The notes under the pieces are model-generated. The model was given only the letters and a program-made list of their open reading frames with translations. It did not search any database and was not told the DNA's origin. A stretch of 64,000 bases of DNA from Paraburkholderia sp. PGU19. GTDB taxonomy: Bacteria; Pseudomonadota; Gammaproteobacteria; Burkholderiales; Burkholderiaceae. The stretch's first letter is position 1. Each line of letters starts with the position of its first letter. The stretch covers positions 992,001-1,056,000 of the forward strand of contig NZ_AP023179.1 in assembly GCF_013426915.1 (NCBI RefSeq), written 5' to 3'. Positions 1 through 64,000 of this stretch are shown one piece after another. A program made the position numbers and the translations under genes.

Positions 1-34
1 GCAGTGGTACAAGGCGCTGGTTCCGCAAAGCTGA
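1..34 (+). CDS. cmk: C-terminal end of cytidylate kinase (partial)
   Basis: An open frame entering from the left edge ends QWYKALVPQS and then TGA at 32-34. Only ten residues are visible, so identity rests mainly on position: cmk is the usual gene directly before rpsA in Burkholderiales, and its product ends in a similar WYxxLVPQ tail. Cytidylate kinase phosphorylates CMP and dCMP. The family call is inference from context. Confidence 0.55.
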   Translation, partial: QWYKALVPQS

Positions 35-202
35 ACGCGGAATCTCGCATCGAAGTGTTTTTTTGTTGTTGTGTAGGTGCCTCGTGAGCAACACGAAGCG
101 ATTGTTTAACCCTTAACCCCGTATGGCTTTCGCTCCTTTGCCGTAGTGATGAACCGTGACGGTTCACCTGACGCTGCGAGAACCATGCAAATTCAGATTT
201 TT

Positions 203-1915
203 ATGTCCGACCTGCAAACCTCTACCCCGAATACCGAATCTTTTGCGGCTCTGTTCGAAGAGTCGCTGACCAAGCAAGACATGCGCGCTGGCGAAGTGAT
301 CTCCGCCGAAGTCGTGCGTGTCGACCACAACTTCGTGGTCGTCAACGCTGGTCTCAAGTCCGAAGCCTACATCCCGCTCGAAGAGTTTCTGAATGACGCG
401 GGCGAGGTAGAAGTGCAGGCGGGCGACTTCGTTTCCGTCGCGATCGACGCGCTGGAAAACGGCTACGGCGACACCATCCTGTCGCGCGACAAGGCGAAGC
501 GTCTGGCTTCGTGGCTGTCGCTGGAAAAGGCCCTCGACAACAACGAACTCGTGACGGGCACCATCACGGGCAAGGTCAAGGGCGGCATGACCGTCATGGT
601 CAACGGCATTCGCGCATTCCTGCCGGGCTCGCTGGTCGACACGCGCCCTGTGAAGGATACGACGCCGTACGAAGGCAAGACGCTGGAATTCCGCGTCATC
701 AAGCTGGACCGCAAGCGTAACAACGTCGTGCTGTCGCGCCGCGCTGTCATCGAAGCGACGCAAGGCGAAGAGCGCGCAAAGCTGCTCGAAACGCTGAAGG
801 AAGGCGCGATCGTCGAAGGCGTGGTCAAGAACATCACCGACTACGGCGCGTTCGTGGACCTCGGCGGCATCGACGGCCTGCTGCACATCACCGACATTGC
901 ATGGCGTCGCGTGCGTCACCCGAGCGAAGTTCTGTCGGTTGGCCAGGAAGTCACCGCAAAGATCCTCAAGTTCGATCAAGAGAAGAACCGCGTCTCGCTC
1001 GGTATCAAGCAACTGGGCGACGATCCGTGGGAAGGCATCTCGCGCCGTTACCCGTCGGGCACGCGTCTGTTCGGCAAGGTCACGAACATCACCGACTACG
1101 GCGCGTTCGTTGAAGTCGAATCGGGCATCGAAGGCCTTGTCCACGTTTCGGAAATGGACTGGACGAACAAGAACGTTGCGCCGTCGAAGGTTGTCCAGCT
1201 GGGCGACGAAGTCGAAGTCATGGTTCTCGAAATCGACGAAGACCGCCGCCGTATCAGCCTCGGCATGAAGCAATGCAAGCCGAATCCGTGGGATGACTTC
1301 AGCCGCAACTTCAAGAAGGGCGACAAGATCCAGGGCGCAATCAAGTCGATCACCGACTTCGGTGTCTTCATCGGTCTGCCTGGCGGCATCGACGGTCTGG
1401 TTCACCTGTCGGACCTGTCGTGGTCGGAAACGGGCGAAGAAGCTGTCCGCAAGTACAAGAAGGGCGACGAAGTGGAAGCGATCGTTCTCGGCATCGACGT
1501 CGAGAAGGAACGTATTTCGCTGGGTATCAAGCAGCTCGAAGGCGACCCGTTCAGCAACTTCGTTGCAATGAACGACAAGGGTTCGATCGTTGACGGCGTG
1601 GTCAAGACGGTTGACGCGAAGGGTGCAGTGGTTCAGCTGACGGCGGACGTCGAAGGCTACCTGCGCGCTTCGGAAATCGCACAAGATCGCGTGGAAGACG
1701 CTCGCAACGTGCTGAAGGAAGGCGACAAGGTCAATGCGATGATCATCAACATCGACCGCAAGTCGCGTGGCATCAACCTGTCGATCAAGGCGAAGGATTC
1801 GGCTGAGCAACAGGAAGCGATTCGCGGCCTGGCAGCTGACACCAGCTCGGCAGCCAGCGGCACGACGAACCTGGGCGCGCTGCTGAAGGCCAAGCTCGAC
1901 GGCCAGAATCAGTAA
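203..1915 (+). CDS. rpsA: 30S ribosomal protein S1
   Basis: S1 binds mRNA and brings it to the 30S subunit. The 570-residue product has the expected string of S1/OB-fold repeats; the glycine-rich ITDYGAFV and ITDFGVFI type signatures recur about every 85 residues. I chose the ATG at 203 because the protein then begins [10 protein letters not shown], the usual Burkholderia S1 start. An in-frame ATG at 146 would add 19 unconserved residues. No clear Shine-Dalgarno lies before 203, which is usual for rpsA, whose translation S1 itself controls in E. coli (known for the family, not shown here). ihfB follows after 22 bp on the same strand, the classic rpsA-ihfB pairing. Confidence 0.97.
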
Positions 1916-1937
1916 GCCTTAAGGGGTCTGCTGCAGT

Positions 1938-2261
1938 ATGACCAAATCAGAATTGGTCGCCCAGCTGGCTACGCGATTTCCGCAACTTGTCCTCAAGGAT
2001 GCGGATTTCGCGGTGAAGACGATGCTCGATGCGATGTCGGACGCTCTGGCGAACGGCCATCGCATCGAAATTCGCGGCTTCGGCAGCTTCGGCCTGAACC
2101 GCCGTCCATCCCGCGTCGGGCGCAACCCGAAATCGGGCGAAAAGGTGTTGGTGCCGGAGAAATTCGTGCCGCACTTCAAGCCTGGCAAGGAATTGCGCGA
2201 GCGCGTCGATCGTCGTGCGGGCGAGCCTTTGAAAGCTGAATCCGAGGACGACGATCTCTAA
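1938..2261 (+). CDS. ihfB: Integration host factor subunit beta
   Basis: The 107-residue protein belongs to the HU/IHF fold. It has the conserved [10 protein letters not shown] strand and the [13 protein letters not shown]-binding arm around residues 55-72, plus an acidic C-terminal tail. IHF beta pairs with IHF alpha to bend DNA sharply at recombination sites, origins and sigma-54 promoters. That last role matters here because a sigma-54 system lies further right in the window. An AAGGGG motif near 1920 precedes the ATG, and a terminator follows at 2335. Confidence 0.97.
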
Positions 2262-2334
2262 GCCGGCTCTGTGTTGTATTCGCAGTTCAGGTTGAAGCTC
2301 GCCGTGGCTACGTCAGTCAGACGGCATTGACCAG

Positions 2335-2361
2335 AAAAAGCGCCTTAGGGCGCTTTTTTTT
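2335..2361 (+). terminator. Rho-independent terminator after ihfB
   Basis: A stem AAAAGCGCC / GGCGCTTTT with a four-base loop is followed directly by a run of T. It closes the rpsA-ihfB transcript. Confidence 0.85.
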
Positions 2362-2562
2362 CGTCCGTTGTCAGGACGTTGGTCGTCGCCATTGACCGTA
2401 CGAGGACATGGTTGACACCTCTGCCTTCCGGGCGAATCGGCCTTGTGCGTTCCCCGATGCGCGCAAGGCAGCAATCCGCCGATTGCGCACCATTTTCAAG
2501 CGGATAAACGACAGTAAGGCATCGCGATCCGCACGGCTGTGCCAGTCGTCTTAGGCTTCATT

Positions 2563-2568
2563 TACAAT
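2563..2568 (+). promoter_or_regulatory. Candidate -10 box for lapA
   Basis: TACAAT lies about 90 bp before the lapA start, downstream of the ihfB terminator. No convincing -35 is visible. The 394-bp gap 2262-2655 otherwise holds only the terminator and this leader. Confidence 0.35.
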
Positions 2569-2655
2569 ACGGGTCACTTCGGCGCGGGCAAACACCGTGG
2601 CGCGACGCGTCATCAAGCCGGCGTCATCCCGCAACCGCCGTCAAGAGATCAATAC

Positions 2656-2949
2656 ATGAAATTTATCGTCTGGCTGATTCGCGTGCTGGTGTTCGTGCTG
2701 CTGCTGGTGCTTGCACTGTCCAATACGCAAAGCGCTACGCTGAATTTCCTCGCCGGGTATTCGTGGCAGGCGCCGTTGATTCTGATCGGCCTGGCGTTCT
2801 TCGTCGTGGGCCTTCTGGCCGGTCTCGTGTCGTCGCTGCCGGCAATGTTCCGGTTGCGGATGGAAAACGGCCGGCTCAAGCGCGAACTGCGCGTGGCGCG
2901 CGAAACGCCCGCTGTCGTCGAAGAGCCGCCTATGCCGCCGCTCATCTAG
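2656..2949 (+). CDS. lapA: LapA family inner-membrane protein
   Basis: The 97-residue protein has two hydrophobic segments (about residues 4-22 and 39-62) followed by a basic, coiled cytoplasmic helix, the DUF1049/LapA layout. LapA works with LapB at the inner membrane in lipopolysaccharide assembly control. The ATG at 2656 gives MKFIVWLIRV; upstream in-frame sequence is unconserved. lapB begins 54 bp downstream on the same strand, the usual lapAB pair. Confidence 0.85.
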   Translation: MKFIVWLIRVLVFVLLLVLALSNTQSATLNFLAGYSWQAPLILIGLAFFVVGLLAGLVSSLPAMFRLRMENGRLKRELRVARETPAVVEEPPMPPLI

Positions 2950-3003
2950 CCCTTTCACGCCGCGCGCCACTCGCGCGGCCTCTTTCGCACTCCGCACATT
3001 CGC

Positions 3004-4179
3004 ATGGATCTAGACCTCTGGTGGCTGCTCGTCATACCCGTCGCGTTCGCGTTCGGCTGGGTGGCTGCGCGTTACGACCTCAAGGCGCTGTTGTCCGAAA
3101 GCGCCAACCTGCCGCGTTCTTATTTTCGCGGACTAAACTTTCTGTTGAACGAGCAGCCGGACCAGGCCATCGACGCCTTCATCGAAGTCGTCAAGCTCGA
3201 TCCGGAAACGATTGAACTGCACTTCGCGCTCGGCAACCTGTTCCGCCGCCGCGGTGAAACGGATCGCGCGATCCGCGTGCATCAGAACCTGCTGAGCCGC
3301 GCGGACTTGCCCGTCAACGAGCGCGATCACGCGCTGTACGAACTCGGGCAGGACTTCCTTAAGGCGGGCCTGCTGGACCGCGCGGAAGAGACGTTCAAGG
3401 CCCTGCAATCGGGCGACTACGCACTCGGCGCGCAGCGCTCGCTGCTCACGATCTATCAGATCGAGAAAGACTGGAACAAGTCGATCGATACCGCGCGCCG
3501 GCTTGAAACGATGGGCGCGGCGTCGCTCGATAAGGAAATCGGCCACTTCCATTGCGAACTCGCACAAGAAGCGCTGCAGCAGAAGAACCCGGACGAAGCC
3601 CGCCGTCAGCTGGATCTCGCATTGAAGGCGTATCCGCAGAACGTGCGCGCGACGATCCTGTTCGGCGACGTCGATGCGGCGGCCGGCGAGCACGAAAAGG
3701 CGATCGAACAGTGGCTGCATGTGGAGCAACAGAATGCGGCGTATCTGCCGCTCGTCGCTGAAAAGCTGATGAAGGCCTACGAAGCGCTTGGCCGTCAGGA
3801 AGCGGGCGCGGATCTGCTGACGACGTGGGTGGACCGTTATCCGTCGAATGATCTGCTCGACGTCGCGTATCAGCATGTGTCGGCGCTGCGCGGTCCCGAA
3901 GCGGCGCACGCGCTCGCGCGCACGCAGATGCAGAAGTCACCGAATCTCGCCGGCATGACGCGCCTGCTCGAAGCACAGCAGGCGGTCGCCGAAGAACCGC
4001 GCCGCAGCGAACTGGAGTTGATGCGCACGCTGATCCGTCAGCGCACCAAAAATCTGCCACGGTACACGTGCCAGAATTGCGGCTTCCGGGCGCGCCTGTT
4101 CTATTGGCAGTGTCCGGGCTGCAGCGGTTGGGAAAGCTATGCGCCGCGCCGCGTCGAGCCGATCACGGCGTCGAGCTGA
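3004..4179 (+). CDS. lapB: LPS assembly protein LapB (YciM)
   Basis: LapB is a membrane-anchored TPR protein that links LPS synthesis to FtsH-dependent turnover of LpxC. The 391-residue product shows one N-terminal membrane segment (about residues 4-20), a series of TPR-like helices through about residue 340, and a C-terminal rubredoxin-like metal site made of two CxxC pairs (CQNCG and CPGC, about residues 357-376). All of these are diagnostic of the family. Genes for LPS sugar precursors follow directly. Confidence 0.95.
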   Translation: MDLDLWWLLVIPVAFAFGWVAARYDLKALLSESANLPRSYFRGLNFLLNEQPDQAIDAFIEVVKLDPETIELHFALGNLFRRRGETDRAIRVHQNLLSRADLPVNERDHALYELGQDFLKAGLLDRAEETFKALQSGDYALGAQRSLLTIYQIEKDWNKSIDTARRLETMGAASLDKEIGHFHCELAQEALQQKNPDEARRQLDLALKAYPQNVRATILFGDVDAAAGEHEKAIEQWLHVEQQNAAYLPLVAEKLMKAYEALGRQEAGADLLTTWVDRYPSNDLLDVAYQHVSALRGPEAAHALARTQMQKSPNLAGMTRLLEAQQAVAEEPRRSELELMRTLIRQRTKNLPRYTCQNCGFRARLFYWQCPGCSGWESYAPRRVEPITASS

Positions 4180-4269
4180 GGTCAGGCACCCGCATGAACG
4201 CAGGCAGCAAAGCCGTCACGCAGCATCGAAGCGTTGAACATTGAACCGGCTCCATCTACCGGGAAGCGT

Positions 4270-5682
<1,413 letters not shown>

Positions 5683-6717
5683 GGGCGCGACGCTTGCACC
5701 CGAGGTGGGCGTCATCGCGCGCGAACGGCTGGCGGCGGCGCGCGTGCTGGTGGTCGGCGATGTGATGCTGGACCGTTACTGGTTCGGCGACGTCAATCGT
5801 ATTTCGCCGGAAGCGCCCGTGCCCGTAGTGCTGGTGCAAAAGCAGGAGGACCGGCTGGGCGGCGCGGCGAACGTCGCGCGCAACGCGGCGGCGCTCGGCG
5901 CGCAGGCGGGCCTGCTGTGCGTGGTCGGCCATGACGAGCCGGGCGAGCGCGTCGTACAACTGCTCGGCGATAGCGGCGTCGCGCCGTATCTGGAGCGCGA
6001 CCCGGAATTGCCGACGACGATCAAGCTGCGCGTGCTGTCGCGTCAGCAGCAACTGTTGCGCGTCGACTTCGAAAAAGCGCCCGCGCACGAAGCGCTGCTC
6101 GCCGGCCTCGCTCGCTACGACGCGTTGCTGCCCACTCATGACGTGATCCTGATGTCGGACTACGCGAAGGGCGGCCTCACGCACGTCACGCAGATGATCG
6201 CGAAGGCGCGCGCGGCGGGCAAGCCGGTGCTGGTCGATCCGAAGGGCGACGACTGGGAGCGCTATCGCGGCGCGACGCTGATCACGCCGAACCGCGCGGA
6301 GTTGCGCGAAGTGGTCGGGCAGTGGAAATCCGAAGCCGATTTGCACACACGCGTGGCGAAGCTGCGCGCCGAGCTCGATCTGAAAGCGCTGCTGCTCACG
6401 CGCTCGGAAGAGGGCATGACGCTCTTCTCCGACGAAGGCGTCTTGCACGCGGCGGCTGTAGCTCGCGAAGTGTATGATGTGTCCGGCGCAGGCGACACCG
6501 TGATCGCGACGCTCGCCGTGATGCTTGGCGCGGGCCTGCCGCTCGACGAAGCCGTGTCGCTCGCGAATCGCGCAGCGGGAATCGTGGTCGCCAAGCTCGG
6601 TACGGCCACCGTCGACTACGACGAACTCTTTCATCATTGATGCCGCGCGCGCCAGCTTGATTGCGCGGCGCGCGGTTCATTTCCGCATCCGTTGACTCTC
6701 ATTACAGCAGGACGATC

Positions 6718-7710
6718 ATGACACTCATCGTCACCGGCGCGGCTGGTTTTATCGGCAGCAATATCGTCAAGGCGCTCAACGAGCGCGGCGAAGACCGCAT
6801 CATCGCCGTCGACAATCTGACGCTCGCCGACAAATTCAAGAATCTCGTCGATTGCGAAATCGACGACTATCTCGACAAGACCGAATTCGTCGAGCGCTTT
6901 GCGCGCGGCGACTTCGGCAAGGTGCGTGCGATTTTCCACGAAGGCGCCTGTTCGGACACGATGGAAACCGACGGCCGCTACATGATGGATAACAACTTCC
7001 GCTATAGCCGCGCAGTGCTCGATGCGTGCCTCGCGCAAGGCGTGCAGTTTCTGTATGCGTCGTCGGCGGCGACGTATGGCGGCTCGACACGCTTCGTCGA
7101 AGAGCGCGAGGTCGAAGCGCCGCTCAACGTATATGGCTATTCGAAATTCCTGTTCGACCAGGTGATCCGCCGCGTGCTGCCCACGGCGAAGAGCCAGATC
7201 GCAGGGTTTCGCTACTTCAACGTGTACGGGCAGCGCGAAGCGCACAAGGGGCGCATGGCGTCCGTCGCGTTTCACAACTTCAACCAGTTCCGCGCCGAAG
7301 GCAAAGTCAAGCTGTTCGGCGAGTACAACGGTTACGCAGCGGGCGAGCAGACGCGCGATTTCGTCTCCGTCGAAGACGTGGCGAAGGTCAACCTGTATTT
7401 CTTCGATCACCCGGAGAAGTCGGGCATTTTCAATCTGGGCAGCGGACGCGCGCAACCGTTCAACGATATCGCGTCGACGGTCGTCAACACGCTGCGCGTG
7501 CTCGACGGTGAAGTCGCGTTGTCGCTGCCGGAACTGGTGCAGCGCGGGCTGATCGAATACGTGCCGTTCCCCGATGCACTGCGCGGCAAGTATCAGTGCT
7601 TCACGCAGGCCGATCAGACGAAGCTGCGCGCAGCGGGCTACGACGCGCCGTTCCTGACCGTGCAGGAAGGCGTCGACCGCTACGTGCGTTGGCTATTCGG
7701 CCAGGTGTAA
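6718..7710 (+). CDS. hldD: ADP-L-glycero-D-manno-heptose 6-epimerase
   Basis: HldD epimerises ADP-D,D-heptose to ADP-L,D-heptose, the donor used for the LPS inner core. The 330-residue protein is an extended short-chain dehydrogenase with an N-terminal [10 protein letters not shown] nucleotide-binding motif and a YGYSKFLFD catalytic Tyr/Lys motif. An AGCAGGA sequence precedes the ATG at 6718. It follows hldA by 77 bp on the same strand, so two consecutive heptose steps are adjacent. Confidence 0.96.
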
Positions 7711-7742
7711 ATCGTTCGTACACCTCTCTACACTGGAGTCTC

Positions 7743-7767
7743 CCGGTTGGTGATCGTCACCAGCCGG
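7743..7767 (+). promoter_or_regulatory. Inverted repeat in the ComEA-like leader
   Basis: Arms CCGGTTGGTGA and TCACCAGCCGG flank TCG with one mismatch. The repeat lies 20 bp before the start codon of the next gene, just upstream of its AGGGAGA ribosome site. It could be an operator or an mRNA hairpin. No T-run follows, so it is not a typical terminator. Confidence 0.45.
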
Positions 7768-7786
7768 TGTTTCAGGGAGATTCCAC

Positions 7787-8155
7787 ATGTTCAAAAAAAT
7801 CCTCGTCACGGCGGCCATGCTCGCCGCTTTCGGCCAGGCGTTCGCGTCGGTCGACGTCAATTCCGCTAACGAATCCGCGCTGCGCGGCATCAAGGGCATT
7901 GGTCCCGCGAAGGCGAAAGCCATTCTCGACGAACGCGCCGCGCACGGTCCGTTCAAGGACGCGGCGGATCTCAGCAAGCGGGTCAAGGGTCTGGGCGGTC
8001 ATACCGTCGAGCGTCTGCAGGCTGAGGGCCTCGCTGTCGGTACGTCGGGCGCTGGTGCGACGGCTGTCGCTGCTGCTGGCGCACAGGCTGCGGGGCCGAA
8101 CACGAAAGCTGCGCCCGCTGCGAAGAACGACACGGCCGTGGTGGTCAAGAAGTAG
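7787..8155 (+). CDS. ComEA-like helix-hairpin-helix exported protein
   Basis: The 122-residue product has a signal peptide (about residues 1-20, ending AFA), then a helix-hairpin-helix region starting VDVNSANESALRGIKGIGPAKA, and an Ala/Lys-rich tail. This is the short ComEA form found in Gram-negative bacteria, where periplasmic ComEA binds incoming DNA during transformation. No other competence genes are nearby. AGGGAGA at 7774 is a good ribosome site. DNA uptake is inferred from the family only. Confidence 0.8.
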   Translation: MFKKILVTAAMLAAFGQAFASVDVNSANESALRGIKGIGPAKAKAILDERAAHGPFKDAADLSKRVKGLGGHTVERLQAEGLAVGTSGAGATAVAAAGAQAAGPNTKAAPAAKNDTAVVVKK

Positions 8156-8290
8156 CCTATTGATCTGACCGCATGAAGCGGGCGCCCGATGCGTGTCTCC
8201 GCGTGCGGCGGGCGTTCGTTCTGAGCTTCGACTCTTCATGGGCGGGGTTGCCACAAACCTCCCTTCAGCCGTCATTCAGATGACTGGCTC

Positions 8291-8321
8291 CCGCGGCAGA
8301 TCCAGCCTGCCGCGGTTTTTT
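8291..8321 (+). terminator. Rho-independent terminator
   Basis: CCGCGGCA and TGCCGCGG pair around a nine-base loop and are followed by six T. It ends the ComEA-like transcript. The 307-bp gap 8156-8462 holds this terminator and the cysM leader, with a possible TAGAAT -10 at 8414-8419. Confidence 0.85.
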
Positions 8322-8462
8322 GCGTTTCTGCGGTCGCCTCGCAAGACGACGAAGCGGCCCGATGGCATCCATGTGTGCATCAGGGGCAGCCGGCAGCACG
8401 ACGCCCGGTAGTTTAGAATCGATGGATTCAAGACTTCGCGCACCGTCACAGCACGCACCGAT

Positions 8463-9365
8463 ATGGCTTACAAAACGATTGAAGACACGATCGGCAATAC
8501 GCCCCTCATTCAGCTCGTCCGCCTCGTGGACGACGACATCCGCAGCCGCAACAACGTGGTGCTCGGCAAGCTGGAGGGCAACAATCCGGCCGGTTCGGTG
8601 AAAGACCGCCCGGCACTTTCGATGATCAAGAAAGCGGAACAGCGCGGACGCATCAAGCCGGGCGACACGCTGGTCGAAGCGACGAGCGGCAACACGGGCA
8701 TCGCGCTCGCGATGGCGGCGGCGATCAAGGGCTACAAGATGATCCTGATCATGCCCGAGGATCTGTCGCTGGAGCGCCGTCAGAGCATGGCCGCATATGG
8801 CGCGCAGATCCTGCTGACGCCCGTCACGGGCGGCATGGAGTACGCACGCGATCTCGCCGAGCAGATGCAGCGCGAAGGCAAGGGCATCATCCTCGACCAG
8901 TTCGCCAATCCGGATAATCCGCTCGCACATTACGAAGCGACGGGCCCCGAAATCTGGCGCGACACGGAAGGCCGCATCACGCACTTCGTATCGGCGATGG
9001 GCACGACGGGCACGATCATGGGCGTGTCGCAGTATCTGAAGGAACAGAATCCGGGAATCGAAATTATCGGCGCGCAGCCGGAAGAGGGCTCGCGCATTCC
9101 GGGCATCCGCAAATGGCCGGAAGCGTATCTGCCGAAAATTTTCGACCGCAGCCGCGTCGATCGCGTCGAGAACGTGAGCCAGGCAGCGTCGGAGGCGATG
9201 GCGCGCCGGATGGCGGCTGTCGAAGGCGTGTTCTGCGGCATTTCGTCGGCGGGCGCGTGCGAAGTGGCGCTGCGCATCGCGCGCCAGGTCGAGAACGCGA
9301 CGATCGTGTTCATCGTCTGCGATCGCGGCGACCGTTATCTGTCGACGGGTGTGTTCCCTGCGTGA
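8463..9365 (+). CDS. cysM: Cysteine synthase B
   Basis: CysM is a PLP enzyme that replaces the acetyl group of O-acetylserine with sulfide or thiosulfate to make cysteine or S-sulfocysteine. The 300-residue protein has the PLP lysine at Lys47 in NNPAGSVKDRP and the phosphate-binding SGNTGIALA loop. It has the shorter C-terminus and the EEGSRIPGIR region of CysM rather than CysK. It appears to be a single transcription unit closed by the terminator at 9400. Confidence 0.94.
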   Translation: MAYKTIEDTIGNTPLIQLVRLVDDDIRSRNNVVLGKLEGNNPAGSVKDRPALSMIKKAEQRGRIKPGDTLVEATSGNTGIALAMAAAIKGYKMILIMPEDLSLERRQSMAAYGAQILLTPVTGGMEYARDLAEQMQREGKGIILDQFANPDNPLAHYEATGPEIWRDTEGRITHFVSAMGTTGTIMGVSQYLKEQNPGIEIIGAQPEEGSRIPGIRKWPEAYLPKIFDRSRVDRVENVSQAASEAMARRMAAVEGVFCGISSAGACEVALRIARQVENATIVFIVCDRGDRYLSTGVFPA

Positions 9366-9399
9366 CGCAACTCGCCGCGTGCGGCGATGTCAGTAAAAG

Positions 9400-9425
9400 A
9401 AAACGCCGGCGGAAGCCGGCGTTTT
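9400..9425. terminator. Bidirectional terminator between cysM and mltB
   Basis: A perfect stem AAAACGCCGGC / GCCGGCGTTTT with loop GGAA lies between convergent genes. It has T on the + side and A (T on the - strand) on the other. Confidence 0.85.
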
Positions 9426-9449
9426 CGCATGGATTGAAAACGTGAGCGA

Positions 9450-10658
9450 CTATTGCGACTCTGCGGGCGTCGACGCATTGCCGGCTTCCGTCGCGGCCAT
9501 CTGCGCCTTCACGCGCTCGCCAAGCTGATACACGGCCAGCGCATAGAAAAAGCTGCGGTTGTAGCGCGTGAGCACATAGAAGTTCTTCAGGCCCAGCGTG
9601 TATTCCGTCGGCCGGCCCGGCGAAGGCAGATCGACGACAGTCACGGGCGTGCCCGCTTCCGCCGTCGTATCGAGCCCAGGCTGATTCATCAGCATGCCCG
9701 CCTTCAGCAGTTGCTGCAGCGACCAGCGCGGCTCCGGCGCGCCCGTCGCGGCCGCTTGCGCGATGCCGAGGCTGCCTGTATCGGTAGCGATATTCCACAC
9801 GACGGGGCGGCCCGTTTCCCAGCCGTTCTTGTTCAGATAATTCGCGACGCTGCCGATCGCATCGGCTTGACTGGTGCGCAGATCGATCCGCTTGTTGCCG
9901 TCGTAATCGACCGCGTATTGAACGATGCTGCTAGGCAGAAATTGCGGAATGCCGATCGCGCCCGTGTACGAACCGAGTACGGTGGTCGGATCGATTTGAG
10001 AATCGCGCGTCCACACCAGGTAGTCTTCGAGATTCTTGCGGAACGTGATCATCCGGTCCGCGCGATTCGGCGTGTTCGGGTAATCGAACGAGAGCGTGGT
10101 CAGCGCGTCGAGCACGCGGAAGTTGCCCATGTAGCGTCCATAGATCGTCTCGACGCCGATAATCCCGACGATCACTTCAGGCGGCACGCCATATTGCTCG
10201 TACGCGCGTTGCAGCGTCGCCTGGTTCGCGCGCCAGAACTTCACGCCAGCGTTGATGCGTACCGGGTCGAGAAAGCGCCCCTGATACACGCGCCAGTTCT
10301 TGACCGACGGCGTCGGCGACGGCGTCACGAGCTTCACGGCCGTCGCTGAATAGCTGACGCGCGCGAACAGCGCATGCAGTGCCGCCGGATCGAAGCCCCG
10401 ACGCGCGGCCATGTCGTTGATGAACGAATCGACATCGGCGTTGTTCGCGTAGCGCTGCGGAACGATCTCTTCTTCGAACGTCTGTCCTTGCGACGGTTGC
10501 TCGGGCTGTCCTTGCGCAAGCTGCACGCGCGGCTTGCTGACGGTCTGCGCCGAAGCCGGGCCGACTCCCGCGAACGCGCACCATGCGATGGACAGTGCGG
10601 CGGCTACAGTCGTTGCGCGTAGCCGATAGTGTGCGGACGGAGCAAGCTTGACGGTCAT
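9450..10658 (-). CDS. mltB: Membrane-associated lytic murein transglycosylase B
   Basis: MltB cleaves peptidoglycan glycan strands and forms 1,6-anhydromuramic ends in the periplasm. The 402-residue protein has a signal peptide (cleavage likely after GPASA, residue 37) with no lipobox, a catalytic glutamate at Glu170 in GIIGVETIYGRYMG, and the family signature SYTGAIGIPQFLPSS. The start at 10658 places the signal peptide correctly; longer in-frame extensions upstream are unconserved. It converges with cysM. Confidence 0.92.
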   Translation of the reverse strand: MTVKLAPSAHYRLRATTVAAALSIAWCAFAGVGPASAQTVSKPRVQLAQGQPEQPSQGQTFEEEIVPQRYANNADVDSFINDMAARRGFDPAALHALFARVSYSATAVKLVTPSPTPSVKNWRVYQGRFLDPVRINAGVKFWRANQATLQRAYEQYGVPPEVIVGIIGVETIYGRYMGNFRVLDALTTLSFDYPNTPNRADRMITFRKNLEDYLVWTRDSQIDPTTVLGSYTGAIGIPQFLPSSIVQYAVDYDGNKRIDLRTSQADAIGSVANYLNKNGWETGRPVVWNIATDTGSLGIAQAAATGAPEPRWSLQQLLKAGMLMNQPGLDTTAEAGTPVTVVDLPSPGRPTEYTLGLKNFYVLTRYNRSFFYALAVYQLGERVKAQMAATEAGNASTPAESQ

Positions 10659-10864
10659 GGTGAACTGGGATGTGGGCGGGCAAAAAAAGTTACGGGGCAG
10701 TATACCCGACGGGGTTCGCGAAACTGTGCAGAAGCGTTGCGGCATCACGGTCTCGGCGCATCGTGTGGTAACTTCGTAGTATTCGCGCAACCTGCTTGCG
10801 TCAATGGACGGAGACATGCAACGCGCTTTCGCACTTCGCGAGGCGCGCTGCCCGAAATCAAAAC

Positions 10865-11788
10865 ATGGCAACCGGTTTCTTTTCACACGCAGACTGTCTG
10901 CAGCATGAGATGGGTCAATGGCATCCCGAATGCCCGGCCCGGCTGCAGGCGATCGAAGACCAGCTGATCGCGAGCCGCATCGGCGAGCTGATCGAGCGCG
11001 AGTCCGCGCCGCTTGCCGACGAAGCCGCGCTGTTGCGCGTGCATACGAAGGCGCACGTCGACTTCATCCGCGAGCGCGCGCCGAGCGAGGGCTACGCGGA
11101 GATCGATCCCGACACGTCGATGAACCCGCATACGTGGAACGCGGCGTTGCGCGCAGCGGGCGCGGCTGTCGCGGCGACGGATGCCGTCATCGAAGGTCGT
11201 TACGACAACGCGTTTTGCAGCGTGCGGCCGCCGGGTCATCACGCGGAGCCGGCGCGCGCGATGGGCTTCTGCTTTTTCAACAACGTCGCGATTGCCGCGC
11301 GTCATGCGCTCGACGTGCATAGACTCGAGCGTGTCGCGATCATTGATTTCGACGTGCATCACGGCAACGGCACCGAGGCCGCTTTTTCCAACGACTCGCG
11401 CGTGCTGATGTGCAGCATCTTCCAGCATCCGTTTTATCCGTTCACGGGCGCCGATAATCAGGCGCCGAACATGTGCAATGTGCCGATTGCCGCACGCTCG
11501 AAGGGCATGGTCGTGCGCGAGGCCGTCGACATGATCTGGCTGCCGCGTCTCGACGCATTCAAGCCGCAGATGCTGTTCGTGTCGGCGGGTTTCGACGCGC
11601 ATCGCGAGGACGATCTCGGCAACATGGCGCTCGTCGAGGACGACTATGCGTGGATCACGGAGCAGATTCGTCAGGTTGCGGCGAAGTACGCGAAAGGGCG
11701 CATCGTCAGTTGTCTGGAAGGCGGCTACAACCTGTCGGCGCTGGGGCGCAGCGTCGTCGCGCACGTGCGGGCGCTTGCCGATATCTGA
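10865..11788 (+). CDS. Class II histone deacetylase family protein
   Basis: The 307-residue protein is an arginase/deacetylase-fold enzyme. [16 protein letters not shown] carries the tandem catalytic histidines, and [11 protein letters not shown] plus [12 protein letters not shown] carry zinc ligands. Bacterial members deacetylate small amides such as polyamines or acetylated lysines; the substrate cannot be told from sequence. The ATG at 10865 gives MATGFFSH, the usual start. It is divergent from mltB and runs 38 bp ahead of the enoyl-CoA hydratase gene. Confidence 0.88.
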
Positions 11789-11826
11789 ACGCAGGCGCCG
11801 AGCATCGGAAGAGAGACCATCACATC

Positions 11827-12636
11827 ATGAGTGCAGACGCAGCGGCTCCACTGATCGAAATCACGCAAGACGCTTATGACCTTCGGGGCGTCGTGCGTCT
11901 CACGCTGAACCGTCCCAATGCGTTCAATGCGCTTTCCGAGGCGCTGCTCGACCACATGCAGACGCATCTCGCCGACATTGCGAAGAGCGACGCGCGCGTC
12001 GTCGTGATCGCGGGCGCGGGCCGCGCGTTTTGCGCTGGGCACGATCTGAAGGAAATGCGCGCGGCGCCGTCGCTCGATTACTACCAGTCGCTGTTCGCGC
12101 GCTGCACGAAAATGATGCTCGCGATCCAGCGCCTGCCGCAGCCGGTGATCGCGCGCGTGCATGGCACGGCGACGGCGGCGGGCTGTCAGCTCGTCGCGAT
12201 GTGCGATCTCGCCGTTGCCGCGGATACCGCACGCTTCGCCGTGTCGGGTGTCAATCTCGGGCTGTTTTGCGCGACACCGTCGGTGCCGCTGTCGCGCAAT
12301 CTGTCGCGCAAGGCCGCGCTCGAAATGCTGCTGACGGGCGACTTCATCGACGCAATGGCGGCGAAGCAACAAGGCCTCGTGAATCGCGTGGTGCCGCTCG
12401 ACATGCTCGATGCCGAAGTCGCCGCGCTCGCGAAGGGCATTTGCGCGAAGCCGCGCGCGGCTGTCGAAGCAGGCAAGGGCCTGTTCTACCGGCAGCTCGA
12501 AATGGGCATCGAAGCCGCGTATCAACTGGCCGGGCAGACGATGGCCTGCAACATGATGGACGAGTCGGCGCTCGAAGGCGTGCAGGCGTTCATCGAAAAA
12601 CGGCCGCCCGACTGGCCGCACACGTCGGGCCGTTAG
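11827..12636 (+). CDS. Enoyl-CoA hydratase/isomerase family protein
   Basis: The 269-residue crotonase-fold protein has the oxyanion-hole motifs AGAGRAFCAGHDLKEM and HGTATAAGCQLVAMCDL. The glutamate normally found at the second catalytic position is not evident in GVNLGLFCATPSVPLSR, which resembles the ECHDC3 subgroup. Hydration of enoyl-CoA is therefore not certain. GAAGAGAGA before the ATG at 11827 is a fair ribosome site. It probably shares a transcript with the preceding deacetylase homologue. Confidence 0.85.
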   Translation: MSADAAAPLIEITQDAYDLRGVVRLTLNRPNAFNALSEALLDHMQTHLADIAKSDARVVVIAGAGRAFCAGHDLKEMRAAPSLDYYQSLFARCTKMMLAIQRLPQPVIARVHGTATAAGCQLVAMCDLAVAADTARFAVSGVNLGLFCATPSVPLSRNLSRKAALEMLLTGDFIDAMAAKQQGLVNRVVPLDMLDAEVAALAKGICAKPRAAVEAGKGLFYRQLEMGIEAAYQLAGQTMACNMMDESALEGVQAFIEKRPPDWPHTSGR

Positions 12637-12642
12637 GCCGGC

Positions 12643-13518
12643 TTATTCCGACCGCTTCAGAATCCACGCGACGAGCGCGTCGATCACGCGCTCGCGGTCG
12701 AGATCGTTCATCGTCTCGTGATAGCTGCCCTCGTAGAGCGTCAGCGTCTTGTCGGGCGAACCGGCGTGCGCGCCGAAGTCTCGGCTGCCGTTGGGCTCGG
12801 TGAGTTCGTCGGCCGTGCCGTGCCAGATCAAAAGTGGTGTGCGCAAGCCCGCGCGGCCCTGTTCGATGCGCTGCATCGCGAGCAGCAGCTCGGCGCCCGT
12901 GCGCGCGGGAATCGCGCCGTGATGCACGAGAGGATCGTTGCGGTTCGCGTTGACCACGCTCGGATCGCGCGACAGCAGCGCCGCGTCGATTTTCATGGCC
13001 GGAAAGCTGGGCCACGCGCGGCTGATCTTCTGGCTCAGCGCCAGCATCCAGCGCGGCACGTCGCGGCCCGGCGCGAGCGCGGGACTGGACAGGATCAGTC
13101 CGTTCAAATGGCGTCGTTGCGTCGCCGGCTTGTCGATCGCGTAAAGCGCCGCGATTGCGCCACCCATGCTGTGGCCTATCAGGAACAACGGGCCGTCGTT
13201 GCGGGCGGCCTCGGTGACGAGCGCGTCGGCATCGAGCAGATACTCGTCGAAGCGTTCGATCCATGCGCGCCGGCCCGGCGCATCGCCGTGTCCGCGCAGA
13301 TCGATGGCGATCAGTTCGATCCCGTTCGCATTGAGTGCTTGCGCGAGCGGCGCATACCGTCCCGCGTGCTCGGCGAGACCGTGGACCAGCGCGACCGTCG
13401 CGCAACGCAGCCCCGCCGCGCGCCAGCGATAGAGCGGCAGTTCGAGGCCGTCGCGCGTCAGGGTCACCGTCCGTTCGGGGTTGCGCGCGGCGGAAGCGGT
13501 GGCTTGGGAGGTCTCCAT
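12643..13518 (-). CDS. Alpha/beta hydrolase, monoacylglycerol lipase-like
   Basis: The 291-residue product has the serine hydrolase nucleophile elbow GHSMGG, an HGLAEHAGRY oxyanion motif, and late Asp and His residues (WHGTADELT and EGSYHETMND) that complete a triad. This is the Hydrolase_4/monoglyceride lipase pattern, so lipid esters or lysophospholipids are likely substrates. I chose the ATG at 13518; a TTG two codons upstream is the alternative. Its stop is six bases from the stop of the convergent hydratase gene. Confidence 0.85.
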   Translation of the reverse strand: METSQATASAARNPERTVTLTRDGLELPLYRWRAAGLRCATVALVHGLAEHAGRYAPLAQALNANGIELIAIDLRGHGDAPGRRAWIERFDEYLLDADALVTEAARNDGPLFLIGHSMGGAIAALYAIDKPATQRRHLNGLILSSPALAPGRDVPRWMLALSQKISRAWPSFPAMKIDAALLSRDPSVVNANRNDPLVHHGAIPARTGAELLLAMQRIEQGRAGLRTPLLIWHGTADELTEPNGSRDFGAHAGSPDKTLTLYEGSYHETMNDLDRERVIDALVAWILKRSE

Positions 13519-13756
13519 GAGCAATCGTCCGATGTTTTCTGAGTCCGCTCGATCATAGCGGCATGCGCATGACCGTTCGCATCGATTGAAACGGAGCCAT
13601 CCTCTAATTCCGCTGTGTTATGAAAGATGACGAATTGATTATTAAAGGATATGACACGGCTGCGGTAAAATTGTCGGCTCAAATCCCAATAAAAGTCACG
13701 GCGGCGGGTGCCCGGGGCGTGCAACGCTCGATGGCAAGTCCGCCGTTTCGTTTTTC

Positions 13757-14791
13757 ATGATCGAACTACGCAACCTATCGCAGCGTTTTCCTGGGCCACG
13801 GGGCTGGATCGAAGCGCTGCACAACGTCAATCTGTCGATTCCTCGCGGTCAGGTGTTCGGCATCATCGGACGCAGCGGCGCGGGCAAGAGCACGCTGGTC
13901 CGCACGATCAACCTGCTGACACGCCCGACGGAAGGCAATGTCGTCATCGACGACCGCGATCTCACGACCATGCCCGCCGCGCAACTGCGCGAGGCGCGCC
14001 GCGAGATCGGCATGATTTTCCAGCACTTCAATTTGCTGTCGTCGCGCACGGTGTACGACAACGTCGCGCTGCCGCTCGAACTGGCCGGCATGAAGCGCGC
14101 GGAGATCGAGGCGCATGTGCTGCCGCTGCTCGATCTGGTCGGCCTGTCGGCGCAGAAGGACCGCTATCCGTCGCAGATCAGCGGCGGGCAGAAGCAGCGT
14201 GTCGGCATTGCCCGCGCGCTCGCGAGCAAGCCGAAAGTGCTGCTTTCCGATGAAGCCACGTCCGCGCTCGACCCCGAAACGACGCGCGCGATTCTCGACC
14301 TGCTCAAGCGCATCAATCGCGAATTGAAGCTGACCATCGTGCTGATTACGCACCAGATGGAAGTCATCAAGCAGGTGTGCGATCGCGTCGCAGTGCTCGA
14401 CAACGGCCGCGTGGTCGAAGAGGGCAAGGTCATCGACGTGTTCCTGCAACCGCACCACGAAGTCACGCGCGCGCTGATCGGCGACGTGATCGCGCAGGAG
14501 TTGCCGCCTGCGATGAAGGCGCGCGTCGCCGAGCGCCTGAAGACGGGCAGCGGCCATCTGCTGCGGCTCGCGTTCACGGGTTCGGGCGTCGATCAGCCGA
14601 TTCTCTCGGAGACGATCCGCCGCTACGAACTGGACTTCAACATCCTGCACGGCCAGATCGACGAGATCCAGGGGCAGGCGTTTGGCTCGCTCGCGGTGCT
14701 CGCGGGCGGCGAACCGGCGAAGGTGGCGCAGGCGCTGACGTATCTGCGCGAACAGGGCGTGGTGGTCGAGGAGTTGTCGTATGTTGAGTGA
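13757..14791 (+). CDS. metN: Methionine ABC transporter ATP-binding protein
   Basis: MetN powers D/L-methionine import with MetI and MetQ. The 344-residue protein has Walker A GRSGAGKS (about residues 38-45), signature [15 protein letters not shown], Walker [13 protein letters not shown], and the C-terminal NIL/C2 domain (after about residue 265) that binds methionine and inhibits transport. metI starts 11 bp before its stop. No methionine riboswitch is evident in the 238-bp upstream region shared with the divergent hydrolase gene. Confidence 0.96.
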
Positions 14792-15434
14792 AATGTTCGA
14801 TATGTTCGTGCAGTCGTTCTGGGAGACGCTGATCATGGTCGGCATCTCGGGGCTGATCGGCGCGGCCGTCGGCCTGCCGCTCGGCGTGCTGCTCTATCTG
14901 ACCGACCGCCAGGGCGTGCTGCAGAACATCGCCGCCAATCGCGCGATGGGCGTGGTCGTTAACGCCGTGCGCTCGACGCCGTTCATCATTCTGTTGGTCG
15001 CGGTGATTCCGTTTACGCGCCTCGTGGTTGGTTCGTCGATCGGTACAGCGGCGGCCGTCGTGCCGCTGACGATCGCCGCTGCGCCGTTCATCGCGCGTCT
15101 TGCCGAGACGGCATTGCGCGAAGTCGATCGCGGGCTGATCGAGGCAGCGCAAGCGATGGGCGCGACCGCCTCGCAGATCGTGTTCAAAGTGCTGCTGCCG
15201 GAGTCGCTGCCGGGCATCGTCGCGGGTCTGACGATCACGTTTGTCTCGCTGGTCGGCTATTCGGCGATGGCGGGTGCGATCGGCGGCGGCGGTCTGGGCG
15301 ATCTCGGCATCCGTTATGGGTATCAACGTTTTCTGCCGGAAGTGATGGTGACGGTCGTGGTGATTCTGATCGTCTTCGTGCAACTGGTGCAGTCGTTCGG
15401 GGATTGGCTCGTGCGTCGTTTGAGCCACAAATAA
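14781..15434 (+). CDS. metI: Methionine ABC transporter permease
   Basis: The 217-residue inner-membrane protein has five predicted membrane segments and the MetI-type coupling motif [20 protein letters not shown] that contacts MetN. It overlaps metN by 11 bp, so translation is probably coupled, and it is followed by metQ after 28 bp. Confidence 0.95.
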
Positions 15435-15462
15435 ACATATTGAATAAGACAAAGGTTTGGTC

Positions 15463-16263
15463 ATGCAACGTCGTTTCATTCTGAAGGCAGCAGCCGTGCT
15501 GGGCGCGGCATCGCTCTTTGGCGCATCATCGCTCGCATTCGCCGACGAATCGATCAAGGTCGGCGTGACGGGTGGCCCGCACGCGCAAATCATGGACGTC
15601 GTGAAGACGGTCGCAGCGAAGAACGGCCTGAACATCAAGATCATCGAGTTCTCGGATTACGTGCAGCCGAATGCGGCGCTCGCGGGCGGTGACCTCGACG
15701 CGAACAGCTATCAGCACGACCCGTATCTGCAGGCGCAGGTGAAGGACCGCGGCTACAAGCTGATCAAGATCGCCGACACCGTGACCTACCCGATGGGCAT
15801 CTATTCGAAGAAGGTGAAGACGCTGGCCGAACTGCCGGCGGGCGCGAAGATCGCCGTGCCGAACGATCCGACCAACGGCGGCCGCGCGCTGCTGTTGCTG
15901 CAAAAGCAGGGCTTGATCAAGCTGCGCGCCGACGCGGGCCTGAAAGCGACACCGCTCGATATCGCCGAGAACCCGAAGAAGCTGAAGATCGTCGAACTCG
16001 ATGCCGCGCAGATTCCGCGCTCGCTCGGCGACGTCGACGCTGCCGCGATCAACACGAACTTTGCGATGGAAGCCGGTCTGAAGCCGAAGCAGGACGCCAT
16101 CGCGATCGAAGATCCGAAGGGTCCCTACGTGAACGTCATCGCGATTCGCGAGGCGGACCGCAACAAGCCGTGGGTGGCGAAGCTGATCGCGGCTTACCAC
16201 TCGCCCGAAGTGAAGCAGTTCATCGAAAGCAAGTTTGGCGGCGCGGTGATCACGTCCTGGTGA
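15463..16263 (+). CDS. metQ: Methionine ABC transporter substrate-binding protein
   Basis: MetQ captures methionine in the periplasm. The 266-residue protein has a basic twin-residue start MQRRFILKAAAV and a signal peptide ending near LAFA. The NlpA/MetQ features GVTGGPHAQIMD and SYQHDPYLQAQVKDRGY are present. There is no lipobox cysteine, so it appears to be soluble and periplasmic. AAAGG at 15451 fits the ATG at 15463 rather than the TTG six bases earlier. A terminator at 16333 closes metNIQ. Confidence 0.95.
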   Translation: MQRRFILKAAAVLGAASLFGASSLAFADESIKVGVTGGPHAQIMDVVKTVAAKNGLNIKIIEFSDYVQPNAALAGGDLDANSYQHDPYLQAQVKDRGYKLIKIADTVTYPMGIYSKKVKTLAELPAGAKIAVPNDPTNGGRALLLLQKQGLIKLRADAGLKATPLDIAENPKKLKIVELDAAQIPRSLGDVDAAAINTNFAMEAGLKPKQDAIAIEDPKGPYVNVIAIREADRNKPWVAKLIAAYHSPEVKQFIESKFGGAVITSW

Positions 16264-16332
16264 TCCGGAGTTGCGCCGCGTTATGTGGTGATGCGCGGCG
16301 CGTTGGACCGTGTTGTCTGAAGAATTGGTGGG

Positions 16333-16360
16333 AACCCGGGCTTGGCGTCCGGGTTTTTTT
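16333..16360 (+). terminator. Rho-independent terminator after metQ
   Basis: AACCCGG / CCGGGTT stem with a nine-base loop followed by a run of T. Confidence 0.8.
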
Positions 16361-16462
16361 AGATATAGAATAGCACGACCGTTCGCTATTTCCGTCATCC
16401 CGTCGGGGAGCGATATCCTCAACACCAAGCAATCCCGGAGCGGCTGCCGCAGAGCCTGTCGC

Positions 16463-16468
16463 TATAAT
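16463..16468 (+). promoter_or_regulatory. Consensus -10 box for etfB
   Basis: A perfect TATAAT lies 41 bp before the etfB ATG. No good -35 is visible at the right distance, so the promoter may rely on an activator or an extended element. Confidence 0.5.
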
Positions 16469-16508
16469 GTCCGTCGGGTTGACGTATTCGTAACTTTGGA
16501 GCGTGTGC

Positions 16509-17258
16509 ATGAAAATCCTGGTGCCAGTCAAGAGAGTGGTTGACTACAACGTGAAGGTCCGTGTGAAGTCGGACAACACGGGCGTCGACATTGCGAATGT
16601 GAAGATGTCGATGAATCCGTTCGACGAAATCGCCGTCGAAGAAGCCGTGCGTCTGCGCGAAGCGGGCGTGGCGACGGAAGTGATCGCTGTGTCGGCGGGC
16701 GTGACGCAATGTCAGGAAACGCTGCGCACGGCGCTGGCGATCGGTGCGGACCGCGCGATCCTGATCGAATCGGGTGAAGACCTGCAACCGCTGGCCGTGG
16801 CGAAACTGCTCAAGGCGCTGGTCGACAAGGAACAGCCGCAGCTGGTGATTCTCGGCAAGCAGGCCATCGACGACGATTCGAACCAGACGGGCCAGATGCT
16901 CGCTGCGCTGGCGAATCTGCCGCAGGCGACGTTTGCATCGAAGGTTGTCGTGGCGGATGGCAAGGCGACGGTGTCGCGTGAAGTGGATGGCGGCGCGGAA
17001 ACGCTGTCGCTCACGCTTCCGGCTGTGATCACGACCGATCTGCGCCTGAACGAGCCGCGCTACGTGACGCTGCCGAACATCATGAAGGCAAAGAAGAAGC
17101 CGCTCGAAATCGTGAAGCCTGAAGACCTGGGCGTCGATGTCACGCCGCGTCTGAAGACGCTGAAGGTCAGCGAGCCGCCGAAGCGCTCGGCTGGTGTGAA
17201 GGTGGCCGATGTGAAGACGCTGGTCGAGAAGCTGAAGACCGAAGCCAAAGTGCTTTGA
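16509..17258 (+). CDS. etfB: Electron transfer flavoprotein subunit beta
   Basis: EtfB binds AMP and with EtfA carries electrons from acyl-CoA dehydrogenases to ETF-quinone oxidoreductase. The 249-residue protein has the [14 protein letters not shown] start and the [22 protein letters not shown] recognition loop near residue 180-200. GGAG at 16498-16501 fits the ATG at 16509. etfA follows 26 bp later and an acyl-CoA dehydrogenase gene lies just beyond. Confidence 0.96.
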
Positions 17259-17284
17259 TCGACGGACACGCGGAGACGAATGAA

Positions 17285-18220
17285 ATGACGATTCTGGTAA
17301 TTGCTGAACACGACAACGCGGCGCTGAAGGCAGCGACGCTCAATACGGTTGCTGCCGCGCAGAAGATCGGTGGCGACGTTCATGTGCTGGTGGCGGGTCA
17401 CAACGCGCAAGGCGCGGCGGATGCCGCCGCGAAGGTGGCGGGCGTGGCGAAGGTGCTGCTCGCCGACGCGCCGCAACTGGCCGCTGGCCTCGCGGAAAAC
17501 GTCGAGGCGACGGTGCTGAACATCGCGAAGGATTATTCGCACATCCTCGCGCCGGCGACGGCCTACGGCAAGAACATCGCCCCGCGTATCGCGGCAAAGC
17601 TCGACGTCGCGCAGATCAGCGACATCACGGCGGTTGATTCTGCCGATACGTTCGAGCGCCCGATCTACGCTGGCAACGCCATCGCGATCGTGCAATCGGC
17701 TGATCCCATCAAGGTCATCACGGTGCGCTCGACGGGCTTTGATCCCGTTGCAGCGGAAGGCGGCAGCGCATCGGTCGAGAAGATCGAAGCGGCAGCCGAT
17801 ACGGGCATCTCGCAGTTCGTGAGCCGTGAAGTGACGAAGCTGGATCGTCCGGAACTGACGTCGGCGCACGTCATCGTGTCGGGCGGTCGTGGTCTGGGCA
17901 GCGGCGAGAACTACACGAAAGTGCTGGAGCCGCTGGCCGACAAGCTTGGTGCGGCAATGGGCGCATCGCGCGCAGCCGTCGATGCTGGCTACGTGCCGAA
18001 CGACTATCAGGTCGGTCAAACCGGCAAGATCGTCGCGCCGCAGTTGTACATCGCGGTCGGCATTTCCGGCGCGATCCAGCATCTGGCGGGCATGAAGGAC
18101 TCGAAGGTGATCGTTGCCATCAACAAGGACGAAGAAGCGCCGATTTTCAGCGTCGCGGATTATGGCCTCGTCGGCGATCTGTTCACCGTCGTGCCGGAGC
18201 TGGTGAAGGAACTCGGCTGA
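17285..18220 (+). CDS. etfA: Electron transfer flavoprotein subunit alpha
   Basis: EtfA holds most of the FAD site. The 311-residue protein has the FAD-binding C-terminal domain with [12 protein letters not shown], the [24 protein letters not shown] signature region, and [20 protein letters not shown]. The ATG at 17285 follows a GGAG at 17271. It forms the etfBA operon with the gene before it. Confidence 0.96.
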
Positions 18221-18261
18221 TAAAGCGATACGCCGCCTGACGGCGCACGACCGCAAAGCGA

Positions 18262-18298
18262 AGAGGCGCCAGGATGTTGAATCCAGCGCCTCTTTTTT
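18262..18298 (+). terminator. Rho-independent terminator after etfA
   Basis: AGAGGCGC / GCGCCTCT stem with a 16-base loop and a T run, placed between etfA and the acyl-CoA dehydrogenase gene. It may allow partial read-through. Confidence 0.75.
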
Positions 18299-18323
18299 CA
18301 TCGGAGTCAGGGAGGAGACACTC

Positions 18324-20114
18324 ATGAGCTACACGGCACCCATCAAGGACATGATGTTCGCGATGCAGGAATTGGCCGGACTGGATGACATCGCAGCGCT
18401 GCCCGGTTTTGAAGATGCGAACGCTGAAACCGCACAAGCCGTGCTCGAAGAATCCGCGAAGCTGTGCGGCGAAGTGCTGGCGCCGCTGAACGTCGAAGGC
18501 GACAGGAACCCGAGCAGCTGGAAAGACGGCCACGTCACGGCCACGCCCGGTTTTGCCGATGCGTTCCGCCAGTTCGCCGCAGGCGGCTGGCAGGGCGTGC
18601 AGCATCCCGTCGAATATGAAGGCCAGGGCCTGCCGAAGCTGATCGCGACGGCGTGTATCGAGATGCTGAACGCGTCGAACCTGTCGTTCGCGCTGTGTCC
18701 GCTGCTGACGGATGGCGCGATCGAGGCGCTGCTCACGGCAGGCACGGAAGCGCAAAAGCAGACCTATGTGCCCAAGCTGATTTCCGGCGAATGGACGGGC
18801 ACGATGAATCTCACCGAGCCGCAAGCCGGCTCCGATCTCGCGCTGGTGCGCACACGCGCCGAGCCGCAGGGCGATGGTTCGTTCAAGCTGTTCGGCACGA
18901 AGATTTTCATCACGTGGGGCGAGCACGACATGGCGGACAACATCGTCCACCTCGTGCTCGCGCGCACGCCGGATGCGCCTGAGGGTGTGAAGGGCATTTC
19001 GCTGTTCGTCGTGCCGAAGTTCCTCGTCAACGAGGACGGCTCGCTGGGCGAGCGCAATGACGTGCACTGCGTGTCGATTGAACACAAGCTCGGGATCAAG
19101 GCGAGCCCGACGGCCGTTCTTCAGTTCGGCGATCACAGTGGCGCAATCGGTCACCTGATCGGCGAAGAAAATCGCGGCCTCGAATACATGTTCATCATGA
19201 TGAACGCGGCGCGTTTTGCGGTGGGCATGCAGGGCGTGGCCATATCGGATCGTGCGTACCAGAAGGCTGTGGCGTACGCGAAGGACCGCGTGCAGAGCCG
19301 GCCAGTGGATGGTTCCGCGAAGCAGGCCGTATCGATCATTCACCATCCCGACGTACGACGCATGCTGTCGACGATGCGCGCGCTCACGGAAGGCTCGCGC
19401 GCATTGGCGTACGTCGCGGCGTCGCACAGCGATCTCGCGCATCGCCATCCCGACGAAGCGAAGCGTGCCGAGCATCTCGCGATCTATGAATACCTGGTGC
19501 CGATCGTGAAGGGCTGGAGCACGGAGCTTTCCATCGATGTGGCGAGCCTTGGCGTGCAGGTGCATGGCGGCATGGGCTTCATCGAGGAAACGGGCGCGGC
19601 GCAGTATTACCGCGACGCTCGCATCCTGCCGATCTACGAAGGCACGACGGCCATCCAGGCGAACGATCTCGTCGGCCGCAAGACGGTGCGGGACGGCGGC
19701 GCGGTCGCGAACGCACTGCTTGCCCAGATTGCACAGACGGTCGAAGCGCTGAAACAGCACAAGGGCGCTGCGTTCGAGTCGATGCAAAAGCATCTGTCGC
19801 TTGGACATGACGCACTGCAATCGGTCGTGGCGTATGTCGTCGCGAATACGAAGCGCGATCCGAATGCGGTATTTGCAGGCAGCGTGCCGTATCTGAAGCT
19901 CGCGGGCATCGTGCTGGGCGGGTGGCAGATGGCGCGCGCGATGCTGGCCGCGCAAGAGAAACACGCGCAAGACCCCTCGTTCTACAGCGCGAAGATCGCG
20001 ACCGCGCAGTTCTTCGCAGAACATCTGCTGCCGCAGGCGGTGGCGCTGGAAGCGTCGATCACCGGCGCGAAGGGCGGCGAGGGCGTGCTCGCGCTGTCCG
20101 AGGACCAGTTCTGA
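18324..20114 (+). CDS. Acyl-CoA dehydrogenase (DmdC/FadE-like, long form)
   Basis: The 596-residue flavoprotein has an N-terminal acyl-CoA dehydrogenase extension, the FAD-binding MNLTEPQAGSDLALVRT motif, and the probable catalytic glutamate in LPIYEGTTAIQANDL. It also has the extra C-terminal domain typical of long-form enzymes such as 3-methylmercaptopropionyl-CoA dehydrogenase DmdC. Many Burkholderia homologues carry the DmdC name, but the substrate could be a medium- or long-chain acyl-CoA. etfBA just upstream encode its likely electron acceptor. Confidence 0.9.
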   Translation: MSYTAPIKDMMFAMQELAGLDDIAALPGFEDANAETAQAVLEESAKLCGEVLAPLNVEGDRNPSSWKDGHVTATPGFADAFRQFAAGGWQGVQHPVEYEGQGLPKLIATACIEMLNASNLSFALCPLLTDGAIEALLTAGTEAQKQTYVPKLISGEWTGTMNLTEPQAGSDLALVRTRAEPQGDGSFKLFGTKIFITWGEHDMADNIVHLVLARTPDAPEGVKGISLFVVPKFLVNEDGSLGERNDVHCVSIEHKLGIKASPTAVLQFGDHSGAIGHLIGEENRGLEYMFIMMNAARFAVGMQGVAISDRAYQKAVAYAKDRVQSRPVDGSAKQAVSIIHHPDVRRMLSTMRALTEGSRALAYVAASHSDLAHRHPDEAKRAEHLAIYEYLVPIVKGWSTELSIDVASLGVQVHGGMGFIEETGAAQYYRDARILPIYEGTTAIQANDLVGRKTVRDGGAVANALLAQIAQTVEALKQHKGAAFESMQKHLSLGHDALQSVVAYVVANTKRDPNAVFAGSVPYLKLAGIVLGGWQMARAMLAAQEKHAQDPSFYSAKIATAQFFAEHLLPQAVALEASITGAKGGEGVLALSEDQF

Positions 20115-20156
20115 CGACGCTCGATGCGCGTCGCGTCGAAAACCAAAGCAGAAAAA

Positions 20157-20181
20157 ACAACGGCGCCGAGAGGCGCCGTTG
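20157..20181 (-). terminator. Terminator of dadA
   Basis: A perfect ten-base stem CAACGGCGCC / GGCGCCGTTG with loop GAGA. A-rich sequence on the left side gives a T run on the - strand, so it serves the leftward dadA transcript. Confidence 0.7.
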
Positions 20182-20201
20182 CTGTATCTGGAAGACGCGA
20201 A

Positions 20202-21488
20202 TCAGGCGTAAGCCGGACGCGTCTGCCCCGTCGTTTCGCCGAGATAGCGATGCACCGACAGATCGCCCGACTGGATCGCCGGACGCTTGCCCGAAATCAG
20301 GTCGGCGAGCAGTTGGCCCGAGCCGCACGACATCGTCCAGCCGAGCGTGCCGTGTCCCGTGTTCAGGAACAGGTTCGACACGGGCGTACGGCCGACGATC
20401 GGCGTGCCGTCCGGCGTCATCGGGCGCAGGCCCGTCCAGAACGTCGCCTTCGACGTATCGCCGCCACCCGGGAACAGATCGTTCACGCACATTTCCAGCG
20501 TCTCGCGACGCGCCTGCTTCAGCTTCTTGTCGAAGCCCACGATCTCCGCCATCCCGCCGACGCGAATCCGGTCGTCGAAACGCGTAATCGCGATCTTGTA
20601 CGTCTCGTCGAGCACCGTCGACACGGGCGCCGACTTTGCATCGACGATCGGCGCGGTGATCGAGTAGCCCTTCAGCGGATACACGGGAATCTTGACGATG
20701 TCCGACAGGAACTTCGTCGAGTACGAACCAAGCGCGACGACGAAGCTGTCCGCACGCACCATCTCGCTGCCGCACTTCACGCCGGCGATGCGCTCGCCTT
20801 CCATCGCGAGTGCGTCGATCGGCGTGTTGTAGCGGAACTTGACGCCCAACTGTTCGGCGAGCGCGGCGAGGCGCGTCGTGAACAGCTGGCAGTCGCCCGT
20901 TTCGTCGCCCGGCAGGCGCAGGCCGCCCGTCAGCTTGTGCGCCGTCGCGGCGAGCGCGGGTTCGGCGCGCGCGAGGTCGCCCGGCATCAGCAGTTCGTAC
21001 GGCACGTTCGCTTCCTCGAGCACGGCGATGTCCTTCGCCGCGCTATCGAGTTGCTGTTGCGTGCGGAACAGTTGCAGCGTGCCGCCCGTGCGCCCTTCGT
21101 ACTGGATGCCCGTTTCGGCGCGCAGCGCCTGCAGGCAATCGCGGCTGTATTCGGCGAGACGCACCATGCGGCCCTTGTTGACGGCATAGCGCGCGGACGT
21201 GCAGTTCTGCAGCATCTGCCACATCCATTGCAGCTGGAATTGCGTGCCGTCGAGGCGGATAGCGAGCGGCGCGTGCTTCTGGAACATCCATTTGACGGCC
21301 TTCAGCGGCACGCCCGGCGCGGCCCACGGCGCGGCGTAGCCGGGCGAAATCTGGCCGGCGTTGGCAAAGCTCGTTTCGAGCGCAGGGCCCGCTTCGCGAT
21401 CGATCACCGTGACTTCATGACCCGCGCGCGCAAGATAATAGGCAGTCGTTACCCCAACGACGCCACTGCCCAGAACGACAACTCGCAT
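20202..21488 (-). CDS. dadA: D-amino acid dehydrogenase, small subunit type
   Basis: DadA oxidises D-amino acids, chiefly D-alanine, to 2-oxo acids and passes electrons to the respiratory chain. The 428-residue flavoprotein has an N-terminal FAD motif [18 protein letters not shown] and a C-terminal [19 protein letters not shown] motif that is highly conserved in DadA. It is divergent from an Lrp-type regulator gene, a common arrangement in which Lrp controls dadA in response to alanine or leucine (known in E. coli and Pseudomonas; inferred here). Confidence 0.95.
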
Positions 21489-21569
21489 AGCTGCTCCATA
21501 AAGGTCGGAAGGCCGCGGCGTGATGGAAAACCTCGTTTTTTCGTGCTTTTGTTCGATTGACGAGGTGAT

Positions 21570-21600
21570 TTGCCGAATGCCTAGTGTTAACCGCTATACT
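21570..21600 (+). promoter_or_regulatory. Candidate promoter for the Lrp-type regulator
   Basis: TTGCCG at 21570-21575 and TATACT at 21595-21600 are separated by 19 bp. An AT-rich stretch (21616-21655) follows before the ATG, and this could hold Lrp-family binding sites in the shared dadA/lrp intergenic region. Confidence 0.4.
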
Positions 21601-21654
21601 ATTTGCGTCGAGGTAGGTTTTGTTATCGTATTTTTCAGATTTTCAGTAAAAACT

Positions 21655-22143
21655 ATGCGTACACAGCGTCAACCGATTCGAGCGCTCGACAAACTCGATC
21701 ACAAGATCCTGAAAATCCTCCAGCAGGACGGCCGGATCGCGATGAAGGAACTGGCTGAACAGGTGGGTCTTTCGGTGACGCCGTGCATCGAGCGCGTCAA
21801 GCGCATGGAGCGCGACGGCGTCATTACGGGCTATCACGCGCGCGTGAATCCGGCGGAGCTGGGCGCGGCGCTGCTGGTGTTCGTCGAGATCACGCTCGAT
21901 CACAAGAGCGGCAACATGTTCGACCAGTTCCGGCGTGAAGTGCAGAAGATTCCCGAGGTGCTCGAATGCCATCTGGTGTCGGGCGATTTCGACTATCTGA
22001 TCAAGGCGCGCATCGGCGAAATGGCGGACTACCGGAAGCTGCTCGGCGACATCCTCTTGCAACTGCCGGGCGCGGTGCAGTCGAAAAGCTATGTCGTGAT
22101 GGAAGAAATCAAGGAAACGCTGAATATTGCTGTAGGCGAATGA
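21655..22143 (+). CDS. lrp: Lrp/AsnC family transcriptional regulator
   Basis: The 162-residue protein has an N-terminal helix-turn-helix (LDHKILKILQQDGRIAMKEL, then VGLSVTPCIERVKRMERDGVI) and a C-terminal RAM effector domain starting near AALLVFVEITL. Size and sequence match global Lrp rather than the smaller AsnC forms. The ATG at 21655 gives the usual 160-165 residue length; a longer in-frame extension has hydrophobic, unconserved sequence. It lies divergent from dadA, its probable target. Confidence 0.92.
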   Translation: MRTQRQPIRALDKLDHKILKILQQDGRIAMKELAEQVGLSVTPCIERVKRMERDGVITGYHARVNPAELGAALLVFVEITLDHKSGNMFDQFRREVQKIPEVLECHLVSGDFDYLIKARIGEMADYRKLLGDILLQLPGAVQSKSYVVMEEIKETLNIAVGE

Positions 22144-22192
22144 CGCTTATGGCGAGGTTGGCGGGCGGTTGACCCGGCCCCGAAAGTCATGC

Positions 22193-22220
22193 TCGACAAA
22201 CGCGCTGAATACTGTATATT
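22193..22220 (+). promoter_or_regulatory. Candidate sigma-70 promoter of the radical SAM gene
   Basis: TCGACA (22193-22198) and TATATT (22215-22220) are spaced by 16 bp. The -10 lies inside the LexA palindrome, so repressor binding would block RNA polymerase. Confidence 0.55.
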
Positions 22221-22237
22221 TATACAGTATTCAGCGC
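22202..22237. promoter_or_regulatory. LexA (SOS) box within a 17-bp perfect inverted repeat
   Basis: TACTGTATATTTATACAGTA at 22210-22229 fits the LexA consensus CTGT-N8-ACAG and the AT-rich centre of E. coli-type SOS boxes. The symmetry extends further: bases 22202-22218 and 22221-22237 are perfect inverted repeats around a two-base spacer. Betaproteobacterial LexA uses this type of site. The P. aeruginosa homologue PA0069 is, to my knowledge, in that organism's LexA regulon, which supports the assignment. Confidence 0.85.
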
Positions 22238-22253
22238 TGCTTTGACGTGTGCC

Positions 22254-23399
22254 GTGACAGACTACGACCGAGACATTTCCGAATTTCCAATCGCGCCGCC
22301 TGCTCCGCGCAAGGGGCGGGGCGCGGTCACGAACCTGCAGGGCCGCTACGAAGTGGACCAGCGCGAGACCGTCGACGATGGCTGGATCGCGCCGTCGGAA
22401 GAGGAAAGCGGCCGTCCCGCGTTGCGCACGCAGATATTCGAGGAGCGCGCGAAAAGCATTCTCACGCACAACCAGTCGCCGGATATTCCGTTCAGCGTGT
22501 CCCTGAATCCGTATCGTGGTTGCGAGCATGGCTGTATCTATTGCTTCGCGCGGCCAACGCACAGCTATCTCGGCTTGTCGCCAGGGCTCGACTTCGAAAG
22601 CCGGATCTACGCGAAGGTCAACGCGCCCGAACTGCTCGCGCGCGAAATGGCGAAGAAATCCTATGTGCCAGAACCCATTGCACTGGGCGTGAACACGGAT
22701 GCATGGCAGCCCGTCGAGCGGGACCTCCAGCTCACGCGGCGCGTGATCCAGGTCATGAGCGAGCACAACCAGGCGTTTGCCGCGATCACCAAGAACTCGC
22801 TGATCGAGCGCGATATCGATCTGCTTGCGCCGATGGCCGAAAACGGGCTAATGATGGCGGCCATCACTATCACGACGCTCGACGCCGATATTGCTCGCAC
22901 GCTAGAGCCGCGCGCTGCCACGCCTGCGCGACGGCTCAGGACGATCCGCACGTTGAGCGAGGCGGGCATACCGGTGGGTGTGAGCATTGCGCCCGTGATT
23001 CCGTTCGTCACCGATCAGGATATGGAGCGCGTGCTGGAAGCCTGCGCGGAAGCGGGGGCGACGAGCGCGAGCTATATCGTGCTGCGTTTGCCTTGGGAGG
23101 TGGCGCCGCTCTTCAAGGGCTGGCTCGAAGCGCATTTCCCCGACCGCGCCGAGCGAGTGATGAACCGCGTGCGCGATATGCGCGGGGGCAAGGACTACGA
23201 CTCGTCGTTTTCGACGCGCATGAAGGGCGAGGGGCTATGGGCTGATCTGCTCAAGCAGCGCTTTGCAAACGCAGTGCGGCGGCTTGGTTTGAATGCGCGC
23301 AATCACGGCATTCTCGATATGTCGCATTTCAAGCGTGTCGAGTTGCTCAAACCGCTTAAACCGGCTACGCCCGACACGCCTCAATTGAGTCTTTTCTGA
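22254..23399 (+). CDS. PA0069 family radical SAM protein (SplB-related)
   Basis: The 381-residue protein has a radical SAM cluster motif CEHGCIYC (three cysteines in CxxxCxxC spacing, around residue 90-97) within NPYRGCEHGCIYCFARPTH, the signature of the PA0069 subgroup distantly related to spore photoproduct lyase. Its reaction is not known; SOS control points to DNA damage. The start is uncertain: the GTG at 22254 leaves a leader of about 27 bases from the predicted transcription start, whereas the TTG at 22242 would leave about 15. It converges with the TM2-domain gene after eight bases. Confidence 0.88.
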   Translation: MTDYDRDISEFPIAPPAPRKGRGAVTNLQGRYEVDQRETVDDGWIAPSEEESGRPALRTQIFEERAKSILTHNQSPDIPFSVSLNPYRGCEHGCIYCFARPTHSYLGLSPGLDFESRIYAKVNAPELLAREMAKKSYVPEPIALGVNTDAWQPVERDLQLTRRVIQVMSEHNQAFAAITKNSLIERDIDLLAPMAENGLMMAAITITTLDADIARTLEPRAATPARRLRTIRTLSEAGIPVGVSIAPVIPFVTDQDMERVLEACAEAGATSASYIVLRLPWEVAPLFKGWLEAHFPDRAERVMNRVRDMRGGKDYDSSFSTRMKGEGLWADLLKQRFANAVRRLGLNARNHGILDMSHFKRVELLKPLKPATPDTPQLSLF

Positions 23400-23407
23400 G
23401 CGCGGCC

Positions 23408-23875
23408 TTATTGCGAGATCGCTTTTGCGGCCTCGACCTGAGATTCGAAGTAGGTCTGGAACGACAGCGCGAGTCCCGTCATCAGCAGGAATGCGCCGAT
23501 CAGCAGCGAAAAGATCACGACGAAGATGACGGTCCAGCCGGAGCGGCTCTGCTGGTCGGTGTGCGCGTTGAACTGGGCGTCCCATTTTTCGTCGGGGCGC
23601 AGGCCGTAGACGATCGCCGCGAGGAAAGCCGCCAGCATCGACACGGCGCCGGGAAAGGCGAGTACCCAGCCCATGATCGCGGCGCGCTCGGTAGCGGCCA
23701 GCAGCATGAAGCCGGGAATGCCGATGATCGTTCCAACGAGATGCGCCCAACCCCACACGTCGCGCAAACCGTACAGATAAAAGCGGTGCGCGCCGAGCGT
23801 GCCGAAGAAGAACGCGAGCGCGGCGGTAAGGGTCTTGGAGCGAAAGCGCGAGTTATGCGTAGCGACGGTGGCCAT
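23408..23875 (-). CDS. TM2 domain membrane protein
   Basis: The 155-residue protein has a TM2 domain near its start, with FFFGTLGAHRFYLYG and then a Trp/Gly-rich second helix, followed by two more hydrophobic segments (about residues 75-95 and 120-140). TM2 proteins are small inner-membrane proteins of unknown role. I chose the ATG at 23875 so that the TM2 motif comes early; an extension of 22 residues upstream is possible. Confidence 0.8.
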   Translation of the reverse strand: MATVATHNSRFRSKTLTAALAFFFGTLGAHRFYLYGLRDVWGWAHLVGTIIGIPGFMLLAATERAAIMGWVLAFPGAVSMLAAFLAAIVYGLRPDEKWDAQFNAHTDQQSRSGWTVIFVVIFSLLIGAFLLMTGLALSFQTYFESQVEAAKAISQ

Positions 23876-24201
23876 GAACGTGAGCGACAGGGTGACGGGC
23901 GGCTTCGGAGGCTGCGGATCCAGCGTACAGCCGACGCGCATTCTACGCCGGCCTCATTGCACGCGGCACTTGTGGAGACTTATGCCGGCATTCCGCGGCG
24001 GTCCGGCGCGAAGTGCTTTTGACACGGAAACGGCGGCGCAGCGTGGCATCCGCGCGACGGTGCCCGGGGAAACAGGGAAAACAGCCGCCAGCAAGCGTTT
24101 CATGGCATCTCCACGCGGCTTATACGGACTAATCTCGAGCTGGCAAGCACGGCGTTGAGTCCTGGCTACGGCCTCGCGGCTCAGTTTATCCCGCTAAGTG
24201 T
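23876..24201. other. Intergenic stretch without a recognisable gene
   Basis: The stretch lies between the divergent TM2 gene and the rpsP promoter. I see no conserved coding potential or strong hairpin. Confidence 0.5.
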
Positions 24202-24230
24202 TTGTTGTGCTTTCGGTTTCCGGCTATAAT
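24202..24230 (+). promoter_or_regulatory. Sigma-70 promoter of the rpsP operon
   Basis: TTGTTG (24202-24207) and TATAAT (24225-24230) are separated by exactly 17 bp, and the leader to the rpsP ATG is about 40 bases. This is the best sigma-70 promoter in the window. Confidence 0.8.
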
Positions 24231-24275
24231 CGCGTGTTTCAGTAGTTTCGAACCCCGGTTTTCAAGGATTCTAGT

Positions 24276-24530
24276 ATGGTCATCATCCGCTTGGCTCGTG
24301 GCGGCTCGAAGAAGCGCCCTTTCTACAACATCGTCGCAACCGATTCGCGTAACCGTCGTGACGGCCGCTTCATCGAGCGCGTTGGTTTCTACAACCCGGT
24401 CGCTACGAAGGGTGAGTCGCTGCGTATCGCTCAAGACCGCTTGACGTACTGGCAAGGCGTTGGCGCGCAATTGTCGCCGACCGTCCAGCGTCTGGTGAAG
24501 GAAGCGCAAAAGGCGCAACCGGCTGCTTAA
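24276..24530 (+). CDS. rpsP: 30S ribosomal protein S16
   Basis: The 84-residue protein starts [20 protein letters not shown] and has the conserved [14 protein letters not shown] loop of S16, a small 30S assembly protein. It is the first gene of the rpsP-rimM-trmD-rplS operon. Confidence 0.97.
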
Positions 24531-24624
24531 GTGCAGTTTTACGGTACATCGCCGGCTCGTGCGGCAGTGGTTCTGCGCGAGTCGAGGTGTGCAGGTTTGA
24601 CGTATGCAGGCTTGAGGTTCGCTG

Positions 24625-25329
24625 ATGTCGGAGCGTGATTCGGATAGTTCAGGACGCGCAAAGGCGAAAGCAATGCCTGGCGCGCGGGCGTCGTTTGGCG
24701 CGTTTGTTCGCAAGCCGGTCGAACGGTCTGTTGCGAATGCCGCAACGGCTGCAGTCGCGCAGGAAATGCAGGCTGAATCGGCCGAAAGCTGGCCCGACGA
24801 CGCCGTCGAAGTCGGCGCAATTGTCGATGCATACGGTCTCAAAGGCTGGGTGAAGGTGGCCGCGCATGCAACTGGCGGTCAAGGCGGCGACGCCTTGCTC
24901 AGCGCCAAACGCTGGTGGCTCGAAAAGGGCCGCGAGCGCAAGTCGGCGCCCCGCCTGCAGTCCAAGGTTCATGGCGACAGTATCGTTGCGCAACTCGGCG
25001 GCCTGTCCGACCGAGATGCTGCATTCGCGATGCGTGGTCATCGCGTCTACGTGCGCCGCAGCGATTTCCCTGCGCTGGGAACCGACGAATTTTACTGGGT
25101 CGACCTGCTGGGCCTCGATGTTGTCAACGAGGCAGGCGTCGAACTCGGCAAGGTCGCAGATCTGATCGACAACGGTGCGCAGTCGGTGTTGCGCATCGAG
25201 TATCCGGCTACTGGCAAAGACGGCGAGCCGGTCACAGGCGAGCGCTTGATCCCGTTCGTCGGCGTCTTCATCAAAACGGTGGATCAGGCGGCGAAGAAGA
25301 TCATCGTCGACTGGGAAGCCGATTACTAA
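24625..25329 (+). CDS. rimM: Ribosome maturation factor RimM
   Basis: RimM helps assemble the 30S head around S19. The 234-residue protein has the N-terminal RimM barrel ([18 protein letters not shown]) and the PRC-like C-terminal domain ([13 protein letters not shown] through [12 protein letters not shown]). It carries about 60 extra residues before the first domain, with Ser/Arg/Ala-rich sequence; E. coli RimM is about 180 residues. A GAGG before the ATG at 24625 favours this long start. Confidence 0.94.
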
Positions 25330-25354
25330 AACATTTCGCTTCACGGAGAGAGCG

Positions 25355-26122
25355 ATGCAGTTCGATATCGTTACGCTCTTTCCCGACATGTTTCGCGCGT
25401 TGACCGACTGGGGCATTACGAGCCGCGCGGCGAAGCAGGAGCGATATGGGTTGCGCACGTGGAATCCGCGCGATTTCACAACCGACAACTACCGCACAAT
25501 CGACGATCGCCCGTACGGCGGCGGCCCCGGCATGGTGATGCTGGCCAAACCGCTGGAAGATGCGATCGGTGCCGCGAAAGCGGCGCAGGCGGAGCAGGGC
25601 ATTGGCGGCGCACGCGTCGTGATGATGTCGCCGCAAGGCGCCACGCTCAATCACGACAAGGTCATGCGCTTTGCCGCTGAGCCTGGTCTGATTTTGCTGT
25701 GCGGTCGCTACGAAGCGATCGATCAACGTCTGATCGACCGCGTCGTCGACGAAGAAGTCAGCCTCGGCGACTTCGTGCTGTCGGGTGGCGAATTGCCGGC
25801 CATGGCGTTGATCGATGCCGTCGTGCGTCATCTGCCGGGTGTGCTGAACGACGCGCAATCGGCGGTGCAGGACAGTTTCGTCGATGGTTTGCTCGATTGT
25901 CCGCACTACACGCGTCCCGAGGAATACGACGGCGTGCGTGTGCCCGATGTGCTGCTCGGCGGCCATCATGCGGAAATCGAGCTGTGGCGGCGGCGCGAAG
26001 CGTTGCGCAATACGCTGGTCAAGCGGCCCGATCTGATCGTTCAGGCCAGAAAGAACAAGTTGTTGAGCCGTGCCGACGAGGCGTGGCTCGCAAATCTCGC
26101 CAAGGAAGCATCGAAGCATTGA
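25355..26122 (+). CDS. trmD: tRNA (guanine-N1)-methyltransferase
   Basis: TrmD methylates G37 of tRNAs next to the anticodon and prevents +1 frameshifting. The 255-residue SPOUT enzyme has the knot sequences [12 protein letters not shown] and [14 protein letters not shown] and the [18 protein letters not shown] motif (here [14 protein letters not shown]). GGAGAG at 25345 gives a good ribosome site. The 146-bp gap to rplS shows no gene. Confidence 0.97.
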
Positions 26123-26268
26123 GCTTCGCGCAACCAGGCGGGATCAAGGCGGAACCGTCCATGCGTGGCCGGCTCCAGATGTGAACCCATCCTCTATCGG
26201 GGCCGTAGCCGAACGCGCGACGCGCGAGGCAGGTACGAACGCCGACAAGATGGCAACAGGAGTCAGTA

Positions 26269-26658
26269 ATGAATCTGATTGCAAAACTCGAGCAGGAAGA
26301 AATCGAGCGCGCGCTCGCAGGCAAAACCATCCCCGAATTCGCTCCCGGCGATACGGTGATCGTCAGCGTCAACGTGGTTGAAGGTAACCGCAAGCGCGTT
26401 CAGGCTTACGAAGGCGTCGTGATCGCGAAGCGTAATCGTGGCCTCAACTCGTCGTTCATCGTCCGCAAGATTTCGTCGGGCGAAGGCGTCGAGCGTACGT
26501 TCCAGACGTATTCGCCGCTGCTGGCAAGCATCGTCGTCAAGCGTCGTGGCGATGTGCGTCGTGCAAAGCTGTACTACCTGCGCGAACGTTCGGGCAAGTC
26601 CGCTCGAATCAAAGAAAAGCTGGTGTCGAAAGACCGCGCTGCAGCTGCTCAAGAGTAA
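26269..26658 (+). CDS. rplS: 50S ribosomal protein L19
   Basis: The 129-residue protein has the L19 signatures [24 protein letters not shown] and [12 protein letters not shown], and sits at the 30S-50S interface. CAGGAG precedes the ATG. It ends the rpsP operon, closed by the hairpin at 26669. Confidence 0.97.
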
Positions 26659-26668
26659 AAGCTGTAAG

Positions 26669-26696
26669 AAAAAGCACCCTCCACGGGTGCTTTTTT
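26669..26696 (+). terminator. Rho-independent terminator of the rpsP operon
   Basis: AAAAAGCACCC / GGGTGCTTTTT stem with a five-base loop and six T. Confidence 0.9.
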
Positions 26697-26751
26697 GTTT
26701 GCCAGGTCAAAATAGCGTCGTGTCCCACCAGCGCTCGTTTCGAGACTTCCA

Positions 26752-27450
26752 TTGACCGCGCCTTCCCGTCCCTCTCGTCCCGTCTTTGATCCCGAAAGCT
26801 TGCCTGTCGAACCGGCCGATGTCGATCTGCCCGCTGTCGCGCCCGAGCGCCTGACGCCGGATGCGCTGCGCGTGCGCTTCGAGCAAAACGTGCCGTGGGA
26901 GCAGGAGTCGCGTGAAGTGCGGTGGCGCGAAACGGGCGATCCGCGTGTCGCCGCCGTGCTTGTGGCGCTCGTCGTGCGTGATGGCGGACTGACGGTGCTG
27001 CTCACGCAGCGCACCGCGCATCTGAATGATCACGCGGGGCAGGTCAGCTTTCCCGGTGGCCGCCACGAACCTCATGACGCCACCACGACAGCAACGGCCT
27101 TGCGTGAAGCACAGGAAGAGGTCGGTCTCGATCCTTCGCGCGTCGAAGTGCTGGGCGCGCTGCCCGAGTATCTGACGGGCACGGGTTTTCGCGTGACGCC
27201 CGTCGTCGGTCTCGTGCATCCGCCGTTCACGGTTCAGGCTGATACCTTCGAAGTCGCGGAGATTTTCGAGGTCCCACTAAGCTTTTTGATGGACCCGAAG
27301 AATCACGAGGTGCGCGTGCTGAACTGGGAAGGCGGCGAGCGTCGTTTTTTTGCAATGCCATACCCGCGCGGTGAAGTAGGCGGCGATTACTTCATCTGGG
27401 GCGCAACGGCAGGCATGTTGCGCAATTTCTATCGCTTCCTCGCTGCATGA
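26752..27450 (+). CDS. Nudix hydrolase, CoA pyrophosphatase type
   Basis: The 232-residue protein has the CoA-pyrophosphatase motif LLTQRTAHLNDHAGQVSFPG followed by a Nudix box ending REAQEEVGLD. Members (E. coli NudL) split CoA or its derivatives into phosphopantetheine and 3',5'-ADP. The only start that keeps this length is a TTG at 26752, with a poor ribosome site, so the exact start is uncertain. It follows the rplS terminator. Confidence 0.88.
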   Translation: MTAPSRPSRPVFDPESLPVEPADVDLPAVAPERLTPDALRVRFEQNVPWEQESREVRWRETGDPRVAAVLVALVVRDGGLTVLLTQRTAHLNDHAGQVSFPGGRHEPHDATTTATALREAQEEVGLDPSRVEVLGALPEYLTGTGFRVTPVVGLVHPPFTVQADTFEVAEIFEVPLSFLMDPKNHEVRVLNWEGGERRFFAMPYPRGEVGGDYFIWGATAGMLRNFYRFLAA

Positions 27451-27613
27451 TGCATAGCCGCGCGATCGGCGTGCGGTCTCGCTGCATTACGTTTGCATTG
27501 CAGCCGCTCAGCCTCATCCGACCCTGTGCTATCGTAATGACCAATTCCGCTCATCGGACCGGATCGGCCGGCAAGAACCGCCCGGTAAGAACTCGAATAG
27601 CACGGCGTCTCGC

Positions 27614-28552
27614 ATGACTTTTTTCTCCGTATTGCTGGCCCTCATCATCGAACAGATGCGCGCGCTGTCGCCGAACAATCCGGTGTCGGCACTCCTTCAA
27701 TACCATGCGGAATCGACGGCGCACGGCTTCGATGCCGGCAAGGAGAAGCACGGCATCCTCGCGTGGCTGGTCGTCGTGCTGCCCTGGACGCTCGTCACCG
27801 GCCTGATTTATTTCGTGCTGTACGAGATTCACTTCGTGCTCGCGTTCCTGTGGAACGTCGCGGTGCTGTACTTCACGCTCGGCTTTCGCCAGTTCAGCCA
27901 TTACTTCACGGACATCCATCTGTCGTTGAACAACGACGACGTGCCGCGCGCGCGTGAAATCCTCAATGAGTGGACTGGCATCGATACCGTCGACATGCCC
28001 GTCAGCGAAATCGTCCGCCACACGCTGATTCATGCCGTGGTCGCATCGCATCGGCATGTGTTCGGTGTGTTCTTCTGGTTTCTGATTCCCGTCGGGCCGG
28101 CGGGCGCAGTGCTGTATCGCACGGCTGAATATCTGGCGCGCACCTGGTCGAAGCCTGTCGACGACCGGACGGCCGCGTTCTCCACCTTCGCGCAACGCGC
28201 TTTCTTCGTGATCGACTGGATTCCGTCGCGTTTGACGTCGATGGGTTTTGCGATTGTCGGCAACTTCGAAGACGCGATCTACGCGTGGCGCAATCATGCG
28301 CGTCAATGGCCCGACCCGAACGACGGCGTGCTGCTCGCCGCCGGCAGCGGCGCGTTGGGCGCGCGTCTCGCGGGCCCGCTCGCGGAAGTGTCGAGCCTCG
28401 ACGCGCTGGCAACAGGCGACGGCGGCCCGATGCCCGTCGGCGACGACTGCACGCCGCGCACGCTGCAATCGGCGGTGGGCCTCGTGTGGCGCGCTGTCAT
28501 CCTGTGGATGATCCTGCTGCTGATGCTGACCATCGCCGTCTGGCTCGCCTGA
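27614..28552 (+). CDS. CobD/CbiB family inner-membrane protein
   Basis: The 312-residue protein has about four hydrophobic segments and the CbiB-like features SHYFTDIHLSL and DWIPSRLTSMGFAIVGNFEDA. Members near adenosylcobinamide phosphate synthase are found in betaproteobacteria outside any cobalamin cluster, as here, so a cobalamin role is doubtful. AmpE-like membrane proteins are the other possibility. Confidence 0.75.
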   Translation: MTFFSVLLALIIEQMRALSPNNPVSALLQYHAESTAHGFDAGKEKHGILAWLVVVLPWTLVTGLIYFVLYEIHFVLAFLWNVAVLYFTLGFRQFSHYFTDIHLSLNNDDVPRAREILNEWTGIDTVDMPVSEIVRHTLIHAVVASHRHVFGVFFWFLIPVGPAGAVLYRTAEYLARTWSKPVDDRTAAFSTFAQRAFFVIDWIPSRLTSMGFAIVGNFEDAIYAWRNHARQWPDPNDGVLLAAGSGALGARLAGPLAEVSSLDALATGDGGPMPVGDDCTPRTLQSAVGLVWRAVILWMILLLMLTIAVWLA

Positions 28553-28579
28553 AAGCCGCGCTACGCACCAAAGCGCGAT

Positions 28580-28903
28580 TCAGCCGTCCAGCGGATCGCG
28601 CGCCGTGCCGCAATTCCAGCACACGGTGAACTGCGCTTCGAGCAATTCACCGCAATGCGCGCAGCGCCAGCCGGGCGCACCGACGGCGGGCCCACTGCGC
28701 GCCGCATCGATCAACTTCCTCGCCAATGCTTCGTCGCGCTCGTCGACGAGCCACAACTCCGGCGCGCACTGATCCGCCGGAATCTCGCCGATCGCGCCGC
28801 TCAGATAGCGGTTATGCAATTCGCACGCGATACCCGCCGCCGCCAGCACGTTGATCCAATGCTGCCCAATCACGACGTTGGGCGCGCGCATGAGCTTCAT
28901 CAT
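28580..28903 (-). CDS. DUF2007 domain protein with a zinc ribbon
   Basis: The 107-residue protein has an N-terminal alpha/beta domain like the DUF2007 putative signalling fold, and a C-terminal zinc ribbon made of two pairs, CAHCG and CWNCG. It sits nine bases after rsgA on the same strand and is probably the last gene of the protease-rsgA transcript. Its function is unknown. Confidence 0.75.
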   Translation of the reverse strand: MMKLMRAPNVVIGQHWINVLAAAGIACELHNRYLSGAIGEIPADQCAPELWLVDERDEALARKLIDAARSGPAVGAPGWRCAHCGELLEAQFTVCWNCGTARDPLDG

Positions 28904-28912
28904 GATTGCCTG

Positions 28913-29866
28913 TCAGCGGACGATCTGGCTCGCCTCATGTACCAGCTGCGCGTAGAGCGCATGCCGTTCCTTCGCGATGCGGCCCTCGGCGACGGCTTCG
29001 AGGATCGCGCAGCCGGGCTCGTGAAGATGATGACAGTTGTAGAACCGGCAGTTGGGCAACAGCGGCCTGAACTCGGGAAACGCGCGTTCGAGTTTGCCTT
29101 CCGTCAGATGATGCAGGCCGAATTCCTGGAAGCCTGGCGAATCGATCAATGCGCCTTCGCCACCAGGAAGCGGATAGAGGCGCGTGAACGTGGTCGTGTG
29201 ACGGCCGCTGTTGAGGGCCGTCGAGATTTCACGCGTCGCCACTTCGGCATTGGGAATCAGCAGATTGACGAGCGTCGATTTGCCCATGCCTGACTGACCG
29301 AGCAGCAGCGTCGAATGGCCGTTCAAATGCGCTTCCAGCGTTTCGCGCGCGGCGTCGGGCTGCCCCTTGATCGACACTTCGAGCACCGTGTAGCCGAGCC
29401 CGCGATACAGCTCGAGCCGCTTGCGCGCGAGCGGCAGCGCGGCTTCGACGTCGATCTTGTTCAGCACGATCAGCGGCTTCAGTTCGTTCTCTTCCGCGGA
29501 GACGAGCGCGCGCCCGAGCAGGTCTTCGCTGAAATGCGGTTCGGTGGCGAGCACGATCAGTAGCTGATCGAGATTCGCGGCGAACAGCTTCGACTTGTAC
29601 TGATCCGAGCGATACAGCAGATTGCGCCGTTCGCCGATCTCGACGATCACGCCCTGATCGGCAGATGTCGACTCGTACAGCACCTGATCGCCGACGGCGA
29701 TCTCGCTGCGCTTGCCGCGCGGGAAGCATTGCAGGATCGCGCTGCCGTCCTCGGGCGCGACGATGTAGTGACGTCCATGCGCGGCGATCACGAGGCCGCG
29801 CACGCGCTCCTGCGCGCGGTCGCTGGCAGCGGCGGCGCGCAGCGCTTTCGGCGAGCGGCCGCTCAT
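28913..29866 (-). CDS. rsgA: Small ribosomal subunit biogenesis GTPase RsgA
   Basis: RsgA is a circularly permuted GTPase that checks late 30S maturation. The 317-residue protein shows an OB-fold N-terminus, then G4 LNKID, G1 GQSGMGKST and G3 DSPGF in the permuted order. A C-terminal zinc site follows (C-x-Y-N-C-H-H-x-H-E-P-G-C). Its start overlaps the stop of the upstream protease gene by four bases. Confidence 0.96.
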
Positions 29867-31122
29867 GCGTGACGCAGCAGACGGTCGATCCGCTGCGAGG
29901 CGGGCGGATGCGAGTAGTAGAACGCGGTATAGAGCGGATCGGGCGTGAGCGTCGACGCGTTGTCTTCGTACAGCTTGACGAGCGCGTTGACGAGATCCTT
30001 CGCGTCGGCCTGCGTCGCTGCAAATGCGTCCGCTTCGAATTCATGCTTGCGCGAACTGAGGCTGCCCAGCGGCGTCACGAAGAACAGGAACACGGGGACG
30101 GCAAGGAAGAACAGGACGAGCGCGAGCCCGTCGTTGCTGGCCGTCATCGACGGACGCACGCCGAGGCCCTCGAAGAACCACGTACGCTGCGTGAGCCAGC
30201 CGAGCAGCGCGAGCATCGCGAGGCTGAGCAGGAACGTGACGACCATCCGCTTGATCACATGGCGGCGCTTGAAGTGGCCGAGTTCGTGCGCGAGCACCGC
30301 TTCGATCTCGCTGCCCGACAGACGCGAGAGCAGCGTGTCGAAGAACACGATGCGCTTGGACGAACCAAAGCCCGTGAAATACGCGTTGCCATGTGCCGAA
30401 CGGCGGCTGCCGTCCATCACGAACAGGCCTTTGGCCGCGAAGCCACAGCGCTTCATCAGCGCATCGATGCGCTGCACGAGCGCTTCGTCCTTCAGCGGTT
30501 CGAACTTATTGAACATCGGCGCGATGAAGCTCGGATAGAGGATCAGCACGAGCATCTGGAACACGACCCAGACGACCCACGTCCACCACCACCAGTACGT
30601 GCCCGCCTGATTCATCAGCCACAGCACGACGAACAGCAGCGGCAGCCCGAACGCGGCGCCGAGCAGCACGCCCTTGATGCGGTCGGCGAAAAAGATGCGC
30701 CTGGTCATCCGGTTGAAGCCGAAGCGCTGCTCGATGCCGAACTGGCGGTAATAATCGAACGGCAGGTCGATCGCGCTCGTGATCGCGATCACGGCCGCCA
30801 CCAGCAGGATCTGGGCGATGTAGCCATACCCCACCCAGTCGCCAATGGCGAAATCGAGTGCCTGTACGCCGCCCAGCAGCGTGAGCGCGATCAGCACGGC
30901 CGCGCTGACGACGATCTCGATCATCGTGAGCCGCGTGCGCTCGACGGTGTAGTCGGCGGCGCGCTGGTGCGCGGACAGGGCGATCGTGCCCGCGAACTGC
31001 TGCGGCACGCTCTCACGGTGCGCCGCAACGAAGCGGATCTGGCGCGACGCGAGCCAGAGCTTCGTGCCGACCATCGCCAGTACGGCGATCACGAACAGAA
31101 CGGTGAAGTAGAGAGGAGGCAT
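29863..31122 (-). CDS. M48 family (Ste24/HtpX-type) membrane metallopeptidase
   Basis: The 419-residue protein has the zinc motif HELGH in [12 protein letters not shown] and a downstream glutamate in HEFEADAFA as the third ligand. Several membrane helices surround it, in the layout of Ste24 CAAX-type proteases rather than the shorter HtpX. It likely degrades misfolded membrane proteins. It is divergent from orn and overlaps rsgA by four bases. Confidence 0.93.
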
Positions 31123-31252
31123 CCGGGGAATCCGTAGGTTCTATGCGAGAATTATAGGGTTGTTCCCGCCTGCGGGCGGGAGCGCGCCATCTTCGGCGGG
31201 CGTCGGGTGTAACGTGATCCGCTCGCGCGGTCCCAAATCAAGGTTGCCTTCA

Positions 31253-31879
31253 ATGACTGACATTATCGAATCCGTCGATCAGCCGCTCGTGCGCAGCGAC
31301 ATGAATCTCGTCTGGCTGGACATGGAAATGACGGGGCTCGATCCCGACAACGACCGCATCATCGAAATCGCCGTCGTTGTGACGAATTCGACGCTCGACA
31401 GGCTGGTTGAAGGCCCCGTGCTCGCCATTCATCAGAGCGACGAAACGCTCGGCAAGATGGACGACTGGAACAAGAACACGCATGGCCGTTCGGGGCTGAT
31501 CGACCGCGTGCGCGCGTCGACCGTGACGGAAGCCGACGCGACCGAGCAGATTCGCGCGTTTCTCGGTCAGCACGTGCCGCCCGGCAAGTCGCCGATGTGC
31601 GGCAACTCGATCTGCCAGGACCGCCGTTTCATGGCGCGCTGGATGCCCGAACTGGAAACGTTCTTCCATTACCGCAACCTCGACGTCAGCACGCTGAAGG
31701 AACTGTGCCGCCGCTGGCAGCCCGCGATCTACAAGGGCTTCCAGAAGCGCGCGATGCACACCGCGCTCGCCGACATCCACGAATCCATCGACGAACTGCG
31801 CTATTACCGCGAGCATTTCCTGATCCCGGCCGCGAGTGCGCCTGTCGACGCGCCGTCCAGCGACGCGCCCGCGAAATAA
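31253..31879 (+). CDS. orn: Oligoribonuclease
   Basis: Orn is a DEDDh 3'-5' exonuclease that removes the last di- and short oligonucleotides, including pGpG from c-di-GMP breakdown. The 208-residue protein has the first DED motif in [11 protein letters not shown] and [14 protein letters not shown] at the third site. The ATG at 31253 gives MTDIIESVD and normal length. Its role in clearing pGpG could matter to the c-di-GMP-type regulators near the Fap-like cluster (inference). Confidence 0.95.
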
Positions 31880-31882
31880 CGT

Positions 31883-32509
31883 TCAGCCTTGCCGCGGAGC
31901 GCGCACCGCGCTCTTCGGCCGGAACGCCGTCACGACGGCGGCGTTCGTCTCGATGTACGGGCCGCCGATCAGGTCGATGCAATACGGTACGGCGGCGAAA
32001 ATGCCCGGCACCTTCACTTTCCCCGTTTCATCACGCAAGCCTTCCAGCGTTTCCCTGATCGACTTCGGCTGCCCCGGCAGGTTGATGATCAGCGCGGCGC
32101 GTTCGGTCGTCTCGCGGATCACCGCCACCTGACGCGACAGGATCGCCGTCGGCACGAAATTCAGGCTGATCTGCCGCATCTGCTCGCCGAAACCGGGCAT
32201 TTCCTTCGTCCCCGCCGCGAGCGTCGCTTCCGGCGTTACGTCGCGGCGCGCGGGGCCCGTGCCACCCGTTGTCAGCACAAGATCGCAGCCGGCTTCGTCG
32301 ACCAGTTCGATCAGCGTTTTCGTGATGGTCGGCGCGTCGTCCTGGATCAGCCGCGTTTCCGTGCGAAACGGCGAGGTGAGGGCGCCGCCGAGCCATTCCT
32401 GCAGCGACGGAATGCCCTTGTCCTCGTAGACGCCTGTGCTGGCGCGGTCGCTGATCGACACAAGGCCGACGATCAGCTCGTCGGGATGATTACGCACGGG
32501 ATTCGTCAT
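31883..32509 (-). CDS. mog: Molybdopterin adenylyltransferase
   Basis: Mog adenylates molybdopterin ahead of molybdate insertion. The 208-residue protein has the MoaB/Mog signatures [18 protein letters not shown] and [12 protein letters not shown] chose the ATG at 32509, which overlaps the upstream yjgA gene by 20 bp; a longer Thr-rich start at 32554 is unlikely. Its stop almost meets that of the convergent orn. Confidence 0.92.
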
Positions 32510-33101
32510 CGTCGTCGTCCAGATCGTCGGAGTCGTTGCTGTCGGCGTCGTCATGGCCGGCGCCGTCCGCGTTCTTGATCCACTGGAACAGATCGCGGAA
32601 GTAGCGCGGCGGCTTGCCTTGCTGCGCTTCCTTGCGCGCGTTGCGGATCAGCGTGCGGCCTTCCTGCGGGTCGACGGCGGGATGCTGGCGGATGAATTCG
32701 GTCAGCGCGGCGTCGTCGGCGAGCAGTTTCTCGCGGGTGCGCTCGATCCAGTGCAGGCGCGCCGTTTCGGCCTTGTTGATGCCCTTGTACTTGTCGAGCG
32801 CTTCGCGCAGCGCTGCCGTTTCTTCGTCCAGCAGGCCGCGCATCACCTTGCCGACGTACTGCATCTGGCGGCGCTTGCCTTCGTGATCGGTGATGCGGCG
32901 TGCTGCGCGCACGGCTTCATCGAGCGATTCGGGCATCGGCATGCGCTTCAATGCGTCTTTCGGCAGCGCGACGAGTTCTACGCCCAGCTCCTGCAACGCG
33001 TGCATTTCGCGCTTCAGTTGCGACTTGCTGGGACGGTCATACCCGTTGTCGTCGACGACGTCAGCGGGTTCCATGGGTTGAATGCGGGTTTTGCGTGTCA
33101 T
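32490..33101 (-). CDS. yjgA: Ribosome biogenesis factor YjgA/DarP (DUF615)
   Basis: The 203-residue helical protein has the DUF615 pattern [18 protein letters not shown] near the start, and ends in an unusual run of Asp and Ser residues. E. coli YjgA (DarP) acts in late 50S assembly. The ATG at 33101 gives [12 protein letters not shown]; upstream codons are unconserved. It overlaps mog downstream and lies divergent from pmbA. Confidence 0.9.
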
Positions 33102-33320
33102 GCGCGATATTGTAGCGTGCCGGGCGGCGCTGGCTGGGCGAGGTGCGGTCCGCGAAGGGCATGCGCGCGAGGCACATGCGAATGCCAGGTACGCTAGCGT
33201 AGAGCTTGCTATGATCGCGGGATACGTCGGCGCACAGGCCGGCTGAATACAGCGCTGGCAACGACGAACTCTCGCGGGCTTCGGCCCGGACGGCACCGCA
33301 ACTCAGGACGGCAAACGACA

Positions 33321-34691
33321 ATGGCAGCAGACACGGAAGCCCGGCAACGATTTTTCCCGCATACGCAGGATGAACTGAAGGAAATCGCCTCCGACATTCT
33401 TCGTCACGCAAAGTCGCTCGGCGCAAGCGACGCGGCGACCGAGATTTCGGAAGGCGACGGCCTGTCCGTCTCCGTGCGTCGCGGCGAAGTCGAAACGATC
33501 GAGCACAACCGCGACAAGATGGTCGGCGTGACGGTGTTCATCGGCAACAAGCGCGGCAATGCGAGTACCTCTGACTTTTCGTCCGAAGCGCTGAAGGACA
33601 CGGTGATGGCCGCGTACAACATCGCGCGCTTCACGGCCGAGGACGACTGCGCGGGTCTCGCGGAAGAAGAACTGCTCGAAAAGGACCCGCGCGATCTCGA
33701 CCTGTATCACCCGTGGAATCTGGACGCGGACGAAGCGGTCGAGCTGGCGCGGCGCGCGGAAGACGCGGCCTTCGCCGTGAGCCCGCAGATCAAGAACTCG
33801 GAAGGCGCGAGTGTGTCGGCGCAGCATTCGCAGTTCGTGCTCGGCACGTCGCGCGGGTTTCTGTCGGGCTATCCGTATTCGCGTCATTACGTGGCGTGCG
33901 CGCCGATCGCGGGTAGCGGGCGCAACATGCAGCGTGACGACTGGTACACGTCGAAGCGCAGCGCAGGCGAGCTTGCCGATCCCGAAGCCGTCGGCCGCTA
34001 TGCCGCGGAGCGCGCGCTGGCGCGTATGGGCGCGCGTGGACTCGATACGCGCAAGGTGCCGGTGCTGTTCGAGGCGCCGCTCGCGGCGGGACTGCTCGGG
34101 GCCTTCGTGCAGGCGACGAGCGGTGGCGCGCTGTATCGCAAGACGACGTTCCTGGTGGATAGCCTTGGCAAGCCGGTATTTGCGCCGCATGTGCAGGTTG
34201 TCGAAGATCCGCATGTGCCGCGCGCGATGGGCAGTGCGCCGTTCGACGAAGAGGGCGTGCGGACGAAGCAGCGTTCTGTCGTGAAAGATGGCGTTGTCGA
34301 AGGGTATTTTCTGTCGACGTATTCGGCGCGCAAGCTCGGTATGCCCACGACGGGTAATGCGGGTGGTTCGCATAATCTGTCGCTGCGGAGTTCGTCGACG
34401 CAGGCGTCTGATGATTTCGAGGAGATGTTGCGTAAGCTTGGGACGGGGTTGTTGCTCACCGAGTTGATGGGGCAGGGCGTCAATTACGTGACGGGCGATT
34501 ATTCGCGCGGCGCGTCAGGGTTCTGGGTCGAGAATGGGAAGATTCAGTATCCCGTTGAAGAGATCACTGTGGCCAGTACGCTGCAGGAGATGTTCCGGCA
34601 TGTCGTCGCTATTGGAGCGGACACGATTGTCCGCGGGACTAAGCAGACGGGCTCTGTTTTGATTGAGCGGATGACTGTTGCTGGGCAGTGA
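33321..34691 (+). CDS. pmbA: Metalloprotease PmbA/TldE
   Basis: PmbA (TldE) forms a heterodimer with TldD that cleaves unfolded or modified peptides. The 456-residue protein shows the family features GASDAATEISEGDGLSVSV, GTSRGFLSGYPYSRH and GNAGGSHNLSL. It lacks the zinc motif that lies in TldD, as expected. The gene ends just before the first large palindromic repeat. Confidence 0.94.
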   Translation: MAADTEARQRFFPHTQDELKEIASDILRHAKSLGASDAATEISEGDGLSVSVRRGEVETIEHNRDKMVGVTVFIGNKRGNASTSDFSSEALKDTVMAAYNIARFTAEDDCAGLAEEELLEKDPRDLDLYHPWNLDADEAVELARRAEDAAFAVSPQIKNSEGASVSAQHSQFVLGTSRGFLSGYPYSRHYVACAPIAGSGRNMQRDDWYTSKRSAGELADPEAVGRYAAERALARMGARGLDTRKVPVLFEAPLAAGLLGAFVQATSGGALYRKTTFLVDSLGKPVFAPHVQVVEDPHVPRAMGSAPFDEEGVRTKQRSVVKDGVVEGYFLSTYSARKLGMPTTGNAGGSHNLSLRSSSTQASDDFEEMLRKLGTGLLLTELMGQGVNYVTGDYSRGASGFWVENGKIQYPVEEITVASTLQEMFRHVVAIGADTIVRGTKQTGSVLIERMTVAGQ

Positions 34692-34761
34692 TGGTTTTTT
34701 TGGCCTGCGGCCGGCTCGGGGTTCTTTTGTTTGGCTTGCCGCTGGTTGTGTTGTGTTTGGT

Positions 34762-35490
34762 GTTTTGCCTTTGGTGGCTCCGCGGCGCGGGCAGTTTGGT
34801 TGTTCTGACCTGTGCGCTGGCATCCGCGCTATGCCTTCGTGCTTCAAGCGTCGCCCCTGTGCGGGGCGGCACCTACTTTTCTTTGCCGCCGCAAAGAAAA
34901 GGCAAAAGAAAGCGGCTCACACCGCCAACTCTTGTGTTTGCCTGAGGGCCCCCAACCGGTCTTACGCTTCACACGGCAATCACGTGACCCATGTCCGTTG
35001 CCAGCGCTCTTCCGTTGCGCCTCACCCGCTTCACGCACCCGCGCTGCACCATGCCGCGCCAGACATTCCTCCGCCGCCCAGGTGGCAAACTGTATGTAGG
35101 CCGTAGTGCCTCGCACGCCTCACTCCGGACCGATAGCGCACGCGTTCCACCCTGTAAGAGCGCCGAGCTATACGCCGCGACAACCTACACACAGTTTGCC
35201 ACCTGGGCGGCGCAAACCATTCGCTGCCGCTAGCCCGTGTACGGGTGCTTGAAGTGGGTGAGGCGCCCATTCACCGCGTTAGCAACACGCGCCAACAGAG
35301 CCGTTGCCGTGTGAGGCGTAGGACCGGTTGGGGGCCCTCAGGCAAACACAAGAGTTAGCGGTGTTAGCCGCTTTCTTTTGCCCCGCACAGGGGCGACGCG
35401 TGAAGCACGCTAACGAATCGCAGATGCCAGCGTACAGGTCAGAACAACCAAAACCGGCCGCGCCACGAAGGCAAAACGCGGATGCCAGCG
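34762..35490. repeat. Large nested palindromic repeat, copy A
   Basis: An imperfect long inverted repeat fills the gap between convergent pmbA and folA. Outer arms of roughly 250-280 bp (about 34762-35042 and 35238-35490) share blocks such as CGCCCCTGTGCGGGG and GAGGGCCCCCAACCGGTC in inverted orientation. At the centre are 27-bp inverted repeats with one mismatch (35074-35100 and 35184-35210) around an 83-bp core. A 62-bp block (34840-34901) is identical to 59011-59072 in copy B. Short open frames exist but are frame-shifted products of the repeat and have no domain. No transposase is present. The type of element is unknown. Confidence 0.8.
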
Positions 35491-35560
35491 CAGAGACAAG
35501 AGAACCAACCGCTAACACAGCGAACGCACACCAACCAACAGCGTCGCAGACAAACAAAAC

Positions 35561-36061
35561 CTACCGCGCTACACGCCGATAAGTCACAAACGCATACTCA
35601 AAATCATTCGGCTCTTTAGCCCGATGCGTCTCACGAGAAACCTCGTGCCAAATCGCCGGATCAGGCGCCGGAAACCTGGCATCACCGTCAAAGTCGGCAT
35701 GAATCTCAGTAACGATCATCTTATCCGCGCGCCGCGCACCTTCCTCATACAACTGCGCGCCGCCGATCAAAAACACCTCCGCGGCCCCATCACGCTCAGC
35801 GAGCGCCAACGCATCATCGAGATTAGTAACGGCATCGCACCCGTCGAAGCGCCGCTGCGCATCCCGCGTCACAACAATATTGCGCCGCCCGGGCAGCACC
35901 CGCCCAATCGATTCATGCGTCTTGCGCCCCATGACAATAGGCGCGCCCAGCGTCGTGCGTTTGAAGAACGCGAGATCTTCGGGCAGCCGCCAGGGCAACT
36001 GGTTATCACGGCCGATCACGCCATTGCGGGCGCGAGCGACGATCAGGGTCAGCGTCGTCAT
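35561..36061 (-). CDS. folA: Dihydrofolate reductase
   Basis: FolA reduces dihydrofolate to tetrahydrofolate. The 166-residue protein has the active-site stretch [21 protein letters not shown], the NADPH motif [12 protein letters not shown] and [11 protein letters not shown]. In many Burkholderia it lies near thyA, its metabolic partner; here about 10 kb of amyloid-type genes separate them. It may be read from the leftward upstream operon as well as from its own promoter. Confidence 0.96.
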
Positions 36062-36135
36062 GCGAAGAGTGAAGCGGATAGAAAGCGGAAGCCGATTCTA
36101 CCCGACCGCGCGCCGTCCGCCAGAATGCGTGTCAC

Positions 36136-37737
36136 TCAAGCATACCGACGCGAAGCGCGAAGCCACGTCCGCAAACAGAACAAAACGTCACTCGCGCGAT
36201 TCGTGGTCGCCCCATACACACCTTTGCCATCAGCCTTCTCATCGCCCTTGAAACCCGCCTTATCGTCAGTCGAGGTATCGCGCAATCCATGCGTGCCCAT
36301 CAGCCGATACAGCGTCACACGCGAAATCCCCAGATCCGTCGCCGCCTCGTTGAGCCGGTGCCGGTGCCGCAGCAGCGCGACTTCGATTGCACGCTTTTCG
36401 GCGGCCTCGCGCGCCTGCGCAAGACTCATCGTCTGCTGCTCGCTGAAGTGCGCGAGGTCGAGATCCTCGGCGGAAATCAGCTTGTTCTCTGCCATCACGA
36501 TCGCGCGGCGCACCCGGTTGATCAGCTCGCGTACATTGCCCGGCCAGTGGTAGTTGTACATCGCCTCGATCGCCGAGGGCGTGAAGCCGCGAATCTTGCG
36601 CGCATTGTCCGTCTTGAACTTGCCGAGAATATGATGCGCAAGCAACTCGATATCCTTGCCGCGCGAGCGCAGCGGTGGCTCGTCCACACGCAGCACGCAC
36701 AGCCGGTGAAACAGATCCTGGCGGAAGCGCCCATCACCCATCGCGCCTTCCAGATCGACGTGCGTCGCCGAGATAATGCGGACGTCGACGGAGATCGATT
36801 CGTGGCCGCCCAGCCGCTCGATCTTCCCTTCCTGCAGGAAGCGCAACAGGCTCGCCTGGCTTTCCATCGGCAGATCGCCGATTTCATCGAGAAACAGCGT
36901 GCCGCCGTTGGCCGATTCGACGCGGCCGATCTTGCGCTGGTTCGCGCCCGTGAACGCGCCGCGCTCGTAACCGAACAGCTCCGACTGCAGCAGATGATGC
37001 GGAATCGCGCCGCAATTGATCGGCACGAACGGCGCCTTGCGGCGCGGCGAGCGTTCGTGGATCGCGAGCGCCGTCAGTTCCTTGCCCGTGCCCGATTCGC
37101 CCGAGATGAACACGCTCGCGTCGGTGTTCGCGACCTTGCGGATGGTGCGGAACAGCTGCTGCATCGCTTCGCAGGTGCCGACCATCTCGTCGTCGCTCGC
37201 GCCCGTGGTGTCGGGCGGCAGGTCGGCGTCGCACAGATTGACCATGCCGTACGCGTGGCCGACCAGATAGTCGATCGTCGCGTTCGCCACGGGAATCTTC
37301 ACGTAGTCGAAACAGTAGTGGCGGATCAGCCGCCGCACGGCCGGGTCCGCGAGCCGTTCGGGATTCGCCAGCGCGATCCAGCCGACCTGCTGCGCGCGCA
37401 AGCTCGCCTCCAGGCCCGGCAGGTCGCGCACGGCGAAACTCGCCATGTCGACGATTCCCGCGCACATCGTCGCGGGCTTCACGAGCCGTCCGATCTCGTG
37501 CGCCGAGCGGGCGACCAGCACACTCCAGCCGCGGCTCTTCAGATGCTCGACGAGCGCGTCGTCGGGCGTGCGCGCGGCGTACAGCAGGATTCGCGCGCCG
37601 GGATCGGTTGCGGCGCCGCGCGGCGCGTCGACGCCCACGGGATGCGCCGCGGGCGTGTCGCTCCCGCGTGACACGGCAAGACGCAACCCGGAGCCGGCGA
37701 GCGGGGGAACGGAGCTCAGATGAGAAGTTTCGCGCAC
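36136..37737 (-). CDS. VpsR-like sigma-54 dependent activator (copy 1)
   Basis: The 533-residue protein is a bacterial enhancer-binding protein. It has a receiver-like N-terminal domain of the VpsR/FleQ type (about residues 48-165, with an Asp97 in GIVDMAS), then an AAA+ domain with Walker A GESGTGKE (213-220), the sigma-54 contact loop GAFTGA (260-265) and Walker B LFLDEIGDL (281-289), and a Fis-type helix-turn-helix LGISRVTLYRLM. VpsR-type regulators often respond to c-di-GMP. It starts at a GTG 24 bp after the FapF-like gene, so it is probably the last gene of that operon. A 45-residue C-terminal tail is absent from copy 2. Confidence 0.9.
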   Translation of the reverse strand: MRETSHLSSVPPLAGSGLRLAVSRGSDTPAAHPVGVDAPRGAATDPGARILLYAARTPDDALVEHLKSRGWSVLVARSAHEIGRLVKPATMCAGIVDMASFAVRDLPGLEASLRAQQVGWIALANPERLADPAVRRLIRHYCFDYVKIPVANATIDYLVGHAYGMVNLCDADLPPDTTGASDDEMVGTCEAMQQLFRTIRKVANTDASVFISGESGTGKELTALAIHERSPRRKAPFVPINCGAIPHHLLQSELFGYERGAFTGANQRKIGRVESANGGTLFLDEIGDLPMESQASLLRFLQEGKIERLGGHESISVDVRIISATHVDLEGAMGDGRFRQDLFHRLCVLRVDEPPLRSRGKDIELLAHHILGKFKTDNARKIRGFTPSAIEAMYNYHWPGNVRELINRVRRAIVMAENKLISAEDLDLAHFSEQQTMSLAQAREAAEKRAIEVALLRHRHRLNEAATDLGISRVTLYRLMGTHGLRDTSTDDKAGFKGDEKADGKGVYGATTNRASDVLFCLRTWLRASRRYA

Positions 37738-37761
37738 GATCTGCCTCGTATCGGTGTCACG

Positions 37762-39228
37762 TCAAAAGGTATAGGGAAAGCGCACGCCGATCACATAGTT
37801 CGGCGCGTCGGGCGTCATGCCGATCGATACCGAACCGTTGATCGTCAGATGCTTGTTCACTACGTGGTTCAGGCCAAAATTCATCACGGCTGCCGTCGTC
37901 TCGCTGCCCGGCACGCTCACGTAATCGCCGCCGGGCGCCTTCGTTTTCGACGCGGGCTGCAGCGCGAGCGTGTACGAGATGCTGGCCGAGTCCTTGTCGG
38001 AGAATGCGAGCGCGACGCCCGCGCCGAGCTGGAAGATATCGCCGAGCTTCACGGTCGCGGGCTGCGTCTGCCCAGCGATCGACGAGATGTCCGAGAACGA
38101 GCGCGCGATGTTGTACGTGTAGGACAGGCTGCCGAACAGCACGACAGGGTCATAGGTCTTCAGTACCGACAGGCCCGCCGTCAGGTTCCAGAAACCCGTG
38201 CCCGTGGGCAGCTTCGACGGCGCGACGAGGTTGGTGTTGTCCGGCTCGAGCTGCACGACCTTGATGCCGAACGGCGAGGTGCCCGTCGGCGCTTTCACGC
38301 GCAGGCTGCCGACCACGTCGGGGATGCTGTTGGTCTCCTTCAGGATCTGGTAGTAGAACCCGAAGTTCACGTCGCCTATCGCGTTCGAGTTGACGGACGC
38401 GTCCGACAGCGTATTCGCCGCGCCGCCCGCGCCGCCGACGATGAACTGGCTGTGCCGGTAGATATACGGCACGTCGACGTCGACGCTGATGCGGTCCGTG
38501 AGGCCGTAGCGCACGTCGAGATCGGCCATCACCTGGTGCGACTTGGTCTGCCCCAGGTTGATGTTGCCGAGAAAGATCGCGTCGAGCGCGAGGAAGCCCG
38601 ACAGCTGCAGTTGCCGGCGGTCGTAGTAGGTATCGCTGATACCCCAGTCCAGTGTCAGCTTGTGATCGAAGAGCGGCGCGTGCTCGCGCTGCACGACGGC
38701 TTCCTCGGCCTGCGTTCGTACCGGCTCGGCGGCTTTCTGGGTCTGGCCGACGGCGCCTTCCGGCATGCCGGGGCCGCTCGCCTGCGCGTTGGGATTGCTG
38801 GTGCCGGGCGAGCCAGCCGACGTCGAGCCTTCCGGCGCGGGCGGATTGACGGGTACGCCCGTCGCGGTGCCCGTCGCGTTGCCCGGCGCAGGCGCGCCGG
38901 GCGTCACCTGGGCTAGCGGCGGGAGCGGCATCGGCAGGCCGTCCGCGCCCGGCTGCTCGGCAACTGCTTCACTGCCGGCGGGCGCGCCATAGCCAGGCGC
39001 GCCGCGGCCGCGCTGCGACATTTCCAGATTCGTCACCTGCCGTTCGAGCGAGTGAATCTGCCGCTGCTGCTCGTCGACGACACGCATCAGCGTGTTGAGC
39101 CGCTCCTCGAGCGACTGGTTGTTGATGGCTTGTGCGGAAACCCCCTGTGACAGCGCGAACAGCATCGCCGCAGCAGGAATAGCCGCGAGTCGGACTCGCG
39201 GCTTCCTGCCTGTTGTGTTAATCATCAT
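37762..39228 (-). CDS. FapF-like outer-membrane transporter with N-terminal coiled coil
   Basis: The 488-residue protein has a signal peptide (ending VSAQA, about residue 33), then a heptad-like coiled coil (about 38-71, LEERLNTLMRVVDEQQRQIH), a Pro/Gly/Ala-rich linker, and a C-terminal beta-barrel that ends in a terminal phenylalanine (GVRFPYTF). This is the layout of FapF, the trimeric pore that exports Fap amyloid subunits in Pseudomonas. The barrel is of the phenol-degradation MetA type. GGGGGAAG at 39233 fits the ATG at 39228. It comes last among the exported genes, as fapF does. Confidence 0.75.
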   Translation of the reverse strand: MMINTTGRKPRVRLAAIPAAAMLFALSQGVSAQAINNQSLEERLNTLMRVVDEQQRQIHSLERQVTNLEMSQRGRGAPGYGAPAGSEAVAEQPGADGLPMPLPPLAQVTPGAPAPGNATGTATGVPVNPPAPEGSTSAGSPGTSNPNAQASGPGMPEGAVGQTQKAAEPVRTQAEEAVVQREHAPLFDHKLTLDWGISDTYYDRRQLQLSGFLALDAIFLGNINLGQTKSHQVMADLDVRYGLTDRISVDVDVPYIYRHSQFIVGGAGGAANTLSDASVNSNAIGDVNFGFYYQILKETNSIPDVVGSLRVKAPTGTSPFGIKVVQLEPDNTNLVAPSKLPTGTGFWNLTAGLSVLKTYDPVVLFGSLSYTYNIARSFSDISSIAGQTQPATVKLGDIFQLGAGVALAFSDKDSASISYTLALQPASKTKAPGGDYVSVPGSETTAAVMNFGLNHVVNKHLTINGSVSIGMTPDAPNYVIGVRFPYTF

Positions 39229-39340
39229 TATTCTTCCCCCGGTGAATCTGGCTGCACTTGGCTGGTTCTTATGCTTCGTGCCGCCGCTTTCTGTACGACT
39301 TTTCCTCCTGATGACGCCTGCTGACGGGTCGCGGCCCGCC

Positions 39341-40147
39341 CTATCTCCTTGCATTCACCGCGTTTTGCAGGGCTTGTAGTACGCCGGCCTGGCGCAGCAT
39401 CGCGGACGACATGGGCGTCGTCTGCAACGAGAGCTGCAACTGGTTGGCGACTTGCTGGTTATTGCCTGCGATCTGCAGTAGTTGGGCAATCGCGCCGGCC
39501 TGTTGCGCGTTGCTGGGTGCAATGGTTTGCGATGCGATGCCGGCAGGCGTCTGCAGCGCGACGCTCACGCCGCCGTTGCCGAACGAGATGCCCGCCTTGA
39601 TGTTGCCCGCCGTGTTCGAGGCCGCGGCGCTCTGTGCATTCGTGCCGCCTGACAGCAGTTGCGGATTGTTGTTGAAGTCGATCGTCGCCGTGTTGAAGCC
39701 GACGTTGCGATCGCCCGCCACCTGCGTGACCTGCGATACGCCGTTGACCGCGATGCGTTGTCCGCCGATCGTCTGGGCATTCGGGTCTGCGCCCGGATTG
39801 CCGCGGCCGTCGGTGACGCGCGCAAGCGTGCTGACGTTGGCCGTCAGCGCGTTCGCCGCATTGGTGGCAACGGAGAGCGTGCCTTGCGCGAGCGCATTCG
39901 CGCCGTTCGGCAACTGCCATTGCGACAGTACGTTCAATACGAAACCGGAGATCATTTGTCCGCCCGCGCCTTTTCCGGTCTGCTGGGCGAGCACATCATC
40001 CCCGACGCTTTGCCACTGGATCGCCGCCGGCGCCACGTCGCGCGACGTCGAGACGTCTGCGGCGAAAGCGCTGGTTGCGAGGCCGCATGCCGTGGCGATC
40101 AATGTCGCGAGACAGGTGCGGGCGGGCTGGTTGAGGTAGTGCTTCAT
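39341..40147 (-). CDS. FapE-position exported protein with a double-glycine-like motif
   Basis: The 268-residue protein has a signal peptide (ending SAFA, residue 29), then VGDDVLAQQTGKGAGG at residues 48-63, and a long Asn/Gln/Ala-rich region. Its gene follows the C39 peptidase gene by seven bases, the place held by fapE in Pseudomonas. The motif resembles double-glycine leaders that C39 peptidases cleave. Assignment as a FapE counterpart rests on gene order and composition, not on clear sequence identity. Confidence 0.65.
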   Translation of the reverse strand: MKHYLNQPARTCLATLIATACGLATSAFAADVSTSRDVAPAAIQWQSVGDDVLAQQTGKGAGGQMISGFVLNVLSQWQLPNGANALAQGTLSVATNAANALTANVSTLARVTDGRGNPGADPNAQTIGGQRIAVNGVSQVTQVAGDRNVGFNTATIDFNNNPQLLSGGTNAQSAAASNTAGNIKAGISFGNGGVSVALQTPAGIASQTIAPSNAQQAGAIAQLLQIAGNNQQVANQLQLSLQTTPMSSAMLRQAGVLQALQNAVNARR

Positions 40148-40154
40148 GGGTGAG

Positions 40155-40874
40155 TCAGAACAGGTCTGCCTTGATCAAGCCGTATTCGACAAAGGGAGTC
40201 GCGGCCGTGCCGTTGGCGAGCGCGCGCTCGCGCAGCCGCAAGGCCAGCGATTCGTTGTCCTGCAACAGCGGGGAATCCTCCCTGAAAGGTTTCCCGACGA
40301 CTGCGAATACGAGGCCATTCCATGTCTTCGCGAAGTCTTCCTCGAGCAATATCCGGTTGCCGAGAGCGGGGTCCGCGATGAAGATGCGACCGTCCTGCGC
40401 ATGCTTGACGATCACGAAATGCTCATAGCCGTCGAGGTTCATCAGAACCATGACGGGCACCTGGAGGTGATACAGCGCGTCCGTGTTCACGCGGAATCCG
40501 CGGCCCCGCAGCCCGATCGTCTCGACGAACTTCTTCATGTCGAGCATCGAAAAGCCGTTCTTGACCACGACCTCCGGCGTCGAGAAAACCATCATCCGGC
40601 GGATCAGGTCCGTCTCGGGGATGTCGATGCCGTAGCCGTACTTGAGGAGGGTTGCGAGCGCCGCCGCACCGCAGCTGTAATCGAACTGCTGGCTGACGAT
40701 ATGGCGGTAACGCAGGTCCCTCATCGAGTGCACCGTTTTGGTAAGCGGAATACCTGCGAGGGTAGACGTGTCGACGCTCGCCTGTGCGTTCACTCGCGCA
40801 CACAACGTGCAAGTAACGAGCGCAACGACAGTCGCGGCGGGTCGTAACGCCGGGAACCGGACAAACCCGGACAT
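40155..40874 (-). CDS. C39-type cysteine peptidase, FapD-like
   Basis: The 239-residue protein has a signal peptide (ending VNAQA, about residue 31) and a stand-alone papain-fold C39 domain. It has the oxyanion Gln and catalytic Cys in QQFDYSCGAAALATLL, the His in YEHFVIV, and the Asp in FIADPA. There is no ABC transporter or membrane domain, so it acts in the periplasm, as FapD does; FapD is the C39-like protease of Fap operons. GGAG precedes the ATG. A GC-rich hairpin separates it from the large repeat protein gene upstream. Confidence 0.82.
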   Translation of the reverse strand: MSGFVRFPALRPAATVVALVTCTLCARVNAQASVDTSTLAGIPLTKTVHSMRDLRYRHIVSQQFDYSCGAAALATLLKYGYGIDIPETDLIRRMMVFSTPEVVVKNGFSMLDMKKFVETIGLRGRGFRVNTDALYHLQVPVMVLMNLDGYEHFVIVKHAQDGRIFIADPALGNRILLEEDFAKTWNGLVFAVVGKPFREDSPLLQDNESLALRLRERALANGTAATPFVEYGLIKADLF

Positions 40875-40893
40875 GCTGGTCTCCTGCCAAGTC

Positions 40894-40922
40894 GCGCCGG
40901 CGGCTGCATTGGCCGCCGGCGC
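40894..40922 (-). other. GC-rich hairpin between the FapC-like and FapD-like genes
   Basis: An 11-bp perfect stem GCGCCGGCGGC / GCCGCCGGCGC with a seven-base loop and no T run. A second six-base stem (40957-40975) spans the stop codon of the repeat protein gene. Such structures can protect an upstream mRNA from 3' decay and raise the ratio of structural subunit to protease. Confidence 0.6.
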
Positions 40923-40966
40923 ATCCCGTATGGCTGCTTGTTTCGCTGCCTGTTTCAGCCGCCTTT

Positions 40967-42364
40967 TTAGCGGCTGGTGTTCATCGAAGCGATCGCGAGC
41001 CCGTTGTGCTGCACGTTGCCCGCGCCGCCCGCGATGTTCACGCCGATGTTGCCCGTCGCGTGGCTGAGCGCGCCTGCGCCGAGCGTCGCCGTGCCTTCGA
41101 ACGAGCCACGGAAGTCCACGCCCGCCGTTTGCGACGAGTCATCCGTCGCCACCATCGCTGCGCTGCCGTGGCTGCGCGAGACCGTCGACGTCGAAGCCGC
41201 CATGCTGTTGTTCTGCACGTTGCTGATGCCCGACGCGACGTTCACGCCGACGTTGCCCGATGCGTACTGCAGCGAACCGTCGCCGACCGAGGCGTTCACG
41301 TTGAAGTTGTTGATGCTGGCCTTGCCGCCCGAGCTCTGGCTGTTGAAGACCTGAGCGTTGCCGAACACGTTGCCGGCATCGACGGAAGCGAGCGCAGCGT
41401 CGTTGCCCTGCGCGTTGTTGACGCCTTCCGCGATGTTGACGCCGATGTTGCCGCTCACGTTCTGCGCGGCGTTGCTGCCCGTCGTCGCCGTCAGGTTGCC
41501 CGCCTTCTGCGTGTTGATGTGCTGCGTGACCGAGCCATACACTTCCACGTCCGTCTTCGCGGTCGACGAGTTGAAGCCCCACTGCGCAGCGAAGCTGTCG
41601 TGCGTTTTGGAGTTCTCGACTTCATAGCCGCTCGACTGCTCGCCGTGGGCCGCGTAGCCGGAGCCCTGGTTCGCCTGGTAGCCCCACACCTTGCCTTGGC
41701 CCGAGCCTTCGACTGCGCCGAACGAGCCGCCGATCTGCTCGCTGTTGCGATAGCTCGATTCCTTGTAACCAGCCGACAGGCCACCCGAAATGCTGGCATG
41801 GCCCGAGGAAACGCCCGTCCACGGGTTGTAGCCGGAAGCCGATTCGTAGCTGACGCCTGCATGTCCGCCCGCCGAGATGTGGCCGCCGGCGTTCTGGCTT
41901 TCATGGCTGAAGCTGCCGCCGATTTCCGCTGCCTGCGCGCTGAACTCGAAGCCGCCGCCCTTGACCGAGCTGCTCTGGTTGCCGTACGCGTAGCCCGACG
42001 AAGACTGATAGCCCTGCGCGTGAGACGACTCAGACGAGTGCGAGGTCGACAGCGAAGCCCATGCGCTGCCGCTGCTGTTGATCGATTTGTAGCTGTTGTC
42101 GATCCGCGTCGTCACGGAGCCGGACGTGTACGACTGCGCATTCGGGCTGAGCGAGGTGTTCGCGTACGCGTGCTGTGTGTTGTTGACGACGGCGCCCGCC
42201 GTGCTGGAGACGCCGACGCAGCCGAACAGCGTGACGAACCCTTCGATCCCGACGGCTTCTCCGACCAGCGTCGCATTGAAAATGAACGGGTTCTTCAGCG
42301 GGCTCGCAAAGGCGCTGGTGGAAGCGGCGGCGAGGACGGCTGCTGCAATGAGAGTGCGCTTCAT
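40967..42364 (-). CDS. FapC-like major amyloid candidate with three repeats
   Basis: The 465-residue exported protein has a signal peptide (ending SAFA, residue 20), a 280-residue Ser/Gly/Tyr/His-rich region, and three C-terminal repeats: GNIGVNIAEGVNNAQGN (305-321), GNVGVNVASGISNVQNN (370-386) and GNIGVNIAGGAGNVQHN (438-454). The repeats are 65-68 residues apart, and the linkers vary in sequence. Three imperfect repeats with conserved Asn and Gln, separated by variable linkers, are the plan of FapC. The order after a smaller three-repeat protein and before a C39 peptidase also matches. The long Ser/Tyr-rich N-region is not typical of Pseudomonas FapC. Confidence 0.78.
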   Translation of the reverse strand: MKRTLIAAAVLAAASTSAFASPLKNPFIFNATLVGEAVGIEGFVTLFGCVGVSSTAGAVVNNTQHAYANTSLSPNAQSYTSGSVTTRIDNSYKSINSSGSAWASLSTSHSSESSHAQGYQSSSGYAYGNQSSSVKGGGFEFSAQAAEIGGSFSHESQNAGGHISAGGHAGVSYESASGYNPWTGVSSGHASISGGLSAGYKESSYRNSEQIGGSFGAVEGSGQGKVWGYQANQGSGYAAHGEQSSGYEVENSKTHDSFAAQWGFNSSTAKTDVEVYGSVTQHINTQKAGNLTATTGSNAAQNVSGNIGVNIAEGVNNAQGNDAALASVDAGNVFGNAQVFNSQSSGGKASINNFNVNASVGDGSLQYASGNVGVNVASGISNVQNNSMAASTSTVSRSHGSAAMVATDDSSQTAGVDFRGSFEGTATLGAGALSHATGNIGVNIAGGAGNVQHNGLAIASMNTSR

Positions 42365-42393
42365 GGTTTCGCTCCGATACTAGTTGTGGTCAG

Positions 42394-43002
42394 TTAGAAA
42401 AGAGTGCCCGCCGGGGGACGGAGCACGAAACTGTTCGCCGTGGCATTACCGGCTCCGGCAGTCTGGTTGATCTGCACGATTCCATTGACGTTCTTGAAGG
42501 CATCGCTGGAAATGCTGGCCTCGCGGACGCCTTGTGGTGCGACCGCCTGACTCTGACCGCCGTTATGCGCGGCCGTCGCGGATAGCACCCCATCCGAGAC
42601 GGTCTCGACCCCTGGCGCGGCAGTGCCGAGCAGCACACTGTTGCGCTGGAGATTCCCTGCGCCCGCAGACTGGTTCACCATCACCGCTCCGGACGAACTC
42701 GAAAATGCGTTGCCTTCGATCGACGCGCGCGCGCTCGGCACCCGCGCCCGCGCGGTGGCGCTCTGCATGCTCGCGTTGTCGTTTGCGACGGCGTCGCCGT
42801 TGGTGATCGTCAACTGGTTGGCCTGCGCGTTGTTCAGGCCCGCGGCCTGGTTCACCGTGATCGCGCCCGTCGCGCTGACGGCGGCGCCCGTGGCGATGCT
42901 CGCGTCGCCGCTCACGCGTCCCACCTGCTGCGCGTACGACGGTTGTGCGGCGACCAGGGCGAGGGCTGCGAGGAGCGGAATCGGGCGAAGTAGCGTGTTC
43001 AT
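42394..43002 (-). CDS. FapB-like minor amyloid candidate with three repeats
   Basis: The 202-residue exported protein has a signal peptide (ending PSYAQ, about residue 25) and three repeats: GAITVNQAAGLNNAQAN (46-62), GAVMVNQSAGAGNLQRN (105-121) and GIVQINQTAGAGNATAN (174-190). The motif is close to that of the large protein downstream. FapB, the nucleator of Fap fibres, is likewise a smaller three-repeat protein encoded just before fapC. Its ATG overlaps the upstream stop as ATGA, so translation is coupled. Confidence 0.75.
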   Translation of the reverse strand: MNTLLRPIPLLAALALVAAQPSYAQQVGRVSGDASIATGAAVSATGAITVNQAAGLNNAQANQLTITNGDAVANDNASMQSATARARVPSARASIEGNAFSSSSGAVMVNQSAGAGNLQRNSVLLGTAAPGVETVSDGVLSATAAHNGGQSQAVAPQGVREASISSDAFKNVNGIVQINQTAGAGNATANSFVLRPPAGTLF

Positions 43003-43496
43003 TTGCCGAGGCCTCCGAGCGCGCCGCCGAGTGCGGTGGACAGCGGTGCAAGCGAGCCCGTCACCGACGCGGAAATATTGCCGCCGATGCCCGGAGCCGG
43101 CTGGCCGATGCCGCCCGAGTTGAGCGCGACGTTGTTGTTCGTGGTGTTGCCCGTGAGGATGCGCGTGACGGCCTGCAGGCCGGCGCCGCCCGCGACGTTT
43201 CTGTCGAGGCCCGTCGAGCCGTGCGCGTTGGTCAGATCGGCATCCGACGCGACTTGCGCCATCGTCGGGTTGAAGGTGGTGCCGGGGAAGGTCGAGACGC
43301 GCGCGCTGACGGGGTCCTGATCTTTTGGCACGGGCGCATAGGCGATGCGCGGGGTGATTTCGCGCTGCACGACGATGTCGCCCGGGTTCGCGGCCTGTGC
43401 GAAGGCCGCGCCGGCGAAACCGGCGGCGCACAGACCAGCGATGACGGCCAGCCGTGTCGCGAGCCGTGGCGCGCCAGTCGTGCTAACTGCACCCAT
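42999..43496 (-). CDS. Exported protein of unknown function in the Fap-like operon
   Basis: The 165-residue protein has a signal peptide (ending GAAFAQ), a conserved-looking stretch DIVVQREITPRIAYAPVPKD, and an Asn/Gly-rich C-terminal half (GNTTNNNVALNSGGIGQ). It has no three-repeat pattern. It has no obvious place in fapABCDEF and may be an extra subunit or a chaperone. The start could also be the ATG at 43532, which would lengthen the signal peptide by 12 residues. It overlaps the next gene by four bases. Confidence 0.65.
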   Translation of the reverse strand: MGAVSTTGAPRLATRLAVIAGLCAAGFAGAAFAQAANPGDIVVQREITPRIAYAPVPKDQDPVSARVSTFPGTTFNPTMAQVASDADLTNAHGSTGLDRNVAGGAGLQAVTRILTGNTTNNNVALNSGGIGQPAPGIGGNISASVTGSLAPLSTALGGALGGLGK

Positions 43497-43613
43497 TGCG
43501 CGGCTGCACAGCCTTCCCCATGAAGCGATCATTTTGTATGTCCCCGGCTATCCAGTTTGGAGTGCGAAACAGTCTGCACTGGTCTCTTTTGCGTGCGATG
43601 TCGTGTTGTTGTG

Positions 43614-44078
43614 TTACTTCCTCTGGTAGTTCGCTACGTTGCCTTGCGCGGCGCGCGCGGCATCGATGGGAATGGGCAGCGGCGACGGCGGCGCGATTTC
43701 GTCCCACAGCGTCACGGCCGAGCCGCGCGTCAACTGCGGCGTCACCGCGACCATCACCATGCCCGCCGCGCCGCCGCGCTGGCGCGACAGCACCTGGTCG
43801 TCCAGCGCGAAGTCGCTCATCGCGGCGCTGTCGGCCGGCACGCCGTTAGCAATATCGACGCCGGTCGTCGTGTCCGCAGTCACGTTCGATGTTTCGTCCG
43901 TGGCGACTTCCGTTGTCTGTTGCGCGGCTGTCGCCGTCGTCGCGTTTGTCGCATCCGTCAAGGATGCCTGGGCGTAAACAACGGCCGACATTGACGAAAG
44001 CGCGAGTGCGACGCACACGGCAAGGCCAGCGGGCAGCATTGAAATGTGGTTCGAGTCGATGCGGAAAACGAGTCGCAT
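43614..44078 (-). CDS. First gene of the Fap-like operon, FapA-position exported protein
   Basis: The 154-residue protein has a signal peptide (ending VVYAQA, about residue 37), a Thr/Ala-rich segment, and the motif LDDQVLSRQRGG at residues 92-103. The motif has hydrophobic residues at -12 and -7 from a GG pair, like a double-glycine leader; it then continues into a hydrophobic segment. Size and first position fit FapA, the periplasmic chaperone-like subunit, but sequence similarity is not evident. AAGGAGAG at 44086-44093 is a strong ribosome site for the ATG at 44078. Confidence 0.68.
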   Translation of the reverse strand: MRLVFRIDSNHISMLPAGLAVCVALALSSMSAVVYAQASLTDATNATTATAAQQTTEVATDETSNVTADTTTGVDIANGVPADSAAMSDFALDDQVLSRQRGGAAGMVMVAVTPQLTRGSAVTLWDEIAPPSPLPIPIDAARAAQGNVANYQRK

Positions 44079-44106
44079 GATGTCTCTCCTTGGTGCGGGA
44101 CATTTA

Positions 44107-44121
44107 GCGAAACGTGTGCCA
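44107..44121 (-). promoter_or_regulatory. Sigma-54 promoter of the Fap-like operon
   Basis: On the - strand the bases read TGGCACACGTTTCGC. The -24 element TGGCAC is perfect, the -12 keeps the essential GC (TCGC for TTGC), and the spacing from GG to GC is exact. Transcription would start near 44095, just upstream of the ribosome site of the first gene. Both neighbouring regulators carry the GAFTGA loop that contacts sigma-54. Confidence 0.75.
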
Positions 44122-44196
44122 TCCGTCGCAATCCATTGATGCAATTGGACGTGGCGAAATGGTTCGGCTGTCCGTCGAGTCAAATCGGACGTAAAC

Positions 44197-44212
44197 GTTT
44201 CAGGTCTGAAAC
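44197..44212. promoter_or_regulatory. Candidate activator (enhancer) site
   Basis: GTTTCAGGTCTGAAAC is a perfect inverted repeat with seven-base arms, centred about 110 bp upstream of the predicted sigma-54 start. That is the usual distance for an enhancer-binding protein site. An overlapping CAGGT-N5-ACCTG repeat ends at 44215. Confidence 0.5.
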
Positions 44213-44384
44213 CTGACGCTGAAAACACGCGGATTTCAAATCCATGCGTTAAGCGCGAGCCATGCGTAGTACGTTGATAAAAAAGTATGGTGAATGCGCT
44301 TCCACCGTTTTAATCGGTCCCCAAAGCGCATGCCGATGAACCGCAAACCCTTACCGGGCAAGGCTGAACGATTTAATTCGCATA

Positions 44385-44412
44385 TTTGTTTTCGACGGCT
44401 CGCGCGTATAGT
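44385..44412 (+). promoter_or_regulatory. Candidate sigma-70 promoter of the second activator gene
   Basis: TTTGTT (44385-44390) and TATAGT (44407-44412) are 16 bp apart. The leader to the ATG at 44629 would be over 200 bases. The 550-bp intergenic region 44079-44628 holds this, the sigma-54 promoter and the palindrome; I see no gene in it. Confidence 0.35.
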
Positions 44413-44440
44413 AAGCTCTCAACCACAGCAACACGTTTTT

Positions 44441-44460
44441 AAAAAAGCCCACTACTGGGC
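44441..44460 (-). terminator. Possible weak - strand terminator
   Basis: On the - strand a five-base GC-rich stem GCCCA / TGGGC with loop GTAG is followed by six T. No known - strand gene ends here, so it could mark a small antisense RNA or have no function. Confidence 0.3.
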
Positions 44461-44628
44461 CGTTTCAATACACGCGCCGTTTTTCGGGGATCAGCTGTCC
44501 GTACGGAATGGAATGGCCGTTCGGTTTTCGCTGTTTGCGAATCCCGTGCGAATAGGCGTGCCTCTCAGCTAAATCCAGATCAGCACATGCCGTCATCCTT
44601 AACGTTCGTTGACGAGAGGATCTGAATA

Positions 44629-46023
44629 ATGGAATCCGCCACGCGGCAACTGATTTACGTATCAAGAGATCCAAGCGCGGAGTTGAACACGCGTTTTCAT
44701 GAGCGCGGGTGGCATGTCGAGGTTGTCGGTTCGGCACGCGATGCCCGCCGCGCCGTACGCTCGGGGATGGCGGCGGGTGGTCTGCTCGATCTGTCGAGCT
44801 GTTTCCAGCAGCATGAAATCGCGGCGTTTGAATCCTGTCTGACCATGCCGAATGTCGGCTGGGTCGCCACCACGATGGCAGGCCAGTTGCAGGATGCCGC
44901 ATTACGCCGGCTAGTACGCGACTATTGTTTCGATTACGTTACCGTGCCGTATTCGGGCGACCGGATCGTCGATTCGGTGGGTCACGCATATGGCATGGTT
45001 TCGCTTGGCGAACCGGCGTCCAATGACGCATCGCAAGGCGGCACGGAAGGCGAAATGGTCGGTTCGTGCGACGCGATGCTCGCGTTGTTCCGTTCCATCC
45101 GCAAGGTCGCGATGACCGATGCGCCCGTCTTCATTTCCGGCGAATCGGGCACCGGCAAGGAACTCACGGCCGTTGCCATTCACGAGCGCTCGTCGCGCCG
45201 CAACGCGCCGTTCATCCCCATCAACTGCGGCGCGATTCCGCCGCATCTGCTGCAATCGGAGCTGTTTGGCTACGAGCGCGGCGCGTTCACGGGCGCGAAC
45301 CAGCGCAAGATCGGGCGCGTCGAGGCGGCCAACGGCGGCACGCTGTTCCTCGATGAAATCGGCGATCTGCCGCTCGAAAGCCAGGCGAGCCTGCTGCGCT
45401 TCCTGCAGGAGCGCAAGGTCGAGCGGCTCGGCGGACATGGCTCGATCGAAGTGGACGTGCGGATCATTTCCGCGACACACGTCGACATGAACACGGCGAT
45501 GATCGAAGGGCGGTTTCGCTCGGACCTGTATCACCGGCTGTGCGTGCTGCAGATCGACGAGCCGCCGCTGCGCGCGCGCGGCAAGGACATCGAGCTGCTC
45601 GCGCGGCATATGCTCGAACGTTTCAGGAAAGATGCGAGCCGCCGGCTGCGCGGCTTCGCGCCCGATGCCATCGCGGCGCTCCACAACTACAGCTGGCCGG
45701 GCAACGTGCGGGAGCTGATCAACCGCGTGCGGCGTGCGATCGTGATGTCGGAAGGGCGGGCAATCACTGCGCGCGATCTCGAACTGGCCGAGTACGTCGA
45801 AATCGTGCCCGTGTCGCTTGCCCAGGCGCGCGAGGCCGCCGAGCGGCAGGCGATCGAACTGGCGCTGCTGCGTCATCGCGGCCGTCTGGGCGATGCCGCG
45901 CAGGAGCTGGGCATCTCGCGCGTCACGCTGTACCGGTTGTTGTGCTCGCACGGCATGCGGCATATGGAAAGCGAGCCGCTCGCGCCGCACGCGGAGATGC
46001 CGTCGACGATGCCGCATCTCTAA
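44629..46023 (+). CDS. VpsR-like sigma-54 dependent activator (copy 2)
   Basis: The 464-residue protein is a paralogue of the activator at 36136-37737. A receiver-like N-terminal domain (about 8-125, Asp54 in GLLDLSS) is followed by an AAA+ domain with Walker A GESGTGKE (171-178) and GAFTGA (218-223), and by a Fis-type helix-turn-helix LGISRVTLYRLL. It is divergent from the Fap-like operon across a 550-bp region with a sigma-54 promoter, so it is the most likely activator of that operon. AGAGGA at 44615 fits the ATG. A strong terminator follows. Confidence 0.9.
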   Translation: MESATRQLIYVSRDPSAELNTRFHERGWHVEVVGSARDARRAVRSGMAAGGLLDLSSCFQQHEIAAFESCLTMPNVGWVATTMAGQLQDAALRRLVRDYCFDYVTVPYSGDRIVDSVGHAYGMVSLGEPASNDASQGGTEGEMVGSCDAMLALFRSIRKVAMTDAPVFISGESGTGKELTAVAIHERSSRRNAPFIPINCGAIPPHLLQSELFGYERGAFTGANQRKIGRVEAANGGTLFLDEIGDLPLESQASLLRFLQERKVERLGGHGSIEVDVRIISATHVDMNTAMIEGRFRSDLYHRLCVLQIDEPPLRARGKDIELLARHMLERFRKDASRRLRGFAPDAIAALHNYSWPGNVRELINRVRRAIVMSEGRAITARDLELAEYVEIVPVSLAQAREAAERQAIELALLRHRGRLGDAAQELGISRVTLYRLLCSHGMRHMESEPLAPHAEMPSTMPHL

Positions 46024-46061
46024 GCGCGCCGCCTCGCGGCTAACGGGCTGGTGTAAGGGCG

Positions 46062-46092
46062 AAAAGCCCGGTCGATTGACCGGGCTTTTTTG
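46062..46092 (+). terminator. Rho-independent terminator after the second activator
   Basis: A perfect 12-base stem AAAAGCCCGGTC / GACCGGGCTTTT with loop GATT and trailing T. Confidence 0.92.
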
Positions 46093-46279
46093 TTTGCGAA
46101 GCGCCGCTTCCTGAATGCCGCGTTCTGCCGCGCATGAAGCGTTCAGACTTGCGATGGTTGCATTTGCGACCTTTCTGCCCGGCGCTACCTGCGCGTTCAC
46201 GTGCGTTCGCCCGGCTTGCTAGAATCGGGTTTTTCCCAAAAACGGTCCGGCGCGTCCGCGTCCTGCCGAAGGAACCCGC

Positions 46280-47251
46280 ATGAAACAGTACCTCGACCTC
46301 GTCCGCACGATCCTCGATACCGGCAGCTGGCAGGAAAACCGCACCGGCATCCGCACGATCAGCTTGCCGGGGGCGATGTTGCGCTTCGATCTGCAGCAGG
46401 GTTTCCCCGCCGTGACGACGAAGAAGCTCGCGTTCAAGTCGGCGATCGGCGAACTGATCGGCTTTCTGCGCGCGTCGCGCAGTGCCGCCGATTTCCGCGC
46501 GCTCGGCTGCAAGGTCTGGGACGGGAACGCGAACGAAAACGCGCAGTGGCTCGCCAATCCCTACCGGCAAGGGTCGGACGACCTCGGCGACGTGTACGGC
46601 GTGCAGTGGCGCAAGTGGCCCGCCTACAAGGTGCTCGACGCGACAGCGAGCGCGCAGCTGGAAGACGCGGCATCGCGCGGGTACGCGCCCGTCACCCGGT
46701 TCGAGGAAGACGGCGTGCGGAAGGTACTGCTGTACAAGGCGATCGACCAGATTCGCCAGTGTCTCGACACGATCATGAAAAACCCGTCCGACCGTCGGAT
46801 TTTGTTTCATGCGTGGAATCCGGCCGTGCTCGAGGAAATCGCGCTGCCGGCGTGCCATCTGCTGTACCAGTTTCTGCCAAACGTCGCGAAGCGCGAGATT
46901 TCGCTGTGCCTCTATATTCGCAGTAACGACGTCGGGCTCGGCACGCCGTTCAACCTGACGGAAGGGGCGGCGCTGCTGCACCTCGTCGGCCGCCTGACGG
47001 GCTATACGCCGCGCTGGTTCACTTACTTCATCGGCGATGCGCATATTTACGAGAATCAGCTCGACATGTTGCAGCAGCAACTGATGCGCGATCCGTATGA
47101 AAGCCCGCAACTCGCGATTTCGGAACGCGTGCCCGACTATGCCAAGACGGGCGTGTACGAGCCTGAGTGGCTGGAGAAGATCGAGCCGTCCGATTTCTCG
47201 CTGGTCGGCTATCGCCACCATGAACCGCTGACGGCGCCGATGGCGATCTGA
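46280..47251 (+). CDS. thyA: Thymidylate synthase
   Basis: ThyA methylates dUMP with methylene-tetrahydrofolate to dTMP, and folA recycles the resulting dihydrofolate. The 323-residue protein has the catalytic Cys192 in [11 protein letters not shown] and the folate/dUMP motif [17 protein letters not shown]. It is longer than E. coli ThyA (264) because of an internal insertion around residues 90-150, as in other betaproteobacterial forms. The ATG at 46280 follows GGAACC-type sequence. It ends at a perfect bidirectional terminator. Confidence 0.95.
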
Positions 47252-47281
47252 TCTGTAGACGGTTTTTCTTTGGCTTGAACG

Positions 47282-47318
47282 AAAAAAACGCCCGCCGCGA
47301 ATTGCGGCGGGCGTTTCT
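47282..47318. terminator. Bidirectional terminator between thyA and the FecR-like gene
   Basis: A perfect 13-base stem AAACGCCCGCCGC / GCGGCGGGCGTTT with loop GAATT. Seven A on its left give a T run for the leftward transcript. Confidence 0.88.
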
Positions 47319-47340
47319 GTTTGCGGCGTGACGCGGAGTT

Positions 47341-50037
47341 TTATCCGCGATGATGCTCGTCGTGTCCGCCGCCCGTCGTGCGCTGTTCCTGATGCGGCTG
47401 GGGCTGGGGTTGAGGTTGCGGATGCGGCTGCTGCACCTGCTGCGGCGCCGGACGAGGTTGAGGCTGAGGCTGCGGCTGCGGATGGAATTCCTGGCGCGCC
47501 TGCTGCTGTGGTTGCTGCGGTTGCGGATGAAACTCCGGACGTGGTTGAGGTTGCGGCCGGATTTCCTGGCGGGCCTGCTGCTGTGGTTGCTGCGGCTGCG
47601 GACGAACCTCCGGACGCGGCTGCGGATGGAATTCCTGACGCGCCTGCTGCTGCGGTTGCGGATGCATGTCGGCTCGCGGCTGCTGTTGGACCTGTGGTTG
47701 CTGGACCTGCGGCTGCGGATGCATCTCCGGACGTGGTTGCGCCTGAGCCTGCTGCATCGGTGCGGGTTGCCCGCGCTGATCCTGCCCATGCGCCGGCTGT
47801 CCTTGTACGACGCCGCCGCCGAAACTATTCCCCGGTCTCTGCGCTGGCTCACGCTGCTGCGCGACCTGACCCGGCTGTGACATAGGCGAACGCTGTCCAG
47901 GCGTCTGCGCCGCGCCGAACTGCTGCGGATTTCCGTGTTGCTGCGCCATCGGCGCATGTTGCTGTGCCCAGGCAGGTTCACGCTGCTGACCGGCGGCCAT
48001 ATCGGGCCGTTGCGCGCTTCCGGGCTGACCCGGCTGTTGCGGCATGCCGTTCATCGGGCGGCCACCCGCAAATTGCGGCGGACGCGGTACGCCATTCCCC
48101 GGCTGCATTGGCACACTGTGCGGCTGTCCATTGCCCTGTACCTCGCGGCCGCCCGGTCGCTGGCCATTGGGCGCCCCCGCCATCTGTCCGGGTATGAAGC
48201 CGTGTCCCGGCACGCCTTGCGGTTGCCCATTGCCCTGCGGTGCGCCGCCGCCGGGCCGCTGAGCGCCCGGACCCCCTGCGCCACCCGCCATCGGCGCACC
48301 CGGCATGGCGCCAGGCATCTGCCCCGGCGCATGCGAGCGCACGACACGAACATTCGCGACCGGCCCATTCCCGCCGAGCGTCGGCGCGCCGAAGCGCGCC
48401 GGCACCGACGTATGAACGATCGGCTCGCCCGCGCCCGGCACGCGTCCGTGACCGCCTTGCGCGAAGTTCTGCGCGAGCCTGTCATGAAACGCAGCGGGAA
48501 TCCCCGGATTGCGCGTACCAACGACAGGTCGCGCCATCACGTTCGCAGGCGGCCGGTACGCGGCGTTGCGCGTGCCCGGCCCGAAGCTCTGCCTGACGGG
48601 CGCGATGCCCGGCGCGCCCGCATTGAAGCGCGCGTTGTGCCATTGCGCGGGATCGGCGCGATGCGCAAAGCGGTTGGTCGGCTGCCCGTGGACGAACGCC
48701 GTCGCGGGCATCGCCGTCACGGCGCCGGGCGCGCGATAGTTGATGTACGTGTTGTGGATGTTGTTATGGATATCCACGCGGTTGTTGACGATGACCGTGT
48801 TGTTCACGCGCTCGTAATAGCGCGGGCTCCAGTCATGATCGCGGCCCCAGTGCGGATGCCACGGCTCGCCGGGTCCGAGCGCAAACCACGCGAGACCCGC
48901 CGCCGCCACACCGCCGACAGCGAGGTTCACGCCCCAGTCACCGCCGCCGCCATCTCCATCGCCGACAAAGGCGACGAGGGCAGGCGCATAAACGGGCGGC
49001 TCGCTGACAGCGGCCTCTCCCGGCACCCACGCCCACGAATCGTCGACATAGGCCCAACGGCCGTAGTGATACGGCGCGAAGCCCCACGGCGCGTCATCGA
49101 CCCATGTCCAGCCCCATGGCGCCTGCCAGGCCCAATGGCCGTCGCGATACGGCGCCCAGCCGGCGGGCTCCTGATTCGGTGTCCACACTTGCCCGTACTG
49201 CGGCGTGCTCCGCCACGTGCCGTTCGCGTCGAGATCCTGATAACCGGGCATTTCGCGCGATACATAGCGCGCCGACACCGAGCGCTCCTCGGCGGCATCG
49301 CGGCTCGCTGCCCATTGATCGAACGGATCGGCTCCGGGCGCACCGCTCGCGGCCGCCTGCTGCAGGCTCGTGCCCGTGAACGTGACCTGCTGACCGGCGC
49401 CGACGGGCACCTGCCCGTTGTCGCCATAGACGGTCGCGCTGCCGCTGCGCACCGTGACGGTGGTGCTGCTGCCGTCGGGCGCGACGTCGACGCGGTAATC
49501 GCCGGGGCCGTTCACGCCCAACGCGAGGTTCGGTGTGTCGATCTCATACGACGAGCCGGGTGCGATCGCGCGCACGCGTGTCGACAGCGTGCCTTGCGCG
49601 ACTTTCAGCTGCGCGCTGTTGTCGTCGAGGTTGAGGATGTCGAGGCTGGTTTGCTCGCCCATGCGCACGGCGGTCGATCCGATGTGCAGTTCCGAGCGCG
49701 CATTCTTGTCGTTCCACAACTGGTCGCCCGTCGTGAGTGGGCGGTTGACCTGCGCGTACGACCAGTCCGATGCGCCCGCCGGTTCGGTCGTGACCGTGCC
49801 TGCCATGTAGTTCAGGCGCGCGATACGTCCGGGCGGATCGGTGTCAGGCGCAGCTTGCGCGTTGCCTTGCGCGTAGTTGGCGGGCGGCGGCGCCTCCTGC
49901 GCCGCGGCGGGCCGCAACGCAAAGGCCGTCAGCGCGCCAGCGACGGCGAGCGCCACGAGCGAAGCTCCACGCGCATCGCGTCGAAGGGCAGGGTGAGTGT
50001 GTCGGGATGTCTTGGCGGGTGTGGCGAGTGATTTCAT
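47341..50037 (-). CDS. FecR/DUF6600-type exported protein with Pro/Gln-rich tail
   Basis: The 898-residue protein has a signal peptide (ending PAAAQ, about residue 46), a FecR-like beta domain (about residues 68-225, with LTTGDQLWNDKNARSELHIG), a Trp/Tyr-rich DUF6600 region (about 270-345, WxPYxxGHWAW pattern repeated), a single hydrophobic stretch near 375-390, and a very long low-complexity tail rich in Pro, Gln and Gly. The last 150 residues are built on variants of QQQARQEFHPQPxP. The tail may bind polymer or the cell wall. Function is unknown. GGAG precedes the ATG. Confidence 0.8.
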   Translation of the reverse strand: MKSLATPAKTSRHTHPALRRDARGASLVALAVAGALTAFALRPAAAQEAPPPANYAQGNAQAAPDTDPPGRIARLNYMAGTVTTEPAGASDWSYAQVNRPLTTGDQLWNDKNARSELHIGSTAVRMGEQTSLDILNLDDNSAQLKVAQGTLSTRVRAIAPGSSYEIDTPNLALGVNGPGDYRVDVAPDGSSTTVTVRSGSATVYGDNGQVPVGAGQQVTFTGTSLQQAAASGAPGADPFDQWAASRDAAEERSVSARYVSREMPGYQDLDANGTWRSTPQYGQVWTPNQEPAGWAPYRDGHWAWQAPWGWTWVDDAPWGFAPYHYGRWAYVDDSWAWVPGEAAVSEPPVYAPALVAFVGDGDGGGGDWGVNLAVGGVAAAGLAWFALGPGEPWHPHWGRDHDWSPRYYERVNNTVIVNNRVDIHNNIHNTYINYRAPGAVTAMPATAFVHGQPTNRFAHRADPAQWHNARFNAGAPGIAPVRQSFGPGTRNAAYRPPANVMARPVVGTRNPGIPAAFHDRLAQNFAQGGHGRVPGAGEPIVHTSVPARFGAPTLGGNGPVANVRVVRSHAPGQMPGAMPGAPMAGGAGGPGAQRPGGGAPQGNGQPQGVPGHGFIPGQMAGAPNGQRPGGREVQGNGQPHSVPMQPGNGVPRPPQFAGGRPMNGMPQQPGQPGSAQRPDMAAGQQREPAWAQQHAPMAQQHGNPQQFGAAQTPGQRSPMSQPGQVAQQREPAQRPGNSFGGGVVQGQPAHGQDQRGQPAPMQQAQAQPRPEMHPQPQVQQPQVQQQPRADMHPQPQQQARQEFHPQPRPEVRPQPQQPQQQARQEIRPQPQPRPEFHPQPQQPQQQARQEFHPQPQPQPQPRPAPQQVQQPHPQPQPQPQPHQEQRTTGGGHDEHHRG

Positions 50038-50190
50038 GGTTGTCGCTCCATCGGGCGCCGCGTCAGGCGGCGCCGTGTGAAATCACTGTACCTTTGGCCC
50101 CTGTTTCAAGGCGCTCTCATTTGTAAGCCATCCAGACGGCGCTGTAACAAAAGTTGTCGCGTGGATTGCTTTGGTCGGACGAATCGTTCG

Positions 50191-50904
50191 TCAGTGGGCC
50201 AGAAAGGCGTCGAACTGACGATGGCCGACGGGCGTCACGCGCAGGATTCGCGGCCGGTCGGTGCGCTCGACCCAGCCCTGCGACGACCACGAATCGAGCA
50301 GTGCGGCGCCGAGCGCGCCGCCGAGATGCGGGCGCCGCTCGCTCCAGTCCGGGCAGGTGCACGCGAAGCGCCGGCGGCGTCCGCGCTGCTGCGACACGTC
50401 GATGCCCCATTGCGCGAGCAGCGCCGCACCGTCTGAGGTCGCTTCGAGCGCATCGCCGTGGACGGTCAGCAGGCCGCCGTCGATGAGCCGCTCGTAGACC
50501 CGCACGGCCACTTCGCCCGCCATGTGGTCGTAGCAGGTGCGCGCGTAGCGCATGTCGACGGGCACGGTGCGCGCCGGGCGCGGCACGGCGCGTTGCGGGG
50601 CCGTGGCTTGGGCGACGTTGGCGAGCGCCTCGATGGTCGACGCGATTTCCGCCGACGCGATCCGGAAATAGCGATGCCGCCCGCGCACTTCGAGCGCGAG
50701 CAGCCCGCCGTCCGTCAGCCGCGCGAGATGGGCGCTCGCCGCCGAAGGCGACAGGCCCGCAATCAGCGTCAACTCGCCTGCGGGACGCGCGGTGCCGTCC
50801 ATCAGCGCCCACAGCATCGCGGCGCGGCCAGGATCGGCGAGCAGCGCGCCGATGCGGCTCAGGCCCGGAAAGTGATTGGGTTCGGAGGGAAACGCAGCGG
50901 CCAT
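50191..50904 (-). CDS. ArsR-family winged-helix regulator
   Basis: The 237-residue protein has an N-terminal ArsR helix-turn-helix (LSPSAASAHLARLTDGGLLA), a wing (EVRGRHRYFRIAS), and an extended C-terminal half that ends in a cysteine-bearing segment (RRRRFACTCPDWSERRPHLGG). That length and the CTCPDW segment are common in ArsR-type regulators near transporters. CAGGAG precedes the ATG at 50904. The MFS gene further right is a possible target. Confidence 0.85.
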   Translation of the reverse strand: MAAAFPSEPNHFPGLSRIGALLADPGRAAMLWALMDGTARPAGELTLIAGLSPSAASAHLARLTDGGLLALEVRGRHRYFRIASAEIASTIEALANVAQATAPQRAVPRPARTVPVDMRYARTCYDHMAGEVAVRVYERLIDGGLLTVHGDALEATSDGAALLAQWGIDVSQQRGRRRRFACTCPDWSERRPHLGGALGAALLDSWSSQGWVERTDRPRILRVTPVGHRQFDAFLAH

Positions 50905-51093
50905 CAGGGTCTCCTGTTTCTGGTTTCGCTAGTCATGGCTCCACTCTAGGCGCAACGCGCATTCGATGTTTCAGGTTGTCGTGAAGCGTCGCATGCATTC
51001 TCGCGTGCGCCGTGGGGCGAGGCAATCTGCGGTCGTCAAACCAGACAGGCTAGAATCGAAAGGGCTTTCTTCTGTTTAGCGAACAACGCAGTC

Positions 51094-51234
51094 ATGAAAA
51101 TCCTGTTTGCCGTGGTCATCGCCGTCGTCCTTTGCAGCGCGTGCGCGCAGGGCGGCTCGGGCTCGTCGTCGGCCGGGTCGGGCAGCATCACGATGTACGG
51201 CACGATCGACGAAGGCGTCACGTACCGCAAGTGA
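51094..51234 (+). CDS. 46-residue lipoprotein resembling a porin N-terminus
   Basis: A short frame starts MKILFAVVIAVVLCSACAQG. The hydrophobic stretch and LCSAC form a plausible lipobox, with cleavage before Cys15 (or Cys12). The rest, GSGSITMYGTIDEGVTYRK, is very close to the first residues of mature Burkholderia porins (SSVTLYGxIDxGITY pattern), but stops there. It could be a remnant of a porin gene joined to a lipoprotein leader or a true small lipoprotein. No porin barrel follows downstream. Confidence 0.65.
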   Translation: MKILFAVVIAVVLCSACAQGGSGSSSAGSGSITMYGTIDEGVTYRK

Positions 51235-51281
51235 TACGCGCGCGGCATCCGGCGTCGCCGCGCGAACCACGCGTGCCAAAC

Positions 51282-51326
51282 TGGCAGATGTGGCAGAAAT
51301 TGATGCATCATTGGCCTTTCTGCCAA
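51282..51326. promoter_or_regulatory. TGGCAG direct repeats and inverted repeat
   Basis: TGGCAGA occurs twice nine bases apart (51282 and 51291). GGCAGAAA (51292-51299) is inverted at 51317-51324 around the palindrome TGATGCATCA. This looks like an operator region upstream of the MFS gene. Confidence 0.45.
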
Positions 51327-51336
51327 CGCGATCGAT

Positions 51337-51358
51337 GTGACGATGCCGGCATCGTCAC
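51337..51358. promoter_or_regulatory. Perfect 22-bp palindrome before the MFS gene
   Basis: The half-site GTGACGATGCC is followed directly by its exact inverse complement. It lies 18 bp before the MFS start codon, too close for a typical promoter, so it could be a repressor operator or an mRNA hairpin that covers the start. No T run follows. Confidence 0.6.
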
Positions 51359-51376
51359 TCAGCCTCGAGGCCACCG

Positions 51377-52633
51377 ATGCCGCCGTCTCCTACCGCCGCT
51401 TCCGCCATCCGCAGCGATGTGCCGGGCCACGCCGACCCGCACGGCCGGCGCGCCGCGCGCGTGCTTGCTGTCTGCCAGGCGCTCTACACGTCGTCGGTAT
51501 CGATCGATCTGACGCTCACGGGTCTCGTCGGCTACACGCTCGCCGCCGACAAGTCGCTTGCCACGCTGCCGTTTTCGCTGATCACCGTCGCCGCCGCGCT
51601 GACGACGGTCTTCGCGTCGTTCCTGATGGCGCGCATCGGCCGCCGCGCGGGCTTTCTGCTCGGCGCGGGCATCGGCGCGGCGGGCGGCGCGATCTCCGTG
51701 TACGCGATTTTTCAGCAGAGCTTCTGGGCGTTTTGCGCGGGCACAGCGACCGTCGGCGTGTTCCAGGCGTTCGCGCAGTACTACCGGCTTGCCGCCGCCG
51801 ACGCCGTGCCCGCCGATGCCAAGAGCCGCGCGATCTCGACGGTGCTCACGGGCGGCGTCGTCGCCGCCGTGCTAGGACCGGCGCTGGCCGCGTGGAGCAA
51901 GGACTGGCTCGCGCCCGTCGCCTTTGCCGGCTCATACGCGCTCGTGACGGGACTCGGCCTGCTGTCGATGGCGCTGCTGGCGAGCCTCTACCGCGATGCC
52001 GCGCCGCACATGGACGCCGCCGCGCACCGCGAACCCGCGCGGCCCTGGCGCGCGATCGTCCGCCAGCCGATCTTCGTGGCCGCGCTCGCGAACAATGCGC
52101 TCGGCTACGCCGTGATGATGTTCGTGATGACGGCGACGCCGATCGCCGCCGTCGCGTGCGGGCACTCGATCGGCGATGGCGCGCAGATCATCCGGTGGCA
52201 TCTGGTCGGCATGTTCGCGCCGTCGTTTTTCTCGGCGCGTCTGATCGCGCGTTTCGGCGTGCTGCGCGTGATCGGCGCGGGCATCGTGCTGTCGGCGCTG
52301 TGCGGCGTGCTCGCGCTGCGCTCGACCGACCTGCCGCATTTCTATGCCGCGCTCGCGTGCCTCGGCGTCGGCTGGAACCTGATGTTCGTCGGCGGCACGA
52401 CCTTGCTCGCGCAATCGTACCGGCCGTCCGAGCGCGCGAAGACGCAGGCGACCAGCGAATTCACCACCTTCGCATTTTCCGCGCTCGGCTCGCTGTGCGC
52501 GGGGCAGATGCTGGCACATCTCGGTTGGGCCGCGATCAACCTGGCGATTTTTCCGTTTCTCGCGCTCGCCGCGCTGGCAACGATCGCGTTTGCGTGGTCG
52601 CGAAGACGCGTGGTTGCGGCATCGGGCATGTGA
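51377..52633 (+). CDS. Major facilitator superfamily transporter
   Basis: The 418-residue protein has about twelve hydrophobic segments and the MFS loop 2-3 motif MARIGRRAGFLLGAGIG. A short N-terminal tail precedes the first membrane helix. The substrate is unknown; similar Burkholderia proteins are annotated as drug or metabolite exporters. Two possible operators lie just upstream. Confidence 0.85.
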   Translation: MPPSPTAASAIRSDVPGHADPHGRRAARVLAVCQALYTSSVSIDLTLTGLVGYTLAADKSLATLPFSLITVAAALTTVFASFLMARIGRRAGFLLGAGIGAAGGAISVYAIFQQSFWAFCAGTATVGVFQAFAQYYRLAAADAVPADAKSRAISTVLTGGVVAAVLGPALAAWSKDWLAPVAFAGSYALVTGLGLLSMALLASLYRDAAPHMDAAAHREPARPWRAIVRQPIFVAALANNALGYAVMMFVMTATPIAAVACGHSIGDGAQIIRWHLVGMFAPSFFSARLIARFGVLRVIGAGIVLSALCGVLALRSTDLPHFYAALACLGVGWNLMFVGGTTLLAQSYRPSERAKTQATSEFTTFAFSALGSLCAGQMLAHLGWAAINLAIFPFLALAALATIAFAWSRRRVVAASGM

Positions 52634-52667
52634 ACGGTCGAGCCATGCCGCTCTTAAGGATCCATTG

Positions 52668-53749
52668 ATGCCCCACGCTTCCGACGACACCTTCGACACG
52701 CCCGCGCCGCAGGTTCGCCACATCGTGTTCGCGGTCGCGCCCGAACTCGTGCTGCTCGACGCATGCGGCCCGCTCGAAGCGTTTCATCGCGCAGAATTGA
52801 CCATGCGCGACGCGCGCCGCGTGTCGCCGGCACCGGGTGAACGGGTCGAGCCTGTTGCCTATCGGACGACGGTCGCGTCGATCGACGGCGGCGCGCTCGA
52901 CACGTTTCCCGGCTTGCCCGTCGTCACGCAGCGCCTCGATGCGCTCGACGACGAGCCGATCGACACGCTGATCATCCCCGGCATCCCGTCGACGATCCGC
53001 GCACGCTGCAGCCCGCGTTGATCGACTGGATCGCGCGGCGCGCGCCGCACGTGCGGCGCATCTGTTCGGTGTGCACGGGCGCGTTTTATCTGGCAGCGGC
53101 GGGCGTGCTCGACGGACGCCGCGCGACGACGCACTGGCGCGACGCGCATCGCCTTGCTGAGCGTTTCCCGCGCGTGCATGTGGATGCCGAGCCGATCTTC
53201 ATCCGTGAGCCCCTGAACGGCGGTGGCGTGGAGGACGATTCGCGCGCGGTGTGGACATCGGCGGGTGTGACGGCGGGTATCGACCTTGCGCTCGCGCTGA
53301 TCCAGGAGGATTTCGGGCATCCCGTCGCAATGCAGGTCGCGCGGCGGCTCGTCGTGTTCGTCAAGCGCCCCGGCGGGCAGTCGCAATTCAGCGCGGCGCT
53401 CGCGGCGCAGGCATCGGCGGGCGGCGCGTTCGACGGCCTGCATGGCTGGATGGCGTCGAACCTGAACGGGGACCTGTCCGTCGAGCGGCTTGCCGAAGAA
53501 GCGAGCATGAGTCCGCGCACGTTCGCGCGGCGCTATGTCGACGAAGTGGGCCGCACGCCCGCGAAAACGGTGTCGGCGATGCGGCTGGAAGCGGCGTCAC
53601 GGGCGTTGGCGGAATCGCGCCGTCCGTTGAAGCGGATTGCGATCGATTGCGGCTTCGGCAGCGAGCAGAACTTGCGGCGTGCTTTCATGCGCAGCTTCGG
53701 CGTGTTGCCGCTCGATTACCGCGAGCGCTTTGCATCCGCGCTGCGCTGA
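52668..53749 (+). pseudogene. GlxA-family AraC regulator, frameshifted
   Basis: The first frame (52668-53021) encodes the start of a DJ-1/PfpI-like domain (VRHIVFAVAPELVLLDACGPLEAF) and the second (to 53749) the rest, with the ICSVCTGAFYLAAAG nucleophile loop and a C-terminal AraC double helix-turn-helix (DLSVERLAEEASMSPRTFAR and LKRIAIDCGFGSEQNLRRAF). Read together they give a normal GlxA-type protein of about 350 residues. The frames meet near 52985-53000, and joining them needs one extra base (or two fewer) there. This is a true frameshift or a sequencing error. Confidence 0.85.
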
Positions 53750-53842
53750 ATCGAAGTCCGCTCGGGCGTTGCTTCACGACATTTCGCGCGCGTCGAATGT
53801 GGCTCAAAGCCCGATAGCACAGCGGCCGTCTTATTGCGCTCG

Positions 53843-53848
53843 TATAAT
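53843..53848 (+). promoter_or_regulatory. Consensus -10 before the thioesterase gene
   Basis: A perfect TATAAT lies 34 bp before the ATG at 53882. No good -35 is seen. Confidence 0.45.
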
Positions 53849-53881
53849 CGGCTCCTTTCGATTTGTTTGACCGGAGTCAAG

Positions 53882-54388
53882 ATGAGCACGCCAACCGCTG
53901 CGCCGCTGGATCGTTCAGAAACCACGTTCCGCTTCCTCGCCGAACCGACCTCGGTCAATTTCGGCGGCAAGGTGCACGGCGGCGCGCTGATGAAATGGAT
54001 CGACGAAACCGCCTACGCGTGCGCGGCCGTCTGGTCGAGCCGCTATTGCGTGACGGTCAGCGTCGGCAATATCCGCTTTCGCCGGCCGATTCACGTCGGC
54101 AATCTGGTCGAACTGCGCGCGCGCGTGGTCGCGACGGGGCGCACCAGCATGCACATCCATGTGTCCGTCTATGCTGGCGACCCGAAAGGCGGCGAACTGC
54201 TGCAAACCACCGATTGCCTCGTCGTGATGGTGGCCGTCAACGAGAACGGCAGCCCCGTGCCCGTGCCGTCGTTCGAGCCGCAAACCGACGAACACAAGGC
54301 ACTCGCGAAGTACGCGATGGACGTGAAGGCCGCGCTCGATGCGATCGTCGACCTGAAGCCCGAGGAAGTGGCGCAGGGCAAGGTGTAA
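53882..54388 (+). CDS. Acyl-CoA thioesterase, YciA/BFIT-type hot-dog fold
   Basis: The 168-residue protein has the hot-dog active-site pattern NFGGKVHGGALMKWIDETAY and a second strand VGNIRFRRPIHVGNLVEL. It hydrolyses fatty acyl-CoA thioesters. GACCGGAG precedes the ATG at 53882. It converges with fumC across a strong hairpin. Confidence 0.92.
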   Translation: MSTPTAAPLDRSETTFRFLAEPTSVNFGGKVHGGALMKWIDETAYACAAVWSSRYCVTVSVGNIRFRRPIHVGNLVELRARVVATGRTSMHIHVSVYAGDPKGGELLQTTDCLVVMVAVNENGSPVPVPSFEPQTDEHKALAKYAMDVKAALDAIVDLKPEEVAQGKV

Positions 54389-54403
54389 AGCAAGCCCGCG
54401 CGC

Positions 54404-54436
54404 CGAGGCTCTCTGCAATTCGCAAAGAGAGCCTCG
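54404..54436. other. Strong hairpin between convergent genes
   Basis: An 11-bp perfect stem CGAGGCTCTCT / AGAGAGCCTCG with an 11-base loop. Neither side has a T run, so it is not a standard intrinsic terminator, but its place between convergent genes suggests a 3'-end function. Confidence 0.6.
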
Positions 54437-54451
54437 CGGGAGGGAAGGGTT

Positions 54452-55851
54452 TTAGGGCTTCGCGTTGCCGACCATGTCGTGCGGACGCACCCATTCGTCG
54501 AACTGCTGTTCCGTCACATAGCCGAGCGCCAACGCCGAGGCCTTCAGCGTCGTGCCTTCCTTGTGCGCCTTCTTGGCGATCTTCGCGGCCTTGTCATAGC
54601 CGATGTGCGGATTGAGCGCCGTCACGAGCATCAAGGATTCGTTGAGCAACTGATCGACGCGCTCGCGGTTCGGCTCGATGCCGACTGCGCAGTTGTCGTT
54701 GAAGCTCTGCATGCCATCGGCGAGCAGGCGCACCGACTGCAGCACGTTGTGCGCGATCATCGGCCGGAACACGTTCAATTCGAAGTTGCCGCTCGCGCCA
54801 CCGATGTTGACGGCCACGTCGTTGCCGAACACCTGACAGCACAGCATCGTCACCGCTTCGGATTGTGTCGGGTTCACCTTGCCCGGCATGATCGAGCTGC
54901 CCGGCTCGTTTTCGGGAATCGACAGTTCGCCGAGGCCGCAGCGCGGACCGCTCGCGAGCCAGCGGACGTCGTTGGCGATCTTCATCATGCTCGCCGCGAG
55001 CGTCTTCAACGCGCCGTGCGCGAACACCAGCGCGTCGGCGGCCGCCATCACCTCGAACTTGTTCGGCGCGGACACAAAGGGCAGGCCCGTCAGCCGGCCG
55101 ATCGCCGCCGCCACTTCGCCGGCGAACTTCGGATGCGCGTTGAGCCCCGTGCCGACGGCCGTGCCGCCTTGCGCCAGTTCATACAGATGCGCGAGCGACG
55201 ATTCGACGTGCTTCGCGCCGTGATCGAGCTGCGCGACATAGCCGGAGAATTCCTGGCCAAGCGTGAGCGGCGTCGCGTCCTGCAAGTGCGTGCGGCCGAT
55301 CTTCACGATATCGGCGAATGCCTTCGACTTTTTATCGAGCGTCTCGCGCAACGCCTTCAGCGACGGCTGCAAATGCTTGACGATGCCAACGGCGGCTGCC
55401 ACATGCATCGCCGTCGGGAACACGTCGTTCGACGATTGCCCGCGATTCACGTCGTCGTTTGGATGCACGAGGCGCGCTTCGCCGCGCTCGCCGCCCATCA
55501 GCTCGCTCGCACGGTTCGCGATCACCTCGTTGAGGTTCATGTTGGTCTGCGTGCCGGAGCCCGTCTGCCAGACCGCGAGCGGAAATTCGTCGGGATGCTT
55601 GCCTTCGATGATCTCGTCGGCGGCGGCCATGATCGCCTTCGCCTTGGTCGCGTCGAGCACGCCCAGGCTCAGGTTCACTTCGGCGGCGGCACGCTTGATG
55701 ATCGCGAGCGCGGTGACCAGTTCGGGCGACTGCTTTTCCGTCGAGATCTTGAAGTTCTGCAGCGAACGCTGCGTTTGCGCCCCCACAATTTCGCGTTCGG
55801 CACGGCGATTTCGCCGAACGTGTCGCGTTCCATGCGCACATCTTCGGTCAT
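54452..55851 (-). CDS. fumC: Class II fumarate hydratase, with an N-terminal frameshift
   Basis: FumC interconverts fumarate and malate in the TCA cycle. The long frame (54452-55786) encodes the whole catalytic core: [13 protein letters not shown], the substrate loop [12 protein letters not shown] and the fumarase signature [11 protein letters not shown]. The conserved first residues, [20 protein letters not shown] then KLWG, lie in another frame from the ATG at 55851. The two frames meet in a run of five C (55780-55784 on the + strand), and one extra base there would join them. As written, translation would have to begin at a GTG in the middle. A one-base sequence error in this homopolymer is likely for a core enzyme. 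Confidence 0.9.
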
Positions 55852-55944
55852 GTTCTACTCCGCTTGACTAGGTGATCGGAAGGCTTCCGGGAAAGTGGCG
55901 CACTCTGCAGTCAGTTTGCGATCTGTCTGCATGAGACTGCGCCG

Positions 55945-57633
55945 TTATAACTGCTCGTCGACTGGCAGCAACAAGAATAGACCCGTCAGCGCGTTACGGT
56001 AAAAGCCCGCGCCGGGATCGAGGTTGTAGCGGCGAAGCTGGCCGTTTTCCTCGTCGGTCCAGACGAGCTTTGCCTGTGGCGTCGCCGAGTAGCGCAGCAC
56101 GGCGAGTTCGGCCGGCGTCGCGAGCGTCACGCGATAGCTGACGGCGGGCGCCGTCGCCTGGTCGAACAGTCTACCGACCTGGCCGGCCAGCGGCGGGCTG
56201 TGGATCACCAGCGCAAGCTCCGTGTTCAGATGCGCGGAGCGCGGATCGAGATTCATCGAACCGATCACGAGCGTCTTGCGGTCGATCACATAGGTTTTCG
56301 CGTGCAGACTCGCTTTCGATTGCGAGCCGAACAGGCCCGCCGTCGGTGCCGCGTCGCCGGGCGTCGGCTTGAATTCGTACAACTGCACGCCATGCTCGAG
56401 CAGCGGCACACGATACGGACTGTAGCCCGCCTGCACGGCGACGGCATCCGTCGCGGCGAGCGAATTGGTCAGCACCTTGACGGCTACGCCGCGCTGCACG
56501 AGCTGGCCGAGCGCATCGACGCCCGCCTGGTGCGGCACGAAATACGGCGACGTGATGAGGAATTCCTGCTGTGCGTCGTGCATCAGTTCGACGAGCCGCT
56601 GCATTGGCGGGCTCTTGTACTGATCGGCGGGCAGCTTCATTTTTTCGGGTGAATCGACTTTGAACTCGGCGCTTGCCCACACGAGCCCCAGTTCCTCTTT
56701 CGCGATCTGCGCGGCGAGCGGCGTCGCGTTCAGCGGTTTTGCGTTGTACGGATCGGCATTCTTGCGCCAGTGCGCGCGCAGTTCGTCGCGCATGTCGTCG
56801 AGTTCGTGCGGATCGAACTTCTGCTTGTTGAGTGCACGTAAAGGGTACGCGTTGCTGTCGTTCCAGTACTCGTCGAAGCTTGCGGAAATGTCGGACGCAA
56901 TCGGGCCTGCCGCGAGCACGTCGATATCGCGGAACTGCAGTGTCGGGCTCGCGCTGAAGTATTCGTCGCCGAGATTGCGGCCGCCGACGATCGCGATCTG
57001 GTTATCCGCGATCATCGCCTTGTTGTGCATGCGCCGCGTGAATGCGCCGATCTGCGTGAAGAAGTTCTGGCTACGCTGATAGAAGCTTGTTTCCGAACTG
57101 CCGAACGGGTTGAACACGCGGATCTCGATCTTGTCGTGCGAGTTCAGCGCGGCCATCACGCGGTCGATGTCCTTGAAGTTCAGATCGTCGACCAGCATAC
57201 GCACGCGCACGCCGTGATCCGCCGCGTAGAGGGCGGCCGCGAGCAGCAGCTTGCCTGTCGTGTCCTCTTCGGCGATGTAGTACTGCATGTCGAGCGTCTT
57301 CGTCGCCGCGCGCGCGAGCGCGATGCGCATCTGCAGCGCTTCCGTGCCGTCGGACAGCACACGAAAGCCCGACTGACCGGGATGCGCGCGCTCGGGCGCG
57401 GCGAGCGCGGTGGCGAGCGGCGTGGTGTCGGTGGCGGGCAGCGCGTGCGTGACGGGGCGGTCGAACGCGGTGGCGGGCGGGCGCGTCGCGCATGCTGTCA
57501 GCAACATCGCCGACACGATGAGCGCGAACGCGCGCATCAACATCGGGCCTGGCGCGTGACGCGAGATGCGGGTGCTGGGTTGTTCATGCTGATGCTGCGA
57601 TGCGGTGGCGCCGTTCGTGTTATGAGCCGACAC
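55945..57633 (-). CDS. Phospholipase D family lipoprotein, cardiolipin synthase C-like
   Basis: The 562-residue protein has a hydrophobic leader with the lipobox LLTAC (Cys48) and two HKD motifs: MHNKAMIADNQIAIVGGRNL (His203, Lys205, Asp210) and LHAKTYVIDRKTLVIGSMNL further on. This is the ClsC/PLD layout, so phosphatidyl transfer or nuclease activity is possible. GGAGGAA at 57639-57645 points to the GTG at 57633, which leaves an unusual 31-residue hydrophilic stretch before the leader; ATGs at 57543 and 57537 are alternatives. Confidence 0.85.
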   Translation of the reverse strand: MSAHNTNGATASQHQHEQPSTRISRHAPGPMLMRAFALIVSAMLLTACATRPPATAFDRPVTHALPATDTTPLATALAAPERAHPGQSGFRVLSDGTEALQMRIALARAATKTLDMQYYIAEEDTTGKLLLAAALYAADHGVRVRMLVDDLNFKDIDRVMAALNSHDKIEIRVFNPFGSSETSFYQRSQNFFTQIGAFTRRMHNKAMIADNQIAIVGGRNLGDEYFSASPTLQFRDIDVLAAGPIASDISASFDEYWNDSNAYPLRALNKQKFDPHELDDMRDELRAHWRKNADPYNAKPLNATPLAAQIAKEELGLVWASAEFKVDSPEKMKLPADQYKSPPMQRLVELMHDAQQEFLITSPYFVPHQAGVDALGQLVQRGVAVKVLTNSLAATDAVAVQAGYSPYRVPLLEHGVQLYEFKPTPGDAAPTAGLFGSQSKASLHAKTYVIDRKTLVIGSMNLDPRSAHLNTELALVIHSPPLAGQVGRLFDQATAPAVSYRVTLATPAELAVLRYSATPQAKLVWTDEENGQLRRYNLDPGAGFYRNALTGLFLLLPVDEQL

Positions 57634-57875
57634 GCTTGTTCCTCCACTTGAGCGGCACGGATGGTCGTCGTGGCGTCGTCCATCGACCGGACCATTCTAC
57701 GGGGAATCGTTAATGCGGGTCGGATAGCGACGCAATCTGCCTCTGCAACGCGCGTGCCTGGCTTCGGTGAGCGGGGGCGGTGTCCGTGCGGAAGAGGCGG
57801 CCGTGACACGCGGCGCGCGGTGAAGCGCGCGACCGCATGTCAGGAAGAAACGGCAGGGGAAGCGTTAGACAGGCT

Positions 57876-58834
57876 TTAGACGCGTTCGCGGGTCAGTGCG
57901 TTTGCGTCCTGATCGGCGGTCGAGCCTTTGGCAGGGCGGCCGGCCCAGTAGCCTGCGAGCATCGAGCCTGACAGGTTGTGCCACACGGAGAACAGCGCAC
58001 CCGGCAGCGCGGCGATCGGCGTGAAGTAGAGTTTGCCGAGTGTCGCGGCGAGGCCGGAGTTCTGCATGCCGACTTCGATCGCGAGGGTGCGGCACACGGA
58101 CTCGTCGAAGCCGAGCAGACGTCCGCCCCAATAGCCGCCGAGCAGGCCGATGCCGTTGTGCAGCACTACGCCCAGCGCGACGACGAGCCCCACCGACGCA
58201 ATGCTCTTTTGCGTGCCGCCGACCACGGCCGCGATGATCAGCAGGATCGACACCATCGAAACCAGCGGCAGCACGGGCTCGATCTTGCGCACGAGCTTGC
58301 CGGCGAGATGATTGACGGCAAGGCCGACGACGATCGGCAGCGCGACGATTTGCAGGATGCTCATCAGCATGCCGTGCACGTCGACGGCGATTGACGCGTC
58401 GACATACAGGCGCGTGAGCAGCGGCGTCGCGAACACGCCGACGAGCGTCGACAGTGCGCTGATCGTGACGGACAGCGCGACGTCGCCGCGTGCGAGATAG
58501 ATCATCACGTTCGATGCTGTGCCGCTTGCGACGCTGCCTACCAGCACCATGCCCGCTGTCAGATCGGGCGGCATGCGCAGCGCTTTTGCTATCACCCACG
58601 CGGCTAGGGCATCACGAGGTAATGCAGCACAATGCCCGCGATGACGGGGGCGGGGCGTGTGAAGACGCGGCGGAAATCGCTGATGGAGAGCGTGACGCCC
58701 ATCGACAGCATGATGATGGTGAGGAGCGTGGTGACGTGGGGGGCGATGCCCGTTACGGAGGACGGCGAGAAGTACGCGGTGACCGAGGCCAGTACGGCCC
58801 ACAGCGGGAAAAGACGGGCGATGCGGGCAAGCAT
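57876..58834 (-). pseudogene. Bile acid:sodium symporter family protein, frameshifted
   Basis: The N-terminal part (58834 to about 58607) reads [20 protein letters not shown] and continues as a membrane transporter into [12 protein letters not shown], then meets a TAG. The other frame resumes at once with [20 protein letters not shown] and runs to 57876 with the SBF-family pattern [24 protein letters not shown]. One extra base near 58607-58610 restores a normal protein of about 320 residues. It is either a recent frameshift or a sequence error. The substrate may be a small organic anion. Confidence 0.88.
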
Positions 58835-58919
58835 TGAAGTGGTCCTTGGGGTTTGTTTTTTTCGCCTGGATGCGGCGGGCATTTTACCTGTCGCGGTTGG
58901 GTCGTTTCTGGTTTGGTTT

Positions 58920-59765
58920 TTTTTGCTTTTGCGGCGGCATTTGCGGTTGAGCTTTCGCGGGGCGGGTGGTTCGATTTTGCTTCTGCGCTGGCATCCGCGT
59001 TTCGTTAGCTTGCTTCAAGCGTCGCCCCTGTGCGGGGCGGCACCTACTTTTCTTTGCCGCCGCAAAGAAAAGTAGGCAAAAGAAAGCGGCTCACACCGCC
59101 AACATCTCTTCCTGCCTGAGGGCCCCCAACCGGTCTTACGCTTCACACGGCAGCATATCTATTCACGCGCGTTGCCAACGCTTTGAATGAGCGCCTCACC
59201 CGCTTCAAACATCCGAACAAGAGCTAGCGGCAGCGAATGGTTTGTGCCGCCCAGGTGGCAAACTGTGTGTAGGTTGTCGCGGCGTACAGCCTGGCGCCCT
59301 TACAGGGTGGAACGCCTGCGCTATCGGTTCGGAGTGAGGCGTGTGTGGCGCTACGGCCTACACACAGTTTGCCACCTGGGCGGCAGTGGAATGTCTGGTA
59401 TGGCATGCTGCGACGCGGGTGCGTGAAGCGGGTGAGGCGTACAGAGAGCGTTGGCAACGAACGCGAACAGAAAAGTTGCCGTGTGAAGTGAGGGACCGGT
59501 TGGGGGCCCTCAGGCAAACACAAGAACTGGCGGTGTTAGCCGCTTTCTTTTGCCTACTTTTCTTTGCGGCGGCAAAGAAAAGTAGGTGCCGCCCCGCACA
59601 GGGGCGACGCTTGAAGCACGCTAACAAAACGCGGATGCCAGCGCGAAGGCCCGAAACACCGACTGACAACGCCCGCGCCACGAAGGCCTGAAGCACGAAG
59701 GCATAACGCGGATGCCAGCGCAAAGACAAACCCACAGTCGCAACACCCGCGCCGCAAAGGCAAAA
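58920..59765. repeat. Large nested palindromic repeat, copy B (inverted relative to A)
   Basis: The same nested design as copy A fills the gap between the symporter start and the MATE stop. The central 27-bp repeats are perfect (59247-59273 and 59357-59383) and enclose an 83-bp core that is the reverse complement of the copy A core with about nine differences. Both outer arms carry a 34-base hairpin unit CCTACTTTTCTTTGC-N4-GCAAAGAAAAGTAGG (59043-59076 and 59553-59586). Copy A keeps a shortened form only in one arm. The unit CGCGGATGCCAGCGC recurs at the right end (59631 and 59707). No gene or transposase. Confidence 0.82.
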
Positions 59766-59767
59766 AA

Positions 59768-61171
59768 TCACTCCCCTGCGGCAACCCCACCCACCCCAAC
59801 AATCCGCAAACTCTTGCGATGAAACCGCAACGTCATCAACACCGCCACACTCGCGAGCCCAGCAGCGAGCCCCCACCATAACCCCCGGGCCCCGAGCCCA
59901 AAATGAAACGCGAGCGTATAACCAGTCGGAAACCCAATCCCCCAATACCCAAACGCAGCCGCAATCATCGGAACCCGCGTGTCCTTCAGCCCGCGCAAGC
60001 ACCCCGATCCTACCGTCTGCATCCCATCGACAATCTGAAAAATCGCCGCCACGCCCAACAACGAACTGGCCAGCGCCACAGTCGGCGCATTAGCAGGATC
60101 GTCGAGATGCAGATACAGCCCGACAATGAACCGCGGCGCCGTAATCAAAAACAGCCCCGACAGACACATAAACCCGACCCCCAGCCCCAGCGCGACGAAC
60201 CCCGCATGCCGCGCGGCCAGCGGCTGTCCCGCACCTGACCAGAACCCGACGCGCACGTTCGCCGCCTGGCCAATCGCAAGCGGCACCATAAACGCCACCG
60301 AGGCCACATTCAGCGCGATTTGATGCGCCGCCAGCTGTGACTCGCCAAGCAGTCCAACCATCAGCCCCGTGGCAAGAAACAACATCGATTCGACGCCATA
60401 CGTGATCGCCACCGGCCAGCCGATACCGAACAACTCGCCCATCAGCGGCACGTTCGGCCGAGTGGCCGTAACGAAATGCCGGAACCGCGGCCGCAGATGC
60501 AAAAGACCCATCAGCGTGAGCGCCGTGAGCCAGACAGTGAACGTCGTCGCGACCGCCGACCCCAGGAAGCCAATTCGCGGCAAGCCATACGCGCCATGGA
60601 TCAACCCGTAGTTCAGGAACCCATTGACGAACACGCCGCCGATCGACACCCACAGCAGCCGCCGCGCCGCGCCGATCGCGGGCAGGAACGAGCGCATCAG
60701 GCCAATCCCGATCAGGCTGGCGGGCGCGCCCCAGCGCAGCACCGCGCAGTATTCGCCGACGTTGTGCGCGAGCAGCGCCGGCTCGCCGAACGCCATCATG
60801 ATGGGCGCCGCGAACGACAGCAGCACGAACGCCGGCACGGCCAGCAACAACGACAGCAAAAAGCCCGTCCAGTAAATATGCGGCACCCGTTCTTCGGCCT
60901 GCGCGCCGCGCGCATGCGACACGCTCACGCTGACGGACGTCAACACGCCTTGTAACAGCGTCACGACGACGAAGAACAGGTTCGCGCCGAGGCCGCCCGC
61001 CGCGAGCGCGTCAGGGCCGAGCGAGCCGAGCAGGACCGTGTCGGTGACACTCATCGCCATCTGCGACAGCTGTGCGATGGCCAGCGGGGCAGCGAGACGC
61101 GCCGTGTCGGCGGCGTGACGCGAAAGAGTGGGCGGCCCGCTGAGCGCGCGGGACATTCCGGTTGGATTCAT
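59768..61171 (-). CDS. MATE family efflux transporter
   Basis: The 467-residue protein has twelve hydrophobic segments in two MATE halves, including LAIAQLSQMAMSVTDTVLLG near the start and MLFLATGLMVGLLGESQLAAHQ in the second half, plus a GCLRGLKDTRVPMI motif. MATE proteins export cationic drugs using Na+ or H+. I chose the ATG at 61171; 61156 and 61228 are alternatives, and none has a strong ribosome site. Its stop abuts repeat copy B. Confidence 0.9.
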   Translation of the reverse strand: MNPTGMSRALSGPPTLSRHAADTARLAAPLAIAQLSQMAMSVTDTVLLGSLGPDALAAGGLGANLFFVVVTLLQGVLTSVSVSVSHARGAQAEERVPHIYWTGFLLSLLLAVPAFVLLSFAAPIMMAFGEPALLAHNVGEYCAVLRWGAPASLIGIGLMRSFLPAIGAARRLLWVSIGGVFVNGFLNYGLIHGAYGLPRIGFLGSAVATTFTVWLTALTLMGLLHLRPRFRHFVTATRPNVPLMGELFGIGWPVAITYGVESMLFLATGLMVGLLGESQLAAHQIALNVASVAFMVPLAIGQAANVRVGFWSGAGQPLAARHAGFVALGLGVGFMCLSGLFLITAPRFIVGLYLHLDDPANAPTVALASSLLGVAAIFQIVDGMQTVGSGCLRGLKDTRVPMIAAAFGYWGIGFPTGYTLAFHFGLGARGLWWGLAAGLASVAVLMTLRFHRKSLRIVGVGGVAAGE

Positions 61172-61388
61172 GTTCGAAGCGCTGTTGCGCGAAAGGGCGA
61201 CACGCTCGGCAATTGCGCCGCGCGCCATTTGTTTTTCTGTCCAGACGGACAGCTTATTGCGGGAACGCGGCGCTGTCGATGAACAGGCACATTTTTGGTG
61301 CGGGTTTGCGGCGGCGGGAATTCCGTTGACTGATGCGAGCCGCATATCTAGCGGCCTTGTGGCACCGTCCGGGTGGTTCTGTCGAACG

Positions 61389-61607
61389 TCAGCCCTCGTG
61401 GACGGCGATCCGCGTGTCGCCTAGCAGCACGACCTGGCCCGCGCGGATTTTGCACGTTTTGCGCGTTTCAACCTGGCCGTCGACGGTCACGGCGCCCGAC
61501 GCAACGATCACTTTCGCCGATCCGCCGCTGTCCGCAAGGCCTGTAATCTTCAGCAGATTGTGGAGTTCGACGTAGTCGCCGGTCAGGGTGAAATCGAGGT
61601 TGGGCAT
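61389..61607 (-). CDS. S4 domain RNA-binding protein (YbcJ-like)
   Basis: The 72-residue protein is a single S4 domain (LHNLLKITGLADSGGSAKV, then VTVDGQVETRKTCKIRAGQ). Members bind structured RNA and belong to the group of YbcJ. The exact role is unknown. Confidence 0.88.
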   Translation of the reverse strand: MPNLDFTLTGDYVELHNLLKITGLADSGGSAKVIVASGAVTVDGQVETRKTCKIRAGQVVLLGDTRIAVHEG

Positions 61608-61926
61608 GGCAGTTGCGATCGACAGGTGGTCGGCAGGGTCGTTGAAAAGCGACTCGCATGATAAGCCATCGCGCGGCGCCCGACGTCCGGGTGCGAGTGA
61701 GTGGCGACGCGCCGGAGCATTTGCAAGCAGATGTTATTCAGTTGTCAGGAAATGAAACGTTGAGTAACAGACGTTTTTTGTGGCGAACTTCACTCGCAAA
61801 AGCCCGGTCTGTGGAAAGGCCTGCTGCATTTTTGTAGCCGGCTGAATACGCGGATACGGCATCGGCCGATTCACACCGACCGGACCACCCGCGTGCCGAT
61901 ATCGACAAACTTCAGAGAGGATTGCC
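61608..61926. promoter_or_regulatory. Intergenic region with a weak promoter candidate
   Basis: This 319-bp divergent gap has TTGTCA at 61742-61747 and TAACAG at 61765-61770 with 17 bp between them, pointing right. GAGAGGA before the next ATG is a strong ribosome site. I see no gene in the gap. Confidence 0.35.
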
Positions 61927-62373
61927 ATGACCCAGCTCCGTACGCTCCTGATCGGTACCGCCCTCACTGCGATGGCGTCGACTGCCGCATTCGCCCAGAC
62001 GGCTGCCCAGCCTTCCGCGGACCTGTCCACCCAGGCTCAGGTCCAGCAGGCGCCCGCCGCCGCACCCGCCGCCCAGGGCGTCCAGATGCCGGCACCCGCG
62101 CCGCAGAACCTGACCGCGCCTGGCTCGACCGACCCGCTCGTCCAGAAGCGCAACGCGGACGCTCAGGCGAACGCCGAGTACAGCGCGCAGAAAAAGATGT
62201 CGAAGCAGCAGATGAAGGAGCAGCAAAAGGCCGCGAAGTCCGCCTACAAGGACCAGGTCAGCAACGCGAAGATCAACAAGAAGGCTGACAAGGCGGCTGC
62301 ATCGAACGAACTGAAGGCCGAGATGCAGGGCCAGCCGACAGGCGCGGCGGCATCGGGCGAAGCGCATAACTGA
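61927..62373 (+). CDS. Small exported Ala/Gln/Lys-rich protein
   Basis: The 148-residue protein has a signal peptide (ending AAFAQ, about residue 24), a Gln/Ala/Pro-rich part, and a Lys-rich helical C-terminal half with KKMSKQQMKEQQKAAKSAY. No known domain is seen. It is followed by another small exported Lys/Ala-rich protein, which suggests related roles in the envelope. Confidence 0.75.
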   Translation: MTQLRTLLIGTALTAMASTAAFAQTAAQPSADLSTQAQVQQAPAAAPAAQGVQMPAPAPQNLTAPGSTDPLVQKRNADAQANAEYSAQKKMSKQQMKEQQKAAKSAYKDQVSNAKINKKADKAAASNELKAEMQGQPTGAAASGEAHN

Positions 62374-62453
62374 TGAGCGGCTTCCGGCGCCTGTGATGCA
62401 ACAGGCGCTGTGACCGCCTGCAAGCTTTTGAGGTTGGAAAGAGGGAGGACAAG

Positions 62454-62720
62454 ATGAAAAAGACCAGCAAGATGATAGGCGCACTGTGCGCCGCCCTGAT
62501 CGCCGGCAGCATGACGACGCTCGCGGTCGCGCAGACGACGCACGATCCTGCCACCGAGCCGATGACGCACGCCGACAACAAGGCCGCCAAGGAACAGGCG
62601 AAGGCCAACAAGAAGGCGGACGTTGCACAGGCGAAGGCCGACAAGAAGAAGGCCGACGCGCAGGCTGATGCCGACAAGGCGAACGCTGACGCCAAGGTGA
62701 AGGACGCTAAATCGCAGTAG
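62454..62720 (+). CDS. Small exported Lys/Ala/Asp-rich protein
   Basis: The 88-residue protein has a signal peptide (ending LAVAQ, about residue 27) and a mature part of almost only Ala, Lys, Asp and Asn in a repeating KADAQADADKANADAK pattern, likely one long charged helix. GAGGGAGGA at 62442 is a very strong ribosome site, so it may be highly expressed. No domain is recognised. A terminator follows. Confidence 0.75.
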   Translation: MKKTSKMIGALCAALIAGSMTTLAVAQTTHDPATEPMTHADNKAAKEQAKANKKADVAQAKADKKKADAQADADKANADAKVKDAKSQ

Positions 62721-62768
62721 GCGGTTCTTTGCTATACATGCTGTGCGGCGGGTTCACGCCGCCCGACG

Positions 62769-62795
62769 AAGCCCGGCCCACGCCGGGCTTTCTCT
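62769..62795 (+). terminator. Terminator after the small exported protein genes
   Basis: AAGCCCGGC / GCCGGGCTT stem with loop CCAC and a T-rich trail. Confidence 0.75.
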
Positions 62796-62837
62796 TTGCG
62801 GCGAGCGCATGAAAAATGGGGCGCTTGTCGTCGCGGG

Positions 62838-62853
62838 TTGTATGGATATACAG
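62838..62853. promoter_or_regulatory. LexA-like box before the UvrD-type helicase
   Basis: TTGTATGGATATACAG matches CTGT-N8-ACAG except for the first base. TTGTCG (62825-62830) and TATACA (62847-62852), 16 bp apart, could be the promoter, with the box over its -10. Confidence 0.5.
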
Positions 62854-62886
62854 TATGCGTCGCCCTCACTATCCGACCCGCCAATC

Positions 62887-64000
62887 GTGCTTTCCGTCGC
62901 CGATTCTCCGTCCTCGTCATCCTCTGCCGCGACGGATTCGCCCGCAGCGGCGGCCATCGCCGCCACGACCGACTGGCTGGCGAAGCTCAACGACGCCCAG
63001 CGCGAAGCCGTCGAATACGGCACCGACGACATCGCGCATCCGTCCGGCGCGCTGCTGGTGATCGCGGGCGCGGGCTCCGGCAAGACGAACACGCTTGCGC
63101 ACCGCGTCGCGAATCTGGTCGTCAAGGGCGTCGATCCGCGCCGCATCCTGCTGCTGACGTTCTCGCGCCGCGCCGCGCTCGAAATGACACGGCGTGTCAC
63201 GCGCATCGCGGGCGCGGCACTCGGCACGCGCGCGGCGCTCGCGCAGGGGCTGACGTGGTCGGGCACGTTCCACAGCGTCGGCGCGCGCCTGTTACGCGAG
63301 TACGCCGATCTGATCGGCCTCGCGCCGACCTTTACGATCAACGACCGCGAAGATTCCGCCGACCTGATGAATCTCGTGCGTCACGAGCTCGGCTTGTCCG
63401 CGAAGGAAAAGCGCTTTCCGTCGAAATCGGCGTGTTTCGCGATTTACTCGCGCGTCGTGAATACGGGCGCGTCGCTGGCCGACGTGCTCAACAGCGCGTT
63501 CCCGTGGTGCCGCGAATGGGAAGCCGATCTGCGCATGCTGTTCGCCGCCTACGTCGACGCGAAGCAGAAGCAAAGCGTGCTCGACTACGACGACTTGCTG
63601 CTCTACTGGTCGCACATGGCGGCCGAGCCCGCCATTGCCGCCGATCTGTCCGAGCGTTTCGATCACGTGCTCGTCGACGAGTACCAGGACACCAACCGGC
63701 TACAGGCGTCGATCCTGCTCGCGCTGAAGCCGGATGGGCGCGGCCTGACGGTAGTCGGCGACGACGCGCAGTCGATCTATTCGTTTCGCGGCGCGACTGT
63801 GCGCAACATTCTCGACTTTCCCGCGAATTTCGATCCGCCCGCGAAACAGGTCACGCTGGAGCGCAACTATCGCTCGACGCAGCCGATCCTCGAAGCTTCG
63901 AATGCGGTGATCGGCCTTTCGTCCGAGCGTTACACGAAGAACCTGTGGACCGACAAGGCGTCGGCGCAACGCCCGCATCTCGTCACGGTCGCCGACGACG
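62887..64000 (+). CDS. UvrD/Rep-family ATP-dependent helicase (partial, runs off the edge)
   Basis: The visible 371 residues contain superfamily 1A helicase motifs: I, AGAGSGKT (60-67); Ia, TFSRRAALEM; II, DEYQDTN (264-270); III, VGDDAQSIYSFRGA; and IV, LERNYRST. It translocates 3'-5' on single-stranded DNA. I chose the GTG at 62887 because a candidate LexA-controlled promoter covers the in-frame ATG at 62842; neither start has a clear ribosome site. The C-terminal half lies outside the window. Confidence 0.88.
   Translation, partial: MLSVADSPSSSSSAATDSPAAAAIAATTDWLAKLNDAQREAVEYGTDDIAHPSGALLVIAGAGSGKTNTLAHRVANLVVKGVDPRRILLLTFSRRAALEMTRRVTRIAGAALGTRAALAQGLTWSGTFHSVGARLLREYADLIGLAPTFTINDREDSADLMNLVRHELGLSAKEKRFPSKSACFAIYSRVVNTGASLADVLNSAFPWCREWEADLRMLFAAYVDAKQKQSVLDYDDLLLYWSHMAAEPAIAADLSERFDHVLVDEYQDTNRLQASILLALKPDGRGLTVVGDDAQSIYSFRGATVRNILDFPANFDPPAKQVTLERNYRSTQPILEASNAVIGLSSERYTKNLWTDKASAQRPHLVTVADD

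What the first reader, a model, noticed from the sequence alone, without database searches (positions are those of the whole stretch)
36136..44121. Fap-like functional amyloid secretion cluster in a Burkholderia-type genome
Eight leftward genes include exported proteins in the order small protein, unknown, three-repeat small protein, three-repeat large protein, stand-alone C39 peptidase, Asn/Gln-rich exported protein, coiled-coil outer-membrane barrel. Apart from the second gene this is collinear with fapA-B-C-D-E-F of Pseudomonas. The features seen directly are the six repeat copies with conserved V/I-N and N-x-x-x-N, the C39 Gln/Cys/His/Asp set, and a barrel ending in Phe. The Fap identity is inference from order, size and domain plan. 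The large repeat protein has a 280-residue Ser/Gly/Tyr-rich N-region that differs from Pseudomonas FapC, so this may be a distinct lineage.
Basis: partly seen in the sequence, partly recalled or inferred. Interest (0 to 1): 0.9.

Follow-up and report, generated by a model that had tools for sequence, protein, structure and literature searches.

The report
Fap amyloid operon with extra gene
A soil-type bacterium carries a known kind of operon for building protein fibres outside the cell, but with an additional, so far unnamed first gene whose product shares with one fibre protein a short tag that looks like the cutting signal for the operon's own protease.

Summary
The cluster is a genuine, complete fap (functional amyloid) operon: profile, PDB-sequence and fold searches identify all six Fap proteins. 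Fap in Burkholderia has been in print since 2013, so the core is ordinary.

Three things go beyond it. (1) X accompanies fapA-F in 80 of 80 named loci (biased to close relatives) and 20 of 20 same-genus loci, but was not recognised in 31 loci outside the family. (2) FapE in 71 of 71 counted fap loci, and X in 35 of 36 operon-head copies, carry a motif in C39 double-glycine-leader register; FapA, B, C and D almost never do. The target of the C39 protease FapD is called unclear in the paper passages I read, so FapE plus X are concrete predicted substrates. Against textbook cleavage: K/R at -1 in FapE. (3) The operon starts at a conserved sigma-54 promoter with a GTTTCAG-N2-CTGAAAC box 91 bp upstream, flanked by two BrfA/BerB-like activators; the same arrangement occurs once more in the genome, upstream of a glycine-rich exported protein. 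Function is untested.

The parts
43614..44078 (-). X: extra first gene (154 aa): signal-peptide-like start (by eye), variable linker, C39-leader-like motif, LWDE module; no Pfam or NCBIfam hit near a cut-off
43770..43805 (-). leader-like motif of X, LDDQVLSRQRGG (L-12, D-10, L-7, Q-4, G-2, G-1)
43686..43715 (-). VTLWDEIAPP module of X; VTLWDE invariant in the 16-sequence alignment A1
   Evidence: NCBIfam NF058617 E 8e-11 and NF058556 E 9e-8
42394..43002 (-). fapB, small three-repeat subunit; start overlaps the fapA stop; repeats at 42796-42912, 42619-42735, 42412-42528
40967..42364 (-). fapC, large three-repeat subunit; repeats at 41381-41497, 41186-41302, 40982-41098
40155..40874 (-). fapD, exported stand-alone C39 peptidase; catalytic Cys segment 40668-40691
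39341..40147 (-). fapE, Asn/Gln-rich exported protein
39971..40006 (-). leader-like motif of FapE, VGDDVLAQQTGK (V-12, D-10, L-7, Q-4, G-2, K-1)
37762..39354 (-). fapF: coiled coil (39001-39117) plus outer-membrane barrel (from about 38664 down to 37762); ORF start as listed, likely true start near 39228 (inference)
36136..37737 (-). EBP1: VpsR-domain sigma-54 activator with GAFTGA, downstream of fapF
44629..46023 (+). EBP2: paralogous VpsR-domain sigma-54 activator with GAFTGA (63% identical to EBP1), divergent from X
44106..44121 (-). sigma-54 -24/-12 element TGGCACACGTTTCGCT, its first base 43 bp before the X start codon
44197..44212 (-). inverted repeat GTTTCAG-N2-CTGAAAC, 91 bp upstream of the -24 element; predicted activator-binding site

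Best explanation
This is a fap operon of seven genes, X-fapABCDEF, in a Paraburkholderia-type genome. Shown here: homology of all six Fap proteins, the catalytic residues of FapD, the repeat count, a conserved sigma-54-type promoter in front of X, and two flanking activators of the BrfA/BerB kind. Inferred from work on Pseudomonas: the proteins enter the periplasm by Sec; FapB, FapC and FapE pass through FapF; FapC, with FapB as nucleator, forms cross-beta fibres on the cell surface; and c-di-GMP switches the operon on through the activators and sigma-54. My addition, also inferred: FapD recognises a C39-type leader (hydrophobic -12, Asp -10, Leu -7, Gly -2) a short way behind the FapE signal peptide, and the same leader in X, and trims both, or docks on them, as a step in opening secretion. 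The X tail behind the leader, about 50-60 residues with the LWDE module, would then act as a second FapD-licensed accessory component. I give Fap identity 0.97, sigma-54 control 0.9, and leader recognition by FapD 0.6.
For: Families, folds and synteny. Leader: FapE 71 of 71 and 80 of 80; X 35 of 41 entries, where five misses are leaderless second copies on the other strand and one (L097) reads RGT at the place, and 78 of 80 named X. Same pattern in the 71 loci: FapA 1 of 69, FapB 2 of 75, FapC 1 of 73, FapD 0 of 71, FapF 5 of 71. Profile comparison of the X and FapE families aligns only this 28-column segment, 80%, E 1.4e-5. Presumed Pseudomonadaceae leaders such as VELSDQELSQLRGR fit the printed consensus Leu(-12)-X3-Glu(-8)-Leu(-7) (PMC6363468, passages). 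In five fap-less genomes that keep X, VTLWDE stays in five but the leader in only one. FapD's catalytic Cys is required for FapC secretion and FapE is the only Fap protein with a fully missing N-terminus by mass spectrometry (PMC5557850, passages). Promoter; a fapA -24/-12 promoter was mapped by 5'-RACE in P. fluorescens (PMC9207406, passages).
Against: No experiment was done on this organism. FapE has K or R at -1 in all 68 leaders tabulated, where the C39 literature read names Gly-Gly, Gly-Ala or Gly-Ser. In the window both motifs have Gln at -4 instead of a hydrophobic residue and Val instead of Glu at -8. No generic leader family in Pfam or NCBIfam was listed for FapE or X with the limit at E 10. 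The test pattern was drawn from the same proteins, and the two locus sets overlap in species; the loose pattern also occurs in 151 of 3509 any-frame ORFs of 100 aa or more and in 6 of 68 EBP1 proteins. X was not recognised in 5 of 20 fap loci from other genera of the family, nor in 31 loci outside it, so it is not needed for Fap in general. One fap-less genome keeps X with an intact leader (L312).
Confidence: 0.82

Rival explanations
1. The motif shared by FapE and X is a docking tag, for FapD or for the FapF coiled coil, and nothing is cut there; FapD cuts elsewhere, for instance in FapF.
For: K/R at -1 in FapE. Rouse et al. propose possible FapF cleavage at the linker (PMC5557850, passages). 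Burkholderiaceae FapF shows an RGRG right after the coiled coil in the rows printed far enough to see it. In the related second system 8 of 9 barrels match a leader-like pattern at that point (no shuffle control), and the ninth (L109) shows one.
Against: FapF matches the FapE/X pattern in only 5 of 71 loci, and no such motif is visible in the stretches of presumed Pseudomonadaceae FapF printed. FapE, not FapF, loses its whole N-terminus in the published mass spectrometry.
Confidence: 0.3
2. X is a relic or a chaperone-like helper unrelated to FapD, and its resemblance to the FapE leader is accidental.
For: X was not recognised in many fap systems. X with VTLWDE persists in five genomes that lost fapA-F, one of them with the leader intact. 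Leaderless LWDE copies exist in 5 loci.
Against: The leader pattern is kept in 78 of 80 named X while the stretch before it varies from 68 to 217 residues. In four of the five fap-less genomes the leader, but not VTLWDE, is lost or altered.
Confidence: 0.2
3. The locus belongs to the related FapD/FapF-like second family (small leader protein, C39, large protein, barrel; nearest named relatives FilB/FilC) rather than to Fap.
For: FapD and FapF of the window also hit FilB (118 bits) and FilC (63 bits).
Against: Their scores for FapD and FapF are far higher (209 and 358 bits), and FapA, and FapB and FapC with three repeats each, are present.
Confidence: 0.02

Closest known systems
Fap operon of Pseudomonas (fapABCDEF)
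   Same: All six genes in the same order, three repeats each in FapB and FapC, a C39 FapD, a FapF barrel with coiled coil, a sigma-54 promoter and an adjacent enhancer-binding protein.
   Different: Extra first gene X; two activator genes (one divergent, one co-directional downstream) instead of one reversed downstream gene; NCBIfam scores below the curated cut-offs.
Fap operons of Burkholderia reported in 2013 (PMC3792158, passages)
   Same: Same system in the same bacterial family.
   Different: The passages I read describe fapABCDEF and name no seventh gene; a 2025 re-survey (PMC12822426, passages) gives more than 90% of 1602 clusters as fapABCDEF or fapBCDEF.
C39 double-glycine leader peptides of bacteriocin exporters (ComA, PCAT1, LahT)
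   Same: Register of hydrophobic -12, Leu -7 and Gly -2; the FapD model matches C39 domains, including the leader-bound 6mpz.
   Different: The substrates have Sec-type signal peptides, the protease is a free periplasmic enzyme, and -1 is K/R in FapE.
BrfA (P. fluorescens) and BerB (B. cenocepacia) c-di-GMP enhancer-binding proteins
   Same: GAFTGA and AAA+ domain, position next to a matrix operon; EBP1 is 45% identical to a fap-adjacent activator of a presumed Pseudomonadaceae genome.
   Different: Two paralogous activators bracket the operon, each with a VpsR-type N-domain (the BerB passage describes no such N-terminal domain); c-di-GMP binding not tested.

Membership tests
Fap functional amyloid system | FapB and FapC with three imperfect repeats X15GX4NX3GX6NX7 | tested here: met
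   3 + 3 hits, 0 of 2000 shuffles of either protein reach it
Fap functional amyloid system | FapF barrel homologous to solved FapF | tested here: met
   5o65 E 1.2e-81; NF058560 E 5e-107
Fap functional amyloid system | FapD with C39 catalytic residues and a signal peptide | tested here: met
   Q62, C68, H152, D168 invariant in 29 of 29; signal-peptide-like start read by eye only
Fap functional amyloid system | FapA and FapE homologues | tested here: met
   FapA E 8e-11; FapE by profile-profile comparison 98.3%, E 2e-14, though the window protein alone does not hit NF058559
Fap functional amyloid system | Operon order A-B-C-D-E-F | tested here: met
   with an added gene in front
Fap functional amyloid system | Score above NCBIfam curated equivalog cut-offs | tested here: inconclusive
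   not reached by any window protein; the FapF cut-off was reached by no genome, but by 17 of 79
Fap functional amyloid system | SDS-resistant cross-beta fibres | not testable with these tools
   only predicted: repeat region modelled as strands, best match FapC 9u4u, Foldseek E 1.6e-5
C39 leader-bearing substrate (FapE, X) | hydrophobic -12, Leu -7, Gly -2 | tested here: met
   three of 71 FapE (L088-L090) have Ala at -12
C39 leader-bearing substrate (FapE, X) | hydrophobic -4 and Gly/Ala/Ser at -1 | tested here: inconclusive
   window FapE Q-4, K-1; window X Q-4, G-1; presumed Pseudomonadaceae FapE L-4, R/K-1
C39 leader-bearing substrate (FapE, X) | cleavage by the cognate protease | not testable with these tools
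   no biochemical data here
BrfA/BerB-type activator | AAA+ sigma-54 domain with GAFTGA and a C-terminal HTH | tested here: met
   both window proteins also have a VpsR-type N-domain
BrfA/BerB-type activator | binds c-di-GMP | not testable with these tools
   -

The most novel reading that the evidence does not exclude
Fap secretion is licensed by a previously unrecognised C39 leader: FapD reads the motif (hydrophobic -12, Asp -10, Leu -7, Gly -2) in FapE of all Fap systems sampled, and Burkholderiaceae have added a second leader-bearing substrate, X, a seventh Fap gene at the head of the operon whose processed tail is a new accessory or signal component of the fibre.
Probability: 0.5. Interest if true: 0.72.

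Novelty: new variant of a known kind. Interest (0 to 1): 0.56.

Why it matters
Which protein FapD cuts, and by what signal, is stated as unclear in the structural paper whose passages I read, although FapD activity is essential for Fap secretion. A leader shared from Burkholderiaceae to presumed Pseudomonadaceae gives exact residues to mutate, and X gives a second test substrate. The promoter architecture also names a candidate second regulon member, a glycine-rich exported protein, and so a testable link between two secreted products in a plant- and soil-associated genus.

Tried and rejected
FapF as the main leader-bearing substrate was dropped: 5 of 71. A FilB/FilC-type system was rejected on scores. 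Generic leader families in Pfam and NCBIfam gave nothing for FapE or X. A class-wide FapA search found 7 of 369 genomes, none above the cut-off, so an OprF search was used to find a family that I take to be Pseudomonadaceae (one genome at 260 bits; FapF above cut-off in 17 of 79). A PSSM trained on those FapE leaders put four Burkholderiaceae FapE among its six best of 5882 ORFs, but many FapE and X scored lower and unrelated ORFs ranked high, the top one included; it is weaker evidence than the pattern counts. One further exact palindrome in the own genome (C1:2828038) has no sigma-54-like site at the fap distance.

Rows left out of the FapE and X counts: L113 and L115 (damaged operons), L233 (Vibrio plasmid record, no FapE recognised), and the ten loci L105-L112, L114 and L116, which have no FapA or FapE.
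Full report
What was checked. The window lies in an 11.25 Mb genome. It is of Paraburkholderia type: the closest named relatives of FapD and X are mostly Paraburkholderia. Eight leftward ORFs between 36136 and 44121 were confirmed. The outer neighbours are folA (35561-36061) and thyA (46280-47251); these two names are recalled from their sequences and were not tested against a family library. Their relatives flank the operon in all 20 same-genus loci.

Identity. NCBIfam gives FapF E 5e-107, FapD 6e-62, FapB 4e-26, FapC 7e-14 and FapA 8e-11; the FapA hit is to the gene 42999-43532. All are below the curated equivalog cut-offs; the FapF cut-off was reached only in the family I take to be Pseudomonadaceae (17 of 79 genomes; none). 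FapE does not hit its NCBIfam model directly, but its family profile matches the presumed Pseudomonadaceae FapE at 98.3%, E 2e-14, and an intermediate from another genus hits the model at 63.6 bits. The barrel aligns with solved FapF over residues 230-530. The printed Fap repeat pattern occurs three times in FapB and three in FapC and in no other exported protein of the operon. A FapC model (mean pLDDT 56.5) has its repeats at about 70-90 and finds FapC 9u4u first (Foldseek E 1.6e-5, the only match below 0.001); most of the first 280 residues are low confidence. A FapD model (mean pLDDT 74.5; residues 56-64, which include Q62, below 50) finds C39 domains first, including the leader-bound 6mpz.

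What is in print. Fap operons in Burkholderia were reported in 2013 (PMC3792158, passages) and the whole family re-surveyed in 2025 (PMC12822426, passages). The latter says that FapD is thought to process the FapE N-terminus and the FapF periplasmic region, so FapE as a FapD target is an existing hypothesis. Rouse 2017 (PMC5557850, passages) says the FapD target remains unclear, that Fap proteins lack canonical C39 sequences, and that FapE alone shows a completely missing N-terminus. I found no mention of a seventh fap gene or of a FapE leader motif in searches or in the passages read; most subscription papers are outside that library.

The extra gene. X is present with fapA-F in 20 of 20 same-genus loci, in 15 of 20 loci from other genera of the family, and in 80 of 80 named loci: the best 80 of 144 found with the window's FapD, hence biased to close relatives. 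In three of these loci (L091, L092, L148) the ORF list places the fapA frame before X, because ORFs were taken from their most upstream start and overlap. All 80 named X have LWDE. A class-wide search found X only in the own genome (1 of 369; at most 9 candidates scored in each genome listed), and in 31 further loci outside the family no ORF was assigned to X at E up to 0.01. Database homologues bear no informative name in the 120 of 431 listed (hypothetical or uncharacterized; one 'Lipoprotein'). Before the leader X has 68-217 residues (from the most upstream start), then 19-26 residues to LWDE and 30-33 from there to the end (79 X).

The leader. FapE carries the motif in 68 of 71 loci by a strict pattern and in 71 of 71 and 80 of 80 by looser ones. 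X carries it in 35 of 41 entries; five misses are leaderless second copies on the other strand, and one, L097, reads RGT. It is in 78 of 80 named X; the other two read RGS and RGT. In the same 71 loci the pattern is in FapA 1 of 69, FapB 2 of 75, FapC 1 of 73, FapD 0 of 71 and FapF 5 of 71; shuffles of these proteins give 0.9-2.3%, and of FapE and X 1.0% and 0.5%. Further controls: EBP1 6 of 68, and 151 of 3509 any-frame ORFs of 100 aa or more. The pattern was drawn from FapE and X, and the locus sets overlap in species, so the counts show specificity and not an independent discovery rate. Independent support: profile comparison of the X and FapE families aligns only this segment (80%, E 1.4e-5); the presumed Pseudomonadaceae leaders fit Leu(-12)-X3-Glu(-8)-Leu(-7), with -4, -7 and -12 seated in a hydrophobic groove of LahT (PMC6363468, passages). 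Against: K/R at -1 in all 68 tabulated FapE leaders, Gln at -4 in the window, and no match to generic leader models.

Regulation. Both flanking activators have VpsR domains and GAFTGA and are 63% identical to each other. A matching activator lies beside fap in all 18 presumed Pseudomonadaceae loci fetched; BrfA of P. fluorescens, the reversed gene downstream of fapA-F, activates fap with RpoN (PMC9207406, passages) and senses c-di-GMP (PMC13101488, passages). The element TGGCACACGTTTCGCT lies 43 bp before the X start. Its equivalent is found in 115 of 118 loci holding X, 42-45 bp before an ATG in 101 of the 115; the misses are L109, which is not a Fap locus, and L130 and L145. In all these loci on both strands the pattern occurs 130 times in 4.84 Mb. 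The GTTTCAG-N2-CTGAAAC box, allowing one variable base in each arm, followed at 72-78 bp by TGGCAY-N6-YGC, occurs in 86 of 117 genomes of the genus, with no hit for the reversed control. In the own genome it occurs twice: at fap and upstream of a glycine-rich exported protein. The core GTTTC-N6-GAAAC lies upstream of the first gene in 25 of 36 X-bearing loci and also in 1 of 5, 2 of 12 and 3 of 18 loci of the groups without X, against 37 such boxes in 1.37 Mb in all.

Loss. Six genomes without any FapF match (of 21 such among 117) hold the promoter element. In all six thyA and EBP2 lie beside it, followed by folA with no fapA-F recognised between; EBP2 is in pieces in L310. X is still recognised in five; VTLWDE stays in all five, but the leader is intact in one (L312), has Leu -7 replaced in another (L313), and is gone or cut short in three. 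This is what one expects if the leader matters only while FapD is present, but five cases are few.

Verdict. An ordinary Fap system in its core, with a conserved extra gene and a shared leader-like motif that turn the open FapD-substrate question into a direct test.

Noticed in passing
own genome G000:C1:757498-757603 (L277: element 4911-5016, ORF 3666-4532, minus strand): Second copy of the fap-type box plus sigma-54 element, with the same 91-bp spacing, about 380 bp upstream of a glycine-rich exported protein; similar elements before similar proteins in L316-L319.
   Followed up: partly
L105-L112 and L116: A second, distant FapF-like system. In the seven loci looked at it has a small leader-bearing protein and a C39 peptidase, mostly a further leader-bearing protein, and a barrel; a leader-like pattern follows the barrel's coiled coil in 8 of 9. 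Nearest named families FapD/FilB and FapF/FilC (one locus).
   Followed up: partly
L086, L087, L091, L092, L096: A second X-like gene with LWDE but no leader, on the opposite strand beside fapF.
   Followed up: partly
L310-L315: Scars of fap loss between thyA and folA, with X persisting or decaying and EBP2 in pieces in L310.
   Followed up: partly
G043:C98:36980-37085: The promoter element in a genome with only a distant FapF-like match; what it drives was not looked at.
   Followed up: no
L113 and L115: Damaged fap operons: FapF in two frames, FapE shortened and FapC not recognised in L113; FapB, FapD and FapE not recognised in L115.
   Followed up: no
window 39001-39012 (end of the FapF coiled coil): RGRG right after the coiled coil of Burkholderiaceae FapF, near where cleavage has been suspected in Pseudomonas.
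   Followed up: partly
L156 (Burkholderia stagnalis): A complete fap locus in a species that I recall as a B. cepacia complex member, whereas the 2013 survey says the complex has no fap genes; the 2018 review lists B. cepacia among Fap carriers.
   Followed up: no
FapE homologues listed: Many FapE proteins carry the source name 'peptidase C39', which fits the neighbouring FapD and not FapE; likely a misnaming in public records.
   Followed up: no
own genome G000:C1:2828038-2828053 (L276:6001): The only other exact GTTTCAG-N2-CTGAAAC in the genome, without a sigma-54-like site at the fap spacing.
   Followed up: partly
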